Shown here: positions 1 to 64,000 of the stretch, piece by piece
Numbering within the stretch: position 1 is the first letter of the stretch
Layout: every line of letters starts with the position of its first letter
Assembly (NCBI RefSeq): GCF_013112485.1
Contig: NZ_JABFHG010000001.1
Location: 620,001 to 684,000, forward strand
Reading direction: 5' to 3'
Length of the DNA stretch: 64,000 nt
Source: Roseicella sp. DB1501
GTDB taxonomy: Bacteria > Pseudomonadota > Alphaproteobacteria > Acetobacterales > Acetobacteraceae
Notes under the pieces: generated by a model
What the model saw: only the letters and a program-made list of their open reading frames with translations
Databases searched by the model: none
What the model was told of the DNA's origin: nothing
Position numbers and translations under genes: made by a program

Positions 1-113
1 TCGCCGACGGGCTGCGCTTCGCCTGGACGGTGCATGCCCTCGATCCCGACGTGCTGTTCGACATCCCGCTGCACCGCGCCCGGCCGGGCGAGGCCGCCGG
101 CGCCGCGCCGTGA
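1..113 (+). CDS. C-terminal fragment of an unidentified protein
   Basis: The reading frame is open from the left edge and ends at TGA 111-113. Only about 36 residues are visible, ending in a run rich in Pro, Gly and Ala. The next gene starts with GTG at 110 inside this stop codon (GTGA overlap), so this is the upstream member of the dehydrogenase / PTPS-like / glycosyltransferase operon and is probably translationally coupled to it. The fragment is too short for me to assign a family. Confidence 0.6.
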   Translation, partial: ADGLRFAWTVHALDPDVLFDIPLHRARPGEAAGAAP

Positions 114-1102
114 CCGCGGCGGATGAGGGCCTGCGCGCCCGGGCGCTCTGGCTGGTCGCGCCCGGCCGCGCCGAGCTGCGCGAGGAGGTGCTGCCGCCGC
201 CCGCGCCGGGGGAGGTGCTGGTGCGCTGCCGCGCCTCCGCCCTGTCGCGCGGCACCGAGCGGCTGGTCTTCGAGGGGCGGGTGCCGCCGAGCCAGCACGC
301 CGCGATGCGCGCGCCGCTGATGGCCGGCGACTTCCCCTTTCCGGTGAAGTACGGCTACTGCGCCATGGGCGTGGCCGAGGAGGGCCCGCCGGCGCTGCGC
401 GGCCGCCGCGTCTTCGTCCTGCACCCGCACCAGGACCGCTTCCTCGCCCCCGCGGCCATGTGCATCCCGGTGCCGGATGCGGTGCCCGACCATCGCGCGG
501 TGCTCGCCGCCAATATGGAGACGGCGCTCAACATCCTCTGGGATGCGCGGCCGCTGCCGGGCGAGCGGGTGCTGGTCATCGGCGCCGGCGCGGTCGGGCT
601 GCTGGCTGCGGCGCTGCTCGCCCGCATGCCGGGCATCGCGCCGGTGGTCGTGGACCTCGATCCCGGCCGCGCCGCGCTCGCCACCGCCATCGGCGCCCGC
701 TTCGCCCCGCCGGAGGACGCGCCGGGCGAGCAGGAGCTGATCATCCATGCCAGCGCCAGCGCGGCCGGGCTGCAGCTCGCCCTCGACCGCGCCGGCTTCG
801 AGGCGCGCATCGTCGAGGCGAGCTGGCATGGCGATCGCGCCGTGTCGCTGCCGCTCGGCGAGGCCTTCCATGCGCGGCGCCTCGCCCTGCTCTCCTCGCA
901 GGTTGGCGCCGTCGCCCCGGCGATGCGCGGCCGCCGCAGCCATGCCGAGCGCCTCGCCCTGGCCCTCGCCCTGCTCGGGGATCCGCGGCTCGACGCGCTC
1001 TGCGCGCCGGTCGCCCGCTTCGCCGAGCTGCCGCAGCGGTTGCCCGGCCTCCTCGCGCGCGGCGCCGGCGCCCCCCCTTGCCCCGTCATCACCTATTCAT
1101 AG
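110..1102 (+). CDS. Zinc-type (MDR) dehydrogenase-like protein
   Basis: A 330-residue protein of the medium-chain dehydrogenase/reductase superfamily. The N-terminal half has the GroES-like pattern (PGEVLVRCRASALSRGTE, about residues 34-51), and a Rossmann nucleotide-binding motif VLVIGAGAVGLLAA lies near residue 154. The SRGTE segment resembles BchC-type and related 'zinc-binding alcohol dehydrogenases', and I see no typical structural-zinc cysteine cluster. GTG was chosen as the start because it overlaps the upstream TGA, the usual arrangement in coupled operons. It is followed 11 bp later by the PTPS-like gene. The substrate is unknown; in this operon it may reduce or oxidise a pterin or sugar intermediate, which is inference. 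Confidence 0.8.
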   Translation: MTAADEGLRARALWLVAPGRAELREEVLPPPAPGEVLVRCRASALSRGTERLVFEGRVPPSQHAAMRAPLMAGDFPFPVKYGYCAMGVAEEGPPALRGRRVFVLHPHQDRFLAPAAMCIPVPDAVPDHRAVLAANMETALNILWDARPLPGERVLVIGAGAVGLLAAALLARMPGIAPVVVDLDPGRAALATAIGARFAPPEDAPGEQELIIHASASAAGLQLALDRAGFEARIVEASWHGDRAVSLPLGEAFHARRLALLSSQVGAVAPAMRGRRSHAERLALALALLGDPRLDALCAPVARFAELPQRLPGLLARGAGAPPCPVITYS

Positions 1103-1113
1103 AGAGTGCCGCG

Positions 1114-1515
1114 ATGTTCTCGCTCACCGTCTGCGACCACATCATGGTCGCGCACAGCTTCCGTGGCGCCGAATTCGGCCCGGCCCAGCGCCTGCACGGC
1201 GCCACCTTCGCGGTGGAGGCGGAGTTCCGCGCGCCGCAGCTCGACCACCTGAACCTGCTGGTCGATATCGGCCTTGCCAAGACGGAGCTGCGCCGCGCCC
1301 TCGACGGGCTCGACTACCGCAATCTCGACGAGGAGGGGCAGTTCGCCGGGCAGAACACCACCACCGAATATCTCTGCCGGCACATCCACACGCTTCTCTG
1401 CGCCGCGCTGCGCGAGGGCCGGCTCGGGCCGCAGGGCAGCCAGGTCACTGGCCTGAAGGTGCTGCTGCGCGAGAGCCCGAATGCCTGGGCCGCCTATGAG
1501 GGCGCGGTCGCATGA
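1114..1515 (+). CDS. Divergent 6-pyruvoyl-tetrahydropterin synthase / QueD-like protein
   Basis: A 133-residue protein with the T-fold architecture of PTPS/QueD (6-carboxytetrahydropterin synthase). Conserved landmarks are AHSF (His14), RLHG (His28), LDYRNLD (residues 66-72) and RESPNAWAAY near the C-terminus with Glu120. Against the QueD pattern, several key positions are changed: the catalytic Cys before RLHG is Ala24, the second His of the HGH zinc motif is Ala30, and the catalytic His of LDH is Tyr68. Canonical dihydroneopterin triphosphate chemistry is therefore doubtful. Its partners are a dehydrogenase upstream and a glycosyltransferase and methyltransferase downstream. It may bind or modify another pterin, or have a non-catalytic role. 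Confidence 0.85.
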   Translation: MFSLTVCDHIMVAHSFRGAEFGPAQRLHGATFAVEAEFRAPQLDHLNLLVDIGLAKTELRRALDGLDYRNLDEEGQFAGQNTTTEYLCRHIHTLLCAALREGRLGPQGSQVTGLKVLLRESPNAWAAYEGAVA

Positions 1516-1558
1516 GACGTGCGCCGCCTAGGCCATCCGCCCGCGCCGGGGCCGCCGC

Positions 1559-2599
1559 ATGAGGATTGCCCTCCTCGTCCCGGCACCCTTCGAGACGCTC
1601 TCGGGCGGCTATATCTATGATCGGCGCATGGTCGAGGGCCTGCGCGCGCTCGGCCATGCGGTCGAGGTGGTGGAGCTCGCCGGCCGCCACCCGCTGCCCG
1701 ATGCGGCGGCCGAGGTGGCGGCGCGCGCCGCCCTCGCGGCGCTGCCCGAGGATGTGCGACCGGTCATCGACGGGCTCGGCCTGCCGGCCTTCGCCGAGTT
1801 CGCCGAGTCGCTCGCCGCCCGCCGCGCCATCGGCCTGATCCATCACCCGACGGCGCTCGAGCATGGCGCGCCGCAGGAGGACCGCGACGCGCTGCGCGGC
1901 ATCGAGCGCGACCTCTTCCCGCGCCTCGCCCGCATCCTCGCCACCTCGCCGCACACCGCGCAGCGCCTCGCCGCGGAGTTCGAGGTGCCGGCGGCGCGCA
2001 TCGGTGTGGTCGAGCCCGGCACCGACCCGGCGCCGCGCTCGCCCGGCTCCGGCGGCCCCGGCACGGCGATCCTCTCCGTCGGCACGCTGGTGCCGCGCAA
2101 GGGGCATGACGTGCTGATGCGCGCCCTGGCCGGGCTGCTCGACCTCGACTGGAGGCTGACCATCGCCGGCGGCAACGACCGCGACCGGGTGCATGCCGAG
2201 GGCCTGCAGGCGCTGGCCGAGACGCTCGGCCTCACGCGGCGCGTCACCTTCGCCGGCGAGGTGGACGTCGAGGCGCTGGAGGCGCTGTATCGCGGCGCCG
2301 ACATCTTCGCCCTCGCCACCTGGTGGGAAGGCTATGGCATGGCGGCGGCCGAGGCGCTGGCGCGCGGGCTGCCGGTCGCCATCACCGCCGGCGGCGCCAT
2401 CGCCGATCTCGTGCCGATCGAGGCCGGCGCCGTCTCGCCGCCCGGCGATGTCGTCTCCCTCACCAAGGCGCTGCGGCGGATGCTGGCCGATACCGAGATG
2501 CGCCAGGAGATGGCCGAGGCCGCCTGGCGGGCCGGCCAGCGCCTGCCGCGCTGGTCCGACCGCGCCGCCGCCTTCGCCGCCGAGCTGGAGCGCGCCTGA
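1559..2599 (+). CDS. Family 4 glycosyltransferase (GT-B fold)
   Basis: A 346-residue protein with the two-domain GT-B layout. The N-terminus (PFETLSGGYIYDRRMVEGL) is a typical acceptor-domain glycine-rich start. LSVGTLVPRKGHD near residue 171 is the interdomain donor-site motif, and WEGYGMAAAEALARGLPV near residue 257 holds the EX7E nucleotide-sugar motif of GT4 enzymes. The enzyme would transfer a sugar from a nucleotide-sugar in the cytoplasm. Its place directly after a PTPS-like gene, and before a methyltransferase 40 bp away, suggests that the acceptor is the product of the PTPS-like protein, such as a pterin. That pairing is inference. Confidence 0.85.
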   Translation: MRIALLVPAPFETLSGGYIYDRRMVEGLRALGHAVEVVELAGRHPLPDAAAEVAARAALAALPEDVRPVIDGLGLPAFAEFAESLAARRAIGLIHHPTALEHGAPQEDRDALRGIERDLFPRLARILATSPHTAQRLAAEFEVPAARIGVVEPGTDPAPRSPGSGGPGTAILSVGTLVPRKGHDVLMRALAGLLDLDWRLTIAGGNDRDRVHAEGLQALAETLGLTRRVTFAGEVDVEALEALYRGADIFALATWWEGYGMAAAEALARGLPVAITAGGAIADLVPIEAGAVSPPGDVVSLTKALRRMLADTEMRQEMAEAAWRAGQRLPRWSDRAAAFAAELERA

Positions 2600-2639
2600 T
2601 GCGGCGCTTGGTCAGACCCGCCGGACGCCGCGACGGCTG

Positions 2640-3539
2640 ATGGCCGAGGAATTCGATCCCGGCTGGCTCGAGCTGCGCGAGCCTGTCGATGCCGTCGCCC
2701 GCTCCGAGGCGCTGGCGGCGCGGCTGCTGGCGCGGCTGCCGGCGCGGCCACGCTTCCTCGATCTCGGCGCCGGCACCGGCAGCCTGCTGCGCTGGCTGGC
2801 GCCGCGCCTCGGCCGCGCCCAGGTCTGGACGCTGGTCGACAGCAGCCGCGACATGGCCGAGGCGGCCTTCGACACCATCGCCGACCGCGCCGACCAGGTG
2901 GGCTTCCCGGTCACCGCGCCGAACCGTCGTACCCTGCTGGTGCACGCCCCGGGCGGCGCCTGGCGGATCGAGACGCTCATCACCGACCTGGCCGAGGCGC
3001 CGGCCAACCTGCCGCTGGCGAATGCCGATGCGGTGGTGAGCTCGGCGCTCTGCGACCTCGTCTCCCGCCCCTGGCTGGAGCGCGTGGCCGCGGCGCTGCG
3101 CCTGCCCTTCTACGCCTCGCTCTGCGTCGACGGGCCGGCCCGCTTCACACCGCCGCATCCCGGCGATGCGCGCGTCGCGACCGGCTTCCGCCGCGACCAG
3201 GCGCGGGACAAGGGCTTCGGCGGTCCCGCGCTCGGCCCGCGCGCGCCGGCCGCGATCGCCGAGGTCTTCGCCGCGCGCGGCTTCGCGGTCGAGAGCGCGC
3301 CGAGCGACTGGCTGGTGCGGCAGCGCGGCTCGGTCGCGCATCCGGCGCTGCGCGACGTCGCCGATCCGCTGCTCGCAGCGCTCGTCGAGGACCATGCCGG
3401 AGCCGCGGCGCGGCAGGATGCGCGCAGCCTCGGCCGGATCGAGGCCTGGGCGGCGGCGCGCCTGGCGCAGGTGGAGGCGCAGCGCCTCTCGGCGCGGATC
3501 GGGCATCGGGACGTGCTGGCGCTGCCGCCGCGCGGCTGA
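2640..3539 (+). CDS. Class I SAM-dependent methyltransferase
   Basis: A 299-residue protein. The SAM-binding motif I, FLDLGAGTGSLLRWLAPRLG, lies near residues 39-58, and an acidic VDSS motif about 20 residues later is in the right place for ribose binding. The start ATG at 2640 overlaps the stop of a 13-codon open frame that itself begins at the glycosyltransferase stop (TGATG), so ribosomes could pass along this stretch. It is probably the last gene of the dehydrogenase / PTPS-like / glycosyltransferase operon. The substrate is unknown. Confidence 0.85.
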   Translation: MAEEFDPGWLELREPVDAVARSEALAARLLARLPARPRFLDLGAGTGSLLRWLAPRLGRAQVWTLVDSSRDMAEAAFDTIADRADQVGFPVTAPNRRTLLVHAPGGAWRIETLITDLAEAPANLPLANADAVVSSALCDLVSRPWLERVAAALRLPFYASLCVDGPARFTPPHPGDARVATGFRRDQARDKGFGGPALGPRAPAAIAEVFAARGFAVESAPSDWLVRQRGSVAHPALRDVADPLLAALVEDHAGAAARQDARSLGRIEAWAAARLAQVEAQRLSARIGHRDVLALPPRG

Positions 3540-3583
3540 TTGGCACTGGCCGCGCCGCGGGCGAAGCGCGCTATGCTGGCCGC

Positions 3584-4027
3584 ATGTCGCTGCCACCCGG
3601 ACTGACCTTCGGCATCGAGGATGCCCCATCGGAGGAGGACCTCGACGCCCTGCCCAGGGGCCTCGAGGCCTATAACGAGCAGCAATGGCCGGGGCACCAG
3701 CCCTGGCAGGTCGTCAATGTCCTTGCCCGCCGCGACGGCCGCGTCGCCGGCGGCCTGCGGGGCGAAATCTATGCCGGCTGGCTGTTCCTTCGCTATCTCT
3801 GGATCGAGGAGGGGCTGCGCGGCGGCGGCCTCGGCCGGCGCATCATCGCCGCCGCCGAGCGGCGGGCGCAGGCGAGCGGCTGCCACTCCGCCTGGGTCGA
3901 CACCTTCAGCTTCCAGGCGCCGGGCTTCTACGAGAAGCAGGGCTACGTGGAATTCGCCCGCCTGCCCTATCCGCCGAAGGGCGAGCGCCTCTTCCTGCGC
4001 AAGCGCCTGACGGAGGATGCGCCGTGA
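3584..4027 (+). CDS. GNAT-family N-acetyltransferase
   Basis: A 147-residue single-domain GNAT protein. The acetyl-CoA pyrophosphate loop is seen as EEGLRGGGLGRRII (about residues 79-92). A conserved aromatic end follows, FQAPGFYEKQGYVEF, which is the usual beta6-alpha4 region. It probably acetylates a small molecule or protein amine. It overlaps the next gene by GTGA (4024-4027), so the pair is co-transcribed. The acceptor cannot be predicted. Confidence 0.85.
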   Translation: MSLPPGLTFGIEDAPSEEDLDALPRGLEAYNEQQWPGHQPWQVVNVLARRDGRVAGGLRGEIYAGWLFLRYLWIEEGLRGGGLGRRIIAAAERRAQASGCHSAWVDTFSFQAPGFYEKQGYVEFARLPYPPKGERLFLRKRLTEDAP

Positions 4028-4512
4028 GCGGCCGCCCGATCGTCCGGCACCCGATCGCCCTGCGCGCGGCCGGGTTGCCGCCCCTGCCGCGCCCCGCCGG
4101 CTTCCCGTCCGACCTCGCCGCGAAGCTCGCGGGACGCGAGAAGCGGGTGCTCGGCGACCCCTTCGGCCTGCGCAATTTCGGCGTGAACCTCACCCGGCTC
4201 ACGCCGGGCGCCGCCTCCTCCCTGCATCATGCGCATGCGCGGCAGGATGAGTGGATCTACGTGCTGGAAGGAACGCCGACCCTGGTGCTCGGCACGGAGG
4301 AGCGCCGCCTCGCCGCCGGCGACTGCGCCGGCTTCCCGGCCGGCGGCCCGGCGCATCACCTGGTGAACCGCAGCGAGGGCGAGGTGCTCTATCTCGAGGT
4401 CGGCGACCGCAGCGCCGGCGACAGCGTTGCCTATCCGGAGGACGATCTGCAGGGGGAGATGCAGCCGGACGGGCGCTGGCGCTACACGCGCAGGGACGGC
4501 TCGCCGCTTTGA
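4024..4512 (+). CDS. Cupin-domain protein
   Basis: A 162-residue protein with one cupin barrel. Motif 1 is seen as SLHHAHARQDEWIYVLEG, with His, His and Glu metal ligands, and motif 2 as GFPAGGPAHHLVNRS. The C-terminal stretch GDRSAGDSVAYPEDDL is typical of small cytoplasmic cupins of unknown function. The GTG start overlaps the upstream GNAT stop codon. It may be a metal-dependent isomerase, epimerase or sensor. The family gives no firm substrate. Confidence 0.85.
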   Translation: MSGRPIVRHPIALRAAGLPPLPRPAGFPSDLAAKLAGREKRVLGDPFGLRNFGVNLTRLTPGAASSLHHAHARQDEWIYVLEGTPTLVLGTEERRLAAGDCAGFPAGGPAHHLVNRSEGEVLYLEVGDRSAGDSVAYPEDDLQGEMQPDGRWRYTRRDGSPL

Positions 4513-4579
4513 GCCGGCGGATCGCCGCCGGGCGCCGGGCAGGCTAGATTGGCTGCCGCCTCACGGGAGAGAGACAACC

Positions 4580-5845
4580 ATGCCCCTGCTCGGCTGCATC
4601 GCCGATGACTTCACCGGCGCGACCGACCTGGCGAACACCCTGGTCAAGGGCGGCATGACGGCCGTGCAGGTGATCGGCGTGCCGGATAGCGCGCTGCCCG
4701 AGGCGGATGCCGTCATCGTCGCGCTGAAGTCGCGCACCGCGCCGGTGCGGGAGGCGGTGGCCGAGAGCCTCGCCGCCTGCGAGGCGCTACTCAGCGCCGG
4801 GGCACGGCAGGTCTTCTTCAAGTACTGCTCCACCTTCGACAGCACCGATGCGGGCAATATCGGCCCCGTGGCGGATGCGCTGGTGCGTCGGCTGGGCTGC
4901 GGCTTCGCCCTCGCCAACCCGGCCTTCCCGACCAATGGGCGCACCGTCTACCAGGGGCATCTCTTCGTCGGCCAGGCGCTGCTGAACGAGAGCGGGATGG
5001 AGAACCACCCCCTCACCCCGATGCGGGATGCGAACCTCGTCCGCGTCCTCGGCCGGCAGACCGATGGCGCCGTCGGCCTCGTCCCCTTCGCCACCGTCGA
5101 GCAGGGCGCGACGGCGATCCGCCGGGCGATGACCGTGCTGAAGGAGAGCGGCCGCCGCTACGCCATCGTCGATGCGGTGACCGATGCGCATCTGCTGGCG
5201 ATCGGCGAGGCGGCGGCGGAGCATGCGCTGATCACCGGCGGCTCGGGCGTCGCCATGGGGCTGCCGGCGAATTTCCGCGCCAAGGGCCTGCTGCCCGAAC
5301 GCGGCGAGGCGGCGGCGGCGCTGCCGCCCATGCAGGGCCATGCGGCGGTGGTGGCGGGCTCCTGCTCGCGCGCGACGCTCGGCCAGATCGGCTATGCCCG
5401 CGACCATGCGCCGGTGCTCGAGCTCGACGTGCTGGCGCAGCCGGAGGCGGCGGCGCTGGCGGCCCAGGCATTGGAGTGGGCGGAGGGCAAGCTCGGCGCG
5501 CAGCCGGTCGTCATCGCAGCCAGCGCGCCGCCCGAGAAGGTGGCGGCGCTGCAGGCGAAGCTCGGCCGCGACGCCGCCGGCGCGCTGGTGGAACAGGCCC
5601 TCTCCACGGTCGCCGCCGGGCTGGTCGAGCGCGGCGTGCGGCGGCTGGTGGTGGCGGGCGGCGAGACATCGGGCGCCGTCGTCTCGCGCCTCGGCGTCGC
5701 CTCGCTGCGCATCGGGCCGGAGATCGATCCCGGCGTGCCCTGGACCTATGCCGAGATCGCGGGTCCCTCGGGCGGCCTGCACCTGGCGCTGAAGAGCGGC
5801 AACTTCGGGGCGCGCGACTTCTTCCTCAAGGCATTCGACGCTTAG
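4580..5845 (+). CDS. otnK: 3-oxo-tetronate kinase (four-carbon acid sugar kinase family)
   Basis: A 421-residue DUF1537-family protein. The N-terminal ADDFTGATDLAN motif (about residues 8-19) is the family signature of the sugar-binding domain, and the C-terminal domain carries GGETSGAVVSRLGV for nucleotide binding. Family members phosphorylate 3-oxo-tetronate or related C4 acid sugars. A good ribosome-binding site (GGGAGAGAG) lies 5-10 bases before the ATG. The aldolase otnC follows 18 bp downstream, matching the known otnK-otnC pair for L-threonate or D-erythronate breakdown. No isomerase (otnI) or dehydrogenase (ltnD) partner is adjacent. Confidence 0.87.
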   Translation: MPLLGCIADDFTGATDLANTLVKGGMTAVQVIGVPDSALPEADAVIVALKSRTAPVREAVAESLAACEALLSAGARQVFFKYCSTFDSTDAGNIGPVADALVRRLGCGFALANPAFPTNGRTVYQGHLFVGQALLNESGMENHPLTPMRDANLVRVLGRQTDGAVGLVPFATVEQGATAIRRAMTVLKESGRRYAIVDAVTDAHLLAIGEAAAEHALITGGSGVAMGLPANFRAKGLLPERGEAAAALPPMQGHAAVVAGSCSRATLGQIGYARDHAPVLELDVLAQPEAAALAAQALEWAEGKLGAQPVVIAASAPPEKVAALQAKLGRDAAGALVEQALSTVAAGLVERGVRRLVVAGGETSGAVVSRLGVASLRIGPEIDPGVPWTYAEIAGPSGGLHLALKSGNFGARDFFLKAFDA

Positions 5846-5863
5846 CGGAGAAGGGAAGACGCC

Positions 5864-6496
5864 ATGGATGAGACGGAGCTCCGCGAGGCCATCGCCACGC
5901 ATGGCAGGCTGCTCTTCGGCCGCGGCTATTCGGTCGGCAGCGCCGGCAATATCAGCGTCCGGCTGCCGGACGGCTATCTGATGACGCCGACCAACTCCTG
6001 CCTCGGCCGGCTGGACCCGGCGCGGATCAGCAAGCTCGACCCCGACTGGCGGCATGTCTCGGGCGACAAGCCCTCGAAGGAGGTCTTCATGCACCGCGCG
6101 GTGCTGGAGACGCGGCCGGAGGCGGGCGCCGTGGTGCACCTGCACTCCACCCATGCGACCGCCATCGCCTGCCTGGCCGCGCCGGGCGAGGCCGCGCCCA
6201 TCCCGCCGCTGACGCCCTATTTCGTCATGCGGGTCGGCCGCGTCCTGCCGGTGGTGCGCTACTACCGGCCGGGCGATGCGGCGATGGAGCCGGCGATCGC
6301 CGCGGCGGCGCGCGAGGCGCAGGCGATGCTGCTCGCCAATCACGGGCCGGTGGTCAGCGGCAGGACGCTCGACGACGCGGTCTACGCCGCGGAGGAGCTG
6401 GAGGAGGCGGCGAAGCTCGCCCTGCTGCTGCAGGGACGGCAGCCGCGCCTGCTGACTCCGGCCGAGATCGAGGACCTGCTCTCGGCCTTCGGCTGA
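5864..6496 (+). CDS. otnC: 3-oxo-tetronate 4-phosphate decarboxylase (class II aldolase/adducin family)
   Basis: A 210-residue class II aldolase. SAGNISVRLPDG near residues 26-37 binds the substrate phosphate. VVHLHSTHA near residues 88-96 gives two zinc-binding histidines, and ANHGPVV near residue 152 gives the third. The length fits the OtnC/AraD group. It would decarboxylate 3-oxo-tetronate 4-phosphate to dihydroxyacetone phosphate, downstream of the kinase encoded 18 bp upstream. A purine-rich ribosome-binding site (GAGAAGGGAAG) precedes the ATG. Confidence 0.87.
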   Translation: MDETELREAIATHGRLLFGRGYSVGSAGNISVRLPDGYLMTPTNSCLGRLDPARISKLDPDWRHVSGDKPSKEVFMHRAVLETRPEAGAVVHLHSTHATAIACLAAPGEAAPIPPLTPYFVMRVGRVLPVVRYYRPGDAAMEPAIAAAAREAQAMLLANHGPVVSGRTLDDAVYAAEELEEAAKLALLLQGRQPRLLTPAEIEDLLSAFG

Positions 6497-6565
6497 CGCG
6501 CGCCGGCACGCCCTTGACCGGGCGTGCCGAGGGCGGAGCATGGCGGGCGGAGCAAAGGAGCCGCC

Positions 6566-7183
6566 ATGAGCCATCCCGAGACCAGCCGCGCCGCCACGGG
6601 GCGCGAGGCGCCCGCCGCCCATCCCATCGAGCCGCTCATCGCCCGACGCTGGAGCCCGCGCAGCTTCACCGGCGCCCCGCTGCCGCCCGGCGCCATCGAG
6701 CGGCTGCTGGAGGCGGCGCGCTGGGCGGCGAGCAGCAACAACCTGCAGCCCTGGCACTTCATCGTCGCCCGCCGCGACGCCGAGAAGGAGGCCTTCGAGC
6801 GGCTGCTCGGCGTGCTCTCGCCCAACAACCAGAGCTGGGCGCGGCAGGCCGGCGCGCTGCTGCTTTCGGTCGCCCGCACGCACAACCCGAACAACGGCAA
6901 CCCGCTCCGGCATGGCTGGCACGATACCGGCGCCGCGACCGCGCTGCTGGCGCTGCAGGCCACGGCGATCGGGCTGCAGGCGCATGCGATGGCGGGCTAC
7001 GACGCCGCGGCGGCGCGCAGCGCCTTCGGTATCCCGGAGCGCTTCGATCCCGTTGCCGCCATCGCCATCGGCGAGGTGGGCCCGCCCGAGGCGCTGCCGG
7101 AGGCGTTGGCGGCACGCGAGACGGCGCCGCGGCAACGCCGCCCGATCGAGGAATTCGCCTTCTTCGGCGGCTGGCGCGGCTGA
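6566..7183 (+). CDS. Nitroreductase-family FMN oxidoreductase
   Basis: A 205-residue protein of the nitroreductase family. RRWSPRSFTG near residues 26-35 is the FMN-phosphate binding motif, and RWAASSNNLQPWHFIV follows, the usual second FMN contact. The start is supported by AAAGGAG at 6554-6560, five bases before the ATG. It likely acts as an NAD(P)H-dependent flavin reductase on quinones or nitro compounds. A hairpin lies 38 bp past the stop. It stands alone and its substrate is unknown. Confidence 0.85.
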   Translation: MSHPETSRAATGREAPAAHPIEPLIARRWSPRSFTGAPLPPGAIERLLEAARWAASSNNLQPWHFIVARRDAEKEAFERLLGVLSPNNQSWARQAGALLLSVARTHNPNNGNPLRHGWHDTGAATALLALQATAIGLQAHAMAGYDAAAARSAFGIPERFDPVAAIAIGEVGPPEALPEALAARETAPRQRRPIEEFAFFGGWRG

Positions 7184-7220
7184 TCGCCGCGGGGCACGAC
7201 ACCGTCGGCTGACGCGAAAA

Positions 7221-7248
7221 GGGCGCCGTCCCTCGCGGAACGGCGCCC
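7221..7248 (-). terminator. Intrinsic terminator, probably bidirectional
   Basis: A perfect 9-bp inverted repeat GGGCGCCGT / ACGGCGCCC with a 10-base loop. On the minus strand it is followed directly by TTTT (AAAA at 7217-7220 on the plus strand), so it would end transcription of the histone-like gene. It can also stop the converging nitroreductase transcript. Confidence 0.75.
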
Positions 7249-7367
7249 TCTCGCCGGGATCGAGGGTAGGGCCACCGCATGGCGCCGCCGCCGCCAGGGA
7301 TGGCCTTGCCCGGTCGCCAGGGATGCAGCAGCCCGCGGCCCCGACCAGGCCGCGATGCAGCCGCGCC

Positions 7368-7994
7368 TCAGGTCGCGGAGGTCTCCTCGCTCATCGTCTC
7401 CGGCGCGGGCGCCGGGGTGGCGGCGGCGGCCTTCTTCGCCGCGCGGGTCGCGGCGGCCTTCTTCGCGGCCTCCGAGCGCGAGGAGGTCGCGGCCTTGGCG
7501 GCGGCGGCGCGCTTCGGCGCGGCGGTCTTGCGCGCGGCCGGCTTGCGGGCGGCGGTGGTCGCCTTACGAGCGGCGGGCTTGCGCGCGGTGGTCGTCGCCT
7601 TGCGGGCCGCCGGCTTGCGGGTGGTCGCGGCCTTACGAGCGGCGGGCTTGCGCGCCACCGCCTTCTTCGCCGTGGTGGCCTTGCGGGCGGCCGGCTTGCG
7701 CGCGGTGGTCGCCTTCTTCGTCGCGGTCTTGCGGGCGGCCGGCTTGCGCGCGGTCGTCGCCTTCTTCGCCGTGGTCTTGCGGGCGGCCGGCTTGCGCGCG
7801 GTCGTCGCCTTCTTCGCCGCGGGCTTGCGGGCGGCAGGCTTCTTGGCGGCGGTCTTCTTCGGCGCGGCGGCCTTGCGGGCGGCAGGCTTCTTGGCGGCGA
7901 CGCGGCCGCGCGCGGTGGCGGGCTTCTTGGCGGTGCGCCGCGTGGTCGACATCGCCATCGCCTGCGCCTTCGGGGTCTCGGGAGTATCGGTCAC
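7368..7994 (-). CDS. Lys/Ala/Pro-rich histone H1-like DNA-binding protein
   Basis: A 208-residue, strongly basic, low-complexity protein. From about residue 15 to 185 it consists of repeated ARKPAARK-, KKATTARK- and AAKK-type units, like the C-terminal tail of eukaryotic histone H1 and bacterial H1-like proteins (Hc1, AlgP). The short N-terminus (TDTPETPKAQ) and the last 15 residues are acidic or neutral. GTG at 7992-7994 was chosen because AAGGAG lies nine bases upstream. It probably binds and compacts DNA or alters transcription. Promoter-like sequence lies about 380 bp upstream, giving an unusually long leader if real. Confidence 0.85.
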   Translation of the reverse strand: MTDTPETPKAQAMAMSTTRRTAKKPATARGRVAAKKPAARKAAAPKKTAAKKPAARKPAAKKATTARKPAARKTTAKKATTARKPAARKTATKKATTARKPAARKATTAKKAVARKPAARKAATTRKPAARKATTTARKPAARKATTAARKPAARKTAAPKRAAAAKAATSSRSEAAKKAAATRAAKKAAAATPAPAPETMSEETSAT

Positions 7995-8378
7995 GGTCAG
8001 GATCTCCTTGCGCGTTCCGTGGTGAGCCAGGATGCCGCGGCGCGGCCTTCCCGGGTGGAGGCAGGAACGGTCGTGCGATGGCGGCGGCGCGCGGATCCCG
8101 TAGCGCGTGGCGCCGTCGTGGTCGCTGTCCAGGTCGCGCGAGCGGAACGCGGCCGGGGGCGATCGGCGGCACCTGGCCGCATCATGCCTCCCTCGGCTGC
8201 ATCTCCCTCGCCGGGCTTGGCATCGTTGCCCGGCACCGGCGCGGGACCTTCGACGCGGCGCGTCGCCATCCCGTGCTGCCTGCGGTCCATGGACCGTCCT
8301 TCCCTGCTGCGGCATGCCGTCGCTGGTTGCGGCGATTGCGGATCGTGCGAATCGCGTGCGACGTCCTGCGCAATGCAC

Positions 8379-8407
8379 GCTATCTGCACACGCAACCAGC
8401 GTGTCAA
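8379..8407 (-). promoter_or_regulatory. Candidate sigma-70 promoter for the histone-like gene
   Basis: Read on the minus strand: consensus -35 TTGACA (8402-8407), 17-base spacer, -10-like GATAGC (8379-8384). It points towards the histone-like gene, whose start is at 7994. The intervening 380 bp (about 7995-8378) has no convincing gene; a 63-codon minus-strand frame starting at 8373 is very basic but has no features I can support. Confidence 0.4.
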
Positions 8408-8503
8408 CAGAAACCGCAATTCGCGCATCGAATTTCCGCGTGCGCATCTCGCGCCGTGCATCGCGCCGCATGCATGCGGCGTTGCTGCGAAGGGCGAAGA
8501 CGC

Positions 8504-8534
8504 GAACGGCCGCCGGAGAGTCCGGCGGCCGTTC
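8504..8534 (-). terminator. Perfect 14-bp hairpin downstream of prpC
   Basis: GAACGGCCGCCGGA and its exact complement are separated by GAG, giving a very stable stem-loop 41 bp past the prpC stop. No T-run follows on the minus strand (only CGCGTCTTCG), so it may act as a weak terminator or a 3'-end RNA stabiliser. Confidence 0.55.
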
Positions 8535-8575
8535 TTCGATCGCTCCCTGCGAACGCCGCTGGCCGCGGCGCGGCG

Positions 8576-9715
8576 CTACCGCGCGGAGAGCGGCGGCACC
8601 GGGCGCTGCTCCGGCCCGGTGTACCAGGAGAGCGGCCGGATCAGCCGGTTGTCCGCGCCCTGCTCGAAGACATGCGCCGCCCAGCCGGTGATGCGGGAGG
8701 CGACGAAGATCGGGGTGAAGAGCGGGATGTCGAAGCCCATCAGGTAGTAGGCGGGGCCGGCCGGGAAATCGAGGTTCGGGTGGATGTTCTTCTTGGTCAG
8801 CATCTCGTCGGCCAGGATGCGGGAGATCTCCATCCAGGTGCGGTCGCCCACCACCTCGGCCATCTTCTCGGCGTATTTCCGCATCGTGGGCACGCGGCTG
8901 TCGCCGCTCTTGTAGACCCGGTGGCCGAAGCCCATGACCAGCGCCTTGTGGTCGAAGCGGCTCTGCAGCCACTCCCGGGCGATCTTCGGGTCGCCGATCT
9001 CCTTCAGCATGTGCATCACGGCCTCGTTCGCGCCGCCGTGAAGCGGCCCCTTCAGCGCCGCGATGGCGGCGGTGATGGCGCCGTGGATGTCCGCCCCGGT
9101 CGAGGTCACCAGCCGGGCGGTGTAGGTGGAGGCGTTGAAGGTGTGCTCGGCATAGAGGATCAGGGAGACGTCGAAGGCCTTCAGCACCTCCGGCTGGGGC
9201 ACCTTGCCGAAGACCAGGTTGAAGAAATTCTCGCCGAAGGAGTGGGCGGGGTTCGGCTCGATCGGCTCCAGCCCCTTCGAGGCGCGGTGGGCGGCGGCGA
9301 TGCAGCTCGGGATCTTCGCCAGCAGGCGCATCGCCTTGCGCCGCTGCGCCGCGTCGGAGGTGTCGCCTGCCTCCGGGTCCTCGAGGCCCATGAAGGACAC
9401 CGAAGTGCGGATGGCGTCCATCGGATGGGCGTCCTTCGGGAATTCCCGGATCACCCGGTGCAGCGCCGGCGAGATGGCGCGCTGGCTCGCCTCCTCCTTC
9501 TTGAAGGCCTCGATCTGGGCGGCGTTGGGCAGCTCACCGTGCCAGAGGAGGTAGGCGACCTCCTCGAAGGTGCAGGTCTCGCAGAGGTCCTGCACGGCAT
9601 AGCCGCCATAGGTGAGGCTGTTGGTCTCCGGCATCACCTTGGAGATGGTGGAGACGTCGGCATAGACGCCGACCAGGCCCTTCTTGATCTCGGGCGTGTT
9701 GCTCTTCTCGCTCAT
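8576..9715 (-). CDS. prpC: 2-methylcitrate synthase / citrate synthase family protein
   Basis: A 379-residue citrate-synthase-fold enzyme of the short bacterial type used by PrpC. Catalytic landmarks are GPLHGGANEAV (first His, near residue 222), MGFGHRVYKSGDSR (second His, near residue 262) and LDFPAGPAYYLMG (catalytic Asp, near residue 315). The MmgE/PrpD gene directly upstream supports 2-methylcitrate synthase: propionyl-CoA plus oxaloacetate gives 2-methylcitrate. A plain citrate synthase function cannot be excluded from sequence. No methylisocitrate lyase (prpB) is in the window. Confidence 0.85.
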   Translation of the reverse strand: MSEKSNTPEIKKGLVGVYADVSTISKVMPETNSLTYGGYAVQDLCETCTFEEVAYLLWHGELPNAAQIEAFKKEEASQRAISPALHRVIREFPKDAHPMDAIRTSVSFMGLEDPEAGDTSDAAQRRKAMRLLAKIPSCIAAAHRASKGLEPIEPNPAHSFGENFFNLVFGKVPQPEVLKAFDVSLILYAEHTFNASTYTARLVTSTGADIHGAITAAIAALKGPLHGGANEAVMHMLKEIGDPKIAREWLQSRFDHKALVMGFGHRVYKSGDSRVPTMRKYAEKMAEVVGDRTWMEISRILADEMLTKKNIHPNLDFPAGPAYYLMGFDIPLFTPIFVASRITGWAAHVFEQGADNRLIRPLSWYTGPEQRPVPPLSAR

Positions 9716-9958
9716 GCTCTGCGCTCCTCACGTGGAAACAGGGTCCCGGGCGGGGCGGATGGCCGGCGGTCCGGCCTTGCCGGGGCACCCGGGATCGACG
9801 GGTCGGGCGGCCCGTCGGGACGACTGGCGGGGCGCGGCCGGCGGCCGGTGCCACGCCCGATGGCGGGACGATGCCGGTCGTCCCACGCAAACCTCACCCC
9901 GGCGGGACGGGTTGCACAAGCGGGCGCCCCGCCGCCCGGTCCCGCCGGCGTCCTCGAC

Positions 9959-11497
9959 TCAGAAGATGCCCGGCTTGCCTTCCGTCAGCGCTCCCGCGGG
10001 CAGCGCCACGTTCACCAGGTGCAGCTCGCCGGCCTGCAGCTTCGCCAGATCCTGCACCACCTCGAGGAAGCGGTTCGCCTCGCGGGCGGAGATGATGCCG
10101 TCCGTCAGGGTGCGGAACTTGTTGATGTAGTCCTCCCGCCCGAAGGGCCGGGCGCCGTTCGGATGGGCGTTGGCGACGCCGAGCTCGTCGACCAGCTTGG
10201 TGCCGTCCTTGAAGAAGATCTCCACCCGGCCGCCGAAGGCGAGCTCCTCCGGATCCCGCGAGTGGTACTTGCGGGTCCATTCGGGGTCCTCGGTGGTCTC
10301 GATCTTGTGCCAGAGCCGCACCGTGTCCGCCCGCCCGGCCCGCCGCGGGGCGTAGCTGTCCACGTGGTGCCAGCGGCCGTCCTGCAGGGCGACGGCGAAG
10401 ATGTACATGATGGAGTGGTCGAGGGTCTCGCGGCTGGCTTTCGGGTCCATCTTCTGCGGATCGTTCGCCCCGGTGCCGATCACGTAGTGCGTGTGGTGGG
10501 AGGTATGGATGACGATCCGCTCGATGTCCTCGATGTCCTTGATCTGCTCGCGCATGCGGAAGGCGAGGTCGATCAGGGCCTGGGACTGGTACTCGGCCGA
10601 GTGCTCCTTGGTGTAGCTGTCCATGATGGCGCGCTTGGCCTCGCCGGGCCCCGGCAGCGGCACCTGGTAGTAGACCGGCTCGTAGGCGGCGGCGCGGCCG
10701 TGCTTGTCGGCCTCGGTGCGGCCGGAGAGCACCCAGCCGATGACGCTGTCCTCGCCTTCGTAGATCGGGCTCGGCGCCCCCTCCCCGCGCATGGCGCGGT
10801 CCACCGCCTCGACCGCCAGCTTGCCGGCATGCGCCGGGGCGAAGGCCTTCCAGGAGCTGATCTCGCCCTTGCGGCTCTGGCGGAAGGAGACCGAGACATG
10901 CAGCGCCTGCTGCACGGCCTGGAAGATCACCTCCTGCTTCAGGCCGAGCAGCGCCCCGATGCCGGCGGCCGCCGAGGGGCAGAGATGCGCGATGTGGTCC
11001 ACCCGGTGCTCGTGCAGGCAGATGGCGCGGACCAGGTCGATCTGGATCTCGTAGCCGGTGGCGAGGCCGCGGATCAGGTCGCGGCCGGACTTCTCCATGG
11101 TCTGGGCGACCGCGAGAATCGGCGGGATGTTGTCGCCGGGATGCGAGTAGTCGGCGGCGAGGAAGGTGTCGTGCATGTCGAGCTCGCGCACCGCGGTGCC
11201 GTTCGCCCATGCTGCCCATTCCGGCGAGAAGCCCTTGGCGTTGGAAAGGCCGAAGATGGTCGCGCCCCCCTTGCGCGGATGGCCGAGCGCCATGGTGCGG
11301 GCCGAGACCACCGGCCGGCGGTTGATCGCCGCGATGGCGACCGAGGCGTTGTCGATGATCCGGTTGATGATCATCTCCTGCACGTCCTTCTGGACGGCAA
11401 CCTTGTCCGCGGCCACGCCCGCGATCTTCCAGGCGAGCTGCTCCTCGCGCGGCAGCATCGCCTTGGACGGGTAGAGTTTCACGGGGTGCATCTGCAT
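9959..11497 (-). CDS. prpD: MmgE/PrpD family 2-methylcitrate dehydratase
   Basis: A 512-residue MmgE/PrpD-family protein of the long PrpD type. Typical segments include [33 protein letters not shown] (near residue 115) and [18 protein letters not shown]. It would dehydrate 2-methylcitrate to cis-2-methylaconitate in the methylcitrate cycle. The first of two close ATGs (MQMHP) is preferred because AGGGAG lies 11 bases upstream. It is transcribed with prpC, 243 bp downstream; that gap is full of GC-rich inverted repeats such as CGACGGG / CCCGTCG at 9796-9817. A LysR gene is read divergently. Confidence 0.85.
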
Positions 11498-11677
11498 GAC
11501 GGGCCTGGCTCCCTTTGATCGGCCATGGGGCGCCGGGACCGTGCCCCTCGGCATGGCCCCGGATCGTGGTGATGCCCGCGCGACCTGCCCCGGGACGGTC
11601 CGGGACGAAGGCGGACGATGAGGCGGGCTTTGTCCCGCCGCGCGCGGACTTCGTCCATTCCGATTGACGCAGCGGAT

Positions 11678-11696
11678 CGATAGGATTTCCGTATCG
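11678..11696. promoter_or_regulatory. LysR-type (T-N11-A) operator in the prpD/lysR intergenic region
   Basis: CGATA-N9-TATCG is a perfect inverted repeat that contains T-N11-A, the core recognised by LysR-type regulators. It lies in the 335-bp divergent spacer (11498-11832) between prpD and the lysR gene. A -35-like TTGACG (11664-11669) adjoins it on the plus strand. The rest of the spacer shows nothing I can assign. Confidence 0.45.
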
Positions 11697-11832
11697 CGGG
11701 CGCGAGGCAAGATGCGGCCGCCGCGGCGCCAGCTGGCGCCGGTCGCCGATGCGGGCCGTGGCGGGCTCGCGCGCGGTGCGGGCGGACGGCGCCGCGGCCC
11801 GGCTGCCCGGGCCTGCCCGAACGAGGTGACGC

Positions 11833-12750
11833 ATGGATTTCCGCATCCTCCGCCGCATGGCGCATTTCCTCGCCGTCGCGGAGGAGGGGCATTTCGGACG
11901 CGCCGCGGCGCGGCTCGGCCTGTCGCAGCCGCCGCTCTCGGCGCAGATCCAGGCGCTCGAGGCCGAGCTCGGCGTCCGCTTGCTCGAGCGGACGCGCAAG
12001 GGCGCGCGCCCGACGCGCGAGGGTGAGGCGCTGCTGCCGGGCATCCGCCGACTCGCCGAGGATGCCAAGCAGATCGAGGCGCTGGCGCGCGAGCTGCGCG
12101 CCGGGCGGCAGCTGCCGATGGCCCTCGCCTGCGTCACCTCCGCGCTCTTCGACTTCCTGCCGCCGCTGGTCCGCGCGCTCCGCGACGCGCAGCCGGATGC
12201 CGCCATGGCGGTGCAGGAGATGGACACCGCCGATGCGGTGGAGGCGCTGCGGCGCGGCGAAGTGGATTTCGCCCTGGCGCGCCTCGACCGCGACCGGTTG
12301 CCGCTGCGGGTCCTGCCGCTCGGCAAGGATGCGCTGGTGGCGGCGCTGCCCGAGGGGCATGCGCTGCTCGCCGGGGCCGGCCCCCTGCCCCTCGCCGCCC
12401 TGGCGCGGGAGCCGCTGATGCTGCTGCCGCGCAGCATCAGCCCGGCCTATTTCGACCGGCAGATCAGCGCCTGCCGCGCGGCGGGCTTCGAGCCGATGCC
12501 GGTGCGCGAGGTTTCCTCGGCCATGGCGCAGCTTGCCTTCGTCGCGGCCGGGCTCGGCGTCGCCCTGGTCAGCTCCGGCATGGCGGTGCTGCGGCCGCCA
12601 GGCGTCGCCTTCCGCGAGCTGGCGGGGCCGGTCGAATCGGTCGGCGTGGCGCTGGTCTGGAACAGTGAGCGCGAGACCGATGCCTCGCGGCTCGCGGTGC
12701 GGGTGGCGCGGCAGGTCTTCCCGCAGAGCGGCCAGCCGCCACCAGCATAG
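11833..12750 (+). CDS. LysR-family transcriptional regulator
   Basis: A 305-residue LysR-type regulator. The N-terminal winged helix-turn-helix is clear: [21 protein letters not shown] then [21 protein letters not shown] (residues 14-55). An effector-binding domain of two Rossmann-like lobes follows. It is divergent from prpD-prpC and has a T-N11-A palindrome in the shared spacer. It most likely activates the methylcitrate genes in response to a pathway intermediate and represses itself. The target assignment is from position only. Confidence 0.87.
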
Positions 12751-12804
12751 CGGCACCGCGGCAGCCGACGATCTTGCCGGCGCGTCGCAACGGGTCGCCG
12801 GCCT

Positions 12805-13159
12805 TCAAGCGCTGACCGAGGTCCCGCTCGCTGCGGCGCTGCGGCCGTTCTGCGCGGCACAGGCATCGAGCGCCCGCGTCATCGCCTGCATCAGGTCGCG
12901 CATCGGGTCGCTGCCCTGCTGGCCGGCGCCGTCATCGGGCGCCTCGGCATGGTGGTGGCGATGCGCCCGGCCGGCGCCCTGCAAACTGCCCCGGGGCCGG
13001 CATCAGGACCTGCGTCAGCGCGGCCGCAAGCTGCGGCAGCGTCGGGCCGCTGGCCGCGGCACTGGCGGAACCGCCGGACGTCGTCGTTCCCGTGTCGTCC
13101 GTTCTGCTCTGGGGGATGCCGTCAGCCCCGCTGTCGCTCGCCTGTCGCGGGGCCTGCAC
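12805..13159 (-). pseudogene. Frameshifted small ORF of unknown function
   Basis: On the minus strand a GTG-started frame (13159 down) encodes a Ser/Thr/Ala-rich stretch including SGPTLPQLAAALTQVL. A second frame then runs to TGA at 12805-12807, ending SDPMRDLMQAMTRALDACAAQNG plus a short tail; the tail looks like a real amphipathic helix. The two join if a single base is removed from the CCCCGGGG run at 12989-12996, giving 117 codons. This could be a decayed gene, a sequencing error or phase variation at the run. No family is recognised. Confidence 0.35.
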
Positions 13160-13468
13160 CCGCGCTCAGCCCTCTAGGAAGGATGGGGTCGACGAACCGA
13201 TCCGCCTGATCGCCTGCCTCCGCCGGGCAGCGAACCCCTTGTCCGCTGGCCTTCGGGCAAGGAGCGATCATGATGTCAGTGTAATTTTTTCCCACGGAAC
13301 GCGGCGCGCGCGGCATCCGCCCGCGCCGGGAAGAGCCAGCGCAGCCGGCAATCCCCGCCCGCCCGGCAGGCATTGCCGGGCGACGGCGGCAGTTTTCGCC
13401 TGCCCACCCCCCTCAAACTGCACGGGGAAGAGGGCTAGGGTCCGGCGAACCCGATGCCGGAGAGCGAG
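13160..13468. other. Intergenic region with a hairpin and a T-rich patch
   Basis: No gene is supported here. An imperfect 9-bp stem (CCTTGTCCG / CGGGCAAGG, 13237-13262, one G-U pair) is followed about 22 bp later by a T6 run (13285-13290) inside the only AT-rich patch in the area. The spacing is too long for a standard terminator. The patch may hold the promoter of the amidohydrolase operon that starts at 13469. Confidence 0.35.
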
Positions 13469-14857
13469 ATGCCCCCAACCCCCTTCGACCGCGTGATCCT
13501 CGGCGATGTCGTGCTGCCCGACGCTGTGCTGAGCGATGGCTATGTGGCGGTGCGCGGCGAGGTGATCGCGGCGATCGGCCAGGGCACGCCGCCGCCCGCC
13601 GCCGCGGTCGAGGACCATGCCGGCCGGCTGCTGCTGCCCGGGCTGGTGGACGGCCACATGCATACCAGCAGCAGCACTGGCTGGCCGGGGATCGAGGGCG
13701 CCTCGATGTCGGCCGCGGCCGGCGGCGTCACCACCTGCGTCGACATGCCCTATGACGTGCCGCGGCCGGTGACGGATGCCGGCATCCTGCGGGAGAAGGT
13801 GGCGGTGGTCGAGGCGACCTCGCATGTCGACATGGCGCTCTACGGCACCATCACCAAGGCGGGCGGCGTCGAGGCCATCGCCGGCTTGGCCGAGGCCGGG
13901 ATCTGCTCCTTCAAGCTCTCGACCTATGAATACGATGCGGTCCGCTTCCCGCGCATCGACCACCCGACCATGCTCGCCGCCTTCCGCGAGATTGCGAAGA
14001 CCGGCCTCATGTGCGCCATCCACAATGAGGACCAGGAGCTGGTGCAGCGCCTGACCGCCGAGGCGAAGGCGGCCGGCCGCACCGACCCGATCATGCATGC
14101 CCGCACCCGGCCGCCGCTGGCCGAGAGCATGGCCGATCTCGAGATCTTCGAGATGGCGCTGGAGACGGGCTGCCACGTCCACATCGCCCATTCCTCCATC
14201 GCCCGCGGCTTCGAGCTGGCCGAGCTCTACCGCCGCAGCGGCGCCCGCACCTCGGGCGAGGCCTGCATCCAGTATCTGTGCATGACCGAGGAGGACCTGG
14301 TCCGGCTCCAGGGCTTCGGCAAGTGCAACCCGCCCTTCCGCAGCGCCGCCGAGGTGGAGCGGATGTGGGAGGCCTTCCGCGCCGGCCAGGTGGCCTATGT
14401 CTCGACCGACCACGCCCCCTGGCCCCGCGCGCGGAAGGTCTATGACGGCGACATCTTCGCCTCCGGCGCCGGGCTGACCGGGCTGCAGAGCTTCGCGCCG
14501 CTGATGTACACGCTGCTCGCCGAGCGCGGCCTGCCGGCGACGCTGATGGCCCGCTATTGCGCCGAGCGCCCGGCACGCTTCCATGGCCTCTACCCGAAGA
14601 AGGGCGCCATCCGCATCGGCTGCGACGCCGATCTCTGCGTGCTGGAGCGCGGTGACTTCGCCTTCGACGCCAGCGAGATCCGCGACCGCGAGGATGCCCG
14701 CTGGTCCCCCTATGACGGGCGGGCGATGCGGGCCCGCGTCGCCGCCACCTATCTGCGCGGCGCCTGCATCTGGGACGGCGGCACGGTGCTGGCCCGCCCC
14801 GGCAGCGGGCGCTTCGTGCCGCGCCAGCACCGCGACACCTACCTGGGGGAGGGCTGA
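13469..14857 (+). CDS. Cyclic amidohydrolase (dihydropyrimidinase / hydantoinase / allantoinase family)
   Basis: A 462-residue metal-dependent amidohydrolase. Metal-site motifs are LPGLVDGHMHTSSS, ICSFKLSTYEYD (the Lys normally carboxylated), CAIHNEDQE, VHIAHSS and VSTDHAPW. The VDMPYDVP segment resembles allantoinase more than mammalian dihydropyrimidinase. The second ATG (13469) is preferred over 13454 because GGAGAG lies just before it. The downstream N-carbamoylase, 3 bp away, suggests that it opens a cyclic ureide or hydantoin ring to an N-carbamoyl amino acid, which the next enzyme cleaves. The exact substrate is not determined. Confidence 0.85.
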   Translation: MPPTPFDRVILGDVVLPDAVLSDGYVAVRGEVIAAIGQGTPPPAAAVEDHAGRLLLPGLVDGHMHTSSSTGWPGIEGASMSAAAGGVTTCVDMPYDVPRPVTDAGILREKVAVVEATSHVDMALYGTITKAGGVEAIAGLAEAGICSFKLSTYEYDAVRFPRIDHPTMLAAFREIAKTGLMCAIHNEDQELVQRLTAEAKAAGRTDPIMHARTRPPLAESMADLEIFEMALETGCHVHIAHSSIARGFELAELYRRSGARTSGEACIQYLCMTEEDLVRLQGFGKCNPPFRSAAEVERMWEAFRAGQVAYVSTDHAPWPRARKVYDGDIFASGAGLTGLQSFAPLMYTLLAERGLPATLMARYCAERPARFHGLYPKKGAIRIGCDADLCVLERGDFAFDASEIRDREDARWSPYDGRAMRARVAATYLRGACIWDGGTVLARPGSGRFVPRQHRDTYLGEG

Positions 14858-14860
14858 GCC

Positions 14861-15808
14861 ATGTCCCGCATCCTGCGTCTCGCCGGCGCCCAGATGGGCC
14901 CGAACCAGCGCGCCGACAGCCGCGCCGCCATCCTCGACCGCATGATCGCACTGCTCGAGGGCGCGGCGGCAGGGGGGGCGCAGCTCGTCGTCTTCCCCGA
15001 GCTCGCCTTCACCACCTTCTTCCCGCGCTGGCCGATGGAGCGGGACAGCCCGGAGCTGCTGGCCTGCTTCGAGACGGCGATGCCGAACCCGCAGGTGCAG
15101 CCGCTCTTCGACCGGGCGCGGAGGCTCGGGATCGGCTTCTATGTCGGCTATGCCGAGCTGACGCCGGAGGGGCAGCGCTTCAACAGCGCCGTGACCGTCG
15201 GGCCGGACGGGTCGATCCTCTTCAAGTACCGCAAGATCCACCTTCCCGGCTCCGACCGGGTGAAGCCCGGTCAGCGCTACCAGCAGCTCGAGAAGATGTA
15301 TTTCGCGTATGGCGATACCGGCTTCCCGGCGGCGCGTGGCCCGGCCGCCTGGGGCGCGCCGGTGATGGGCATGCTGATCTGCAACGACCGCCGCTGGCCG
15401 GAAGGCTGGCGGGTGCTCGGCCTGCAAGGGGTGGAGCTGGTGCTGATCGGCTACAACTCCGCCGCCTACGACCCGAACGGTGGCGAGGGCGAGAGTGCCG
15501 AGCGGCGCACCTTCCACTCGACCCTCGCGGTGCAGGCCAATGCCTATATGAACGCGACCTGGGCGGTCTCGGTGGCGAAGGCGGGCAACGAGGACGGCGC
15601 CGGGCTCATCGGCGGCTCCTGCATCGTCGATCCGAACGGCATCGTGGTGGCACAGGCCAAGGGGCTCGGCGAGGAGCTGATCTTCGCCGAGGTGGATCTC
15701 GATGCCTGCCGGCAGGGGAAGGAGAAGATGTTCAACTTCGCCGCCCATCGCCGGCCGCAATGGTATGGCCCGATCACCGAGCGGACGGGGGCGGTGCCGC
15801 CAGTTTAA
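14861..15808 (+). CDS. N-carbamoyl-D-amino-acid hydrolase-like nitrilase-superfamily enzyme
   Basis: A 315-residue carbon-nitrogen hydrolase. The catalytic triad is visible as Glu47 in VVFPELAFTTFFPRW, Lys125 in FKYRKIHLPG and Cys174 in MLICNDRRWPE. FPRW, the conserved RKIHLPG and the overall length are characteristic of D-carbamoylases. It would hydrolyse N-carbamoyl amino acids to amino acid, CO2 and ammonia in the cytoplasm. The gene starts 3 bp after the amidohydrolase stop, so the two are co-translated. A paralogue sits at 21238-22191. Confidence 0.88.
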   Translation: MSRILRLAGAQMGPNQRADSRAAILDRMIALLEGAAAGGAQLVVFPELAFTTFFPRWPMERDSPELLACFETAMPNPQVQPLFDRARRLGIGFYVGYAELTPEGQRFNSAVTVGPDGSILFKYRKIHLPGSDRVKPGQRYQQLEKMYFAYGDTGFPAARGPAAWGAPVMGMLICNDRRWPEGWRVLGLQGVELVLIGYNSAAYDPNGGEGESAERRTFHSTLAVQANAYMNATWAVSVAKAGNEDGAGLIGGSCIVDPNGIVVAQAKGLGEELIFAEVDLDACRQGKEKMFNFAAHRRPQWYGPITERTGAVPPV

Positions 15809-15809
15809 C

Positions 15810-15867
15810 ACCCCCACGATGCCGCTGCCCGGGATGCGTCACAGCCTGCCGCGGCGGGGCACCGGGC
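15810..15867 (+). repeat. R2 dispersed repeat, truncated copy
   Basis: A short version of the R2 family. It starts with CCCCACGA, lacks the middle of the element, and keeps the ATGCGTCACAGCCTGCCGCGG core. It lies directly after the N-carbamoylase stop, in the 90-bp gap between two converging genes. Confidence 0.6.
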
Positions 15868-15890
15868 GGGGCCGGCGAGCTGCCGGCCCC
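15868..15890. terminator. Hairpin between converging genes
   Basis: GGGGCCGGC / GCCGGCCCC with a 5-base loop gives a perfect 9-bp stem between the stops of the N-carbamoylase (15808) and the Mn catalase (15899). It has no T-run on either side, so it is a probable but not certain bidirectional terminator. Confidence 0.5.
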
Positions 15891-15898
15891 GCTCCTCA

Positions 15899-16822
15899 TC
15901 AGCGCGACATCTTGTAGAGCTTGGTGGCGACCTCGAACATCTCCTCGGGCGCGTAGTCCGGGGTGAAGGCCGAGGCAACGCCGGTGAGTTGGTGAATCTT
16001 GCCGCCCTCCGGCATGCCGTCCACCACCTGCAACTCGCCCGGCGGGTCGCCCGGCAGGGCCTGCTCGCCATTGCCCCAGAGGCCGGCGATCTCCTTGTAG
16101 TCGGCCGGGCTCCAGGTATAGAGCCGGCGGTGCGAGCCCTCCTGCAGGTACTTCTGGCATTCGGGGATGTTGCCGAGCGGGATGTTCGGCGTCGGCAGCA
16201 CCTTGGTGATGTCGGCGCCGGTGATCTGCTTCAATGCCAGTGCATAGGCATGCGCATGCACCGAGCCGCGCACCAGCAGGTAGCCGCAGACCTCGCGCCC
16301 GGTCGGGTCCGACAGCGTCTCGTAGACCCGCAGCTTGTGCAGCCGGGCGCCGCATTCCAGGTGGAAATTGTGCAGCAGGTCGACCACGACATTGCCCGTC
16401 GTGGTCACCATGTCGGCATTCCAGGACATGCCGTTGCTGTTCACCGGCACTGAGCCCCCGGCATGGGAGGCGAAGCTGGCGAAGGAGCGGATGTCCTTCA
16501 TCGCCTCAAAGGGCGCCTTGGAGATATCGGCGCCGCCCACCTCGTCCTGGGCGGAATCCGGACCGTTGGCGAGCATGGCGACGCCGTTGCTCACCAGCTC
16601 GACATGGCCGAGTTCCTCAGCGGTGATGCTGGCGACCAGGGAGTAGAAGGGGCGCAGCTTGTCCTTGCTGCGGAAATTGAAGCTCTGGAACATGTAGTTC
16701 CCGAGCGTCGACATCTCGCCGTACTTCCCGCCCAGCAATTCCTGCAAAGCCGCGGCGGCGTTCGGATCCTTCCGCTTCGGCGCGGGCAGCTCGGCCTGCA
16801 ACTTATCGATGCGCATGAACAT
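15899..16822 (-). CDS. Manganese (non-haem) catalase
   Basis: A 307-residue Mn-catalase-family protein with a ferritin-like four-helix core. Metal ligands are seen in SITAEELGHVELVSNG (Glu/His/Glu, near residues 66-81) and LLHNFHLECGARLHKLRVYE (Glu/His, near residues 148-167). It disproportionates hydrogen peroxide in the cytoplasm. The length matches the family. ATG at 16822 is the natural start (MFMRIDKLQAELP). It stands alone; the spacer upstream carries a 12-bp tandem repeat. Confidence 0.9.
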   Translation of the reverse strand: MFMRIDKLQAELPAPKRKDPNAAAALQELLGGKYGEMSTLGNYMFQSFNFRSKDKLRPFYSLVASITAEELGHVELVSNGVAMLANGPDSAQDEVGGADISKAPFEAMKDIRSFASFASHAGGSVPVNSNGMSWNADMVTTTGNVVVDLLHNFHLECGARLHKLRVYETLSDPTGREVCGYLLVRGSVHAHAYALALKQITGADITKVLPTPNIPLGNIPECQKYLQEGSHRRLYTWSPADYKEIAGLWGNGEQALPGDPPGELQVVDGMPEGGKIHQLTGVASAFTPDYAPEEMFEVATKLYKMSR

Positions 16823-16949
16823 CCCGGACTCTCCCTGCTGCGGCCCGCAGAGCCGCGAGGCCGCAAAACGGCCCGCGGCAGCCAGGGTTCATGCGCGTTC
16901 CGCGACAGTATGGATTCGCCGGCGCCGCTCCGCCGGCAACCGGAAGCGG

Positions 16950-16983
16950 GAGCAGGAGCCGGAGCAGGAGCCGGAGCAGGAGC
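16950..16983. repeat. 12-bp tandem repeat upstream of the Mn catalase
   Basis: The unit GAGCAGGAGCCG is present 2.8 times without a mismatch, in the 215-bp spacer between the Mn catalase start (16822) and the Bug protein stop (17038). Its function is unknown; it is polypurine on the plus strand. Confidence 0.7.
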
Positions 16984-17037
16984 AACATGCGGGCCCGTCG
17001 CTGCCCGGTGCCCCTGCCGCCGCCCTGCGGGCCTGCC

Positions 17038-18030
17038 TTACTCCACTCGGATATTCGCCTTGCGGATCACCGGCTCCCAGCGCCGGCTGTCGGCCTCGAT
17101 GACGGTGGCGAGCGCCCGGCCGTCGCCGAAGCTGCTCTCGATGCCGCGCGCCGCCAGCGCCGCCCGGCCCTCTGGCGTGTCGACCGCCTGGCGCGCGGCC
17201 GCCTCGAGCTTCTGCCGGATCGGCTCCGGCAAGCCGGCCGGCGCTAGCACCGCGCCCCAGTTATCCACCGCATAGCCCGGCAGCCCCGCCGCCGCGGCGA
17301 CGGTCGGCACGCCCGGCATCAGCGGGCTGTCCTGCCCGGCGAGATTGCCGAGCGCCCGCAGCCGCCCGGCCTTGACCAGCTCGTCCACCGCCGAGAGCGG
17401 CGCCGAGACCAGCTCCACCTCGCCGCTGACGCAGGCCGTCACCGCCGGGCCGGTGCCGCGGTAATGCACATGGGTCAGCTTGCCGCCCGACATCGCATCC
17501 ATCAGCTCGGCGCTCACATGGGTGATGGTGCCGAGGCCGGGCGTGCCGTGGTTCAGCCGGCCCGGCTCGCGCCGGCTGATCTCGACGACCTCCCGCAGGT
17601 CCCGCGCCTGCAGCCTGGGGCCGCCGCAGATCAGGGTCGGGGCGAGCGCCACCTTCGCCACCGGCGCCAGGTCCCGCTTCAGGTCGAAGGGCAGCTGGGC
17701 ATAGACGAATTGGTTGACGACGATGGTGTTGAAGACGGTGACCAGCGTGTAGCCATCGGGCGCGGCCTTCGCCACCGCCTCGGTGCCGATGTTGCCGCCG
17801 GCGCCGGAGCGGTTCTCCGGCACCACCGGCTGGCCCAGCGCCTCGCCCATGCGCTGCGCCAGCAGCCGGCCGAGGATGTCGCTGCCGCCGCCGGGCGGGA
17901 AGGGAATGACCATCCGCAGCGGGCGGTCGGGGAAGCCGCCCTGGGCGAGGGCGGGCGCGACGAGACCACCCGCGGCGACGGCGAGCAGGGTGCGGCGGGC
18001 GAGGCGGAGGCGCGGGGCGGAATGGGTCAT
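17038..18030 (-). CDS. Bug/TctC-family tripartite tricarboxylate transporter substrate-binding protein
   Basis: A 330-residue periplasmic binding protein. The N-terminus has a signal peptide of twin-arginine look (LARRTLLAVAAGGLVAPALA, cleavage near residue 29). It is followed by the Bug hallmark FPDRPLRMVIPFPPGGGSD and RSGAGGNIGTEAVAKAAPDG. Family members bind carboxylates or other small molecules. No membrane components (TctA/TctB) are nearby, so it is an orphan, as is common for Bug proteins. ATG at 18030 places the signal peptide correctly. Confidence 0.88.
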   Translation of the reverse strand: MTHSAPRLRLARRTLLAVAAGGLVAPALAQGGFPDRPLRMVIPFPPGGGSDILGRLLAQRMGEALGQPVVPENRSGAGGNIGTEAVAKAAPDGYTLVTVFNTIVVNQFVYAQLPFDLKRDLAPVAKVALAPTLICGGPRLQARDLREVVEISRREPGRLNHGTPGLGTITHVSAELMDAMSGGKLTHVHYRGTGPAVTACVSGEVELVSAPLSAVDELVKAGRLRALGNLAGQDSPLMPGVPTVAAAAGLPGYAVDNWGAVLAPAGLPEPIRQKLEAAARQAVDTPEGRAALAARGIESSFGDGRALATVIEADSRRWEPVIRKANIRVE

Positions 18031-18128
18031 GGCGCGCCTGTCATCGCGTAGGGGTGGCGGGGCAGCAAGGGGGCTGCCTCGCGGCTGCGGCATGCGGGGG
18101 GCGGGCCGGCAGGCGAGGCGATGCCGCT

Positions 18129-18234
18129 TTCGGACAAAATGCCCGGCGGGGGCGGTGCGGGTGGCAGGCGCGTCGGGAGTCGGTGGCGGCGGGGCGATGG
18201 CCAGCGCAGCCTTCGGACAAATGCCGGGGGCGGG
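18129..18234. repeat. Two direct repeats upstream of the LRR gene
   Basis: TTCGGACAAA followed by ATGCC and a GGCGGGGGCGG-like tail occurs at 18129 and again at 18212 (83 bp apart, about eight helical turns). They lie in the 419-bp spacer (18031-18449) between the Bug protein gene and the LRR gene. They could be regulator binding sites for either gene. Nothing else in this spacer is assignable. Confidence 0.4.
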
Positions 18235-18449
18235 GCCGCGATGCGGCGATCCAGGGCGGCTCCGAGGGCCGGCGGCGGGATGGATGGGGTGGCGGGTGAG
18301 GCAGGTGGCATCGGCGCGGGCCCCTGGTGCGGACCGCGCAGGATGCGCCGGATATCGCAACAGATCAAGAAGTTTTTCCTATGCCGCAACCCAGCTCCGG
18401 CAGTATGGACGCTGGGCTTGCGGCGCCGCCGAGCGCTAGGCTGCTGCCT

Positions 18450-21125
18450 ATGAGCGACGGCGCTGGCGGCATCGCAGAGGCACGGCGGCGGATCGCCGAG
18501 GAGGCAGAGCGACGGACGGGGCGCCTCGATTTGCGGAATCTCGGGCTGCGGGACCTGCCGGAGGAGTTGTTCCGGCTGACCCATCTGCGGGCCCTGGATC
18601 TGGGGAGCGAGCCGCCCTGGGATCACGGCCATGCGCCAAACGCCGTGGATGCGCGGCGCGACAGGCTGCGGGCCCTGGCGGACCTGGAAGAAGTGGGGCT
18701 CGCGTGGAGCGATCTCGGCAGCCTCGACTTCGTCGCGGGCCTGGGGCGGTTGGCTTGGCTGAACGCCTCCGGCACCAAGGTCGCCGACCTGACCCCACTC
18801 GCCAGCCTCACGGCGCTCCAGAGCCTCGACTGCTCCCGTACCCAGGTCGCCGACCTGACCCTACTCGCCAGCCTCACGGCGCTCCAGAGCCTCGTCTGCT
18901 CCGACACCCAGGTCGTCGACCTGACCCCACTCGCTGGTCTCGCCTCGCTCCAGCGCCTCGACTGCTCCGACACCCAGGTTGCCGACCTGACCCCGATCGC
19001 CGGTCTCGCCGCGCTCCAAAGCCTCGGCTGCTCCGGCACCCAGGTCGCCGACCTGACCCCGATCGCCGGTCTCGCCGCGCTCCAAAGCCTCGGCTGCTCC
19101 GGCACCCAGGTCGCCGACCTGACCCCTCTCGCCCGCCTCGCTGCACTCCAAAGCCTCGGCTGCTCCCGCACCCAGGTCGCCGACCTGACCCCGATCGCCG
19201 GCCTCACGGCGCTCCAGCGCCTCGACTGCTACGACACCCCGGTTGCCAACCTGGCCCCGCTCTCCAGCCTCACCGCGCTCCAGAGCCTCGACTGCTCAGA
19301 CACCCAGGTCGCCGACCTGACCCCGATCGCCGGCCTCGATGCGCTCCAGCACCTCGACTGCTCCAGCACCCAGGTCGCCGACCTGACCCCGATCGCCGGC
19401 CTCACGGCGCTCCGGAGCCTCGACTGCTCAGACACCCAGGTCGCCAACCTGACCCCGATCGCCGGCCTCACGGCGCTCCGGAGCCTCGACTGCTCAGACA
19501 CCCAGGTCGCCAACCTGACCCCGATCGCCGGCCTGACAATGCTCTGGAGCCTCGACTGCTCCAGCACCCAGGTCGCCGACCTGACCCCGATCGCCGGCCT
19601 GACAATGCTCTGGAGCCTCGACTGCTTCCGCACCCAGGTCGCCAACCTGACCCCGATCGCCGGCCTCGATGCGCTCCAGCGCCTCGACTGCTCCAGCACC
19701 CAGGTCGCCGACCTGACCCCGATCGCCGGCCTCACGGCGCTCCGGAGCCTCGACTGCTCCAGCACCCAGGTGACCGACTTGGCGCCGGTCCTGTCGGTAA
19801 GCCGATTGATCCAGCTCGAATGCCGGAGTCTCGGCCTTCGCAAGGTGCCTGAGCAGATCGACAGACTGGAACGGCTCTACCGGCTCGATCTGCGAAACAA
19901 CGCTCTCACCTCCCTGCCAAGGTCACTGGGCCGCCTGACCGCGCTCGGCAACAATCCCGGCGATCCGAATTACGGCGGCGGCCTGCATCTTCAGGACAAC
20001 CCGTTGGAGCCGCCGCTGCCGCAGCTCATCGCGCCCGGCGAGCCGGAGGCGACGCGGAACGTGCTCGCCTGGCTGCGGGGGGAGCTGGAGCCCGCGGCGC
20101 CGGACGCCATCGCCGATCCCCTGGCCATGCTGCCGGCCCTGCCGCAACAGGGCGCCGGCGGCCAGGTCGTTCTCGATGCGGCCGGCGCCATCGCCTTCGC
20201 CCCGCCCGGCGATCTCGACGCGGAGGGCAACAACCTCCGCCGCCTGCGCAGCCTGCATCCCGAGCTGTGCGACCTCGCCCGCACCCTGAGGGCGGCGCTC
20301 GACCGGGACAATCGGCCGCACGATTTCCTGCTCGGGCGCGTGGGCCCCTATCTGCACCTGCTCGACCGGCCCTTGGCCGAGGTGGATTTCGACCGGCTGT
20401 TCAATGCCGGCGTCCGCTTGGAGAATGCCATCCGTGCCACCGGCCGGCAGATCGCGGCCGGGGAGTTGCCGCCGCTGGGCCTGGAGGCGGATGAGGCCGC
20501 GGAATCGCTCCTCAGCCTGCATGCGCTGTTCATCCTGGCGACGCGCACCGGGCAAGAGGCGCTGGAGGAAGCGCCGCGCTACACGCTGACGCAGACGGAG
20601 CTGGCGGAACTCCGCGCCGCCATCGGCGCCTTCGTCGCGGCGACGCAGGGGGAGCCGACCCTCGTGAAGCCGGAAGTCGCCGCGGCGCTGCGCGAGAACG
20701 CGCCTGAGATCGGCGCCGGCGCGCATCCCGAGCGGAGCACGCTGGTCGGCGCCGGCATGGCGCGCAATGTCACCATCGTCTCCGTCGCCGCCGGCCTCGC
20801 CTTCGCCGCCACCGCCGTGCCCCTGGCCGCGCTGGGCCCCGCCGGCGGCTTGGCCGGCAGCCCCGCGACGCTGGTGGCGATCGAGGCGCTGAAGAAATCG
20901 AAGCCCTTCGCCGCGGTGATCGACGCGCTGCGCGGCTACCTGGACCGCGCGGCAGAGACACCGAGCCGGGATGCGCTCGCCGCGCTCGGCCGGCACCGGG
21001 AATTCGCGCTGCGCCTCGAACCTGTCCTCCGCCGGCTGGCCGCGTTCGGCGGCCAGTTCGGCTTCCTCGACCGCGCCCTCGACCGCCTGCGCGAACCCCT
21101 GCCGCCCCCATCTCCGCGAGACTGA
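18450..21125 (+). CDS. Large leucine-rich-repeat protein with unrecognised C-terminal domain
   Basis: An 891-residue protein from ATG 18450. The N-terminus (GGIAEARRRIAEEAERRTGRLDLRNLGLRDLPEEL) is the usual cap of bacterial LRR and Roco proteins. From residue 109, fifteen 22-residue units of the form TQVADLTPIAGLTALxSLDCSx follow, plus a degenerate sixteenth and two ordinary LRRs ending NPLEPPLPQL near residue 520. Residues 530-891 match nothing I know: no Roc P-loop (GxxxxGK[S/T]) is present. A hydrophobic Ala/Gly/Val stretch lies at about 773-812. There is no signal peptide. ATG 18381, preceded by AAGAAG, is an alternative start. It is probably a protein-binding sensor or effector; function unknown. 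Confidence 0.8.
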   Translation: MSDGAGGIAEARRRIAEEAERRTGRLDLRNLGLRDLPEELFRLTHLRALDLGSEPPWDHGHAPNAVDARRDRLRALADLEEVGLAWSDLGSLDFVAGLGRLAWLNASGTKVADLTPLASLTALQSLDCSRTQVADLTLLASLTALQSLVCSDTQVVDLTPLAGLASLQRLDCSDTQVADLTPIAGLAALQSLGCSGTQVADLTPIAGLAALQSLGCSGTQVADLTPLARLAALQSLGCSRTQVADLTPIAGLTALQRLDCYDTPVANLAPLSSLTALQSLDCSDTQVADLTPIAGLDALQHLDCSSTQVADLTPIAGLTALRSLDCSDTQVANLTPIAGLTALRSLDCSDTQVANLTPIAGLTMLWSLDCSSTQVADLTPIAGLTMLWSLDCFRTQVANLTPIAGLDALQRLDCSSTQVADLTPIAGLTALRSLDCSSTQVTDLAPVLSVSRLIQLECRSLGLRKVPEQIDRLERLYRLDLRNNALTSLPRSLGRLTALGNNPGDPNYGGGLHLQDNPLEPPLPQLIAPGEPEATRNVLAWLRGELEPAAPDAIADPLAMLPALPQQGAGGQVVLDAAGAIAFAPPGDLDAEGNNLRRLRSLHPELCDLARTLRAALDRDNRPHDFLLGRVGPYLHLLDRPLAEVDFDRLFNAGVRLENAIRATGRQIAAGELPPLGLEADEAAESLLSLHALFILATRTGQEALEEAPRYTLTQTELAELRAAIGAFVAATQGEPTLVKPEVAAALRENAPEIGAGAHPERSTLVGAGMARNVTIVSVAAGLAFAATAVPLAALGPAGGLAGSPATLVAIEALKKSKPFAAVIDALRGYLDRAAETPSRDALAALGRHREFALRLEPVLRRLAAFGGQFGFLDRALDRLREPLPPPSPRD
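18774..19829 (+). repeat. 66-bp coding tandem repeat (LRR units)
   Basis: Fifteen in-register 66-bp units (18774-19763) and one diverged unit (19764-19829), each encoding one 22-residue LRR. Two adjacent units around 18972-19103 are almost base-for-base identical, and two later pairs (around 19368-19500 and 19500-19632) nearly so. Such identity at synonymous sites points to recent duplication or gene conversion. Confidence 0.85.
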
Positions 21126-21237
21126 CGGGTTCCAAGCGCCTTTCGGCCCCGGGCAGGTGGGGTTCGGCGAGGGCCGCGCCCTCCCGAAGCGGGCGCCCCA
21201 GGCTAAGCTCCTGCCCTCATTGCCCGGAGCCCGCCGC

Positions 21238-22191
21238 ATGACCCGCCGCCTCACCCTCGCCGCCGCCCAGCTCGGCCCCATCCAGAAGGCCGAGGGCCGG
21301 GAGGTCGCGGTCGGCCGCATGGTGCGGCTGATGGAGACGGCGCATCGCCGTGGCGCCGAGGTGGTGGTCTTCCCCGAGCTGGCCCTGACCACCTTCTTCC
21401 CCCGCTGGTACGAGGAGGAGCTGGCGGCGGCGGACCACTGGTACGAAGCCGCCCTCCCCTCGCCGGCCACCGCGCCGCTCTTCGCGGCGGCGCGGCGCTA
21501 CGGCATCGGCTTCCATCTCGGCTATGCCGAGAAGACGCCGGATGGAAGGCGCTTCAACACCGCCGCCTACGTCCATCCGAGCGGCGAGGTCGTGCTGAAA
21601 TACCGCAAGGTGCACCTGCCCGGGCACCAGGAGTTCGACCCGCAGCGCCGGGTGCAGCATCTCGAGAAGCGCTATTTCGCGGTGGGCGATCTCGGCTTCC
21701 CGGTGGTCCGCGCCCCGGTCGGCGGCACCGAGGCCAATATCGGCATGCTGATCTGCAACGACCGCCGCTGGCCGGAGGCCTGGCGGGTGCTCGGGCTGCA
21801 GCAGGTCGAGCTGGTCATGCTGGGCTACAACACGCCGAGCCTGAACATGGAGAACAGGGGCTTCGAGGCGCACCACCTGCGCGTCTTCCACAGCCATCTT
21901 TCGGTCCAGGCGGGGTGTTACCAGAATGCCTGCTTCGCCGCCGCCGTCGCCAAGGCGGGGACCGAGGACGGGCACGAACTCTTCAGCCATTCCATCATCG
22001 TCAACCCGCAGGGCGAGATCATGGCCCAGGCGACGAGCTGGGCGGACGAGCTGATCCTCGCCGATTGCGACCTCGGCATGTGCGAGCTTGGCCGCCGCAC
22101 CATCTTCGACTTCGCCCGCCACCGCCGGCCCGAGGCCTATGGGCGCATCACCGGCCAGGCCGGCAGCACCGCGCCGCCGCGCCAGGGCTGA
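21238..22191 (+). CDS. N-carbamoyl-D-amino-acid hydrolase-like enzyme (second copy)
   Basis: A 317-residue nitrilase-superfamily protein and close paralogue of the one at 14861. The triad is Glu47 (VVFPELALTTFFPRW), Lys124 (LKYRKVHLPGH) and Cys173 (MLICNDRRWPE). The start is backed by GGAG (21226-21229), eight bases before the ATG. It lies 112 bp after the LRR gene and is not linked to a ring-opening amidohydrolase. It likely cleaves N-carbamoyl amino acids or a related amide, perhaps with another substrate range than the first copy. Confidence 0.87.
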   Translation: MTRRLTLAAAQLGPIQKAEGREVAVGRMVRLMETAHRRGAEVVVFPELALTTFFPRWYEEELAAADHWYEAALPSPATAPLFAAARRYGIGFHLGYAEKTPDGRRFNTAAYVHPSGEVVLKYRKVHLPGHQEFDPQRRVQHLEKRYFAVGDLGFPVVRAPVGGTEANIGMLICNDRRWPEAWRVLGLQQVELVMLGYNTPSLNMENRGFEAHHLRVFHSHLSVQAGCYQNACFAAAVAKAGTEDGHELFSHSIIVNPQGEIMAQATSWADELILADCDLGMCELGRRTIFDFARHRRPEAYGRITGQAGSTAPPRQG

Positions 22192-22274
22192 AGCGGCGCC
22201 GCGCAACCCGGACCGGGTCCCGCGCGCTGCGCTTGGCGACGGCGCCGCTGGTGGCGCCCCGGGATGCACCGATC

Positions 22275-22574
22275 ATGCGCCGCCGCCTGTTGCTGACCTG
22301 CCTTCCCGCCACGCTCCTCGGCGCGGCCGCGGGCGCCGAGACGCCGGCCGAGCGGGCCTCGCGCCAGCTACAGCAAGGCGTGCAGCGCGACCGCATCGTG
22401 GAGAGCGGCGGTCCCGAGGGACCGCGGCCGATCCAGCCGAACGCCGCCGCCACGGCGCTGGAGGCGGATCGCCGCTCGATCCAACCCGATGTCGGCCGGC
22501 CGGAGGAGAGCGGCGCGCCGATCAATGGCGGCGAGCAGGCGGCCACCGGCGGCGGTCGCAACCCGCAGCGCTGA
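22275..22574 (+). CDS. Small exported protein of unknown function
   Basis: A 99-residue protein with an N-terminal signal sequence (MRRRLLLTCLPATLLGAAAG, cleavage near AAAGA-E). The mature part is hydrophilic and probably disordered, rich in Gln, Arg, Gly and Pro. A Cys at residue 9 is too early for a convincing lipobox. It converges with the hybrid kinase gene, with 3 bp between the stops. I do not recognise a family. Confidence 0.5.
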   Translation: MRRRLLLTCLPATLLGAAAGAETPAERASRQLQQGVQRDRIVESGGPEGPRPIQPNAAATALEADRRSIQPDVGRPEESGAPINGGEQAATGGGRNPQR

Positions 22575-22577
22575 CCG

Positions 22578-25430
22578 TCAGACCACCGCGCGCGTCTCCA
22601 GCACGGCGGCGATCGCCGCGCGCAGCCCGTCCGGGCCGATCGGCTTGCGGACGAAGCGGTCCATGCCGGCCTCGAGGCATTCCGCCTCCGCCTCGGGCGA
22701 GGCATGCGACGTCAGGCCGATCACCGGGACGCGGCCGGCCGGCCCCGGCAGGGCGCGGATCGCCCGCGTCGCTTGCACCCCGTCCATCACCGGCATCAGC
22801 ACGTCCATGATCACCAGGTCGTAGGGCCTCGCCTGCAGCGCCGTCAGGGCCTCCTGGCCGTTCTGGACGATGTCCACGGCATGGCCGAGCCGGGCGACGG
22901 TGTGGTTGATGAGCAGGCGATTGGCCAACACGTCCTCGGCGACCAGGATCCGCAGCGGCCGGTGCCAGGGCCCGGCCGAGGGCGCGGGGAGAGGATCGGC
23001 CCGTCGCAGCAGCACCTCGCAGCGGAAGACGCTGCCCGCCCCGGGCGCGCTCTCGAGGCGGATGCTGCCGCCCATGCGTTCGAGCAGCAGGCGGCAGATG
23101 GCGAGGCCGAGGCCGAGGCCGCCGAAGCGCCGCGCGACGCCGCCCTCGCCCTGGGCGAAGAGGTTGAACAGCCGCTCCTGCGCCTCCGGCAGGATGCCGA
23201 TGCCGGTATCGGCGACGGTGAGGCCGAGCCGCACCGATTCGCCCCCGGCCGAGAGCACGGAGAGCACCACGCGGATGCCGCCCCGCTCGGTGAACTTCAC
23301 CGCATTGCTGAGCAGCTTCAGCAGCACCTGGCGCAGCCGCGCGGCATCGCCGATGACGCGCGCGGGCACCGCCTCGGCCACCTCGAAGGACAGGGAGAGC
23401 CCCTTCGCCTCGGCCTGTGGCCGGAGCATCTCGACCACCCCGCCGAGGCTCTCGCGCGGCTCGAAGCTCTCGGCCAGCAGCGGCATCTCGCCGCGTTCGA
23501 GCCGGGTGACGTCGAGGATGTCGTCGACCAGCGCGAGCAGATGGTTGCCCGCCTCGTGGATCAGCCGCAGGTACTGCGCCTGGGCCTCCGGGGGGTGCTG
23601 GTCGAGCAGCAGGCTGGAGAGGCCGATCACCGCGTTCAGCGGCGTGCGCAGCTCATGGCTCACCATGGCAAGGAATTCGGTGCGCGCCCGGGCATTGGCC
23701 TCGGCGGCCAGCCGCGCGGTCTCCTGCGCCGCGGCGGCGGCGCGGCGCTCGCTGACATCGGTATAGGTGCGCACCGCCCGGCCATCGGCGAGTACGGTGG
23801 TGCGCACCTCGATCACCCGGCCGTTGCGCAGCTGCCGCTCGTAGGTCGGGATCACCGGCGGCCGCTCGGCCAGCACCATGCGGGTGCCGCCGCCGATATC
23901 GGGCGCATCGGCCAGGTCGCCGCGCTCGACCTGCACCCGGTAGATCTCCCGCACATCGGTTCCCGGCCGGCCGAGCGCCTCCGGCAGGTCCAGCATCTCG
24001 CGCGCCCGCCGGGTCATCACCACGATCCGGTTCTCGGCATCGACCATCAGGACGCCGTGCGGGACGTTCTCGATGGCCGCGGCGAGCGCCGCCTCCGCCG
24101 TCACGGCGCGGTCGCGCGCCTCCGCCAGGATCCTGGCGGCCTGCCGCGGCGCGGTCAGGTCGGTATAGGTGCGGACATGGCTGCCATCCGGCAGGTGCTC
24201 GGTCCGGATCTCGAGGACCGTGCCGTTTGGGCGCACCCGTTCGTAGATGTCGGGCGGGGCGCCCGGCGCCGAGGCGATGCTGCGGATATGCGGATCCGGC
24301 ACCTGCTCCCGGCCGAACTCGCCCGATGCCACCTGCCAGTCGATGATGTCGCGCAGCGGCCGGCCCGGCACGGCGAGCTCCGGCGGCAGGCCGAGCAGCT
24401 CGATCGCGCGGGCATTCGCCAGGGCGACGCGCCCGAGGAGATCGACCATCAGGATGCCCTGGCTGATATGGCCGACCGCCGCCTCGAGCACGGCCTGCGT
24501 CCGGCCCGCGGCGCGGCGCCGCTGCGCGAGCAGGACCGAGACCATCACGATCAGGAAGGAGAGGAGCAGCCCGAGCAGCAGCAGCCGGTTGCGGTCGCTC
24601 CGCACCGGCGCCAGCACCTCCGAGGCCGGCAGCCCGACCATCGCCACCAGGTCCTGGCCGGCGACCCGGCGCAGCGTGACGAAGCGCTCCACCCCGTCCA
24701 CTGCCATTGTCAGGCGGCGCGAGACCTGCATCTCGCCGGGCGGGACCTGCGTCTCCGCATCGCGCGGGATGCTGCGACCGGTCATGCCCGATTCCGGCGC
24801 CCAGGCGCGGACGATCCCATCCGCCCCGATCAGGGCGACGACGCCGCCGATGTCGAGCTCGCGGTAGAGGCGGAGGAAGCTGGCGGCATCGACGCCGAAG
24901 AGCACGACGCCGGCCACCGCGCCGTCGCGGTGCAGGGGCCGGGAGAAGGCGAGCACCCGCCGCCGCGACAGCCGGCCGATGAAGGGCGCGCTGATGAACA
25001 GGCGATCCTCGTCCGGATGATCCAGATGGAAGCGGAAGGCGGGAAGGTCGGAGCGGTCGATGTCGTCGAGAGGCGTCCCCGGCAGCCCGACCCGCATGCG
25101 TCCGTCGGGCCCGATCACCATCCCGGTCGGGATGTCGCCCGTGGCGCCGAGGCCGCTCCAGGCGCCGAAGCCGAACCCCTCCGGGTCGCGGGCATGGAGC
25201 GCCTGCGCGGCGCGCAGCCGGGCATCGATGGCCTCGATTCGACCGGCGACCTGCGCCTCGACGGTGCGCACCATGTTGGCGGTGTCGCGGAAGGCGGCGG
25301 CGATCGCCATCCGCTCGTCGCCGTGGATGGTCAGGATGATCGCCCCCCAGAGCAGGGCGAGCAGGGCCGCGGCCGCCAGCCCCACATCCAGGCAGCGCCA
25401 GGCACGCGCGGACGGATGCGCTGCCGTCAT
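22578..25430 (-). CDS. Membrane-bound hybrid sensor histidine kinase
   Basis: A 950-residue hybrid kinase. In order: transmembrane helix (about 15-35), extracytoplasmic Cache-like sensor (about 40-260), second helix LLLLGLLLSFLIVMVSVLLA (about 280-300), two PAS-like domains, HisKA with phospho-accepting His in MVSHELRTPLNAV, HATPase with SNAVKFTERGG and GGLGLGLAICRLLLERMGG, and a C-terminal receiver with Asp in LVIMDVLMPVMDG. ATG 25430 puts the first helix near the N-terminus; an upstream ATG at 25541 is possible. No partner regulator or phosphotransfer protein is adjacent. The signal is unknown. Confidence 0.87.
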   Translation of the reverse strand: MTAAHPSARAWRCLDVGLAAAALLALLWGAIILTIHGDERMAIAAAFRDTANMVRTVEAQVAGRIEAIDARLRAAQALHARDPEGFGFGAWSGLGATGDIPTGMVIGPDGRMRVGLPGTPLDDIDRSDLPAFRFHLDHPDEDRLFISAPFIGRLSRRRVLAFSRPLHRDGAVAGVVLFGVDAASFLRLYRELDIGGVVALIGADGIVRAWAPESGMTGRSIPRDAETQVPPGEMQVSRRLTMAVDGVERFVTLRRVAGQDLVAMVGLPASEVLAPVRSDRNRLLLLGLLLSFLIVMVSVLLAQRRRAAGRTQAVLEAAVGHISQGILMVDLLGRVALANARAIELLGLPPELAVPGRPLRDIIDWQVASGEFGREQVPDPHIRSIASAPGAPPDIYERVRPNGTVLEIRTEHLPDGSHVRTYTDLTAPRQAARILAEARDRAVTAEAALAAAIENVPHGVLMVDAENRIVVMTRRAREMLDLPEALGRPGTDVREIYRVQVERGDLADAPDIGGGTRMVLAERPPVIPTYERQLRNGRVIEVRTTVLADGRAVRTYTDVSERRAAAAAQETARLAAEANARARTEFLAMVSHELRTPLNAVIGLSSLLLDQHPPEAQAQYLRLIHEAGNHLLALVDDILDVTRLERGEMPLLAESFEPRESLGGVVEMLRPQAEAKGLSLSFEVAEAVPARVIGDAARLRQVLLKLLSNAVKFTERGGIRVVLSVLSAGGESVRLGLTVADTGIGILPEAQERLFNLFAQGEGGVARRFGGLGLGLAICRLLLERMGGSIRLESAPGAGSVFRCEVLLRRADPLPAPSAGPWHRPLRILVAEDVLANRLLINHTVARLGHAVDIVQNGQEALTALQARPYDLVIMDVLMPVMDGVQATRAIRALPGPAGRVPVIGLTSHASPEAEAECLEAGMDRFVRKPIGPDGLRAAIAAVLETRAVV

Positions 25431-25574
25431 CCGGATCGGCGCCGCGCGCCGGGATGCGGCCGAGCCTGCCTCTCCGGCATCGCTGCTGCGATCGGGACCA
25501 TCGCCATCAGGGAAGCCCGCCCACCGCCGGATTGCAACCATCGGCTGCAAGCTCGCCGCGGCGGCCGGGATGGC

Positions 25575-26240
25575 TCATGCGGCGGGCACCTCCCGCTCGC
25601 CGAGCGCGGCGAGCAGCGCCATGGCGCCGGCCGCGCGGCAGGGCTCGATGACCGGCCGGCCGGCCGCCTCGGCGGCCAGCGCGGCATGCCCGGCGAGACC
25701 GGTGCAACCGAGGATGATCGTCTCCGCCCCGGCCTCGGCCAGCCGGCGCGCCGCCGCCGCGATGCGCGCGCGCGGCGCCTCCGGCTCGGTCAGCACCGCC
25801 ATCGGCAGGTCGAGCGGCACCCAGCCGGCGAGCCGCGCCTCCAGCCCCATGGCCTGCAAGGCCCGGCGCTGCCGCGCCTCGCTCGCCGCGACGAAGCCGA
25901 GGATGCCGAAGCGCTCGGCGCGGCTGACCGCGGCCGCGACCGCGCAGCGGAACATGCCGAGCACCGGGCGTGGCGTCGCCGCCCGCACCGCCTCCAGCCC
26001 CGGATCGGAGACGCAGGCGATCACATAGGCCGCCGCCGGCTGGCGCTCGACCATCCGGCAGAGCGGCAGGGCGACGGCGTGCCAGTCCTCCCAGCTGGCG
26101 ATGGCGGGCGGCCCGGCCGGCAGCTCCGCGACCTCGAGCCGCAGCCCCGCCGGCATCGGCAGGGAGGCCATCGCCGCGGCGATGCCCTTGGTGCAGGAGC
26201 GGGTGGTGTTGGGGTTGATGACGAGGATGCGCTCGGACAT
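25575..26240 (-). CDS. Asp/Glu/hydantoin racemase family protein
   Basis: A 221-residue protein. The start ILVINPNTTRSCTKGI is the hallmark of the hydantoin racemase branch of the Asp/Glu racemase superfamily. The two catalytic cysteines are seen in VIACVSDPG (Cys76) and IILGCTGLAGHA (near residue 183). It could racemise 5-substituted hydantoins, which fits with the cyclic amidohydrolase and the two N-carbamoylases elsewhere in the window, though it is not in their operon. It is followed by the hybrid kinase gene on the same strand. Confidence 0.8.
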   Translation of the reverse strand: MSERILVINPNTTRSCTKGIAAAMASLPMPAGLRLEVAELPAGPPAIASWEDWHAVALPLCRMVERQPAAAYVIACVSDPGLEAVRAATPRPVLGMFRCAVAAAVSRAERFGILGFVAASEARQRRALQAMGLEARLAGWVPLDLPMAVLTEPEAPRARIAAAARRLAEAGAETIILGCTGLAGHAALAAEAAGRPVIEPCRAAGAMALLAALGEREVPAA

Positions 26241-26313
26241 GCCGCGAGCCTCGCCCCCATTGCGGCGGCGAGGCAAGCCCGGTCCCTGGTTTGATCCCTC
26301 GGCCTGATCCCAG

Positions 26314-26414
26314 GACCATGATCCGCTCACGCGGGGTCGCGGACCATGGTTCAGGCCGGTGTTCGGTCGCGTGAGCCACGCTTTCCGGCGAGTCCACCTC
26401 AAGCGATCACGCTC
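26314..26414 (+). repeat. R1 dispersed repeat, copy 1
   Basis: A 101-bp element without coding potential, ending CACCTCAAGCGATCACGCTC. It aligns without gaps to the copies at 30549-30649 (about 14 mismatches) and 56634-56734 (reverse strand). It has an internal inverted repeat (ACCATGATCCGC near the start, GCGGACCATGGT about 17 bp later) and GCGTGAGCCACGC. It lies between the divergent racemase and DUF983 genes. The remaining spacer (26415-26661) holds only a weak promoter-like pair, TTGATC / GATATT, at 26461-26490. Confidence 0.8.
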
Positions 26415-26661
26415 CAGGGCCACCCAGGGATGCGGGGAACGCGGGGCTGCATCGCGGCGCTTGATCGGGGATGGGTGGAGGGCCGATATTGCATTGCACA
26501 AACGTCCGCATCGGCCCTGCGGAGACAGGTCAGGCTGGCCGCGTTACTGTCCTGCCCGCGAGGTTCGCGGGTTCACCCACGACTGCCGCGGACCAGTAGG
26601 CCACCAGCATTTCGACCATGCCCATATCGGGTACCGGCCGCCGGACAGGAGGAATACCACC

Positions 26662-27123
26662 ATGCGCTGGAGCCCCGAGAGCGCCGTTGCGACCGCCGCG
26701 CCCGCGCTCGCGCCACCGCCGCTGCTGCTCGCGGTGCGCCGCGGGCTGATGAACCGCTGCCCCTTCTGCGGCCTCGGCCGGGTCTTCGCCGGCTATCTGC
26801 GGGTGGTGCCGGAATGCAGCCATTGCCACGCGCCGCTCGGCCTGTTGCGGGCGGATGACGCGCCGCCCTATTTCACCATCTTCCTGGCCGGGCACATCCT
26901 GGTGCCGATCGTGCTCTGGGTGGAGAAGGCCTACCAGCCGCCGATGTGGCTGCACATGGTGGTCTGGCTGCCGCTCTTCGCCATCATCTGCACGCTGCTG
27001 CTGCGGCCGATCAAGGGCGCGGTGGTGGGCTGGATGAGCACGCTCGGCTTCATGGCCGCTGAGCAGGAGGCGGCGCTGGCCCCGCAGGGCCGCGACCCTC
27101 GCGGCGGCACCCCGCATGGCTGA
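26662..27123 (+). CDS. DUF983 family membrane protein
   Basis: A 153-residue protein. The DUF983 pattern is clear: a cysteine pair in MNRCPFCGLGRVF and another in PECSHCHAPLG, likely metal-binding, then two transmembrane helices (about residues 74-92 and 97-117). AGGAGGA at 26647-26653 is a strong ribosome-binding site. It overlaps the UPF0262 gene by 8 bp, so the two are co-expressed. In alphaproteobacteria DUF983 proteins are often near respiratory assembly genes, but none is seen here. Function unknown. Confidence 0.85.
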   Translation: MRWSPESAVATAAPALAPPPLLLAVRRGLMNRCPFCGLGRVFAGYLRVVPECSHCHAPLGLLRADDAPPYFTIFLAGHILVPIVLWVEKAYQPPMWLHMVVWLPLFAIICTLLLRPIKGAVVGWMSTLGFMAAEQEAALAPQGRDPRGGTPHG

Positions 27124-27637
27124 GCCATCCCGCGGCGGCGGCGCGGCGATGCCGGCCGAGGCAGAGCCGGCGCAGCGACGCCTCACTGACATCCTCCTGC
27201 CGGACGCGACCGCCCTGCCCTCGGCCTATGCCGAGGCCGACCGGCGGCAGGCGGTGGCCGACCTCCTCACCGACAACCGCTTCGACCCGATCGGCGTGCC
27301 GGGCGGCCCCTTCGCGCTGTATCTCTGCGTCCGGGAGGGGCGCCTCGTCTTCGATATCCGCGACGGGCAGGACACGCCGGTGCGGGCCGTGGCGCTCGCC
27401 CTCGGGCCCTTCCGGCGGCTGATCAAGGATTACCACCTGATTGTCGAGAGCCATGAGCAGGCGGTGGCCGAGGGCGGCCACGAGGCGCGCATCCAGGCGA
27501 TCGACATGGGCCGGCGCGGCCTGCACAACGAGGGCGCCGAGTTGCTGATGCAGCGCCTCGAGGGCCGCATCGGCCTCGATTTCGAGACGGCGCGGCGGCT
27601 CTTCACCCTGGTCTGCGCGCTGCATCAACGGATCTGA
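27116..27637 (+). CDS. UPF0262 family protein
   Basis: A 173-residue protein matching the UPF0262 family, which is restricted mostly to alphaproteobacteria. The characteristic segments are FRRLIKDYHLIVESHEQA, AIDMGRRGLHNEGAELL and DFETARRLFTLVCALHQR at the C-terminus. It is soluble with no known activity. It starts 8 bp before the end of the DUF983 gene. An R2 repeat begins right after its stop. Confidence 0.87.
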   Translation: MAEPSRGGGAAMPAEAEPAQRRLTDILLPDATALPSAYAEADRRQAVADLLTDNRFDPIGVPGGPFALYLCVREGRLVFDIRDGQDTPVRAVALALGPFRRLIKDYHLIVESHEQAVAEGGHEARIQAIDMGRRGLHNEGAELLMQRLEGRIGLDFETARRLFTLVCALHQRI

Positions 27638-27639
27638 GG

Positions 27640-27740
27640 CATCCCCGCAAAACCGCCTCGCGGCTTTGCAGGAGCCCCATGAATCCCTTCTGGTCATGGG
27701 TGCGTCACAGCCCGCCGCGGCAGGACGACGGGCGGCGACG
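27640..27740 (+). repeat. R2 dispersed repeat, copy 2
   Basis: Begins ATCCCCGCAAAACCGC, then CTC and GCGGCTTTGCAGG (first hairpin), a spacer with CATGAATCCCTT, and TGCGTCACAGCCCGCCGCGG; the second hairpin is shortened. It lies between the converging UPF0262 and pal genes. Confidence 0.7.
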
Positions 27741-27800
27741 ATCCGATAGGGGTCGCAACACCAAGGAGCCGGTCCTTTGACCGGTCCGAGGCCGGCCGCC

Positions 27801-28337
27801 TCAGCGGACGACCGTCATCGCCCGCCGGTTCTGCGCCCAGGCCTGCTCGTCGGAGCCGAGCGCCTCGGGCCGGTCCTTGCCGAAGCTGATCGTCTGGATG
27901 CGGCTGCCCGCGACGCCGTTGCTGACCAGGATGTCGCGCGCCGCATTCGCCCGTCGCTGGCCGAGGGCGAGGTTGTATTCCCGGGTGCCGCGCTCGTCGG
28001 CATGGCCTTCCACCGAGACCTGGACCTGCTGATACTGCCCCAGCCACTGCGCCTGGCGCTGCAGGGTCGGGCGCTGGTCGGCGCCGACCGAGGCGCTGTC
28101 GGTGCCGAAATAGACGCGGTCGCCGGCGGTCGCGGCCAGATCCTCCTGTGAGCCTGGCTGGCCCGCGCCGGCGCGCTGGCCGCCGAGCGTGGAGCCGGCA
28201 AGGCCGCCCTGCATGCCGCCCTGCATGCCGCCCCCTGCCGCATTGCCGCTGGTCGCCGCATTCTCGGCGGAGTCGGAGCAGGCGGCCGCGAGGAGGGCGA
28301 AGCCGAGGGCCGCGACGGGCGCGATCTTCATGCGCAT
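27801..28337 (-). CDS. pal: OmpA-family peptidoglycan-associated lipoprotein
   Basis: A 178-residue protein with a lipoprotein signal (FALLAAAC, lipidated Cys near residue 20). A flexible Gly/Met-rich linker with GGMQGGMQGG follows, then a C-terminal OmpA/Pal peptidoglycan-binding domain (VYFGTDSASVG, VEGHADERGTREYNLALGQRRA). The ADERGT motif binds diaminopimelate-containing peptidoglycan. It tethers the outer membrane to the wall, normally with Tol-Pal partners, but no tol genes are in the window. The start is uncertain between two ATGs six bases apart. Confidence 0.85.
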   Translation of the reverse strand: MRMKIAPVAALGFALLAAACSDSAENAATSGNAAGGGMQGGMQGGLAGSTLGGQRAGAGQPGSQEDLAATAGDRVYFGTDSASVGADQRPTLQRQAQWLGQYQQVQVSVEGHADERGTREYNLALGQRRANAARDILVSNGVAGSRIQTISFGKDRPEALGSDEQAWAQNRRAMTVVR

Positions 28338-28546
28338 CTTTCTGTGTCTCTGCGAAAGCGGGGGGTCGGAAGCGATCACCCCCTGGTGAGGGCATCGCCC
28401 GTCGCGCGCTCTGGTGCAAGCGATGCGTGCAGTCCCGGTCGCGAAACCCGCCGCCTGCGACAATCCGGCACGCGGTTGCGCCCCGGCCGGAACCGGCCAA
28501 GCTGGCGGGGCAGTGCGGCCTTCGCCGCCCCGCGGAGGAACCGGCC

Positions 28547-29188
28547 ATGCTGACCGTGCATCACCTGGGCAAGTCGCAATCCGAGCGGATCGTCTGGCTC
28601 TGCGAGGAGCTCGGCATCCCCTACGAGCTGAAGCACTACGCCCGGGACCCGGTGACGATGCTCTCGCCGCCCGAGCTCCGGGCGCTGCACCCGATCGGCG
28701 CCGCGCCGGTCATCACCGAGGGCGAGGTGCTGCTCGCGGAATCCGCGGCCATCATGGAATACATCCTGGCGCGGCATGGCGGCGGAAGGCTGGCGCCCGG
28801 GCCGGAGGCGCCGGAATTCGCCGACTACCTCTACTGGTTCCACTTCACCAACGGCACCCTGCAGCCGGTGCTGGGGCGGCTGATGCTGCTCGGCCGGGCC
28901 GGCCTGCCGGCCGAGCACAAGGTGCTGCTGGCGGCGCAGGAGCGGCGCGAGCGCGCCCTCGGCCATCTGGAGCGGCGGCTGGCGGCGCAGCCCTGGCTGG
29001 CGGGCCGGGACTTCACGGCGGCCGACATCATGATCGGCTTCACCCTGACCACCATGCGCTACTTCAGCCCGGTGGACCTCGCCCCCTACCCCGCCATCCG
29101 CGCCTATCTGCAGCGGATCGGCGCCCGCCCGGCCTATCAGCGGGCGATGGCGAAGGGCGATCCCGGCATGCCCCTGCTGCTGGACTGA
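28547..29188 (+). CDS. Glutathione S-transferase family protein
   Basis: A 213-residue protein with a thioredoxin-like N-terminal domain (HHLGKSQSERIVWLCEELG; Ser at the activation position, and the cis-Pro region IGAAPVITEGEVLLAESAAI). An all-helical C-terminal domain follows (WLAGRDFTAADIMIGFTL, the conserved N-capping box). GCGGAGGAA seven bases before the ATG supports the start. It may conjugate or reduce electrophiles in the cytoplasm; the substrate is unknown. Confidence 0.87.
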   Translation: MLTVHHLGKSQSERIVWLCEELGIPYELKHYARDPVTMLSPPELRALHPIGAAPVITEGEVLLAESAAIMEYILARHGGGRLAPGPEAPEFADYLYWFHFTNGTLQPVLGRLMLLGRAGLPAEHKVLLAAQERRERALGHLERRLAAQPWLAGRDFTAADIMIGFTLTTMRYFSPVDLAPYPAIRAYLQRIGARPAYQRAMAKGDPGMPLLLD

Positions 29189-29242
29189 TCCCGGCCGCGG
29201 CGGCCGGTTGCCTTTCGCGCCGCGCCGCCGCATCTGGGGCGG

Positions 29243-30334
29243 ATGAAGATCGACGGCACCCCCTATCGCAGCGTCTGGGTGGATGCGGATGGCTGGTCCG
29301 TCCGCATCCTCGACCAGACGCGGCTGCCCTGGCAGCTCGACATCCTCCGCCTCACCGATCCGGCGCAGGTGGCACGGGCGATCCGCAGCATGCAGGTGCG
29401 CGGCGCGCCGCTGATCGGCGCCGTCGCCGCCTATGGCGTGGCGCTGGCGTTGCGGGCGGACCCCTCCACCGAGAGCCTCGAGCGCGCCGTCGCGCTGCTC
29501 GGCGAGACCCGGCCGACCGCGATCAACCTGCGCTGGGCGCTCGGGCGGATGCGGGCGCGGCTGCACAACCTGCCGCCCGCCGAGCGCGTCGCCGCGGCCT
29601 ATGCCGAGGCGCTGGCGATCGCCGACGACGATGCCGAGACCTGTCGCCGCATCGGCGCCCATGGCGTCCCGCTGCTGCGGGAGATCGCGGCCCGCAAGCC
29701 GGCCGAGCGGGTGAACGTGCTGACCCATTGCAATGCCGGCTGGCTGGCGACGGTGGATTACGGCACCGCCCTCTCGCCCATCTACCAGGCGCATGATGCC
29801 GGCATCCCGGTGCATGTCTGGGTGGACGAGACCCGGCCGCGCAACCAGGGCGCGGCGCTGACCGCCTTCGAGCTGGGCAAGCACGGCGTGCCGCACACGG
29901 TCGTCGCTGACAATGCGGGCGGCCATCTGATGCAGCATGGCGAGGTCGATATCTGCATCGTCGGCACCGACCGGGTGACGCGGCAGGGCGATGTCGCCAA
30001 CAAGATCGGCACCTATCTGAAGGCGCTGGCGGCGCGCGACAACGGCGTGCCCTTCTGGGTGGCGCTGCCGCATTCGACCATCGACTGGCGGGTGGGCGAC
30101 GGCGTCGCGGAGATCCCGATCGAGGAGCGGGACGCGGCGGAGGTGACGGACCTCACCGGCCGCACCGCCGATGGGCGGATCGAGACGGTGCGGGTGGCCG
30201 CCGAGGGCAGCCCGGCCGCCAACCCGGCCTTCGACGTGACGCCGGCGCGGCTGGTGACCGGCCTGATCACCGAGCGCGGTCGCTGCGACGCCTCCGAGCC
30301 CGGGCTGCGCGGGCTCTATCCGGAAGCTGCCTAG
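29243..30334 (+). CDS. mtnA: S-methyl-5-thioribose-1-phosphate isomerase
   Basis: A 363-residue MtnA/eIF2B-like protein. Substrate-site motifs include [16 protein letters not shown], the catalytic Cys in [11 protein letters not shown] and the catalytic Asp in [20 protein letters not shown]. It isomerises methylthioribose 1-phosphate to methylthioribulose 1-phosphate in the methionine salvage pathway. No other salvage genes are present, so it may work with genes elsewhere. An R2 repeat starts just past the stop. Confidence 0.92.
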
Positions 30335-30335
30335 A

Positions 30336-30450
30336 TTACTCCCCACGAAACCGCTTCGCGGCTTCGTGGAGGCCCCATGGAGTCCCTCCCGCCCATGATC
30401 CGTTACAGCCTGCCGCGGCTTGGCCGCGGCAGGACAACGGGCAGCGGCGG
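30336..30450 (+). repeat. R2 dispersed repeat, copy 3
   Basis: A full-length copy. Hairpin 1 is CCACGAAACCGC-TTC-GCGGCTTCGTGG (one mismatch) and hairpin 2 is CCTGCCGCGGC-TTG-GCCGCGGCAGG. The two are joined by a roughly 45-bp spacer containing GGCCCCATGGAGTCCCTCCC. It starts 2 bp after the mtnA stop and could act as its terminator. Confidence 0.8.
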
Positions 30451-30548
30451 TTTTGACAGGCGCTTCTAGGCCCTACCGCCCGGGAGGCGCCGGGCGGGGC
30501 GCGCGATTTCACGGAAACGACTCACCGCCTCCGCTCGCTGGCCCTTTA

Positions 30549-30649
30549 GACCACGATCCGCTCACACAGGTTCGCGGATCATGGTCTGGGCCGTTGTTTG
30601 ATCGCGTGAGTCACGCTTTTCGGTGAGTCCACCTCAAGCGATCACGCTC
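30549..30649 (+). repeat. R1 dispersed repeat, copy 2
   Basis: A 101-bp element, same orientation as the copy at 26314. It lies 29 bp before the porin start, so together with the R2 copy at 30336 it fills most of the 343-bp mtnA-porin spacer. Inverted repeat CCACGATCCGC / GCGGATCATGG and the near-palindrome GCGTGAGTCACGC are visible. Confidence 0.8.
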
Positions 30650-30677
30650 TAGGTCTGCCGCGACGCGAAGAGGCATC

Positions 30678-32222
30678 ATGATGAACACGCCTAGAATCAG
30701 CCCAGGGATTGCGCTCCTCATCGGTACGGTCGGGCTGGGCACCGTCCCGGCAGGTCCGGCCCGCGCCCAGGATGCCGCCCGGATGGAGGCGATCGAGCGG
30801 CAGATCCGCAGCCTGCAGACCGAGCTGACCCGCATGCGCCGCGACATGCAGGCGCGCGAGAGCGAGACCCGTGCCGCGAAGCAACAGGCCGCCGAGGCCC
30901 GCGCCGAGGCGCAGGCGGCGCAGCGGCGTCTCGACACCACCCCACCGCCAGCCCGGCTGACCGAGGCGACGCCGGCCGATCAGGTGCGCGTCTTCTTCGA
31001 TCGCGGCCGTCCGACCATCACCTCGGGCGATGGCCGGTTCCGCGCCTCGCTCGGCGGCCAGGTGCAGTGGGATGTGGGCGGCGCCCTGCAGGACAGCCCG
31101 GGCTTCGGCGGCAGCCCGGCGGCGCGGCTCGACAGCTTCGGGCAGAACCTGCGCCGCGCCCGGCTGTTCTTCGGCTTCGGCTACGAGAATTTCCAGCTCA
31201 ACCTCACGCCCGATTTCGGCGGCTCGCCGGATGGCTCGCCGACGCTGTACGAGGCGAATTTCAACTGGTCGCCGGTGAAGCCCCTCACCCTGACCCTCGG
31301 CTATTACAAGCCCTATTACGGGCTCGCCGATTCCATGAGCTCCAACGACTTCCTGATGCTGGAGCGCCCGAGCATCATCGAGATCGCCCGCGGCCTCGCC
31401 GCCGGCGATTCGCGCGCCTCGATCGGCGGCCGCTGGGCGGCGGATCGCTGGTTCCTCGCCGGCTACCTGACCGGCGACAGCTACGGCTCCAACAGCACCC
31501 AGGCGACCAGCGGGCAGACGGGCGCCGTGGCGCGCCTCGCCGGCCGACCCTATACGGATGCCGATACCGACCTGCATCTCGGCGTCACCGGGTCCTACGC
31601 CTTCGACATCCGGCGGCAGGCGGATGGCCAGTCGCTCCGGCTGCGCGACCGGCCGGAATGGCGCATCGACCAGACGCGGCTCATCGATACCGGCGCGCTG
31701 CCGGCCGACAGCGCCTATAGCTGGGGCCCGGAATTCGGCCTGCGCTGGCGCAATTTCATGCTCCAGGGCGAATATGTGCAGATCGGCGTGAGCCAGTCCC
31801 AGGCCGGGGCGGCGCCGCGGCCCGACCTCACCTTCGAGGGCGGCTATGTTGAGGGAAGCTGGGTCATCACCGGCGAGCCGCGCCGCTACAGCACCTCCTC
31901 CAGCGCCTTCGGCCGGCCGAGCCCGGCGCATCCCTTCGATTTTGCCGGCGGCGGCTGGGGCGCCTGGGAGGCGATGGCCCGCTACAGCGTCGTCGACCTG
32001 AACGACCAGGTGACGCGCGGCAGGCCGCAGGCGGCGACGGGCGGGGTCTATGGCGGGCGGCAGGAGGTCGTCGGCATGGGGCTGTCCTGGTACCCGAACA
32101 ACTTCCTCCGCTTCATGCTGAACTGGGACATCGTGAATGTGGACCGCCTGAACGCCGCCGGCACGACGCAGATCGGCAAGCGGTTCCACACCCTGGCGCT
32201 GCGCACCCAGCTCGCCTTCTGA
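30678..32222 (+). CDS. OprP/OprO-type outer-membrane porin
   Basis: A 514-residue protein with a signal peptide (to about PARAQ, residue 31). A coiled-coil segment (about 34-85, IERQIRSLQTELTRMRRDMQ) follows, then a beta-barrel of the Porin_O/P family (FRASLGGQVQWDVGG, RLFFGFGYENFQLNLTPDFGG, YYKPYYGLADS, and a C-terminal strand ending in Phe). The terminal Phe is the usual outer-membrane assembly signal. OprP proteins conduct phosphate or polyphosphate; whether this one is phosphate-selective cannot be read from sequence. The first of two adjacent ATGs is used. Confidence 0.87.
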   Translation: MMNTPRISPGIALLIGTVGLGTVPAGPARAQDAARMEAIERQIRSLQTELTRMRRDMQARESETRAAKQQAAEARAEAQAAQRRLDTTPPPARLTEATPADQVRVFFDRGRPTITSGDGRFRASLGGQVQWDVGGALQDSPGFGGSPAARLDSFGQNLRRARLFFGFGYENFQLNLTPDFGGSPDGSPTLYEANFNWSPVKPLTLTLGYYKPYYGLADSMSSNDFLMLERPSIIEIARGLAAGDSRASIGGRWAADRWFLAGYLTGDSYGSNSTQATSGQTGAVARLAGRPYTDADTDLHLGVTGSYAFDIRRQADGQSLRLRDRPEWRIDQTRLIDTGALPADSAYSWGPEFGLRWRNFMLQGEYVQIGVSQSQAGAAPRPDLTFEGGYVEGSWVITGEPRRYSTSSSAFGRPSPAHPFDFAGGGWGAWEAMARYSVVDLNDQVTRGRPQAATGGVYGGRQEVVGMGLSWYPNNFLRFMLNWDIVNVDRLNAAGTTQIGKRFHTLALRTQLAF

Positions 32223-32301
32223 TCCATCGCCGGGCGCCGCATCTCCGCGCGGCCTGGCTTCGCAGCATGCGCCGCGGCGCTCGGTCCTGCGGGGGCCTGG
32301 C

Positions 32302-32547
32302 TCAGGCCGCCCCGCCGGCCCGCGGATAGGACAGGCCGGCCGAGGCCTGGGGCAGGACGACGTGGCGGCTGCTGAACTCCAGCAGGCCGAGGCCGCCGAG
32401 CAGCATGCCGCCGGCGCCGCAGGCGGCCCAGAAGCAGAGCATCGGCGGCACCCGGCCCGGCGCCAGCGCATCGCTCAGCAGCAGCGCGACCAGCGCGGTG
32501 ATGAGCAGCAGCGCGCTCCCGATCAGCGCGCAGGCGATGCGTTGCAT
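32302..32547 (-). CDS. Small two-helix membrane protein
   Basis: An 81-residue protein with two hydrophobic helices: residues 5-25 (ACALIGSALLLITALVALLL) and about 36-57 (LCFWAACGAGGMLLGGLGLL). A short hydrophilic tail follows. AAGGA lies ten bases before the ATG. It converges with the porin gene. I recognise no family. It probably sits in the inner membrane. Confidence 0.55.
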   Translation of the reverse strand: MQRIACALIGSALLLITALVALLLSDALAPGRVPPMLCFWAACGAGGMLLGGLGLLEFSSRHVVLPQASAGLSYPRAGGAA

Positions 32548-32890
32548 GATGGTGTCGTCCTTCGCTTGCCAGGCCGGGCGGGGCGCCCGGCCCATTCTCT
32601 GCGTCGGGCGGGGCGCCCGGCACGCCCTCTTGAACACCGGGGACGGGGCACGAAGGGGGAAAGCCTGAGGCGATTTCATGGCAAAGCCTCCCCGCCCACC
32701 TGGCGACCGGCGGCTGCCGACCCTTGCTGCCCTCCCTGCCATCCCCCTGGGCAGCGGCGGCGGCAACAGCCCATCCCGCAGGCACCGGCGGAGCGGCGCC
32801 GGGCGGAAACCACCCGGCCGGGCGGTTGCGCCCCCCTGGCGGATGGGGGAGGCTCCCGCCGCCTTCACCGCCCGCCGGAGCCCCGTCCCG
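32548..32890. other. Non-coding spacer with a duplicated GC palindrome
   Basis: I see no gene here. The 17-base sequence CGGGCGGGGCGCCCGGC occurs twice, at 32575-32591 and 32605-32621; each copy can fold on itself. The spacer separates the small membrane-protein gene from the ABC transporter operon and must hold both promoters, but no clear -35/-10 pair stands out. Confidence 0.5.
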
Positions 32891-33757
32891 ATGCGTCTGC
32901 TGACCGCCGCCCTCGCCCTTGCCATCGGCCTCGCCGGGACCGCGGGGGCGCAGACCATCACCGTCGGCGCGAAGGAGTCCGGCCAGCCGCCGCTCCGCTG
33001 CGGCGTCGACGGCACCTATGCGCCGCACGCCTTCCCCTCGCTGCAGGGCGGGCTGCAGGGCTTCCAGATCGACCTGTTCGACGCCATCGGCAAGAAGCTC
33101 AACCGGCCGGTCGAGATCACCGGCGCCAGCTTCTCCGGCCTCATCCCGGCGATGAATGCCGGTCGTTACGACTTCCTCTGCGCCCCGACCACGGTGACGC
33201 CCGAGCGGGCCGCCAACCTGCTCTTCACCGAGGGGTATCTCTGGACCGAGCTGCAATTCGGCATCAAGCGCGGCGCGGCGCCGATCAGGTCCGAGGAGGA
33301 TCTGCGCGGCAAGACGATCAGCGTCAACAAGGGCACGCCCTATGAGCAATGGGTGCGCAACAATACCGAGCGGCTGGGCTTGACGCTGCTCGCCTTCGAC
33401 AGCCAGGCGGATGCGGTGCAGGCGGTGCTGCAGGGCCGGGCCTATGCCAACCTCGCCGGCAACACGGTGGTGAAGTACTCGGCCTCCCGCACGCCGCAAT
33501 ACATCGCCGATTTCGTGCTGCCCGGCACCCGCTTCCACTGGGGCACGCCCTTCCGCCAGGACAGCGCGGCGACGCGCAACCAGGTGGAGAAGGTGATCGA
33601 GTGCCTGAAACAGGAGGGCACCGTCGCCACCCTGTCGAAGAAGTGGTTCGGCGCCGAGCCGAAGCCCGACGATGCCGAGCGGGTGGTCTTCCCCGGCTTT
33701 GGCGTGCCCGGCCTGCCGGGCTATGACGAGACCACGCACGAGGTGGCCTGCCCGTGA
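32891..33757 (+). CDS. Polar amino-acid-type ABC transporter substrate-binding protein
   Basis: A 288-residue periplasmic binding protein. The signal peptide is residues 1-20 ([14 protein letters not shown]). The family 3 solute-binding fold is seen in [41 protein letters not shown] and [18 protein letters not shown]. The two Cys in the N- and C-lobes (PPLRCGVDG and EVACP at the extreme C-terminus) could form a disulfide. It overlaps the ATPase gene by GTGA. The ligand is probably an amino acid or opine-like compound. Confidence 0.87.
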
Positions 33758-34560
33758 CCGCGCTTCCCGCCGGGCCCCTTGCCGGCCCCCTCGCCGGGGC
33801 GGTGCGGCCGGCGGCGGGCGGCGCCGCGCCGATTGTCGAGGCGCGCGCGATCCACAAGCATTTCGGCGCCCTGCACGTGCTGAAGGGGGTGGATCTCGCC
33901 GTCGCCGAGCGGGAGCTGGTCTTCATCATCGGCCCCTCGGGCTCCGGCAAGTCGACCCTGCTGCGCTGCCTGAACCGGCTGGAGGAACCCTCCTCCGGCT
34001 CCGTCACGGTGGAGGGGATCGACCTGCTGGACCGCCGGACGGACATCAACAAGGCCCGACAGCGGATCGGGATGGTCTTCCAGTCCTTCAACCTCTACCC
34101 GCACATGACGGCACTCGGGAATGTCGCGCTGGCGCTGCGCAAGGTGCAGGGCAAGAGCCGGGCAGAGGCCGAGGCGCGCGCCCGCGCGGCGCTCGCCCGC
34201 GTGCATCTCGAGGACCGCGCCGGGCACTATCCCGGCCAGCTCTCCGGCGGCCAGCAGCAGCGCGTCGCCATCGCCCGGGCCATCGCCCTCGAGCCGCGGG
34301 TGATGCTGTTCGACGAGCCGACCTCGGCGCTCGACCCCGAGCTGGTGGGCGGCGTGCTGCAGGTGATGCGGGAGCTGCGGGAGGACGGCATGACCATGGT
34401 CGTGGTCAGCCACGAGATGGGCTTCGCCCGCGCCGCCGCCGACCGGGTGGTGTTCATGGCGGATGGCCGCATCGTCGAGCAGGGCCCGCCCTCGGCCATC
34501 TTCGGCGCGCCGCGGGAGGAGCGGACCCGCGCCTTCCTCGGCCAGGTCGAGCGGCACTGA
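33754..34560 (+). CDS. Amino-acid ABC transporter ATP-binding protein
   Basis: A 268-residue GlnQ/HisP-type ATPase: Walker [14 protein letters not shown] near residue 70, Q-loop [13 protein letters not shown], signature [14 protein letters not shown], Walker [15 protein letters not shown] and switch His in [11 protein letters not shown]. The GTG start overlaps the binding-protein stop. About 25 extra N-terminal residues rich in Ala, Gly and Pro precede the usual start, so translation may begin further in. It works with the two permeases at 35256 and 36000. Confidence 0.9.
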
Positions 34561-34584
34561 GCGATGCCGCCCGCTTCCGTGTGG

Positions 34585-35172
34585 TCAGGTGGCCGGGTTG
34601 TCGCAGGTCTTGGGCGGCCGGGTGAAGGCGATCCAGGCATTGCCGCTGCGCAGGCAGCCGAGCTCCCACTTGCCTTCGAAGACCTTGCCATCCACCTCCA
34701 GCCGGCCCTCGCCATGCGGGCCGGAGAGGAACCAGCCGCCCTCGTAGATCAGGCCGGCGCCAGGGATGATGAAGCGGCCGCCGGTGAAGCGGTCCTCGTG
34801 ATAGGCCCCCTCCTCCTGCACCACCAGCCGCCCGGCCTCGTAATGCGAGAGGCGGCCCTGCCCCTCGGCCTTGCCGGCCTGCAGCGCGCCTTCATAGACC
34901 ATCTGCTTCTCCCGCCCGGCCTCCCGCCAGGTGGTGACCGCCCGGCCTTCTCCCTCGGCGGGACCCTTCGGGCAGGGGCCGGTCCAGCTTCCGACCAGCC
35001 CCTCGGCGCTGGCCGGCAGGCCGCCAACCCAGATCCAGCATCCGCCGGCATTGTCGGCGATGAAGCCGGCGCGGCCGCCGGGGACGGCGCGCTCGGCCTC
35101 CGGCGGCGGGCCGAAGGCGGCGAGCAGCAGCAGGGCAAGGGGCAGCAGGCGAAGGTGCGAAGGCAACGGCAT
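34585..35172 (-). CDS. Secreted MORN-repeat protein
   Basis: A 195-residue protein with a signal peptide ([20 protein letters not shown], residues 7-26). Several MORN-like units follow: [37 protein letters not shown] and [20 protein letters not shown]. Cysteines at both ends (GGCWIW and PKTCDN) suggest disulfides in the periplasm. It is read opposite to the ABC transporter genes on both sides, between the ATPase and the first permease. Its role is unknown; MORN repeats often bind lipids or proteins. Confidence 0.75.
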
Positions 35173-35255
35173 CCGGTCAGATCCCTGGCTCGGTCCCGCA
35201 AGCTCTGCACCGGGCGGCGCGGCCAGGGCAAGGCCTGCCCGCGGGGTCGCCGGCG

Positions 35256-35936
35256 ATGAGCAGTTGGGACAGATTCGTCGATTCCTTCTTCAACGCGCGG
35301 GTCGCCTGGGAGTATCTGCCGCGGATCATTGACGGCTTCTGGCTGACGATCCTGCTCGCGCTCAGCATCATTGCGAGCGGGCTGGCGGCCGGGCTGATCC
35401 TCGCCGTGCTGCGGAGCTTCGGCCTCCGGCCGCTGAACTGGCTGATCGTCTTCCTGGTCGACCTGTTCCGCGCCCTGCCGCCGCTGGTCATCATCGCGCT
35501 GCTCTATTTCGGCCTGCCGGCCGCCGGTCTTTCCCTCTCGGGCTTCGCCGCGACCTGGCTCTCGCTCTCGCTCGTGCTCATGGCCTTCGCCGAGGAGATC
35601 TTCTGGGCCGGCATCACCGCCACGCCGCGCGGCCAGTGGGAGGCGGCGCGCTCCACCGGCCTCTCCTTCCTGCAGACCCTCGGCTGGGTGGTGCTGCCGC
35701 AGGCGGTGCGGATGGTGATCCCGCCCCTCACCAACCGCACCATCGCCATCACCAAGGGCACGGCGCTGGGCTCGGTGGTCGCGGTCTCGGAGATCCTCGG
35801 CGCGGCGCAGGCCGGCGTCTCCTTCTCCTTCAACCCGACGCCGCTGACGCTCGGCGCCCTCGCCTATGTCGTGCTCTTCGTCCCGGTGGTCATCCTCGGC
35901 CGCTGGATCGAGACCCGCTTCGCATGGAAGCGCTAG
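35256..35936 (+). CDS. Amino-acid ABC transporter permease
   Basis: A 226-residue inner-membrane permease of the HisMQ type with about five transmembrane helices. The EAA loop that docks on the ATPase is GQWEAARSTGLSFLQTLGWV followed by LPQAVRMVIPP. It pairs with the permease at 36000, 63 bp downstream, and with the ATPase and binding protein upstream. Transcription across the MORN insertion, or a separate promoter, is needed to express it. Confidence 0.88.
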   Translation: MSSWDRFVDSFFNARVAWEYLPRIIDGFWLTILLALSIIASGLAAGLILAVLRSFGLRPLNWLIVFLVDLFRALPPLVIIALLYFGLPAAGLSLSGFAATWLSLSLVLMAFAEEIFWAGITATPRGQWEAARSTGLSFLQTLGWVVLPQAVRMVIPPLTNRTIAITKGTALGSVVAVSEILGAAQAGVSFSFNPTPLTLGALAYVVLFVPVVILGRWIETRFAWKR

Positions 35937-35999
35937 CGCCATGCGGTCGCAAGAGAATGCCGAAAGCAGGGGCCGGAGTGTGACGCACAGGGCAAGCCG

Positions 36000-36680
36000 A
36001 TGACCCTCGACGACTTCCTCCTGGCCTTCTTCTCCCTCGACATCCTGCGGGAGGCCTGGCCGATCCTCTGGCAGGGGTTGCAGCAGACGCTGCTGCTCTC
36101 GGTGATCGTCGTGCCACTCGGGATCCTCGGCGGCACCATCCTGGCGCTGCTCTCGACGGTCGAGCACCCGCTGGTGCGCTGGCCGCTGATGGCCTGGGTC
36201 GACTTCTTCCGCGCCCTGCCGCCTCTGGTGCTGCTGATCTTCCTCTATGCCGGCCTGCCCTTCGCGGGGCTCGAGATCTCGGCGCTCGGCGCGGTGGCGA
36301 TCGGCTTCTTCCTCAACACCGGTGCCTATTACGGCGAGATCCTGCGGGCCGGGATCGAGAGCGTGCCGCGCGGGCAGATGGAGGCGGCGCGCTCCACCGG
36401 CCTTGGCCGCGGGCAGGCCCTCGCCCATGTCATCCTGCCGCAGGCGGTGCGCAACGTGCTGCCGGACCTGATCAGCAACACGCTGGAGGTGGTGAAGCTC
36501 ACCTCCATCGCCTCGGTGGTGGCGCTGCCGGAGCTGCTCTTCCAGGCGCGGCAGGCGCAGAGCGTGACCTACAACGCGACGCCGATCGTGGCGGCGGCGG
36601 TGATCTACTTCCTGCTGCTCTGGCCGGTGGTGCGGCTGCTGAGCCGCCTCGAGAACCGGCAGCTCGCGGCGCGGCAGTAA
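36000..36680 (+). CDS. Amino-acid ABC transporter permease
   Basis: A 226-residue permease with about five helices and an EAA loop (GQMEAARSTGLGRGQALAHV, then LPQAVRNVLPDL). It is paralogous to the permease just upstream, and the two form the heterodimeric membrane channel of the importer. It is the last gene of this set; a small palindrome GCGTGATTCACGC (about 36711-36723) follows before the converging DUF3237 gene. Confidence 0.88.
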   Translation: MTLDDFLLAFFSLDILREAWPILWQGLQQTLLLSVIVVPLGILGGTILALLSTVEHPLVRWPLMAWVDFFRALPPLVLLIFLYAGLPFAGLEISALGAVAIGFFLNTGAYYGEILRAGIESVPRGQMEAARSTGLGRGQALAHVILPQAVRNVLPDLISNTLEVVKLTSIASVVALPELLFQARQAQSVTYNATPIVAAAVIYFLLLWPVVRLLSRLENRQLAARQ

Positions 36681-36728
36681 CGCCCCGCCGCCCGCCTCCG
36701 TGATCTGAAGGCGTGATTCACGCTCGCC

Positions 36729-37202
36729 TCAGCGCACCACATAGACGTCGTAGGTCGGCCCCGTGGGCGGGCGCTGGCCGACGCCGACCGCGAGCACCCG
36801 GTTCAGCCAGGTGAGCTCGGGCTCCGAGGTCTCGAAGCGGATGGCGACGCGGAAGTAATAGGCCGAGGCGTCCACCGCCTCGCCACGGCCGAGCTGCGCC
36901 AGCACCGCCGGCGGGCCGGTGCGGACGCCGCTGTAATGCATGTAGAAATGCTGCCCCTTGTCGGTGCGCATCACCAGCCGGACATCCATATGCGCCGTGC
37001 CGTCGGGCTCGACGCGGAGCCAGTCGGCCGTCGTCCCCGGCACCACCTCGCCGCGCAGCGAGGGGCCCTCGAAGCTGCCCCCGGTCACCGGGATGACGCG
37101 CAGCTCCTGGCCCGGCCCGGCGGCCGCCATCTGCGGCGTGCCGGCCTGCAGCGCCATGCGGAACAGGAATTCGGTGTTCAGGGGCAGCGGCGTGGTCACC
37201 AT
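36729..37202 (-). CDS. DUF3237 family protein
   Basis: A 157-residue protein of the DUF3237 family, a small beta-barrel-like fold. Typical segments are PVTGGSFEGPSLRGEVVPG, GTAHMDVRLVMRTDKGQ and the C-terminal YYFRVAIRFETSEPELTWLN. GAGAGGG lies upstream of the ATG. Such genes are often found in aromatic or xenobiotic catabolic clusters. It is likely the last gene of the run that begins with the amidohydrolase at 40535. Confidence 0.8.
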   Translation of the reverse strand: MVTTPLPLNTEFLFRMALQAGTPQMAAAGPGQELRVIPVTGGSFEGPSLRGEVVPGTTADWLRVEPDGTAHMDVRLVMRTDKGQHFYMHYSGVRTGPPAVLAQLGRGEAVDASAYYFRVAIRFETSEPELTWLNRVLAVGVGQRPPTGPTYDVYVVR

Positions 37203-37224
37203 GGTCGTCTCGTCCCTCTCTCGG

Positions 37225-37641
37225 TCAGCGTTGGCGCCAGGGCAGGCCGGCGGCCTTCCAGCCGGCGACCATGCCGCGATGCCCCTCGGCATCCACCGGC
37301 CCCTCGAAGCCGTCGGCGACGTTGAAGGCCTGCGGGAAGCCCGCCGCCTGCGCCGCCTGCCCGGCCGCGAGGCTGCGGGCGCCGGAGCGGCAGATGAAGT
37401 AGAGGCGGTGGGTCGCGGTCAGCCCGGCCTTGTGCAGATGGTCCGGGAAGCTGCCATTGACCTGCATGGAGGGATAGAGCTGCCAGGGGACGAGCAGCGT
37501 CTGCTTGCCGATCTCGGTCAGGTCCGGCAGGCCGACGAAATTCCATTCAGCATCGGTGCGGACATCGATGAGCACCGCCTCGGGATCGGCCTTCAGCGCC
37601 TCCCATGTTTCGGCGGGCGAGATATCGGGCACGCCTGGCAT
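37225..37641 (-). CDS. Rhodanese-like sulfurtransferase
   Basis: A 138-residue single rhodanese domain: the N-terminal EAVLIDVRTDAEWNFVG motif and the active-site loop FICRSGARSLAAG with catalytic Cys. It has no signal peptide. GAGGA nine bases before the ATG supports the start. It would transfer sulfane sulfur from thiosulfate or a persulfide to an acceptor. It sits 22 bp upstream of DUF3237 and is separated from the Rieske gene by an R2 repeat. Confidence 0.87.
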   Translation of the reverse strand: MPGVPDISPAETWEALKADPEAVLIDVRTDAEWNFVGLPDLTEIGKQTLLVPWQLYPSMQVNGSFPDHLHKAGLTATHRLYFICRSGARSLAAGQAAQAAGFPQAFNVADGFEGPVDAEGHRGMVAGWKAAGLPWRQR

Positions 37642-37760
37642 GCGGCGAGTTCCTCTTGATCCGGCGGGGACAATGCGGCGAGCCCGCCGCCACGGCAATC
37701 CGCCAAGGCTGCCCGCCGCCGCCCCCGCGACGTCGTGGAGAATTGAAGGCGGCTCTCCGA

Positions 37761-37874
37761 ACCGTCGCTGCCCGTTGCCCTGCCGCGGCTTCGCCGCGGC
37801 AGGCTGTGACGCGTCTCGGGCAGGAGGGACTCCACGGGGCCCCCGCGACGGCGCGCAGCGACGTCGTGGGGAAT
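37761..37874 (-). repeat. R2 dispersed repeat, copy 4 (reverse orientation)
   Basis: A full-length copy read on the minus strand. It starts with TCCCCACGACGTCGCTGCGC right after the Rieske stop and ends in CCTGCCGCGGC-GAA-GCCGCGGCAGG and GCAACGGGCAGCGACGG. It shares its first half very closely with the copy at 52006. Confidence 0.8.
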
Positions 37875-38288
37875 CTAGAGTGTCACCACCACGTAATCCT
37901 CCTCGACGGCGACGCTGACCGTCTCCGCCATGAAGGGACCGCGCGCCAGGCGCTCGCCCGGCTCGACCGTGACCGCGTAGCTGCGCGCCTTCACATCCTC
38001 CGGCTCGCACCAGGACTGGCCGGTGCGGATGTCGAATTCCCAGCAATGCCAGGGGCAGCGCAGCATGCTGCCCGGCTGGGCGAGGCGGTACTCGCCCGGC
38101 ATCGGCGCCTCGAGCCGGCTGACGATGGCGCCGGTGCAGAGCGCCGCGCCCTGGTGCGGACAGCGGTTGATCAGGGCGTAATAGGCGCCGTCGAGGTTGA
38201 AGACGCCGATCTCCCGCCCCCGGATCGTCACCAGCTTGCGGCCGCCGGGCGGGATCTCGCCGACGGCGGCGACGACATGCCGCGCCAT
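37875..38288 (-). CDS. Rieske [2Fe-2S] protein
   Basis: A 137-residue Rieske domain. The cluster ligands are CPHQGAAL and CPWHCWEFD (two Cys and two His). About 25 residues are inserted between the ligand boxes (IVSRLEAPMPGEY). It resembles Rieske ferredoxins and the N-terminal domain of ring-hydroxylating oxygenases but has no catalytic domain. Its start is 2 bp from the stop of the upstream amidohydrolase gene, so both are translated together. It may pass electrons to an oxygenase encoded elsewhere. Confidence 0.88.
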   Translation of the reverse strand: MARHVVAAVGEIPPGGRKLVTIRGREIGVFNLDGAYYALINRCPHQGAALCTGAIVSRLEAPMPGEYRLAQPGSMLRCPWHCWEFDIRTGQSWCEPEDVKARSYAVTVEPGERLARGPFMAETVSVAVEEDYVVVTL

Positions 38289-38290
38289 CC

Positions 38291-39403
38291 CTAGTCCAGC
38301 CGGTAGAGCGCGATCGCATTCTCGCGGTAGATCATCCGCGCCCAGTCCTCCGGCAGCCGCACCTTGAAGGCGTAGCGCGGGTCATCCTGATCCCAGTGCG
38401 GATAGTCGGTCGAAAACAGGATGCGGTCGGGCCCGATCCACTCGATGGTGCGGAGCATGTCGTCCGGCCGCTCCGGCTCCTCCATCGGCTGGGTCGAGAC
38501 CCAGAAATGCTCGCGGATGTACTCGCTCGGCGCCCGCCTCAGATGCGGCACCTCGGCCTTCAGCCGCTTCCAGTGCGTGTCGAGCCGCCAGGCGAGCGAG
38601 GGCAGCCAGGCGAAGCCGCCCTCCACCATCACCACCTTGAGGTCGGGGATCTCCTCGAACACGCCCTCGCAGACCAGGCTGGTGACCAGGGTCTGCATGG
38701 ACTGCACGTAGGAGGGATGCTCCTCATGGTAGAAGCTCGGCCAGCCGCCGCCGGTGCTGGCATGACCCGAGGTGCCGCCGAGATGCAGCGAGATCGGGAA
38801 GCCGTTGGCGGCGCAGGCGGCGAGGATCTTGCGGTAGCGATGGCGCCCCAGCGGCTCGATCCCGCGCGGCGGGATGTTCACCTGGGCGAAGCGGGCATCG
38901 CCGGCGCGCGCCGCGATCTCGGCCAGCGCGCTCTCCTCGTGCTCCAGCGTGATCTGCACGCTGGCCTTGAGGCGCGGCTCGGGGTCGCAGAAGACCGCCG
39001 CCTGCCACTCGTTCACCGCCCTTGCCATGGCGGCGCCGAACTCGACATTGCGCTCCGCCGCCGCGCCGCCGACCAGCGGCGCCAGCAACCCGGCCTTCAC
39101 GTCGAAGAGGTCGAGGAGCTGCTCGCGCATCAATGTCAGGTCGGAGCCGGGCGGACCGCCGGTCTTCGGCCAGGCATCGCCGCGCATGCCGTTGCCCGGC
39201 GACATGCGCGGATAGAGCGAGGTGCGCGCCAGGCCCTGGCGGGACCGGCCGCCGATGCTCTGCCGGTGCTCGCGCCAGCGAGCCGAGAGAAAGGGATCAA
39301 AATCCGCCGGCGTGCGGTAGAAGGGATGCACGTCGCAATCGACGAAGCCGAGATGCGCCTCGCCCGGCCGCTCGATCCGGGGATTCCGGAGCGCCGCGTT
39401 CAT
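38291..39403 (-). CDS. Amidohydrolase-2 family protein (ACMSD-like)
   Basis: A 370-residue TIM-barrel amidohydrolase. Metal-site elements include VDCDVHPFYRTP near the N-terminus, FPISLHLGGTSG in the middle and LFSTDYPHWDQDD at the C-terminus, with Asp in STDYPH. This group includes decarboxylases (ACMSD, gamma-resorcylate) and hydrolases. GGGAG seven bases upstream of the ATG supports the start. It is a paralogue of the next gene upstream and is coupled to the Rieske gene. Confidence 0.87.
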   Translation of the reverse strand: MNAALRNPRIERPGEAHLGFVDCDVHPFYRTPADFDPFLSARWREHRQSIGGRSRQGLARTSLYPRMSPGNGMRGDAWPKTGGPPGSDLTLMREQLLDLFDVKAGLLAPLVGGAAAERNVEFGAAMARAVNEWQAAVFCDPEPRLKASVQITLEHEESALAEIAARAGDARFAQVNIPPRGIEPLGRHRYRKILAACAANGFPISLHLGGTSGHASTGGGWPSFYHEEHPSYVQSMQTLVTSLVCEGVFEEIPDLKVVMVEGGFAWLPSLAWRLDTHWKRLKAEVPHLRRAPSEYIREHFWVSTQPMEEPERPDDMLRTIEWIGPDRILFSTDYPHWDQDDPRYAFKVRLPEDWARMIYRENAIALYRLD

Positions 39404-39434
39404 CGCAGGTCTCCCGTATGAAGGATGGGCGGCA

Positions 39435-40535
39435 TCAGGCCGCCGCCAGTCGCGGATAGGTGGCCAGCGGGTTCTCCACCGTGATCTTGCGCAACAGGGC
39501 GGGCGGCAGCCCGGCCGGCAGCGGCCCCTCCGCCGCGTCGAAATGCCAGTGCGGATAGTCGGTGGAGAAGAGCAGGAGCTCGTCGGAGCCGAGCTGGTCG
39601 AGCAGCACCTCGAGGGACCGCGCATCGGGCGGCGCATCGAAGGGCTGCAGGGTGAGGCGCACATGCTGGCGCACCAGATCGGCCGGCAGGCGGTCCAGCC
39701 AGGGCACCTCGGCCCGCACCCCGCGCCAGGTCTTGTTGATGCGCCACAGGCTGGCCGGCAGCCAGGTGACGCCGCTCTCGATCAGCACCACGCGGAGCGC
39801 CGGGAATTTCTGGAACACGCCCTCGGCCAGCAGCGAGTTCAGCGCCCCCGCGAAGCCCTGGGCGTAGGAGACGTAGTCCTCGAGATAGTAGGACCCCCAG
39901 CCGCCGGCGCTCGGCGGGTGGCGGAAGCTCGACCCGGCATGGATGCCGACCGGCAGGCCGTGCTTCTCGGCCGCCCGGTAGATCGGCCACATCATGCGCC
40001 GCCCGAGCGGCAACTCGGTCATGGCCAGCAGCAGCACCTGCACGAAGCGGCGGTCGGGCGCCAGGCGCTCGATCTCCTCCGCCGCCAGCTCCGGGCTGTG
40101 CACCGGCACGGTGATGGAGGCGCGCAGGCGGTCGTCGCGGTCCAGCCACTCGGCCGCCAGCCAGTTGTTGAGCCCGCGACAAAGGCCAGCCGAGAGATCC
40201 TCGCTAATCATCATCTGCGCGCCATGGATCAGGTTGCAGATGGCGGCGCGCGGCGCCAGCGGATCGAGCAGATGCGCCTGCAGCGCCGCGAGGCTGCTGC
40301 CGGGCGGCCCGGCCGGGAGCCGCCAGTCCGGGCGGGCGTTGATCGGCGCGCCGGGCGGATAGGCGCTGGTGTCGAGATTCTCCCGCTCCAGCCCGCGGCG
40401 CTCGACATGCTCGCGCCAGTAGGGGTCGAGATGCGGCAGCAGGGCGCGCATGTCGGGCGGCACCGGATGGATGTCGCAATCGACGGCGCCGGCCAGGCCG
40501 GAAAAGGCGCCGGATGGCGGGGCCTCTTGCGTCAT
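39435..40535 (-). CDS. Amidohydrolase-2 family protein (ACMSD-like), second copy
   Basis: A 366-residue paralogue of the gene at 38291, with the same signatures: VDCDIHPVPPD, GLPVGIHAGSSF and LLFSTDYPHWHFD. First gene of a minus-strand run (two amidohydrolases, Rieske protein, then rhodanese and DUF3237), divergent from iclR. The pair may act as a heteromer, or on successive intermediates of a ring or carboxylate degradation pathway. The substrate is unknown. Confidence 0.87.
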   Translation of the reverse strand: MTQEAPPSGAFSGLAGAVDCDIHPVPPDMRALLPHLDPYWREHVERRGLERENLDTSAYPPGAPINARPDWRLPAGPPGSSLAALQAHLLDPLAPRAAICNLIHGAQMMISEDLSAGLCRGLNNWLAAEWLDRDDRLRASITVPVHSPELAAEEIERLAPDRRFVQVLLLAMTELPLGRRMMWPIYRAAEKHGLPVGIHAGSSFRHPPSAGGWGSYYLEDYVSYAQGFAGALNSLLAEGVFQKFPALRVVLIESGVTWLPASLWRINKTWRGVRAEVPWLDRLPADLVRQHVRLTLQPFDAPPDARSLEVLLDQLGSDELLLFSTDYPHWHFDAAEGPLPAGLPPALLRKITVENPLATYPRLAAA

Positions 40536-40579
40536 CGCTCCTCCCCGGCGCCGGGATCGGCGGCTTGCCGGCGTTACAA

Positions 40580-40598
40580 ATTTCCGTTAAAAGGAAAT
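40580..40598. promoter_or_regulatory. Palindromic operator between the amidohydrolase and iclR genes
   Basis: ATTTCC-GTTAAAA-GGAAAT, perfect 6-bp arms with a 7-bp AT-rich centre, in the 131-bp divergent spacer. The surrounding 60 bp is much more AT-rich than the rest of the window. The shape fits IclR-family operators. A related site is at 41546-41562. Confidence 0.55.
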
Positions 40599-40666
40599 CG
40601 AATTCTTTATAGCGAAACATGAATGGGTGTCGGCGTCAACGACCGGGCCCGTGATCAGGAGCAGGG

Positions 40667-41506
40667 ATGCCCGTACAGCCCGCGACCATGGAGCGGAGTT
40701 TCACCCCTGGCGAGCGCGGCCTGGAACAATCCTTCGGTCGCGCCGCCGTCCTGCTGAACGCCCTCGCCGATGCCGGCGCCACGGGCCTGCGCTTCGTCGA
40801 CCTGGTGCGCCGCTCCGGCTTCAGCCAGACCACGGTGCACCGGCTGGTCGCGGCGCTGGCCGAGCACGGCTTCATCGAGCAGGAAGCCGCGGGGGGCCGC
40901 TACCATCTCGGCATGCGCCTCGCCGGCTGGGCCTTCGCCGCGGCCAACCGCTTCGGCCTCGCGGAGGTGGCGCATCCGGTGATGCAGGCGCTGTCGGAGG
41001 CGACGCAGGACACCGTCTATCTGACGCTCCGCTCCGGCGACATGGCCATCTGCGTCTCGCGCATCGACGGCACCTACCCGATCCGCGCCGTCGTCACCAA
41101 TCCCGGCGACCGCAGGGTGCTCGGCCTCGGCGCCGGCAGCGTCGCCCTGCTCGCCTTCCTGCAGGACCGGGCGGAGATCGAGCGCCTGCTGCTGGCCCCG
41201 GAGCAGCGGGCCGGGCGGGCCGCCCATGGCGTGGATGACGAGCGGCTGCGGCACTGGATCGAGGCGTCGCGCCGCGACGGCTACACGCTGGTGCAGGACC
41301 TCGTCCCGGGCACCACCGGGATCGGCCAGCCGATCTTCGGCCCGGCGGGCGATCCGGTCGCCTCGCTCAGCCTCGCCGCCATCTCGGCCCGGCTGCAGCC
41401 GCCGCGCCGGCAGGAGGTGCTGCAGCGGCTGCAGGCGGCGCGGGCCGAGATCGAGCGGCGCTTGCGCCCGATTTTGAATGCTCGCACGGCCTTGACGAGG
41501 GCTTGA
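40667..41506 (+). CDS. IclR-family transcriptional regulator
   Basis: A 279-residue IclR regulator. The N-terminal winged helix-turn-helix (FGRAAVLLNALADAGATGL, then RRSGFSQTTVHRLVAALAEHG) spans about residues 23-72. The C-terminal IclR effector domain follows (YLTLRSGDMAICVSRIDG, GLGAGSVALLAFL). It is divergent from the amidohydrolase/Rieske run and separated by a perfect palindrome, so it most likely controls that run and itself. The inducer is unknown. Confidence 0.88.
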   Translation: MPVQPATMERSFTPGERGLEQSFGRAAVLLNALADAGATGLRFVDLVRRSGFSQTTVHRLVAALAEHGFIEQEAAGGRYHLGMRLAGWAFAAANRFGLAEVAHPVMQALSEATQDTVYLTLRSGDMAICVSRIDGTYPIRAVVTNPGDRRVLGLGAGSVALLAFLQDRAEIERLLLAPEQRAGRAAHGVDDERLRHWIEASRRDGYTLVQDLVPGTTGIGQPIFGPAGDPVASLSLAAISARLQPPRRQEVLQRLQAARAEIERRLRPILNARTALTRA

Positions 41507-41536
41507 CCCGCCCCATCAGCTGTGCTCCCTTGGAGA

Positions 41537-41570
41537 GGAAGGCGATTTCCTCTCAACGGAAACACCTTCC
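41537..41570. promoter_or_regulatory. Second IclR-like palindrome, nested in a larger inverted repeat
   Basis: TTTCC-TCTCAAC-GGAAA (41546-41562) has the same arms and spacer length as the site at 40580. It sits inside an outer repeat GGAAGG / CCTTCC (41537-41542, 41565-41570). It lies 3' of iclR, between converging genes, where no promoter is expected. It could be a DNA-looping site or simply a terminator hairpin for iclR. Confidence 0.4.
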
Positions 41571-41624
41571 GCGCCGAACCAAGACGGCGCGGGGAGCGAA
41601 ACGTCCCGCACTAAAAGAGCACCG

Positions 41625-41648
41625 GACCGCGGCCCCCGGGCCGCGGTC
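41625..41648 (-). terminator. Hairpin at the end of the RND pump gene
   Basis: GACCGCGGCC / GGCCGCGGTC, a 10-bp perfect stem with a CCCG loop, overlapping the RND stop codon. On the minus strand TTTT follows seven bases later. It probably terminates the efflux operon and also the converging iclR transcript. Confidence 0.55.
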
Positions 41649-44600
41649 ACGGTCGCCGAGCGGGACCGCCGCCAGCCCCCTGTCCCTCCATCACTGCAAT
41701 CTCAGCCGGCGCGAAGCCACTGGCCGGCCGCCAACGCCAGGCCCGCAGCGCCAGCTGCCCGGCATCGTCGACGACGGTGTAGACCACCGGCACCACCACC
41801 AGGCTGAGCAGCGTCGAGGTTATCAGCCCGCCGATCACCACCAGCGCCATCGGCGCGCGGAACTCGGCATCGGCGCCGAGCCCGGCCGCGATATGCGCCA
41901 TGCCGGCGGTCATCGCGATCGTCGTCATGACGATTGGCCGCGCCCGCTTGCGCGCCGCCTCGAACAGCGCCGCGCTGCGCGCCAGGCCGGCCCGGCGCGC
42001 CTCGATGGCGTATTCCACCAGCAGGATCGAGTTCTTGGCGACGATGCCCATCAGCATCAGCACGCCGATCACCGCCGAGACGCCGAGCGCCTTCTGCGCC
42101 AGCAGCAGCGCCAGCAGCGCGCCGCCGAGCGAGAGCGGCAGGGCCGACATGATGGTCAGCGGCTGCAGGAAGCCGCCGAAGAGCAGCACCAGCACCAGGT
42201 AGATCAGCAGCACGCCGGTGCCGAGCGCGACGATGAAGCCGCCGAAAAGCTCGGTCATCACCTCCTTGTCGCCGGTCTCGCGCTCCCGCACCCCGGCCGG
42301 CAGGTTCTTCATGATCGGCAGGGCGGCGACCAGCGCCGTCGCCTCGCCGAGCGGCATGCCGTTCAGCTCCGCCTCCACCGTCGCCTTGCGCACCCGGTCC
42401 AGCCGGTCGATCTGCGCCGGGCCGGCGCCGTGCCGGATCTCCGCCACCGCCTCGAGCGGCACGGTGACCTCGGCGCGGCCGGCGACGCGCAGGCTGCGCA
42501 GCGCATCCATGTCGGTGCGGGCCGATTCCGCCAGCATGACGCGGATCGGGATCTGCCGGTCGGGCAGGGTGAAGCGGGCGAGCGACTGGTCGATATCGCC
42601 GATGGTGGCGATGCGCGCCGTGGCGCCGATCGCCGCCGCCGAGACGCCGAGCTCGGCGGCGCGGGCATCGCGGGGCAGGATCTGCAGCTCCGGCCGCTCC
42701 AGGCTGGCGACCGAGCGGGCGCCGGAGAGGCCGGGGATGGTCCGCATCTGCCGCTCCAGCTCGCGCGCCGCCCCGGCCAGCGCCGCGGCGTCGTCGCCGA
42801 TCAGGGTTATGGAGGCCTTGGAGCCGCTCATCCCGTCGGCGCCGAAGCGGATGCGGGCGCCGGGAATGGCCTCCAGCGCCGGCCGCACCGCCGCCTCGAA
42901 GCCCTGCTGGCTGAGCGCCCGCTCGCCGCGCGGCAGCAGGGTGACGATCAGGTTGGCGTTGCGCGGGTCGCCCTCGCGCGTGGTGCTGCCCATGCCGGGG
43001 CCGCCGGCGACCGTCGCGGTGCCGAGGGAGGCGAAGACCGAGGCGACCTCCGGCCGCGCATTCAGGATCGCCGTCGCCCGCCGCACCGCGGCATCGGTCT
43101 CGGCCAAGGTCGCGCCCGGGGCGAGCTCGAGCGCCAGCGCCGAGCGGCCGCGATCGGCGGCCGGGACGAAGTCCGAGGGGATCAGCGGCACCAAAGCGAG
43201 GGAGAGCAGGAAGAAGCCGGTCGCGCCCGCCAGCGTCGCCCACCGATGCCGGAGACACCAGCCGAGCAAAGCGAGGTAGCGCCTCCCGACCACCCCCTCC
43301 CCCACCTCCTCCGAGCGGTGCTCGCGCGGCTGGCGCAGCAGATAGGCGCCCATCAGCGGCGTCAGCAGCCGCGCGACCAGCAGCGAGAAGGTGACGGCGG
43401 CGGCGACGGTCAGGCCGAACTGCCGGAAGAACTGCCCCGGGATGCCCGGCATGAAGGCGACCGGGATGAAGACGGCGAGGATGGCGCCGGTCGTCGCCAT
43501 GACGGCGAGGCCGATCTCGGCCGAGGCCGCGAGCGCGGCGCGATAGGCCCCCTGCTCCGGCCGGCTGCGGAGATGCCGGACGATGTTCTCGATCTCGACG
43601 ATGGCGTCGTCCACCAGCACGCCGACGACCAGGGTCAGCGCCAGCAGGGTGATGTTGGACAGCGCGTAGCCGAGCCAGGAGAGGACGAGGAAGGTCGGGA
43701 TCAGCGAGAGCGGCATGGCGACGCAGGCCACCAGCGTCGCCCGCCAGTCGCGCAGGAAGATCCAGACCACCAGCACCGCCAGCGCCGAGCCGACCAGCAG
43801 CGCCTCGATGGCGCCGTGATAGCCGGCCTCGACGAAGGCGGTGGTGGAGGTGACCTTGCGGATCTCGATGCCGGGATGCTCGGCCTCCAGCAGCGCCGCC
43901 CGCGCCGCGACCTCGCGCGCCACCCGCACCTCGGAGGAGCCGCGGGTGCGCAGCACCTCGAAGGCCACCACCGGCCGTCCGTCGAGCCGCGCCGCGGTGC
44001 GAATCTCGGCATGCGAATCCGTCACCTCGGCCAGGTCGCCAAGCCGCGCCGTGCGGCCGTTCGAGAGGATGATCGGCCGCGCCCGCAGCGCCTCGACCGA
44101 GGCGGCCGAGCCCAGGGTGCGGATGCTCTGCTCGCTGGCGCCGAGCGTGCCGCGGCCGCCGGGGAGGTTGATGTTGGCGTCGCGCAGCTGGGCGTTCACC
44201 TGCGCCGCGGTGATGCCGAGGGCGAGCAGCCGGTCCGGCCGCAGCGCCACGCGGATCTCCCGCTCCACCCCGCCGACCCGGTTCACCTGGGCGACGCCCG
44301 GCACGGCGAGCAGCGACTTCGCCACGGTGTCGGTGACGAACCAGGAGAGCTCGGCCGTGCTCATCGCCGGCGCCGCCACCGTATAGGTGAGGATGGCGCC
44401 GCCGGTGATCTCGATGCGGCTGACGATCGGGTCGCGGATCGCCGCCGGCAGGTCGGCGCGGATCTGCGCCACCTTGTCGCGCACGTCGTTGGTGGCGCGG
44501 TCGGGGTCCTTGGCCAGGGAGAACTCGATCACCGTGGTCGAGGTGCCGTCCTGCACGATGGAGGTGATGTGCTTGACGTCGCCGATGCCGGCGACCGCGT

Positions 44601-44844
44601 CCTCGATCCGGCGCGTCACCTGCGTCTCCAGCTCGGCCGGCGCGGCGCCGGGCTGCAGCACGGTGACGACGACGGCGGGCAGGTCGATATCGGGCGTGTT
44701 GTTGATGCGAAGGCTCGGGAAGGCGACCAGCCCGCCCACCGTCAGCAGCAGGAACAGCACCACGGTGGCGATCGGGTTGCGGATCGCCCAGGCGGAGATG
44801 TTGCGGTACTCGGTCCCCGCATCGGGGGTGGGGGCGGATGCCAT
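41647..44844 (-). CDS. RND-family multidrug efflux transporter, inner-membrane pump
   Basis: A 1065-residue AcrB/HAE1-type proton-driven pump. TM1 is near residues 20-40 (NPIATVVLFLLLTVGGLVAF). The paired Asp of the proton relay is in LVVGVLVDDAIVEIEN near residue 410, and the second-half membrane block contains LMGIVAKNSILLVEYAIEAR. Two large periplasmic loops are present. It is encoded 12 bp after its adaptor gene. No outer-membrane factor gene is present, so it likely shares one encoded elsewhere. The neighbouring TetR regulator and twin operators suggest inducible export of toxic compounds. Confidence 0.92.
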   Translation of the reverse strand: MASAPTPDAGTEYRNISAWAIRNPIATVVLFLLLTVGGLVAFPSLRINNTPDIDLPAVVVTVLQPGAAPAELETQVTRRIEDAVAGIGDVKHITSIVQDGTSTTVIEFSLAKDPDRATNDVRDKVAQIRADLPAAIRDPIVSRIEITGGAILTYTVAAPAMSTAELSWFVTDTVAKSLLAVPGVAQVNRVGGVEREIRVALRPDRLLALGITAAQVNAQLRDANINLPGGRGTLGASEQSIRTLGSAASVEALRARPIILSNGRTARLGDLAEVTDSHAEIRTAARLDGRPVVAFEVLRTRGSSEVRVAREVAARAALLEAEHPGIEIRKVTSTTAFVEAGYHGAIEALLVGSALAVLVVWIFLRDWRATLVACVAMPLSLIPTFLVLSWLGYALSNITLLALTLVVGVLVDDAIVEIENIVRHLRSRPEQGAYRAALAASAEIGLAVMATTGAILAVFIPVAFMPGIPGQFFRQFGLTVAAAVTFSLLVARLLTPLMGAYLLRQPREHRSEEVGEGVVGRRYLALLGWCLRHRWATLAGATGFFLLSLALVPLIPSDFVPAADRGRSALALELAPGATLAETDAAVRRATAILNARPEVASVFASLGTATVAGGPGMGSTTREGDPRNANLIVTLLPRGERALSQQGFEAAVRPALEAIPGARIRFGADGMSGSKASITLIGDDAAALAGAARELERQMRTIPGLSGARSVASLERPELQILPRDARAAELGVSAAAIGATARIATIGDIDQSLARFTLPDRQIPIRVMLAESARTDMDALRSLRVAGRAEVTVPLEAVAEIRHGAGPAQIDRLDRVRKATVEAELNGMPLGEATALVAALPIMKNLPAGVRERETGDKEVMTELFGGFIVALGTGVLLIYLVLVLLFGGFLQPLTIMSALPLSLGGALLALLLAQKALGVSAVIGVLMLMGIVAKNSILLVEYAIEARRAGLARSAALFEAARKRARPIVMTTIAMTAGMAHIAAGLGADAEFRAPMALVVIGGLITSTLLSLVVVPVVYTVVDDAGQLALRAWRWRPASGFAPAEIAVMEGQGAGGGPARRP

Positions 44845-44856
44845 GGCCAGCCTCCC

Positions 44857-46047
44857 TCAGCGCGCCAGGGCGACGCGGTCGCCCTCGCTGAGGAAGCCGG
44901 CGCCGGTCGCCACCACGCGCTCGCCCTCGGCGAGGCCGGAGACGACCTCCACCTGCCCGTCCTGGCGCAGGCCGGTGGCGATGCGGCGCGCCTCGACATG
45001 CTCGGCGCCCTCGGCCAGCACGAAGACCACCGGCGCGCCATTGCGGAACACCACCGCCTCCTGCGGCACGGCGAGGACCGGAGCGGCGGCGGGCGGCGTG
45101 ATCTCGCCGCGCGCGAACATGCCGGGCCGCAATCCGGAGTCGGGCGGCAGGGTCAGGTGCACGATGCCGAGCCGCGTGTCGCCGGCCACCACCGGCGCCA
45201 CCGCCCGCACCCGCGCCGGGATCTCGCGCTCGCCATGGAAGACCCGCGCCGCCTGGCCCGGGGCGATGCCGGCGAGGTCGAGCTCCGGCACCCGGGCATC
45301 GAGCTCCAGCCTCCCGTCGCGGATCAGCCGCAGCATCTCCTGCCCGGGCTGCACCACGGCGCCGGGCAGGACGCTGCGGCGGGAGACGATGCCGTCGCTC
45401 GGCGCCAGGATGCGGGTCTGGGCGAGGCGCGCCGCCGCTTCCTCGCGGCGGGCGCGGGCGGCCGCGAGGCGCGCCGCCGCCTGCCGGGTCGCGGATTGGC
45501 GCTGCTCGAGGGTCTGGCGGGCGACGCTCTCGGTGCGGGCGAGCTCGGTCGAGCGGCGGAGATCGGCCTCGGCGATGCGCAGCGCCGCCTCGGCCTCGGC
45601 CTCGGCCGCCTCGGCCTGCGCCAGCTGGGCCGCTGGCAGGGCGGGGTCGAGCCGGACCAGCACCTGGCCCTGCCGCACCGCATCGCCCTCCTCAAAACCC
45701 ACTTCAACCACGCGCAGCCCACCGGTCTCGGTGCCGATCACCAGCTCCTGCCAGGCGGTGACCGAGCCGTCGCCGATCGCCGGGCGGCGCAGCGCCAGCC
45801 GCCGCACCGGAATCAGGCCGACGGTCAGCGCCGGCGGCGGCTCCACGGCGGCGGCCAAGGGCGAGGTGGTCGGGAGCGGGGCGGGCGGGGCCGGGCGCAG
45901 GGCCAGCCAGAGCCCGGCGCCGGCGAGCAGCGGGACGAGCGCCGCCAGGCCGAGCCACAGGCCGCGACGCCGCGCCGCGGGGCGCGTCGCATCGCCCCTG
46001 GTGAGCTGATCGGAGGTGAGCCGATCAGGAAGCGGGTGGTCCGGCAT
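44857..46047 (-). CDS. RND efflux periplasmic adaptor (membrane fusion protein)
   Basis: A 396-residue adaptor. An N-terminal membrane anchor is at about residues 30-50 (LWLGLAALVPLLAGAGLWLA) with no lipobox. The lipoyl-like half-motifs (VVEVGFEEGDAVRQGQVLVR and ILAPSDGIVSRRSVLPGAVV) flank a long alpha-hairpin (about 125-190, rich in Ala, Glu and Arg). It links the RND pump to an outer-membrane channel. It is the first gene of the operon, and its promoter region contains both TetR-type palindromes. Confidence 0.9.
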   Translation of the reverse strand: MPDHPLPDRLTSDQLTRGDATRPAARRRGLWLGLAALVPLLAGAGLWLALRPAPPAPLPTTSPLAAAVEPPPALTVGLIPVRRLALRRPAIGDGSVTAWQELVIGTETGGLRVVEVGFEEGDAVRQGQVLVRLDPALPAAQLAQAEAAEAEAEAALRIAEADLRRSTELARTESVARQTLEQRQSATRQAAARLAAARARREEAAARLAQTRILAPSDGIVSRRSVLPGAVVQPGQEMLRLIRDGRLELDARVPELDLAGIAPGQAARVFHGEREIPARVRAVAPVVAGDTRLGIVHLTLPPDSGLRPGMFARGEITPPAAAPVLAVPQEAVVFRNGAPVVFVLAEGAEHVEARRIATGLRQDGQVEVVSGLAEGERVVATGAGFLSEGDRVALAR

Positions 46048-46087
46048 GCTGGTCCTCGGGCCTCCCGGCCTCTCCTCTCACCGGCCA

Positions 46088-46103
46088 TTGACCAGATGGT
46101 CAA
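46088..46103. promoter_or_regulatory. TetR-type operator 1
   Basis: TTGACC-AGAT-GGTCAA, a perfect 16-bp palindrome in the 124-bp spacer between the efflux operon and the divergent tetR gene. It is nearer the adaptor start (46047). Confidence 0.7.
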
Positions 46104-46130
46104 TAGCTGCGACAGGCAATCTAGTGATAC

Positions 46131-46144
46131 TGACCGAAAGGTCA
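46131..46144. promoter_or_regulatory. TetR-type operator 2
   Basis: TGACC-GAAA-GGTCA, perfect 14-bp palindrome with the same GACC-N4-GGTC core as operator 1. The two centres are about 42 bp apart, close to four helical turns. It is nearer the tetR start (46172), so one regulator could block both promoters. Confidence 0.7.
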
Positions 46145-46171
46145 ACAACCGGATCGAGGGATGACGGACCG

Positions 46172-46849
46172 ATGACCGAGGCCGCGGGGCGGGACGCGAC
46201 GGACGGGGCAACGCCCCGGCAGGAAACCCGCTCTCGCCTGCCGCCCGAGGCGCGCATGCCGCAGATCCTGGAGGCGGCGATCGAGGAGTTCGCCGAGCGC
46301 GGCTATGCCGGCGCCCGCATGGCGGCGGTCGCCAGCCGCGCCGGCATCGCCAAGGGGTTGATCTACCACTACTTCCCCTCCAAGGCCGAGCTGTTCCAGG
46401 CGAGCATCGCGGCCTGCGCCCGGCCGATCTTCGAGGATGCGGAGCGGCGGCTCAGCGGCTTCCAGGGCTCGGCGCGGCAGTTGCTCGCCGACCTGATCGG
46501 CCTGGCCTATGCGCGCATCCGCGAGGAGCAGCGCGAGCGCGCCCTCTTCCGCCTCATCCTCACCGAGGCCGAACGCGTCCCGGCCCTGGCGGAGTTCTAC
46601 CGCCGGGAGATCCTGGAACGCGCCCTCGGCATCGCGCAGGCGGTGCTGCGCGCCGGCATCGCCTCGGGCGAGTTCCGCCCGGCGGCGGCCGCGCTGCCCG
46701 GCCTCGCCGCGGTGATCATGGCGCCGGCCGTGGCCGGCTCGGTCTGGCAGATGATCCTCGGCGATGCCGCGCCCGACCTCGCCGCCATGCAGGCGGCGCA
46801 TCTCGACCTGCTGCTCGCCGGCCTCGGCGCCGGCGGGCCCGCCGGCTGA
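46172..46849 (+). CDS. TetR-family transcriptional repressor
   Basis: A 225-residue TetR regulator. The helix-turn-helix is clear: ILEAAIEEFAERGYAGARMA, AVASRAGIAKGLIYHYFPSK (about residues 32-75), ending in the usual YHYFPSKAELF. The C-terminal ligand domain is helical and hydrophobic. It faces the RND operon across two matching palindromes and probably represses the pump and itself until an exported compound binds. GAGGGATG upstream offers a weak ribosome-binding site. Confidence 0.9.
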   Translation: MTEAAGRDATDGATPRQETRSRLPPEARMPQILEAAIEEFAERGYAGARMAAVASRAGIAKGLIYHYFPSKAELFQASIAACARPIFEDAERRLSGFQGSARQLLADLIGLAYARIREEQRERALFRLILTEAERVPALAEFYRREILERALGIAQAVLRAGIASGEFRPAAAALPGLAAVIMAPAVAGSVWQMILGDAAPDLAAMQAAHLDLLLAGLGAGGPAG

Positions 46850-46865
46850 CCCCTCGCCGCGCAGC

Positions 46866-48002
46866 TCATCCCCCGGCGGGCGGCGGATGCCCGAAATCGA
46901 AGCTCGGCTGCGCCCCCGCCTCCGCTTCCGCCGCGCCCACCGTCACGCCGAGCAGCCGCACCGGCCGCCGCAGCGGGAACAGCCCGCGCACCAGCTCGAG
47001 CGCCGCCGCGATGAGCGCCTCGCGGTCCCGCACCGGCAGCGGCCGGGTGCGGCTGCGGGTGACGGTGCGGAAATCGGCGTAGCGCAGCTTCACCGTCACC
47101 GTGCGGCCGAACCAGCGATGCTGCTCGCACCACGCCGCCACTTCGGCCGCCAGCGCCGCCACCCCGGCCTCCACCTGCCCCGTCTCGGTCAGGTCCTGCG
47201 GATAGGTGGTCTCGCTGCCGCTCGAGCGGCGCGGCCGGTCGGGCCGCACCGGCCGGTCGTCCTCGCCGCGGGCGATGGCGTGGAAATGCGCCCCGGCCTT
47301 GCCGAAATGCTGCTGCAGGAAGGCGAGCGGGCGTTCGCGCAGGTCGCGGCCGGTGCGGATGCCGAGCCGGTGCATCTTCGCCGCCGTCGCCGGGCCGACG
47401 CCGTGGAAGCGCGCCACCTCCAGCCCCTCGACGAAGCCCGGCCCCATCTCCGGCGTGATGACGAACTGCCCATCCGGCTTGCGGTGGTCGGAGGCGAGCT
47501 TGGCGAGGAACTTGTTGTAGGAGACGCCGGCCGAGGCGGTCAGCCCGGTCTCCGCGCGGATCGCCGCGCGGATCTCGGTGGCGATGCGGCTGGCCCAGGG
47601 GATGCCCTTCAGGTTCTCGGTGACGTCGAGATAGGCCTCGTCGAGCGAGAGCGGCTCGACCAGCGGCGTGTAGGCCTCGTAGATGCCGCGGATCTGGCGC
47701 GAGATGGCGCGGTAGACCTCGAAGCGCGGCTTCACGAAGACCAGCTCGGGGCAGAGCCGCAGCGCCTGGCTGGAGGGCATGGCGGAGCGGACGCCGAAGC
47801 GCCTCGCCTCGTAGCTCGCCGCCGCCACCACGCCGCGCTCGCGCGAGCCGCCGACGGCCAGCGGCCGGCTGCGCAGGGCGGGGTCGTCGCGCTGCTCGAC
47901 GCTGGCATAGAAGGCGTCGAGATCGACATGGCAGATCTTGCGGACCGGCGGGGTCACGGAGGGGGGCGTCACGGGCAGCGGCTCCGCCGCCGAGGATAGC
48001 AT
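46866..48002 (-). CDS. dinB: DNA polymerase IV (Y-family)
   Basis: A 378-residue Y-family polymerase. Catalytic motifs are HVDLDAFYASVEQRDDP (first Asp and steric gate region) and LSLDEAYLDVTENL (Asp/Glu pair). The helix-hairpin-helix ARFHGVGPATAAKMHRLGI and a little-finger domain follow. Near the C-terminus AQPSFDFG resembles a beta-clamp binding motif. It carries out error-prone translesion synthesis. No LexA box was recognised in front of it. Its start leaves about 20 extra N-terminal residues rich in Pro and Val. Confidence 0.92.
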   Translation of the reverse strand: MLSSAAEPLPVTPPSVTPPVRKICHVDLDAFYASVEQRDDPALRSRPLAVGGSRERGVVAAASYEARRFGVRSAMPSSQALRLCPELVFVKPRFEVYRAISRQIRGIYEAYTPLVEPLSLDEAYLDVTENLKGIPWASRIATEIRAAIRAETGLTASAGVSYNKFLAKLASDHRKPDGQFVITPEMGPGFVEGLEVARFHGVGPATAAKMHRLGIRTGRDLRERPLAFLQQHFGKAGAHFHAIARGEDDRPVRPDRPRRSSGSETTYPQDLTETGQVEAGVAALAAEVAAWCEQHRWFGRTVTVKLRYADFRTVTRSRTRPLPVRDREALIAAALELVRGLFPLRRPVRLLGVTVGAAEAEAGAQPSFDFGHPPPAGG

Positions 48003-48020
48003 GCCGCGCGACTGCCGGCC

Positions 48021-48887
48021 TCAGCGCCCGAAGGCGGCGAGCAGGAAGCCGAGGAGGTGGTCGGCGGCGACCAGCGTCGCGGCCGGGTCGGGCCAGGCGC
48101 GCAGCCGCCCACCCTGCCCGGTCGGGTCCGGCAGCAGCAGCGCGGCGCCGGGCGGCGCCAGGCCGAGCGCATCCCAGCCATAGCCGGTGCCGGCCAGCAT
48201 GCGGCGCCGCGCCCGCGCGGCGGGCGGGATGGCGGCCGCCAGCGCCTCGCAGGCCGCGGCGCCGTTCGCCGGATCGGCCTCGCCATGCAGCAGCAGCACG
48301 CGCCCCACCGCGAGGCCCCGGGCGGCCTCCGCCAGCGTCGCGTCGCAGCCCGGATAGAGCAGCGCCAGGGCCACCGGGGCTGCCATCGGGGCTGCCATCG
48401 GGGCTGGTTGGGCGGCGAGCGCCAGCAGGGCCGCGCGCGCGCCGGCGCCGAGGCCGAGCACGGCGACGCGCCGGCCATCGAGCCGCGCATCGCCGGCGAT
48501 GGCGGCGAGGCCGGCCGCGAGCCAGGCCTCGGTCCGGGCCTCGGCGCCCTCGGGGGATTCGAGCAGGGCGATGCCGTTCTCCAGCAGCCGGTCGCCATAG
48601 GCGATGACGCCCGTCGTGCCGCCATCGACATCGGGCAGCAGGATCGCCACCGGCCAAGGCTCGCCTGGCCTCCGCCCCGCTGACCGATGCCCTGTTGGCG
48701 GCGCGGTGCGCGGCAGGGTGAGGATGCCGAAGGCTGGGCCGAGCGGCAGCACCTCGCTGCCGCCGGGCGGGTCCGGCATCGGCTCCGCGGCCCGCGCCGC
48801 GGCCAGGGCAAGCAAGGGGGTCAGCAAGAGGGCGAGCAGCACGGCCAACCGCGCCCCCCGCCGCCACCAGGTTGCGGCTCGCACCAC
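48021..48887 (-). CDS. Exported alpha/beta-hydrolase-like protein lacking a standard nucleophile
   Basis: A 288-residue protein with an N-terminal signal or anchor (LAVLLALLLTPLLALAAARAAE, residues 13-34). The fold resembles the dienelactone hydrolase group: WPVAILLPDVDGG, then the nucleophile elbow region RVAVLGLGAGARAALLAL, then VALALLYPGCDAT and VGRVLLLHGEADP. At the elbow, where GxSxG is expected, the sequence is GLGAG, so the serine is missing. A perfect nine-base triplication (GGGGCTGCCATC-like, around 48379-48407) encodes PAPMAAPMAAP. It may be a non-catalytic homologue. It is 18 bp upstream of dinB. Confidence 0.65.
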   Translation of the reverse strand: MVRAATWWRRGARLAVLLALLLTPLLALAAARAAEPMPDPPGGSEVLPLGPAFGILTLPRTAPPTGHRSAGRRPGEPWPVAILLPDVDGGTTGVIAYGDRLLENGIALLESPEGAEARTEAWLAAGLAAIAGDARLDGRRVAVLGLGAGARAALLALAAQPAPMAAPMAAPVALALLYPGCDATLAEAARGLAVGRVLLLHGEADPANGAAACEALAAAIPPAARARRRMLAGTGYGWDALGLAPPGAALLLPDPTGQGGRLRAWPDPAATLVAADHLLGFLLAAFGR

Positions 48888-49057
48888 GCGTCTCCTCGAT
48901 CACCGCGCCCGTCTCGCCCGGGCCCTCGCCGCCGGGCCTGCGCCCTGCCCGCGATCCGGGCCCGACGCTGCCATGCCGGCCTTCCGCCCGCCGTGCCGCG
49001 CCGCACGCGCCGCGCCGCGCCGTTGACCATCCGGCCGCCGCTGCCGGAGAAGGGAGC

Positions 49058-49786
49058 ATGGACAGCCCCCTCCGCCTCGGCATGCTCACCCCCTCCTCGA
49101 ACACCGTGCTGGAGCCGCTGACCGCGGCGCTGCTCGCCGACCTGCCGGCGGCCACGGCGCATTTCGCCCGCTTCCGCGTGGTGGCGATCGACATGGGCGC
49201 GGGATCGCGGTCGCAATTCGACCTCGCGCCGGTCCTTGCCGCGGCGGATCTGCTGGCCGATGCCAAGGTGCATGCGATCTGTTGGAACGGCACCTCGGGC
49301 GCCTGGCTCGGCCTCGAGCAGGACCGCGCGCTCTGCGCCGCCATCGCCGAACGCACCGGCATCCCGGCGACCACCGCGACGCTCGCCCTCATGCGCGCCC
49401 TGGCCGCCCTCGACGCGCGCCGGGTCGGGCTGGTGACGCCCTATCTGGGCGAGGTGCAGCGGGCGATCGCGGCGCGCTGGGCCGAGGCCGGGCTCGACTG
49501 CGTCGCCGAGCGGCATCTGGAGGATCCGGGCAATTTCAGCTTCGCCACGCATGGCGAGGTGGTGATCGAGCGGCTGGTGCGCGAGGTGGCCGCGGCGGGG
49601 CCGGAGGCGATCGCCATCCACTGCACCAATTTCCGCGGCGCCCGCGTGGCGCCGCGGCTCGAGGCCGAGTTCGGCATCCCGGTGCTCGACAGCGTCTCGG
49701 TCTCGCTCTGGGGCGCCTTCGGGGCGGCCGGCGCGGATGCGGCGCCGCTGGCACGGCACGGGCGCGTCTTCGCCCTGCCCTGGTAG
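49058..49786 (+). CDS. Maleate isomerase-like Asp/Glu racemase superfamily protein
   Basis: A 242-residue protein. The N-terminus LGMLTPSSNTVLEPLT is the hallmark of maleate cis-trans isomerase and arylmalonate decarboxylase relatives. The two catalytic cysteines appear in HAICWNGTSGAW (near residue 76) and AIHCTNFRGARVA (near residue 189). AGAAGGGAG precedes the ATG. It could isomerise maleate, which arises in nicotinate breakdown, and a nicotinamidase lies 2.3 kb away; that link is inference. It stands alone on its strand. Confidence 0.82.
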   Translation: MDSPLRLGMLTPSSNTVLEPLTAALLADLPAATAHFARFRVVAIDMGAGSRSQFDLAPVLAAADLLADAKVHAICWNGTSGAWLGLEQDRALCAAIAERTGIPATTATLALMRALAALDARRVGLVTPYLGEVQRAIAARWAEAGLDCVAERHLEDPGNFSFATHGEVVIERLVREVAAAGPEAIAIHCTNFRGARVAPRLEAEFGIPVLDSVSVSLWGAFGAAGADAAPLARHGRVFALPW

Positions 49787-49819
49787 CGCGGCGGCTGGGA
49801 AAAACGCGCCGCAGCAGCC

Positions 49820-49847
49820 TTGTCGAGCGGTTACGTTATAATATAAC
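49820..49847 (+). promoter_or_regulatory. Promoter with Zur-like palindrome; leaderless start
   Basis: TTGTCG (49820-49825), 16-bp spacer, TATAAC (49842-49847). The -10 lies inside GTTATA-A-TATAAC (49835-49847), a perfect 13-bp palindrome equal to the core of Zur (zinc uptake regulator) boxes. The ATG of the TonB receptor is at 49855, only eight bases past the -10 and without a ribosome-binding site, so the mRNA would be leaderless. Confidence 0.65.
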
Positions 49848-49854
49848 TCTACCC

Positions 49855-52005
49855 ATGACCCACCGCCTCGGCCTCGGCCTCCTGCTCGCGCCCCTCGCCC
49901 TGCCCGCCTTCGCCCAGCCGGCCACGGGCCAGCAGACCATGCCCCAGCCGGCGGGCCAGCCGGCCGCCCCGCAACCGGCCGATGCCGCGGTGACGACGCT
50001 GCCGGAGCTGGTGGTGCAGGCGCAGCGCGCCGCGGCGGCGCGACAGGGCATCCTCGCCCGCTTCGGCGCGCGCGAGACGACGGTGGACCGCGAGACGATC
50101 GAGGCGCTGCCCGGCGGCGGCGCGCAGCCGCTGAACCAGGTGCTGCTGCAGACCCCCGGCGTGGTGCAGGACAGCTTCGGCGACATCCATGTCCGCGGCG
50201 AGCACCGCAACCTGCAATACCGGCTGAACGGCGTGGCGCTGCCCGAGGGGCTTTCCGGCTTCGGCCAGGTCTTCGATGCCCGCTCGCTGCGCAGCGTCTC
50301 CGTCCTCACCGGCGCCCTGCCGGCGCAATTCGGCTTCCGCACCAACGCCGTCATCGACCTCGAGACGCGCAGCGGCGCGCTCGATCCCGGCGGCTCCGTC
50401 GGCGTGCAGGGCGGCTCGCGCGGCACGGTCCAGCCCTATGCCAACTGGGCCGGGCTGATCGGCGGCTGGGACGTCTTCGCCAGCGGCAGCTTCCTCCGCA
50501 GCGACCAGGGGATCGAGAACCCGACCAGCTCCTGGCAGGCGCGCAACGGCGGCACGGAGCAGACGCGCGGCCTCGCCTATGCCGCCCGCCAGCTCGACGA
50601 CACGACCCGTCTCTCGCTCATCGCCGGCACCTCGCTGAACCGCTTCCGCATCCCGACCACGCCCGGGATCGCGCCGGAATACACCGCCTATGGCGTCTCC
50701 GACTTCGACAGCACCGCGCTGCGCGCCCGGCAATGGGAGCGCACCTGGTACGGCACCGCCGCCCTGCAGAAGAGCTGGGGCGATGTCGACCTGCAGATCG
50801 CGCCCTTCATCCGCTCCTCCTCCATCCATTACGTGCCGAGCGTGGTGGGGGAGATGGTGTTCAACGGCGTCGCCTCGGATGTCTATCGCGGCAGCCTCGC
50901 CATGGGCGCGCAGACCGACGCCGCCTGGCGGGTGAGCGAGCGCCACACGCTGCGCGCCGGCTTCCAGGTGACCGGCGAGCGCGCCCGCTTCCGCAGCGAC
51001 ACCACCGTCCTGCCGCTCGATGCCGCGGGCGAGGCGGTGGACGACCCCTTCACCCTGACCGACCGCTTCGGCCGCACCGGCTGGCTCTACGGCGCCTACA
51101 TGCAGGATGAGTGGCGCATCACCGACCGGCTGACGCTCAATCTCGGCCTGCGCTGGGACCAGATGGTGGAATACGTCACCGCCGGGCAACTCTCCCCGCG
51201 CGTCAACCTGGTCTGGCGGCCGACCGACACCACCACGGTCCATGCCGGCTACGCCCGCACCTTCACCCCGCCGCAATTCGAGCTGGTCTCGAACGCCACG
51301 CTGGCGCAATTCGAGGGGACCACCGGCGCGCCGGCGAACCTGCGGAACGACCCGGTGCGGCCGGAGCGGGCGCATCGCTTCGACATCGGCGTCTCGCAGC
51401 GCCTGGGCGAGCGCCTCACCCTCGGCGTCGATGCCTATTACAAGGACGTGCGGGACCTGCTCGATTTCGGGCAGTTCGGCAACGCGCTGATCTTCACGCC
51501 CTTCAACTACCGCCAGGGCAAGATCTACGGCGTCGAGTTCAGCGGCAACTGGCGCAGCGAGCGCTGGCTGGTCTACGGCAACCTCGCCATCAGCCGCTCG
51601 GCGGCGCGGGACATCCGCTCGGCACAGTTCACCTTCGATGCCGAGGAGCTGGACTACATCGCCGGCAAATATGTCCGCACCGATCACGACCAGCTCTTCA
51701 CCGGCTCGGCCGGCGCCATCTGGCGAGGCTGGGAGGGCGGCCGGCTCTCGGCCAGCATGCTCTACGGCAACGGGCTGCGGCGCGGCTTCGCCAATTCCGA
51801 GAAGCTGCCGGCCTATGCCACCTTCAATTTCGGCGTGGCGCAGGACTTCACCGGGCCGGATGGCGGCATCTGGACGGCGCGGCTCGACCTCATCAACGCC
51901 TTCGACAGCATCTACCAGCTGCGCGACGGCAGTGGCATCGGCGTCGGCGCGCCGCAATACGGGCTCAGGCGGACGGTGCTGGCGGGGCTGAGCCGGGCGT
52001 TCTAG
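49855..52005 (+). CDS. TonB-dependent outer-membrane receptor, probably zinc-regulated
   Basis: A 716-residue receptor. The signal peptide is residues 1-20 (LGLGLLLAPLALPAFAQ). A Gln/Pro-rich linker, a TonB-box-like ELVVQAQR near residue 51 and the plug domain (IEALPGGGAQPLNQVLLQTPG, VRGEHRNLQYRLNGVALPEG) follow. Then comes a 22-strand-type barrel ending in SRAF. The terminal Phe is the outer-membrane assembly signal. The Zur-like box over its promoter suggests zinc or zincophore uptake. The loops are not notably His-rich as in ZnuD, so the ligand rests on regulation only. Confidence 0.88.
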   Translation: MTHRLGLGLLLAPLALPAFAQPATGQQTMPQPAGQPAAPQPADAAVTTLPELVVQAQRAAAARQGILARFGARETTVDRETIEALPGGGAQPLNQVLLQTPGVVQDSFGDIHVRGEHRNLQYRLNGVALPEGLSGFGQVFDARSLRSVSVLTGALPAQFGFRTNAVIDLETRSGALDPGGSVGVQGGSRGTVQPYANWAGLIGGWDVFASGSFLRSDQGIENPTSSWQARNGGTEQTRGLAYAARQLDDTTRLSLIAGTSLNRFRIPTTPGIAPEYTAYGVSDFDSTALRARQWERTWYGTAALQKSWGDVDLQIAPFIRSSSIHYVPSVVGEMVFNGVASDVYRGSLAMGAQTDAAWRVSERHTLRAGFQVTGERARFRSDTTVLPLDAAGEAVDDPFTLTDRFGRTGWLYGAYMQDEWRITDRLTLNLGLRWDQMVEYVTAGQLSPRVNLVWRPTDTTTVHAGYARTFTPPQFELVSNATLAQFEGTTGAPANLRNDPVRPERAHRFDIGVSQRLGERLTLGVDAYYKDVRDLLDFGQFGNALIFTPFNYRQGKIYGVEFSGNWRSERWLVYGNLAISRSAARDIRSAQFTFDAEELDYIAGKYVRTDHDQLFTGSAGAIWRGWEGGRLSASMLYGNGLRRGFANSEKLPAYATFNFGVAQDFTGPDGGIWTARLDLINAFDSIYQLRDGSGIGVGAPQYGLRRTVLAGLSRAF

Positions 52006-52110
52006 CCATCCCCACGACGTCGCTGCGCGCCGTCGCGGGGGCCCCGTGATTCGCTTTTGATCGTAAGTGCGTCACAGCCTGCCGCGGCGAAGCCGCGGCA
52101 GGGCAACGGG
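52006..52110 (+). repeat. R2 dispersed repeat, copy 5
   Basis: A full-length copy starting immediately after the TonB receptor stop. Hairpin 1 contains CCCCACGACGTCGCTGCGCG; hairpin 2 is CCTGCCGCGGC-GAA-GCCGCGGCAGG, an 11-bp perfect stem (52078-52102). It fills the gap between the converging TonB receptor and pncA genes. Confidence 0.8.
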
Positions 52111-52111
52111 A

Positions 52112-52768
52112 TCAGGCGAAGGCAGCGGTGCCGACGAAGCGGACGCCCATGGCTTCCAGCCGCCGGCGCGCCGCGTCGATGGTGGTGCCGCCGCCCTCCA
52201 CCGGCAGGCCGATGCCGCGGCAGGCCTCCTCGATGACGAAGACCTGGTAGCCGAGCCGCGCCGCATCCTCGGCCGAATAGGCGACGCAGTAATCCGTGGC
52301 GAGGCCGGCGAGGAAGAGCCGCGTCACGCCGCGCTCCCGCAGCCAGCCATGCAGCCCGGTCGTGGTCCGCCGGTCGTTCTCGAAGAAGGCGGAGTAGCTG
52401 TCGACCTCCGGCCGGAAGCCCTTGCGGATCACCAGCTCGAGTCGTGCCGGCGCCAGGGCCGGATGCAGCGCGGCCGTCGCGCTGCCCTGGATGGCATGGT
52501 CCGGCCAGAGGGTCTGCGGGCCGTAGGGCATCTCGATGCTCTCGAAGGGCGCCCGGCCCGGATGCGAGGAGGCGAAGGAGGAATGCCCGGGCGGATGCCA
52601 GTCCTGGGTGGCGAAGGCATGCGCGAAGGGCCCGGCCAGCAGCCGGTTGATCACCGGCACCACCGCCTCCCCCCCGGCCACCGGCAGCTCGCCACCCGGC
52701 ATGAAGGTGGGCTGGACGTCGACGACGCCGAGGATGTCGGTGGCGGCATCGAGGCGGATGGCGGTCAT
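52112..52768 (-). CDS. pncA: Nicotinamidase / isochorismatase family hydrolase
   Basis: A 218-residue cysteine hydrolase. The triad is visible: Asp in LGVVDVQPTF, Lys in VIRKGFRPEVDSYSAF and Cys in GLATDYCVAYSAEDA. The metal-binding Asp/His/His of nicotinamidases lies in ATQDWHPPGHSSFASSHPG. It converts nicotinamide to nicotinate for NAD salvage. GGGAG just before the ATG supports the start. It is divergent from the gamma-glutamyltransferase gene, with 98 bp between. Confidence 0.88.
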   Translation of the reverse strand: MTAIRLDAATDILGVVDVQPTFMPGGELPVAGGEAVVPVINRLLAGPFAHAFATQDWHPPGHSSFASSHPGRAPFESIEMPYGPQTLWPDHAIQGSATAALHPALAPARLELVIRKGFRPEVDSYSAFFENDRRTTTGLHGWLRERGVTRLFLAGLATDYCVAYSAEDAARLGYQVFVIEEACRGIGLPVEGGGTTIDAARRRLEAMGVRFVGTAAFA

Positions 52769-52866
52769 CGGTTCTCCCTCGCGGCAGTCGCGGCAGCTTG
52801 CAACGGGCTTCCCGCGCGCGCCACCGCGGGCTTGCCGGCAGTACCGATCGGATGGAGGCTCCCGCC

Positions 52867-54615
52867 ATGATCGCATCCGAATGGCGCAGCCGCGCATCAA
52901 ATGAGTGGCGCAGCCGCGCACCCAATGAGTGGCGCAGCCGCGCCGGGACCGCCTTCGCCTCCGAGAAGCAGCCGGCCCTCGGCAGCCGCGGCATGGTCGT
53001 GACCAACCATCCCCTCGCCTCCGCCGCCGGCGCCGAGATGCTGGCGGCCGGCGGCAATGCGGTGGATGCCGGCATCGCCGCCCTCTTCGCTCTCACCGTG
53101 GTCGAGCCGATGATGGTCGGGCTGCTCGGTGGCGGCATGACGCATCTGCGCCTGCCCGATGGCCGGCACGAGGTGCTGGACGGCCTCTCCACCGTGCCCG
53201 CTGCCGGAAGGCCGGACATGTTCACGCCGGTCAGCCAGGACTGGCCGGCGGCGCTCGAGACGGTGGGGCGGGAGAATGCGGTCGGCCCGCGCGCCGTCGC
53301 GGTGCCCGGCAACCTGCTCGCCTGGTGCGCGGCGCTGGAGCGGCACGGGCGGCTGCCGCGCGCCGATGTCGTGGCGCCGGCCATCCGCCTCGCCCGGCGC
53401 GGCTTCGCGGTCACGCCCTATCTCGCCGAATGCATCGCCGAGGCGGCGCCGGACCTGGCGCGCGACCCTGCCATCGCCGCCCTGCTGCTGCCCGGCGGCA
53501 CGCCGCTGCCGGCCGGGGCGCGGCTCGTCATCGGCGCCCAGGCGGAGACGCTCGAGACCATCGCCCGCGAGGGGCCAGGGGCGCTGCATGGCGGCGCGCT
53601 CGGGGCGCTGGTCGCCGAGGAGGTCGCCCGCCGCGGCGGCCTGCTGACGGCGGCCGACCTGCGCGACATGCGCCTCGTCGCCCGCGCCCCGGTCCGCGGC
53701 ACCTATCGCGGCATCGAGGTGGTGGGGCCGCCGCCGCCCTCCTCCGGCGGCGTGCATGTCATCCAGATGCTGAACATCCTGGAGGGCTTCGACCTGCAGC
53801 ATCTCGGCTTCGGCACGGCCGAGAGTTGCCACCTGATCGCCGAGGCGCTGAAGATCGCCTTCGCCGACCGCGCCGCCGCCACCGCCGATCCGGATTTCGT
53901 CCCGGTGCCGGTCGAGACGCTGCTCTCCAAATCCTATGCCGCCGAGCGGCGCGCGGCGATCGACCCGGGCCGGGCGCAGGCCTGGTCTGCCGGCGTGCCG
54001 GCCGCGGGCGAGAGCCCGAACACCACGCATCTGACCGTCGCCGATGCCGAGGGCCGCATCCTCTGCGCGACGCACACCATCAACAGCCTGTTCGGCGCCC
54101 GCTTCCTGATCCCGGCGCTCGGGTTGATCCCGAACAACTACATGGCGCTGTTCGACCCGCGGCCGGGCCATGCCCTCTCCATCGCGCCCGGCAAGCGGAT
54201 CACCACCAGCCAGGCGCCGCTGATCGCGCTGCGCGACGGGGTGCCGATGGTGGCGCTCGGCCTACCCGGGGGATTGCGCATCTTCGGCTCGGCCATGCAG
54301 GCGCTGATCAACCTGATCGACCACGGGATGAGCCTGCAGGAGGCGGTGGAGGCGCCGCGGCTCTGGACCCAGGGCCAGGCCCTCGAGATGGAGGCGGGCT
54401 TCGGCAGCGCGGCCGAGGCCGGGCTGCGCGCGCTCGGCCATGCGCCGCTGATGCTGCCGCATGTCGCGGGCGGCATGTGCGCGATCGGCTTCGGGCCCGA
54501 GGGGATGCTCGAGGGCGCCGCCTGCTGGCGGGCGGATGGCACGGCGATCGGCCTCGGCGGCGGCCTGGCACGCGCCGGCGTGCGATTCTGGCCGGACCAG
54601 TCCCGCGGACGCTGA
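52867..54615 (+). CDS. ggt: Gamma-glutamyltransferase family enzyme
   Basis: A 582-residue Ntn-hydrolase precursor. The family N-terminus is GMVVTNHPLASAAGAEMLAAGGNAVDA. The autoprocessing site is in GESPNTTHLTVADAEG near residue 388, whose Thr becomes the N-terminal nucleophile of the small subunit. GKRITTSQAPLI follows. It would hydrolyse or transfer gamma-glutamyl groups; some close relatives are cephalosporin acylases or act on oxamate. No signal peptide is seen, so it may be cytoplasmic. The first 27 residues are a tandem repeat (EWRSRASN type). GGAGG eight bases upstream supports the ATG. Confidence 0.87.
   Translation: MIASEWRSRASNEWRSRAPNEWRSRAGTAFASEKQPALGSRGMVVTNHPLASAAGAEMLAAGGNAVDAGIAALFALTVVEPMMVGLLGGGMTHLRLPDGRHEVLDGLSTVPAAGRPDMFTPVSQDWPAALETVGRENAVGPRAVAVPGNLLAWCAALERHGRLPRADVVAPAIRLARRGFAVTPYLAECIAEAAPDLARDPAIAALLLPGGTPLPAGARLVIGAQAETLETIAREGPGALHGGALGALVAEEVARRGGLLTAADLRDMRLVARAPVRGTYRGIEVVGPPPPSSGGVHVIQMLNILEGFDLQHLGFGTAESCHLIAEALKIAFADRAAATADPDFVPVPVETLLSKSYAAERRAAIDPGRAQAWSAGVPAAGESPNTTHLTVADAEGRILCATHTINSLFGARFLIPALGLIPNNYMALFDPRPGHALSIAPGKRITTSQAPLIALRDGVPMVALGLPGGLRIFGSAMQALINLIDHGMSLQEAVEAPRLWTQGQALEMEAGFGSAAEAGLRALGHAPLMLPHVAGGMCAIGFGPEGMLEGAACWRADGTAIGLGGGLARAGVRFWPDQSRGR
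52879..52943 (+). repeat. 24-bp tandem repeat at the 5' end of ggt
   Basis: Two full units and one partial unit of GAGTGGCGCAGCCGCGCA plus six variable bases, encoding EWRSRASN, EWRSRAPN and EWRSRAG. It is inserted before the conserved start of the protein, so copy number can change in frame without touching the enzyme. Confidence 0.75.
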
Positions 54616-54771
54616 AGAGCCGGCGCGCAGGGGTCGCCAGCCGCGCCAGACGCACAAGCCGGGATGCACAATCCGGGGCGCGCAATCCGGAGCGGGAGAC
54701 GGTTGCTCCCGGAATGCATGACCCGCTATACAACCTGGGATTAAGAAAACATCGCAGAGAACGCCTTTTGC

Positions 54772-56634
54772 GTGCGTTCCCTGCCTGTGTCCTCGCAGGG
54801 TGCATGTCTCTTGCAGTTGACCACATCCGCCCGAGTCGCGCTCAGCTTCGCCCTGGCGGCCGTCTTCGCCTGGCTGTTCCTCCTCATCTGGCGGCGCGAC
54901 AGGACCCAGCCGGCCCTGACCTGGTGGGCCGCCGCGCATGTCGCCTGGGCGCTGTCGATGCCGGTCTTCGCGCTGCGCGGACTGGTGCCGGACTGGATCC
55001 CGATCCTGCTCGGCAATGCCGCCGTCTGCTTCGGCTACGGCCTGCTCTGGGGCGGCACACGGCGCTTCTCCGGCCTCAGCGTGCATGCGCCGGGCCTGCT
55101 GGCGGGCGCGGCGGCCTGGGGCATCTTCTGCCTGCTGCCCGGCTTTCTCACCTCCCTGCCCGAGCGCGTCGCGCTGGGCTCGACGATCATCACGCTCTAC
55201 AGCCTGGCGAATGCGCAGGCCTTCCGCCAGGGCATGCGGCGGCACCGGCTGCCCTCGCACCGCGCGGCGGTCGGCGTGCTGATCGCGCACGGCGTCACCT
55301 ATGCGGCGCGCGCCGGATTGGCCTTCCTCCTGCCCTTCCACAGCCATGGCGGCGAGGCGCCGGCAGCGATGTGGGACGACATCATCGCCATCATCGGCGT
55401 CGCCTTGCTCGCCAGCCATGCGGTGCTGCTCGTCGCCCTGGCCGGGGAGCGCAGCGCCCTGGCGACCGAGGCGGTGCTGACCCGGGCGCGCGACACCGCC
55501 ACCGCGGCGAGCCGGGAGAAGTCCCGCTTCCTCGCCCGCATGAGCCATGAACTGCGCACCCCGCTCAACGGCGTCTTCGGCATGGCGCAGGTGCTGGCGC
55601 GGGACCCCACGCTCTCGGCCCACCAGCGCGAGCAGGCGGAGACGCTTGAGCAGGCGGGGCGGCACCTGCTGGCCATCGTCAACGACGTGCTCGACCTCAC
55701 CCGCATCGAGGCCGGCCGGCTCGAGCTCGCGCCGCGGCCTGTGCCGCTGCGGGACCTGCTGCGGGAGGCGCTGGACCTGGTCCGCGGCGCCGCGGCGGAG
55801 AAGCGGATCGACCTGGTGCCGGACCTGGCGCCCGACCTGCCGGGGACGCTGCTCGCCGATCCGGTGCGGCTGCGGCAGATCCTGCTGAACCTGCTGGGCA
55901 ATGCCGTGAAGTTCACGCCGGCGGGCGGCGCCGTGACCCTCGAGGCGCGCTGCCTGCCGGAGGGCGGGCTGAGCCTCGCCGTCCTCGATACCGGCCCGGG
56001 GGTTCCGGCCGAGTTGCGGGAGAACCTCTTCGTCGAGTTCGCCCAGGCGCGGCAGGAGAGCGAGGCCGGGCGCGGCACCGGCCTCGGCCTCGCCATCAGC
56101 GCCGCGCTGGCGCGCGCCATGGACGGCCGGCTCGATTATTGCCCGGGGCCGGAGGGGCGCGGCAGCCGCTTCACCGCCAGCCTGCCGCTGCCCGCCGCAG
56201 GACCGGCCGCACCCGCCCTAATTCCCGCCCCTCTGGTCCTGTCGCCGCGCGACGGGCTGCGCATCCTCGTCGTCGACGATGCCGCGGCCAACCGACGGAT
56301 CGCCCGCGCCATGCTGGAGCAGGATGGCCATGCGGTGCTGGAAGCGGCGGACGGGTCGCAGGCGTTGGCCGCCCTGCGGGCCGGGGCGCGGCCGGACCTG
56401 GTGCTGATGGATATCGGCATGCCCGGGCTGGACGGCTACGCGACCACGGGGCTGATCCGCGCCCTGCCGGGGCCGATGGGCCGCGTGCCGGTCGTCGCCC
56501 TCACCGCCTATGCCATGCCGGAGGACGGCGCGGCCATCCGCGCGGCGGGCATGGACGGGCATCTGACGAAGCCGATCGACCGCGCGGTGCTGCGGGCTGA
56601 GCTGGCGCGGCTGACCCCGGCCGGCGCGGACTAG
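54772..56634 (+). CDS. Multi-pass membrane hybrid sensor histidine kinase
   Basis: A 620-residue kinase. The N-terminal 220 residues form about six to seven transmembrane helices without a large periplasmic domain (ALSFALAAVFAWLFLLIW and others), so it may sense a membrane signal. Next are HisKA with His in RMSHELRTPLNGVF (near residue 260) and HATPase with GNAVKFTPAGG and GTGLGLAISAALARAMDG. The receiver has Asp in LVLMDIGMPGLDG (near residue 549). The receiver tail IRALPGPMGRVPV is very like that of the kinase at 22578, so the two are paralogues there. The start codon (GTG 54772 or TTG about 40 bp later) is uncertain. Confidence 0.83.
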   Translation: MRSLPVSSQGACLLQLTTSARVALSFALAAVFAWLFLLIWRRDRTQPALTWWAAAHVAWALSMPVFALRGLVPDWIPILLGNAAVCFGYGLLWGGTRRFSGLSVHAPGLLAGAAAWGIFCLLPGFLTSLPERVALGSTIITLYSLANAQAFRQGMRRHRLPSHRAAVGVLIAHGVTYAARAGLAFLLPFHSHGGEAPAAMWDDIIAIIGVALLASHAVLLVALAGERSALATEAVLTRARDTATAASREKSRFLARMSHELRTPLNGVFGMAQVLARDPTLSAHQREQAETLEQAGRHLLAIVNDVLDLTRIEAGRLELAPRPVPLRDLLREALDLVRGAAAEKRIDLVPDLAPDLPGTLLADPVRLRQILLNLLGNAVKFTPAGGAVTLEARCLPEGGLSLAVLDTGPGVPAELRENLFVEFAQARQESEAGRGTGLGLAISAALARAMDGRLDYCPGPEGRGSRFTASLPLPAAGPAAPALIPAPLVLSPRDGLRILVVDDAAANRRIARAMLEQDGHAVLEAADGSQALAALRAGARPDLVLMDIGMPGLDGYATTGLIRALPGPMGRVPVVALTAYAMPEDGAAIRAAGMDGHLTKPIDRAVLRAELARLTPAGAD

Positions 56635-56734
56635 AGCGTGATCGCTTGAGGTGGACGCACCGAACAGCGTGACTCACGCGATCAAGCAACGGCCTGGACC
56701 ATGACCCGCGACCCTGTGTGAGCGGATCATGGTC
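56634..56734 (-). repeat. R1 dispersed repeat, copy 3 (reverse orientation)
   Basis: A 101-bp element on the minus strand, gap-free match to the copies at 26314 and 30549. Its end falls on the last base of the kinase stop codon (TAGAGCGTG), so the element starts exactly where the coding region stops. It fills most of the 171-bp spacer before the next gene. Confidence 0.8.
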
Positions 56735-56805
56735 CAGCGGCCCGGCCCGGCCCGGCTGGCATGGGGCATGCTAGGCTCGCGGCATCTCACCGCGGGAGTC
56801 GATGC

Positions 56806-58122
56806 ATGCCCAAGCCCTTCCACCTTGGCTGGTTCCTGCAGGGATCCTCGGTCCAGGCCTGGGGAGAGCCCTGGACGGGTGCGATCGGCCGCGACTGGAT
56901 GGTCCCCGACCTGTTCTGCGACATGGCGCGCTCGCTTGAGCGCGCCTGCTTCGACTACATCCTGATCGAGGACAGCTCCTATGTCGGGGAGAGCTTCGGC
57001 GGCTCGACCGAGATCTACCTGAAGCACGGCCTCGCCGTGCCGCGCCAGGACCCGGCCGTCACCGCGACGCTGATGGCCGCGGCGACGCGGCGCATCGGCA
57101 TCGTGCCGACCTTCGCCACCTTCACCCACCCGCCCTACCTGCTGGCGCGGATGATCGCCTCGCTCGACCAGGTGAGCTCGGGGCGCATCGGCTGGAACAT
57201 GGTGACCGGCAGCTCGGACGTCGCGGCGCGGAATTACGGGCTGGATCGGCTGCCGGAACACGACCTGCGCTACGACATGGCCGATGAGTACATGCAGGTG
57301 GTGAACGGCCTCTGGGACAGTTGGGCGCCGGGCGCGATCCTCGCCGACGAGGAGAGCGGCGTGCTGGTCGACCCCGCCAAGGTGCATGCGGTGGATTTCG
57401 AGGGCCGCTGGTACCGCACCCACGGGCCGCTGAACTCCGGCCCCTGCCCGCAGGGGCGGCCGGTGATCGCCCAGGCCGGCGGCAGCCCGCGCGGCCGGCA
57501 ATTCGCCGCCGGCAATGCCGACACCATCGTCGCCAGCATCAAGGGCACCGGCGCGATGAAGGCCTATCGCGACGATGTCCGCGCCCGCGCCGCCGCGGCC
57601 GGGCGCAACCCGGACCATGTGAAGCTGCTCTACCTGGTCAATCCCTGCCTCGGCGAGACGGCGGAGGAGGCCGCCGCGCGCCTCGACGCCCGCAAGGCCC
57701 GGGCCGAGCGGCAGGTGCCGCAGCTCCTCGCCTTCTTCGGCAAGATCACCAATATCGACTTCTCCCGCTTCGACCTCGACGCGCCGGTCGATTCGCTCGA
57801 CCTGCACACCAACGGCCACCAGCAGAGCCTCGACGACTTCAAGCGCGTCGCCGGCAAGCGCAGCCTGCGCGAGGCGATGCTGAGCTATCGCGGCAGCAGC
57901 GGCTCGATCGAGCTGGTCGGCACGCCGGATGCGGTCGCCGGCCAGATGGCCGAGGCGATGGAGGAGGTGGGCGGCGACGGCTTCCTGATCTCCATGGGCG
58001 ATGTCAGCCGCCGCACCATCGCCGAGGTGGCGGATGGCCTGGTGCCGGCGCTGCAGCGCCGCGGCCTGGCCCGGCGCGCCTATGGCCACGCGCAGTTCCG
58101 CGACAACCTGCTGGAGTTCTGA
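56806..58122 (+). CDS. NtaA/SnaA/DszA-type flavin-dependent monooxygenase (bacterial luciferase-like)
   Basis: A 438-residue luciferase-like TIM barrel. The NtaA/SnaA/DszA branch is indicated by SSGRIGWNMVTGSSDVAARNYG, HDLRYDMADEYMQVVNGLWDSW, DPAKVHAVDFEGRWYRTHGPLN and VIAQAGGSPRGRQFAA. It needs FMNH2 or reduced flavin from a separate reductase; no reductase gene is adjacent. It probably oxidises a sulfur- or nitrogen-containing organic compound such as a chelator or sulfonate. The start ATG has GGGAG upstream. Confidence 0.88.
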   Translation: MPKPFHLGWFLQGSSVQAWGEPWTGAIGRDWMVPDLFCDMARSLERACFDYILIEDSSYVGESFGGSTEIYLKHGLAVPRQDPAVTATLMAAATRRIGIVPTFATFTHPPYLLARMIASLDQVSSGRIGWNMVTGSSDVAARNYGLDRLPEHDLRYDMADEYMQVVNGLWDSWAPGAILADEESGVLVDPAKVHAVDFEGRWYRTHGPLNSGPCPQGRPVIAQAGGSPRGRQFAAGNADTIVASIKGTGAMKAYRDDVRARAAAAGRNPDHVKLLYLVNPCLGETAEEAAARLDARKARAERQVPQLLAFFGKITNIDFSRFDLDAPVDSLDLHTNGHQQSLDDFKRVAGKRSLREAMLSYRGSSGSIELVGTPDAVAGQMAEAMEEVGGDGFLISMGDVSRRTIAEVADGLVPALQRRGLARRAYGHAQFRDNLLEF

Positions 58123-58128
58123 GCGCCG

Positions 58129-58788
58129 TCACGGCATCGACGCCTCGAGCAGCCGGGCGCTGCGCAGGCCGATGATCCCGGCCGCCGCCAGCATGACCAG
58201 GCCGGCGGCCAGGCGCATCAGGCCCTGCCGCCGCGCCACAGCCCCGAGCACGCGCCCGCGCGCCATGGCGGCCAGCGCGGCATAGGCGGCGTAGACCGCG
58301 GCCGCCGCGCCGATATAGGCGCCGCCGAGGACGAGGCTCTGCGGCAGGTGCGGACGCGCCGGGTCGAGGAAGCCGGCCGCGGCCGAGACGGCGAAGGAGA
58401 GCGAGATCGGGTTGCCGAGCGTCATGACGAAGCCGCCGGCGACCACCCCGATCTGGCTCTCCGGCCAGCGTGGCGCGGCGCCTCCCACCGCTGCCGCGCC
58501 GGCGCGATCGAGGCCGCGCCGCAGCAGGCGCAGCCCGAGCAGCAGCAGCACCGCCGCCGCCGCGCCCTGCCCCGCCGCGAGCAGCGCCGGCGAGGCCATC
58601 AGCGCCGCGCCGGCCATGAGGCTGAGGGAGATCGTGACGCAGTGGCCGAGGATCAGCCCCGCCATCGCCGCGCCTGCGAAGCGTGCGCCCCCTAGCAGCG
58701 CACTGGCCAGGACATGCGCGACGGCCGGTCCCGGCGTCGCCATGACGGCGAGGGAGAGGAAGAGGAACCCGGCGACGTCCTGCGGCAT
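58129..58788 (-). CDS. LysE-family amino-acid exporter
   Basis: A 219-residue inner-membrane protein with five to six helices. The family N-terminus is FLFLSLAVMATPGPAVAHVL (Pro-Gly-Pro motif) and a later GNPISLSF matches the LysE/RhtB pattern. It would export amino acids or small metabolites. It converges with the monooxygenase gene, 6 bp apart. No regulator is adjacent. Confidence 0.85.
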   Translation of the reverse strand: MPQDVAGFLFLSLAVMATPGPAVAHVLASALLGGARFAGAAMAGLILGHCVTISLSLMAGAALMASPALLAAGQGAAAAVLLLLGLRLLRRGLDRAGAAAVGGAAPRWPESQIGVVAGGFVMTLGNPISLSFAVSAAAGFLDPARPHLPQSLVLGGAYIGAAAAVYAAYAALAAMARGRVLGAVARRQGLMRLAAGLVMLAAAGIIGLRSARLLEASMP

Positions 58789-58976
58789 GGCTGCGCCCCA
58801 CGCTTCGGCCCCAGGCCTCTAGCCCTGCGGCGTGTCCTCGCGCTGTGCGCCACCGTATGCCGCCGGCGGCCCAGTTCCCTGGCCGATCCGGGGCGGCGGA
58901 GACGCGGCGCCGGGCGCCGGGCTTGCCGTCGCCGCCGGCCCCGGCCATGACGGAGGCAAGACCCGGAGGAACGGTC

Positions 58977-59948
58977 ATGGCCCCGCGCATCCTGATGATG
59001 GACAACCCGCTGAGCGCGATGGATCTCGCGCGCGAGCTCGCGCCGCCCGAGATGGAGATGGTGGTCGCGCCGCTCGGCAGCCCGGAATTCGAGGCGGCGC
59101 TGCCGGGGGCGGATTTCATCGTCGGCTTCGGCAGCCGCGCCATCGATGCCGGGCTCTATGCCCGGGCGCCGCGGCTGAAGCTGCTGCAGCTCCTCTCGGC
59201 CGGCTACGACACCATCGACATCGAGGCGGCGCGGCAGGCCGGCATCCCGGTCTGCAACAATGGCGGCGCCAATTCCACCGCCGTAGCCGAGCATGCGATC
59301 CTGCTCATGCTCGCCGCCTGCCGCCGCCTGGTCTGGCAGCACCAGAGCGTCGCCGCCGGGCGCTGGCGCGGCAACGACCTGGCCGGGACGAAGCTCTACG
59401 AGCTGCGCGACAAGACGCTCGGCATCGTCGGGCTGGGCGCGATCGGCAAGAAGGTGGCGCGGCTGGCCAACGCCTTCGGCATGGACGTGCAGTATTACGA
59501 CATCCGCCGCGTCTCGGAGGCCGAGGAGGACGCGCTCGCGGTCCGCTTCCGCCTGCTCGGCGAGATCCTGGCGAATGCCGACATCGTCTCCCTGCACGTG
59601 CCGCTGACCCCGGCGACGCGGCACATGATCGGCGCCGCCGAGCTCGCCCGCATGAAGCCGACCGCCTATCTCATCAACACCTGCCGCGGCCCGGTGGTGG
59701 ACGAGCCGGCGCTGGCCGCCGCGCTGGCCGAGAGCCGCATCGCCGGGGCCGGGCTCGACGTCTTCGACCAGGAGCCGCCGGCGGCGGACAACCCGCTCTT
59801 CCGGCTGAACACCGTGGTGCTGACGCCGCATTTCGCCGGCCCGACCTGGGACAACCAGCAGGCCCGCTTCCGCAACGCCTTCGACAACTGCCAGCGCGTC
59901 GCCCGCGGCGAGAGGCCGCTCTGGATCATCCCCGAGCTGGCGGGCTGA
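58977..59948 (+). CDS. D-isomer-specific 2-hydroxyacid dehydrogenase
   Basis: A 323-residue NAD(P)-dependent enzyme. The nucleotide motif TLGIVGLGAIGKKVARLA lies near residues 149-166. The catalytic Arg is in LINTCRGPVVDE, Glu in DVFDQEPPA and His in LTPHFAGPT. GGAGGA seven bases before ATG 58977 favours this start over 58947. It would reduce a 2-oxo acid to a D-2-hydroxy acid, or the reverse. The substrate is not identifiable. It has its own terminator hairpin. Confidence 0.88.
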   Translation: MAPRILMMDNPLSAMDLARELAPPEMEMVVAPLGSPEFEAALPGADFIVGFGSRAIDAGLYARAPRLKLLQLLSAGYDTIDIEAARQAGIPVCNNGGANSTAVAEHAILLMLAACRRLVWQHQSVAAGRWRGNDLAGTKLYELRDKTLGIVGLGAIGKKVARLANAFGMDVQYYDIRRVSEAEEDALAVRFRLLGEILANADIVSLHVPLTPATRHMIGAAELARMKPTAYLINTCRGPVVDEPALAAALAESRIAGAGLDVFDQEPPAADNPLFRLNTVVLTPHFAGPTWDNQQARFRNAFDNCQRVARGERPLWIIPELAG

Positions 59949-59955
59949 CCGCGCG

Positions 59956-59994
59956 CCCGGCGGCCCGGCCCCCCTTTGGGGTCGGGCTGCCGGG
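59956..59994 (+). terminator. Long terminator-like hairpin after the dehydrogenase
   Basis: CCCGGCGGCCCGGCCCC pairs with GGGGTCGGGCTGCCGGG over 17 bp (two G-U pairs), loop CCTTT. It starts 8 bp after the stop. Only a short T3 follows a few bases later, so it is strong in structure but weak in its tail. Confidence 0.6.
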
Positions 59995-60072
59995 CAAGTT
60001 TGCCACAGTTGCCCCGGTCCCACCCCATTTCCGCCGCATTTTCCTGGCGAGGGCACGCTTGTCCATATAGGT

Positions 60073-60104
60073 ACTCCCTAGACTGATCAACTATTAGGGG
60101 AGTG
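60073..60104 (+). promoter_or_regulatory. Possible hairpin covering the ribosome-binding site of the ABC transporter gene
   Basis: ACTCCCTA (60073-60080) can pair with TTAGGGGAGT (60095-60104), which contains the ribosome-binding site AGGGGAG (60096-60102). If folded, it would hide the site and the nearby GTG. It lies in a locally AT-rich stretch with TTGTCC at 60059-60064, a possible -35. Confidence 0.35.
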
Positions 60105-60110
60105 CCCGTC

Positions 60111-61967
60111 TTGGCCAGCGATCCTGCGGACCGCTCCCGCCATGGCGCGCTGCGAAGCACGCTCCATCTCGCCCGCGGCTGGTACGGCTCCGGCGAGCGG
60201 CGTCTCGCCTGGGGGCTCACCGCCCTCGTCGTGCTTCTCACCCTGGCGCAGATCGCCACCACCCTCGGGCTGAACGCCTGGAACGGCGCCTTCTTCTCGG
60301 CGCTCGAGCGGCGCGACCAGTCGGGCATGACGCTGCAGGCCTGGCTCTTTCCCCTGCTCGCCCTGCTGACCATGGCGCTCGCCGTGGCGCAGCTCTGGGC
60401 GAAGCAGATCCTCGCCCTCTCCTGGCGGCGCTGGCTGGTGGAGCACCTGCAGGGGCGCTGGGTGCGCGACGGGCGCAACTACCACATGGCGCTGCTGCCC
60501 GAGGCGGCCGACAACCCGGACCAGCGGATCAGCGAGAACACCCGCTGGGCCACCGCCGTCTCGGTCGAGCTCGGCACCAGCCTGTTCTACGCCGCGGTCA
60601 ACCTCGTCACCTTCGTCGGGCTGCTCTGGTCCCTCTCGGCCGCCATCCCGGTCGCGGGCGTCGCGCTGCCGGGCGGCATGCTCGGCCTCGCCCTGCTCTA
60701 CGCGGCCGGCGGCACGCTGGTCACCTGGCTGGTCGGCCGGCCGCTGATCGGCATCCATATCGACCGCAACCAGGCGGAATCGGAGCACCGCTTCGCCCTC
60801 ATCCGCCAGCGCGAGCAGGCCGAGGCGGTGGCCATGCTGGGCGGCGGCGCCGACGAGGCGGGGCGGCTGAACCAGACCTTCGGCCAGGTGGTCGGCGTGA
60901 TGCACCGCATGCTGCGGCAGGAGCGCCACCTGATGTGGATCGCCTCCGGCTACGGCATGGTCGCCGCCACCCTGCCGCTGCTGCTGGCGAGCCCGAGCTA
61001 CTTCGCCGGGGCGATCGGCCTCGGCACGCTGGTGCAGCTCGGTCAGGCCTTCGCCGAGGTGGTGCGCGCCCTCTCCTGGCTGCAGGAGCACTGGCCGCAG
61101 GTCGCCGACTGGCGCAGCCATATGGAGCGCATCATGGCGCTCGAGGACAGCCTCGCCGCGGCGGGCCGGCTGGCGGAGCGCGGCGGCATCGCGGTCGAGG
61201 AAGGCGGGTCTCTGCTCGCCCTCGACGCGCTGACGCTCCGCAGCCCGACCGGCCAGGTGCTGCTGGAGGAGGCCGAGGCCGAGATCCGTCCCGGCGAGCG
61301 CGTGCTGATCCAGGGCGGCAGCGGCTGCGGCAAGAGCACGCTGATCCGCGCCGCCGCCGGGCTCTGGCCCTGGGGCGAGGGCCGCATCCGCCGGCCGGCG
61401 CGGACCGAGACGCTGCTGCTGCCGCAACGCCCCTACCTGCCGCTCGGCACGCTGCGCGCGGCGGTCTGCTACCCCGCCGGGCCGGGCGATGTCGACACGG
61501 CGGCGATCGTCCTCGCCCTGACGCGCTGCGGCCTGGGCGGGCTGGCGGCGCGGCTCGACGAGGCGGGGCGCTGGGACCGCATCCTGTCGCTCGGCGAGCA
61601 GCAACGCCTCGGCTTCGCTCGGCTGCTGCTGCTCCGGCCGCGCTGGGCGCTGCTGGACGAGGCGACCTCGGCGCTCGACGAGATCGCCGAGGCGGGACTG
61701 ATGCGGCTCTTCGAGCAGGAGCTGGCGGGGGTGGGGCTGGTCTCGACCGGCGACCGGCCGGGTCTCGCGCGTTGGCACGACCGCGTCCTGCGGATCGAGG
61801 AGGGCAGGCTCATCGGCGCCGCTGCCGCCGCGCTGCCGCCCCTGCCCGCGCCAGGCCGGCTGCGGGTGGCGCATGCGCATGCGCTGCCGGAGCAGCGGCC
61901 GGCGCCGCGGCCCGACCGCCAGGCCGCGCCGGCCCGGGCGATGCAGGGCCGGCTGCAGGCGCTCTGA
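60111..61967 (+). CDS. SbmA/YddA-like ABC transporter (fused membrane and ATPase domains)
   Basis: A 618-residue half-transporter. The membrane domain (about residues 1-335) has the ABC_membrane_2/SbmA-BacA look: LNAWNGAFFSALERRD, NPDQRISENTRWAT, EHRFALIRQREQAEAVA. The ATPase (about 365-570) has Walker A QGGSGCGKSTLIRA, signature LSLGEQQRLGFAR and Walker B WALLDEATSALDE. A roughly 50-residue basic, Pro/Ala-rich tail follows. TTG 60111 is preferred because AGGGGAG lies eight bases upstream; GTG 60102 overlaps that site. It is probably an inner-membrane dimer moving a peptide, vitamin or lipid. Confidence 0.86.
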   Translation: MASDPADRSRHGALRSTLHLARGWYGSGERRLAWGLTALVVLLTLAQIATTLGLNAWNGAFFSALERRDQSGMTLQAWLFPLLALLTMALAVAQLWAKQILALSWRRWLVEHLQGRWVRDGRNYHMALLPEAADNPDQRISENTRWATAVSVELGTSLFYAAVNLVTFVGLLWSLSAAIPVAGVALPGGMLGLALLYAAGGTLVTWLVGRPLIGIHIDRNQAESEHRFALIRQREQAEAVAMLGGGADEAGRLNQTFGQVVGVMHRMLRQERHLMWIASGYGMVAATLPLLLASPSYFAGAIGLGTLVQLGQAFAEVVRALSWLQEHWPQVADWRSHMERIMALEDSLAAAGRLAERGGIAVEEGGSLLALDALTLRSPTGQVLLEEAEAEIRPGERVLIQGGSGCGKSTLIRAAAGLWPWGEGRIRRPARTETLLLPQRPYLPLGTLRAAVCYPAGPGDVDTAAIVLALTRCGLGGLAARLDEAGRWDRILSLGEQQRLGFARLLLLRPRWALLDEATSALDEIAEAGLMRLFEQELAGVGLVSTGDRPGLARWHDRVLRIEEGRLIGAAAAALPPLPAPGRLRVAHAHALPEQRPAPRPDRQAAPARAMQGRLQAL

Positions 61968-62003
61968 CGCAACCGCCCGGCCTGCGCGGCCGGGCGGAGC
62001 GGA

Positions 62004-63200
62004 TCAGAGATCGACCTTCCCGGTATGCAGCTTCATGCGCATGTGGTCCGGCACTTCCTGCCCGGCATCGGTGAAGGCCTTGCGCAGCGCGCCCATGCTC
62101 GGGCCGAAGATGCCGGTGCGGTTCTCGCTGCACCATTCGCGGCTCTGCGCCGGCATGGCGAGGGAGCCCTGGAAGCGCGGCATGACCCAGCGGGCGAAGA
62201 GCTCGTAGCTCCGCAGCGTGTCCTCGCGGTTCGCCCATTCATGCGCCCGGAACAGCACGCCGCCGCAGCCGCCCTCGGTGTATTCGAGCAGGCGCTCGAT
62301 GCCCTTGATCAGCGTGTCGGGCGAGCCGACCAGCGTCGTGCCGGCCTTCAGCCCGTCGCCGAGCGGGTCCTCCGAGCGCATGGGCGGCCGGCCCAGCGTC
62401 TCGCTGAAATAGCTCAGCGTCTCGATCCGCTCGCCCTTGGCGACGTCGCGGAAGGCCCGCTCGTCCTCCTCGGCGCAGTGCATGTTGACCACCAGGCGCC
62501 AGCCGTCGCGCGGCAGGGTCTTGCCGTGCTTCGCCGCCTCCGCCTCGCCCTGCCGCCAGTGCTCGGCGAGCTTGGCGTTGCCGCCCGGCAGGCCGGCGCC
62601 GAGGGAGAGCAGGCCGAGCCCGTACTTGCCCGCCGCCAGCACGCCCGAGGGGGTGGTGGCGGAGGCGACGGCGATCTGGAAGCGGGGGTTGCTGTAGGGC
62701 GCGAGGTGCAGCCGCGCCTCCTTCAGCTCGAACCAGTCGGTCTTCATGGTGACCGGTTCCTCGCAGGCCAGCAGCCGGGTGATGGCGTCGAGGCTCTCAT
62801 CCATCATCCGCCGCTGGTCCTCGGCCTTGATGCCCATCATGTAGGCATCGGAGACCAGGGCGCCTGGGCCCGCCCCCATCATCACCCGGCCGCGGGTCAT
62901 GTGGTCGAGCTGCACGAAGCGCTGCGCCACCAGCAGCGGGTGGTGGTAGGGCAGCGAGGTCACGCCCGAGCCCAGCATGATGTGCCGCGTCCGCTCGGCG
63001 GCGGCGGCGATGAAGACCTCCGGGCTGGCGATGATCTCCCACCCCGCGGAATGGTGCTCGCCGATCCAGGCCTCGTCGTAGCCCAGATGGTCGAGCCACT
63101 GCACGAGTTCCATGTCGCGGGTCAGCGACAGCGTCGGGTTGTCCCCGACCCGGTGGAAGGGGGCGAGGAAGATGCCGAACCGCAAGCCGCGATGGGCCAT
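62004..63200 (-). CDS. LLM-class flavin-dependent monooxygenase
   Basis: A 398-residue bacterial-luciferase-like enzyme of the alkanal-monooxygenase/LimB branch. Motifs are FGIFLAPFHRVGDNPTLSL, LDHLGYDEAWIGEHHSAGWE, HIMLGSGVTSLPYHHPLLVA and GRVMMGAGPGALVSDAYMMG. It requires reduced flavin from a partner reductase, not seen nearby. AAAGG nine bases before the ATG supports the start. It is unlike the NtaA-type enzyme at 56806, so the two probably act on different substrates. Confidence 0.88.
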   Translation of the reverse strand: MAHRGLRFGIFLAPFHRVGDNPTLSLTRDMELVQWLDHLGYDEAWIGEHHSAGWEIIASPEVFIAAAAERTRHIMLGSGVTSLPYHHPLLVAQRFVQLDHMTRGRVMMGAGPGALVSDAYMMGIKAEDQRRMMDESLDAITRLLACEEPVTMKTDWFELKEARLHLAPYSNPRFQIAVASATTPSGVLAAGKYGLGLLSLGAGLPGGNAKLAEHWRQGEAEAAKHGKTLPRDGWRLVVNMHCAEEDERAFRDVAKGERIETLSYFSETLGRPPMRSEDPLGDGLKAGTTLVGSPDTLIKGIERLLEYTEGGCGGVLFRAHEWANREDTLRSYELFARWVMPRFQGSLAMPAQSREWCSENRTGIFGPSMGALRKAFTDAGQEVPDHMRMKLHTGKVDL

Positions 63201-63408
63201 GAAGGGATGCCTTTCCTGGGTGTGACGATGATTCCGTGAGCAGGCTAGGGACGGGACCGGCCGATGGTCAACCGACCGTCCTGCCGCCTGCCGGCCCGCC
63301 GCCGGCAAACCCGCGCCGCGCTGCCGCGTCATCCCAGCAGCCGGTCACGGCGACGGATCACGGCCTGCGGTCACGGTCATGCGCCGCCGCCCCTCGGGAG
63401 GAGATGCG

Positions 63409-64000
63409 ATGAGGTTGAACCCCGCCGGGGCCCGTCCGCCGGGCAGGCTTCCCGCCCTCGCGCTGCCCGGCCTGCTGCTGTCCGGCCTGTTGCTGGCCGG
63501 CTGGACGGCGCGGGCCCGGGCCGATGCGCTGGCCGAGCTGAGCGGCAGCTTCCGCGAGGCCTATCAGGACGCCGTGGCGCAGGGCCTCGCCGGATTGCGC
63601 GCCAGCGTGCCGGTGCTGGTCAACCGCTTCGAGCAGATCGCCCTCTACCGCCCCGGGGTCGAGGCGCCCGAGCTCTTCGCCATGGACCTGGCGCAGTACC
63701 GGCAGGCGAGCGCCGTCGCGCATGCCGCGGCGACCCTCGCGGTGCGCCTGCAGCCCGACGGGCCCGGCCCGCTGGACGCGGCGCGCCGCGACTGGCTCGC
63801 CCGCTTCGAGGCGCAGCTCCGCGCCGCCGAGGCGGAGCTCGCGGAGCAGCCCGGCCTGCCGGAGGAAGTGCGGCAGCTGCAGGGCGACATGCTCGCCGAG
63901 ACCCGCCGGACCACGCAGCGCATCCTGCAACGCGGCGCGGTCGAGCCTGGCCTGCTGGAGGCGCTCGGCACGCAGATGCGCGCCGGCATCGGGCGCAACC
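63409..64000 (+). CDS. Secreted protein of unknown function, truncated at the window edge
   Basis: The first 197 residues are visible. A signal peptide (about residues 17-38, LALPGLLLSGLLLAGWTARARA) is followed by an Ala/Leu/Gln-rich helical region (SFREAYQDAVAQGLAGL, QYRQASAVAHAAATLAVRL) that looks like a coiled-coil or helical-bundle periplasmic protein. GGGAGGAG precedes the ATG. No stop is reached. I do not recognise a family. The 208-bp spacer upstream holds no clear signals. Confidence 0.6.
   Translation, partial: MRLNPAGARPPGRLPALALPGLLLSGLLLAGWTARARADALAELSGSFREAYQDAVAQGLAGLRASVPVLVNRFEQIALYRPGVEAPELFAMDLAQYRQASAVAHAAATLAVRLQPDGPGPLDAARRDWLARFEAQLRAAEAELAEQPGLPEEVRQLQGDMLAETRRTTQRILQRGAVEPGLLEALGTQMRAGIGRN

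Follow-up and report, generated by a model that had tools for sequence, protein, structure and literature searches.

The window analysed here, 64,000 nucleotides of the genome of Roseicella sp. DB1501, begins within an operon whose PTPS-like protein, judged by its sequence, is a further member of the PTPS-IV subfamily; no feature was found that sets it apart. Residue losses in PTPS-IV are an old family trait: the Cys, the HGH motif and the catalytic His of the known enzymes are absent from all 135 distinct relatives. The conserved partner genes suggest a role for PTPS-IV in turning GTP into a methylated molecule that carries a sugar.

Table 1. Genes of the PTPS-IV operon of Roseicella sp. DB1501 (window coordinates)
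Feature	Position	Strand	Remarks
RibD_C-type pyrimidine/pterin reductase, 3' end	1..113	+	whole gene L002:13292-14113 (window about -708 to 113), 273 aa
MDR-superfamily dehydrogenase, distantly BchC-like	110..1102	+	GTG start; NCBIfam BchC below cut-off
PTPS-IV protein (COG0720), 133 aa	1114..1515	+	Pfam PTPS 77.9 bits, E 8e-22
GT4 glycosyltransferase	1559..2599	+	Pfam Glycos_transf_1 E 4.2e-30; E-x7-E motif EGYGMAAAE
Class I SAM methyltransferase	2640..3539	+	Pfam Methyltransf_25 E 1.3e-6; LDLGAG motif

The PTPS-IV gene lies between the MDR dehydrogenase gene and the glycosyltransferase (GT)/methyltransferase pair, and the gaps from dehydrogenase to methyltransferase measure 11, 43 and 40 bases. 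The close spacing of these four genes, described in the initial annotation, is confirmed, all being on the + strand; the operon it had named is extended by the true first gene, the RibD_C reductase, which begins outside the window, is cut by its edge, and shares the 4 bases GTGA of its stop with the GTG start of the dehydrogenase. The latter had been called zinc-type: it belongs to the MDR superfamily, but the term is a superfamily name and not evidence of a zinc site. At 1e-3 it had no Pfam hit, and all NCBIfam dehydrogenase models scored below cut-off (best BchC, 57.6 bits against 291). RibD_C is the sole Pfam hit of the reductase (E 9.6e-39), no deaminase domain being detected, and the NCBIfam model ribD_Cterm gives 125 bits (cut-off 150). 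Its best PDB match is 6p8c, a 2,5-diamino-6-ribosylamino-4(3H)-pyrimidinone 5'-phosphate reductase; dihydrofolate reductase, included in the same fold, is matched weakly. The GNAT (3584-4027), cupin (4024-4512) and 3-oxo-tetronate kinase genes found downstream were dropped as operon members. GNAT and cupin matches lie near PTPS-IV in 10 and 11 of 79 loci, as lower bounds (19 loci span less than 3.5 kb, others stop near the operon); L021, the 80th locus of that set, gave no match whatever. A scan for promoters and terminators, uninformative at this GC content, found none.

Aligned to the CxxxHGH motif, the window protein carries Ala24 at the position of Cys27 of E. coli QueD, within the string FGPAQ (residues 21–25). 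HGH is changed to HGA (residues 28–30), Ala30 replacing the third zinc His, and DH to DY (residues 67–68), Tyr68 replacing the catalytic His; His14, His28 and Glu120 are kept. The alignment thus bears out the three replacements, and the retained Glu120, reported earlier. Motifs of the other PTPS types are likewise changed: AQRLHGA stands for the QueD motif, and HGA is preceded by Gly22 at the Cys position of PTPS-II (biopterin, CxxxxxHGH) and by Gln25 at the Glu position of PTPS-III (folate, ExxHGH).

Conservation was measured in 135 distinct proteins from 149 loci, after removal of identical copies and of the short L079. The Cys position is Ala in all 135, FGPAQ is found in 130, HGA in 134. 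Tyr (120), Phe (8), Leu (4) or Met (3) occupy the catalytic His position, His never, and homologues with the Cys and both His residues, the counter-example considered in the initial annotation, number 0 of 135, an outcome in favour of that annotation. Glu120 is kept in 134; L078, retained in the set, is the sole exception at both residues 30 and 120, its reading frame continuing into that of a GT. Just 74 proteins have the triad Asp. Conserved residues include Q25 (132), T31 (135), N70 (133), D72 (135), T83 (129), T84 (131) and E85 (135).

FGPAQ is the signature of PTPS-IV, a subfamily of COG0720 (IPR007115; cluster-node 62, 561 sequences) tied in 2017 to RibD_C and PF00925 genes (PMC5445326). 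PF00925 is named GTP cyclohydrolase I/FolE2 in that paper, and GTP cyclohydrolase II (GCH II) in the Pfam definition. The view that the system was undescribed is not borne out, as subfamily and neighbourhood had been published (PMC5445326) and a structure, 3D7J, had been solved. As an enzyme name, PTPS-IV was found by literature search in PMC5445326 and PMC5041015 only; subscription papers were thinly covered, and the function may be published. The solved structure is that of SCO6650, the PTPS-IV member of Streptomyces coelicolor: profile A1 matches PDB chain 3d7j at 195 bits, full-length, the next chain at 38.6 bits. SCO6650 is not known to have zinc, the triad or PTPS activity, and SCO6655, a GCH II paralogue, is reported to make the formylated product. 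PTPS-IV proteins are discrete by profile score: class hits, found in 45 of 385 genomes, all score at least 138.8 bits, and a search of 398 genomes of the phylum (E limit 1e-12) gave 27 hits of at least 149 bits and 54 of at most 60 bits.

Neighbours up to 6.5 kb away were counted in 61 PTPS-IV loci, which span 32 family labels. The set is made by 40 of the 45 class hits (G270, G280, G293 and G416 left out; G000 is the window locus, L002), 18 of the 27 strong phylum hits (G737, G476, G703, G594 and G686 left out; G000, G062, G141 and G223 already counted), G003, G025 and L002. A second set of 61 loci, L022–L082, overlaps the first in at least 2 genomes, G003 and G025 corresponding by place to L022 and L025. 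The gene set is more than a chance association, since 60 loci have the dehydrogenase, 58 the GT, 55 the methyltransferase and 49 RibD_C. CDP-alcohol phosphatidyltransferase follows with 23, the GCH II RibA with 22 (leaving aside a degenerate RibBA in L105, at a distance of 8.9 kb), creatininase with 10 and LPG_synthase_TM, counted with Pfam- or record-annotated queries, with 7. PF00925 is therefore a frequent, not a defining, neighbour. Where at least 2 kb of upstream sequence is available, RibD_C is present in 51 of 53 loci and the dehydrogenase in all 53; where at least 3 kb is available downstream, the GT is missing in 14 of 55 loci and the methyltransferase in 16. Both are frequent yet optional partners, fused to each other in 4 of the 61 loci (L125, L126, L127, L129). 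The proposed joining of a PTPS fold to a GT and a methyltransferase stands as a conserved gene set with residues lost family-wide, though neither partner is obligatory. No nearby match to the partner queries was found for the Streptomyces plasmid copies L148, L150 and L168.

The GTP-opening enzyme is GCH II wherever a linked one was found. This favours the branch of riboflavin precursors over dihydroneopterin triphosphate, whose turnover the initial annotation had proposed to assay. All 22 intact linked RibA proteins keep the three zinc Cys and Tyr105, as do those of the Rhizobium SL42 and Palleronia plasmids. Among the Streptomyces plasmid clusters, RibA was found in L154 and L167; in both, the protein is GCH II by Pfam and has Met at the Tyr105 position (L154 aligned, L167 read by eye). 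The Met form of GCH II reportedly makes a formylated product, as Spoonamore is said to have found in 2006. A creatininase-family match lies near the Met-type gene in both clusters; in Sinorhizobium, an enzyme of this family is a proven AFRPP deformylase giving DARoPP, the GCH II product 2,5-diamino-6-ribosylamino-4(3H)-pyrimidinone 5'-phosphate (PMC9478397). Tyr-type GCH II and Met-type GCH II plus deformylase would therefore converge on DARoPP. Of the 10 creatininase genes in the 61 loci, 6 accompany Tyr-type RibA, where a deformylase should be superfluous, and 4 occur without RibA; the L154 protein scores higher with MftE (141 bits) than with ArfB (37 bits), both below cut-off. The RibA of the window genome is intact, Tyr-type and encoded on another contig (C23). 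The long form of RibA is found in 24 genomes of the window family, 15 of them with PTPS-IV; judged in this way, it is missing from 3 genomes that do have PTPS-IV (G001 without hit, G006 and G018 with partial ones). This RibA was rejected as a dedicated partner of PTPS-IV, and may be a housekeeping GCH II, because it is unlinked and the long form occurs also in family members without PTPS-IV. The presence of RibA in just 22 of the 61 loci, some of which stop at contig edges, weighs against entry at DARoPP.

From the observed gene content, residue loss, conservation and neighbourhood, a pathway can be drawn, with about an even chance of being right, in which the PTPS-IV operon diverts DARoPP into a glycosylated, methylated 2-amino-4-oxo-pyrimidine or pteridine. 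DARoPP would be drawn away from riboflavin synthesis, and RibD_C would reduce the sugar or the ring of the substrate. As this reductase shows no deaminase domain, the 2-amino group, to which a pterin-type Glu anchor would bind, would be kept. The retained glutamate of PTPS-IV would hold the 2-amino-4-oxo-pyrimidine ring while the side chain is rearranged without zinc or a Cys/His pair; the MDR dehydrogenase would then oxidise or reduce the side chain, and GT and methyltransferase would decorate the product. Substrate, step order, chemistry, product and absence of zinc from the window protein are all predicted features. It is conceivable, and put forward tentatively, that an undescribed GTP-derived pathway, widespread in Proteobacteria and Actinomycetota, branches off from riboflavin synthesis at DARoPP. 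This compound would be supplied by ordinary GCH II or, in Streptomyces, by the Met-type enzyme together with a deformylase of the creatininase family, and a zinc-free T-fold enzyme with new chemistry would turn it into a pteridine or diaminopyrimidine that is glycosylated and methylated. The product may be lipid-linked in some lineages, because CDP-alcohol phosphatidyltransferase, LPG-synthase-TM and sulfatase genes are nearby.

That the window protein is an ordinary QueD or PTPS with drifted residues is hardly credible. In public plasmid records PTPS-IV does carry the name 6-carboxytetrahydropterin synthase and a queuosine GO term, but the usual residues are kept in 0 of 135 relatives, and a separate paralogue of the CxxxHGH type (CALPHGH) is encoded in the window genome immediately upstream of a QueE gene, which itself scores 354 bits against a cut-off of 240; on these two grounds a normal QueD was ruled out on sequence. 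The score of the QueD model TIGR03367 (cut-off 89.25) is not decisive by itself, being below cut-off for the window protein (38.6) as for the queE-adjacent paralogue (51.7). PTPS-IV could instead be a pseudoenzyme, a non-catalytic binding protein or scaffold presenting or protecting a pteridine-like intermediate for the neighbour enzymes. The loss of Cys, catalytic His and one zinc ligand in every counted relative, the erosion of the triad Asp (74 of 135) and the retained anchor Glu (134 of 135) agree with such a role; it is nonetheless improbable, as the new conserved polar residues Q25, T31, N70 and D72 suggest a rebuilt active site.

A dihydropterin made by GTP cyclohydrolase I (GCH I) is a possible though rather unlikely substrate: RibD_C would act as a dihydropterin reductase, PTPS-IV would reshape the side chain, and the GT would yield a pterin glycoside, as in cyanobacteria; this is the reading of the initial annotation. 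A PTPS-family protein with Glu120 and T83/T84/E85 (129, 131 and 135 of 135), the GT4 gene in the operon, two GCH I genes in the window genome and the weak match of RibD_C to dihydrofolate reductase fit this route; the linkage of GCH II (PF00925) in 22 of 61 loci and the best PDB match of RibD_C, a pyrimidinone phosphate reductase, speak against it, as does the lack of a recognised GCH I among recurring neighbour families, of which several stayed unnamed and which were surveyed without a model specific to GCH I. A role in the synthesis of the deazaflavin cofactor F420, given as unpublished data in PMC5041015, is very improbable. An F420 ligase is found in the window genome (231.9 bits), in 10 of 18 PTPS-IV genomes of the family against 2 of 17 others, in 10 of 19 against 5 of 40 among 59 relatives (nominal p 0.003), and about 8 kb from PTPS-IV in two g239 genomes; five of the genomes behind the excess in relatives belong to a single genus, and the figure ignores shared descent. 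In 385 class genomes, the ligase (PF01996) occurs in 8 of 45 with PTPS-IV and in 63 of the 340 without it (odds ratio 0.95, p 1.0), 37 of the 45 having no hit. Class-wide co-occurrence thus rejects F420 as a general role of PTPS-IV, the excess in near relatives being noted. Diversion of DARoPP is the reading retained here.

PTPS-IV belongs to a textbook superfamily, is deeply conserved although its usual catalytic residues are gone, and is encoded in a conserved operon; the public plasmid records examined assign it to queuosine synthesis. Added here are a neighbourhood census, in which GT and methyltransferase are common yet optional, the two DARoPP routes among linked genes, and the lack of a class-wide F420 ligase association (385 genomes). 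The likely entry point is narrowed to DARoPP; together these results lead to testable predictions and to a short list of strains suited to laboratory work. Should the product prove to be a new cofactor or pteridine glycoside, about one ninth of the class genomes sampled (45 of 385) would carry the genes for it.

QueD/PTPS-I and the window protein share the Pfam PTPS family, His14, His28 and Glu120; the latter differs by the loss of Cys, HGH and catalytic His, and by residing outside the queuosine gene set. Creatininase-family and RibA genes, known from the entry into riboflavin synthesis by BrbF/ArfB formamidase plus RibA (PMC9478397), accompany PTPS-IV in part of the loci (10 and 22 of 61), whereas neither is linked to PTPS-IV in the window genome. 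In place of the GCH II paralogue SCO6655 of S. coelicolor, the window genome features a Tyr-type RibA. PF00925, linked in 22 of 61 loci, is unlinked here, but the published PTPS-IV neighbourhood (PMC5445326) and the window have in common FGPAQ and a RibD_C gene in the operon, and the window protein resembles SCO6650/3D7J in FGPAQ, HGA and NYRNLD.

The MDR dehydrogenase, PTPS homologue, GT4 glycosyltransferase (GT) and SAM methyltransferase (MT) genes of the initial annotation were borne out by reading frames and family models. All four are tightly spaced on the plus strand of the window (G000:C1:620001-684000, in a genome, G000, of 5.99 Mb and 47 contigs). The DNA to the left places the start of the operon outside the window: its first gene is a RibD_C (PF01872, reductase domain) gene, and the stop codon of this gene shares bases with the GTG start codon of the dehydrogenase gene. 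The nearest named relative found is Roseicella frigidaeris, whose PTPS protein is 95% identical to the window protein. The 3-oxo-tetronate kinase and aldolase-like genes form a sugar-acid catabolism pair outside the operon. A Lys/Ala-rich frame further on resembles, by eye, histone H1-like bacterial proteins.

Coordinates of the operon and of other features of the Roseicella genome
Feature	Coordinates	Remarks
RibD_C protein, 273 aa, first gene of the operon	L002:13292-14113	Starts upstream of the window edge; Pfam RibD_C
Dehydrogenase, PTPS, GT4 and MT genes	window 110-3539	Plus strand
3-oxo-tetronate kinase, then class II aldolase-like gene	window 4580-6496	Kinase NCBIfam 610 bits; aldolase by eye
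KKPAARK-repeat frame	window 7368-8025	Minus strand
QueD-type gene (CALPHGH), then QueE gene	L161:1492-2016 and 2019-2645 (G000:C12)	
RibBA, beside second RibD-type gene	L144:1474-2802 (G000:C43)	GCH II domain lacks the three zinc cysteines
Third PF00925 homologue	L145:778-2079 (G000:C1:216702-217145)	Altered cysteine region ECNGSDVFGSDICTC
F420 ligase	G000:C2:128619-129251 (L164)	231.9 bits

In an alignment of the window protein to E. coli QueD and to PTPS chains of solved structure, Ala24 falls, by CxxxHGH count, at the position of QueD Cys27, Ala30 replaces the third zinc His, and Tyr68 the catalytic His, while His14, His28 and Glu120 are retained. The initial annotation had read the sequence accurately, in gene positions as in residue changes. 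The 3qna chain, a C27A mutant, also has Ala at the Cys position. None of 135 distinct relatives has the Cys (Ala in 135/135) or the catalytic His (Y in 120, F in 8, L in 4, M in 3), and HGA is found in 134/135, Glu120 in 134/135, FGPAQ in 130/135, Asp67 in only 74/135. Residues 30 and 120 deviate in one protein alone, that of locus L078, whose frame continues into GT sequence. The residue loss, as judged from sequence, is therefore a constrained trait of the subfamily, PTPS-IV, not local decay. Within the limits of sequence evidence, the suggested change of function is right.

Another gene probably supplies QueD function, since the genome encodes a second PTPS-family protein, featuring CALPHGH, with a QueE gene directly after (354 bits, cut-off 240). 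Motif and neighbour carry this argument rather than score, because both proteins fall below the cut-off of the TIGR03367 QueD model (89.25; window protein 38.6, paralogue 51.7). The CALPHGH gene does so although the adjoining QueE gene passes its own cut-off. In public plasmid records PTPS-IV goes under the label 6-carboxytetrahydropterin synthase and bears a queuosine GO term; the PTPS-IV residues contradict this annotation.

Neighbours were counted within 6.5 kb in 61 loci (32 family labels) chosen by PTPS match alone. Some loci stop at contig edges, so the counts are lower bounds: dehydrogenase 60, GT 58, MT 55, RibD_C 49, CDP-alcohol phosphatidyltransferase 23, RibA (PF00925, GTP cyclohydrolase II or GCH II) 22, YceI 14, cytochrome b561 13, FkbM methyltransferase 11, creatininase 10, LPG_synthase_TM 7, sulfatase 6. 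GT and MT are fused in 4/61 loci; in L125, L126, L127 and L129, from the phylum's other classes, GT4 and MT make one frame (655 aa in L126). In a second set of 61 loci, partly overlapping the first and mostly from Acetobacteraceae or Rhodospirillales to judge by their titles, those with enough sequence have the dehydrogenase (53/53) and RibD_C (51/53) upstream, whereas GT and MT are found downstream in only 41/55 and 39/55, respectively. The operon core therefore consists of RibD_C, dehydrogenase and PTPS-IV, GT and MT being common additions. Named plasmids from Thiodictyon, Rhizobium, Methylosinus, Microbacterium, Palleronia and two Streptomyces carry multi-partner clusters as well. An Arthrobacter plasmid has matches to dehydrogenase and GT only, and no partner gene was matched beside three Streptomyces plasmid copies (L148, L150, L168).

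The three zinc Cys and Tyr105 are retained in all 22 intact linked RibA proteins of the 61 loci, as in those of Rhizobium SL42 and Palleronia. On Streptomyces plasmids RibA was found in two clusters; both RibA proteins carry Met at the Tyr105 position (L154 aligned, L167 by eye), and each cluster has a creatininase-family match nearby. The Met-form GCH II of S. coelicolor reportedly halts at the formylated product (Spoonamore, 2006, cited in PMC3509567). As shown in PMC9478397, a creatininase-family enzyme strips the formyl group from this product, yielding DARoPP (2,5-diamino-6-ribosylamino-4(3H)-pyrimidinone 5'-phosphate). Tyr-type RibA alone and Met-type RibA plus creatininase would hence both reach DARoPP. 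Against this convergence, however, creatininase adjoins Tyr-type RibA too, in six loci, the L154 creatininase is closer to MftE than to ArfB, and the RibA of the Roseicella genome sits away from the operon. The latter probably has the housekeeping role, given that the genome's RibBA lacks the GCH II cysteines and that the long RibA form is found in relatives with PTPS-IV and in others without it. Of the three PF00925 matches in the genome two were aligned, and of these only this RibA, from contig C23, has the zinc cysteines and Tyr105; the third homologue is probably of the uracil-catabolism type.

PTPS and QueD catalysis is a zinc-assisted proton shuttle. With one zinc ligand, Cys and His gone, the shuttle should not operate in PTPS-IV. 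The retained glutamate and T83/T84/E85 could still grip a 2-amino-4-oxo-pyrimidine by its edge, and a larger side chain would find space next to the small residues at 24 and 30. The 2-amino group would be kept, RibD_C being without deaminase. On these grounds we favour, beyond what gene content tells, a pathway that would branch off from DARoPP: PTPS-IV would rearrange or present a reduced intermediate, whose side chain the dehydrogenase would alter and to which GT and MT would add their decorations.

PTPS-IV is listed in PMC5041015 and ascribed there, as unpublished data, to F420 synthesis. F420 ligase was matched in 71/385 genomes of the class, with no PTPS-IV association across these genomes (8/45 with PTPS-IV vs 63/340 others, p 1.0). 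Among 59 near relatives the ligase is in excess with PTPS-IV (10/19 vs 5/40, p 0.003), five genomes of one genus carrying part of the signal; in the window's own family it occurs in 10/18 PTPS-IV genomes vs 2/17 others.

PTPS-IV is cleanly set apart by profile score. In the class, 45/385 genomes have it, every match scoring at least 138.8 bits; for the phylum (398 genomes), 27 matches at or above 149 bits stand against 54 at or below 60 bits. A profile of ten relatives hits 3D7J (SCO6650) at 195 bits, the next PDB chain at 38.6 bits. In the 3D7J study zinc, catalytic triad and PTPS activity were reportedly all absent. PMC5445326 describes PTPS-IV as cluster-node 62, made of 561 sequences with FGPAQ and with PF00925 and PF01872 nearby. 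The window protein belongs to this published subfamily, one member of which has a solved structure; the point of interest in the PTPS-IV operon is its product.
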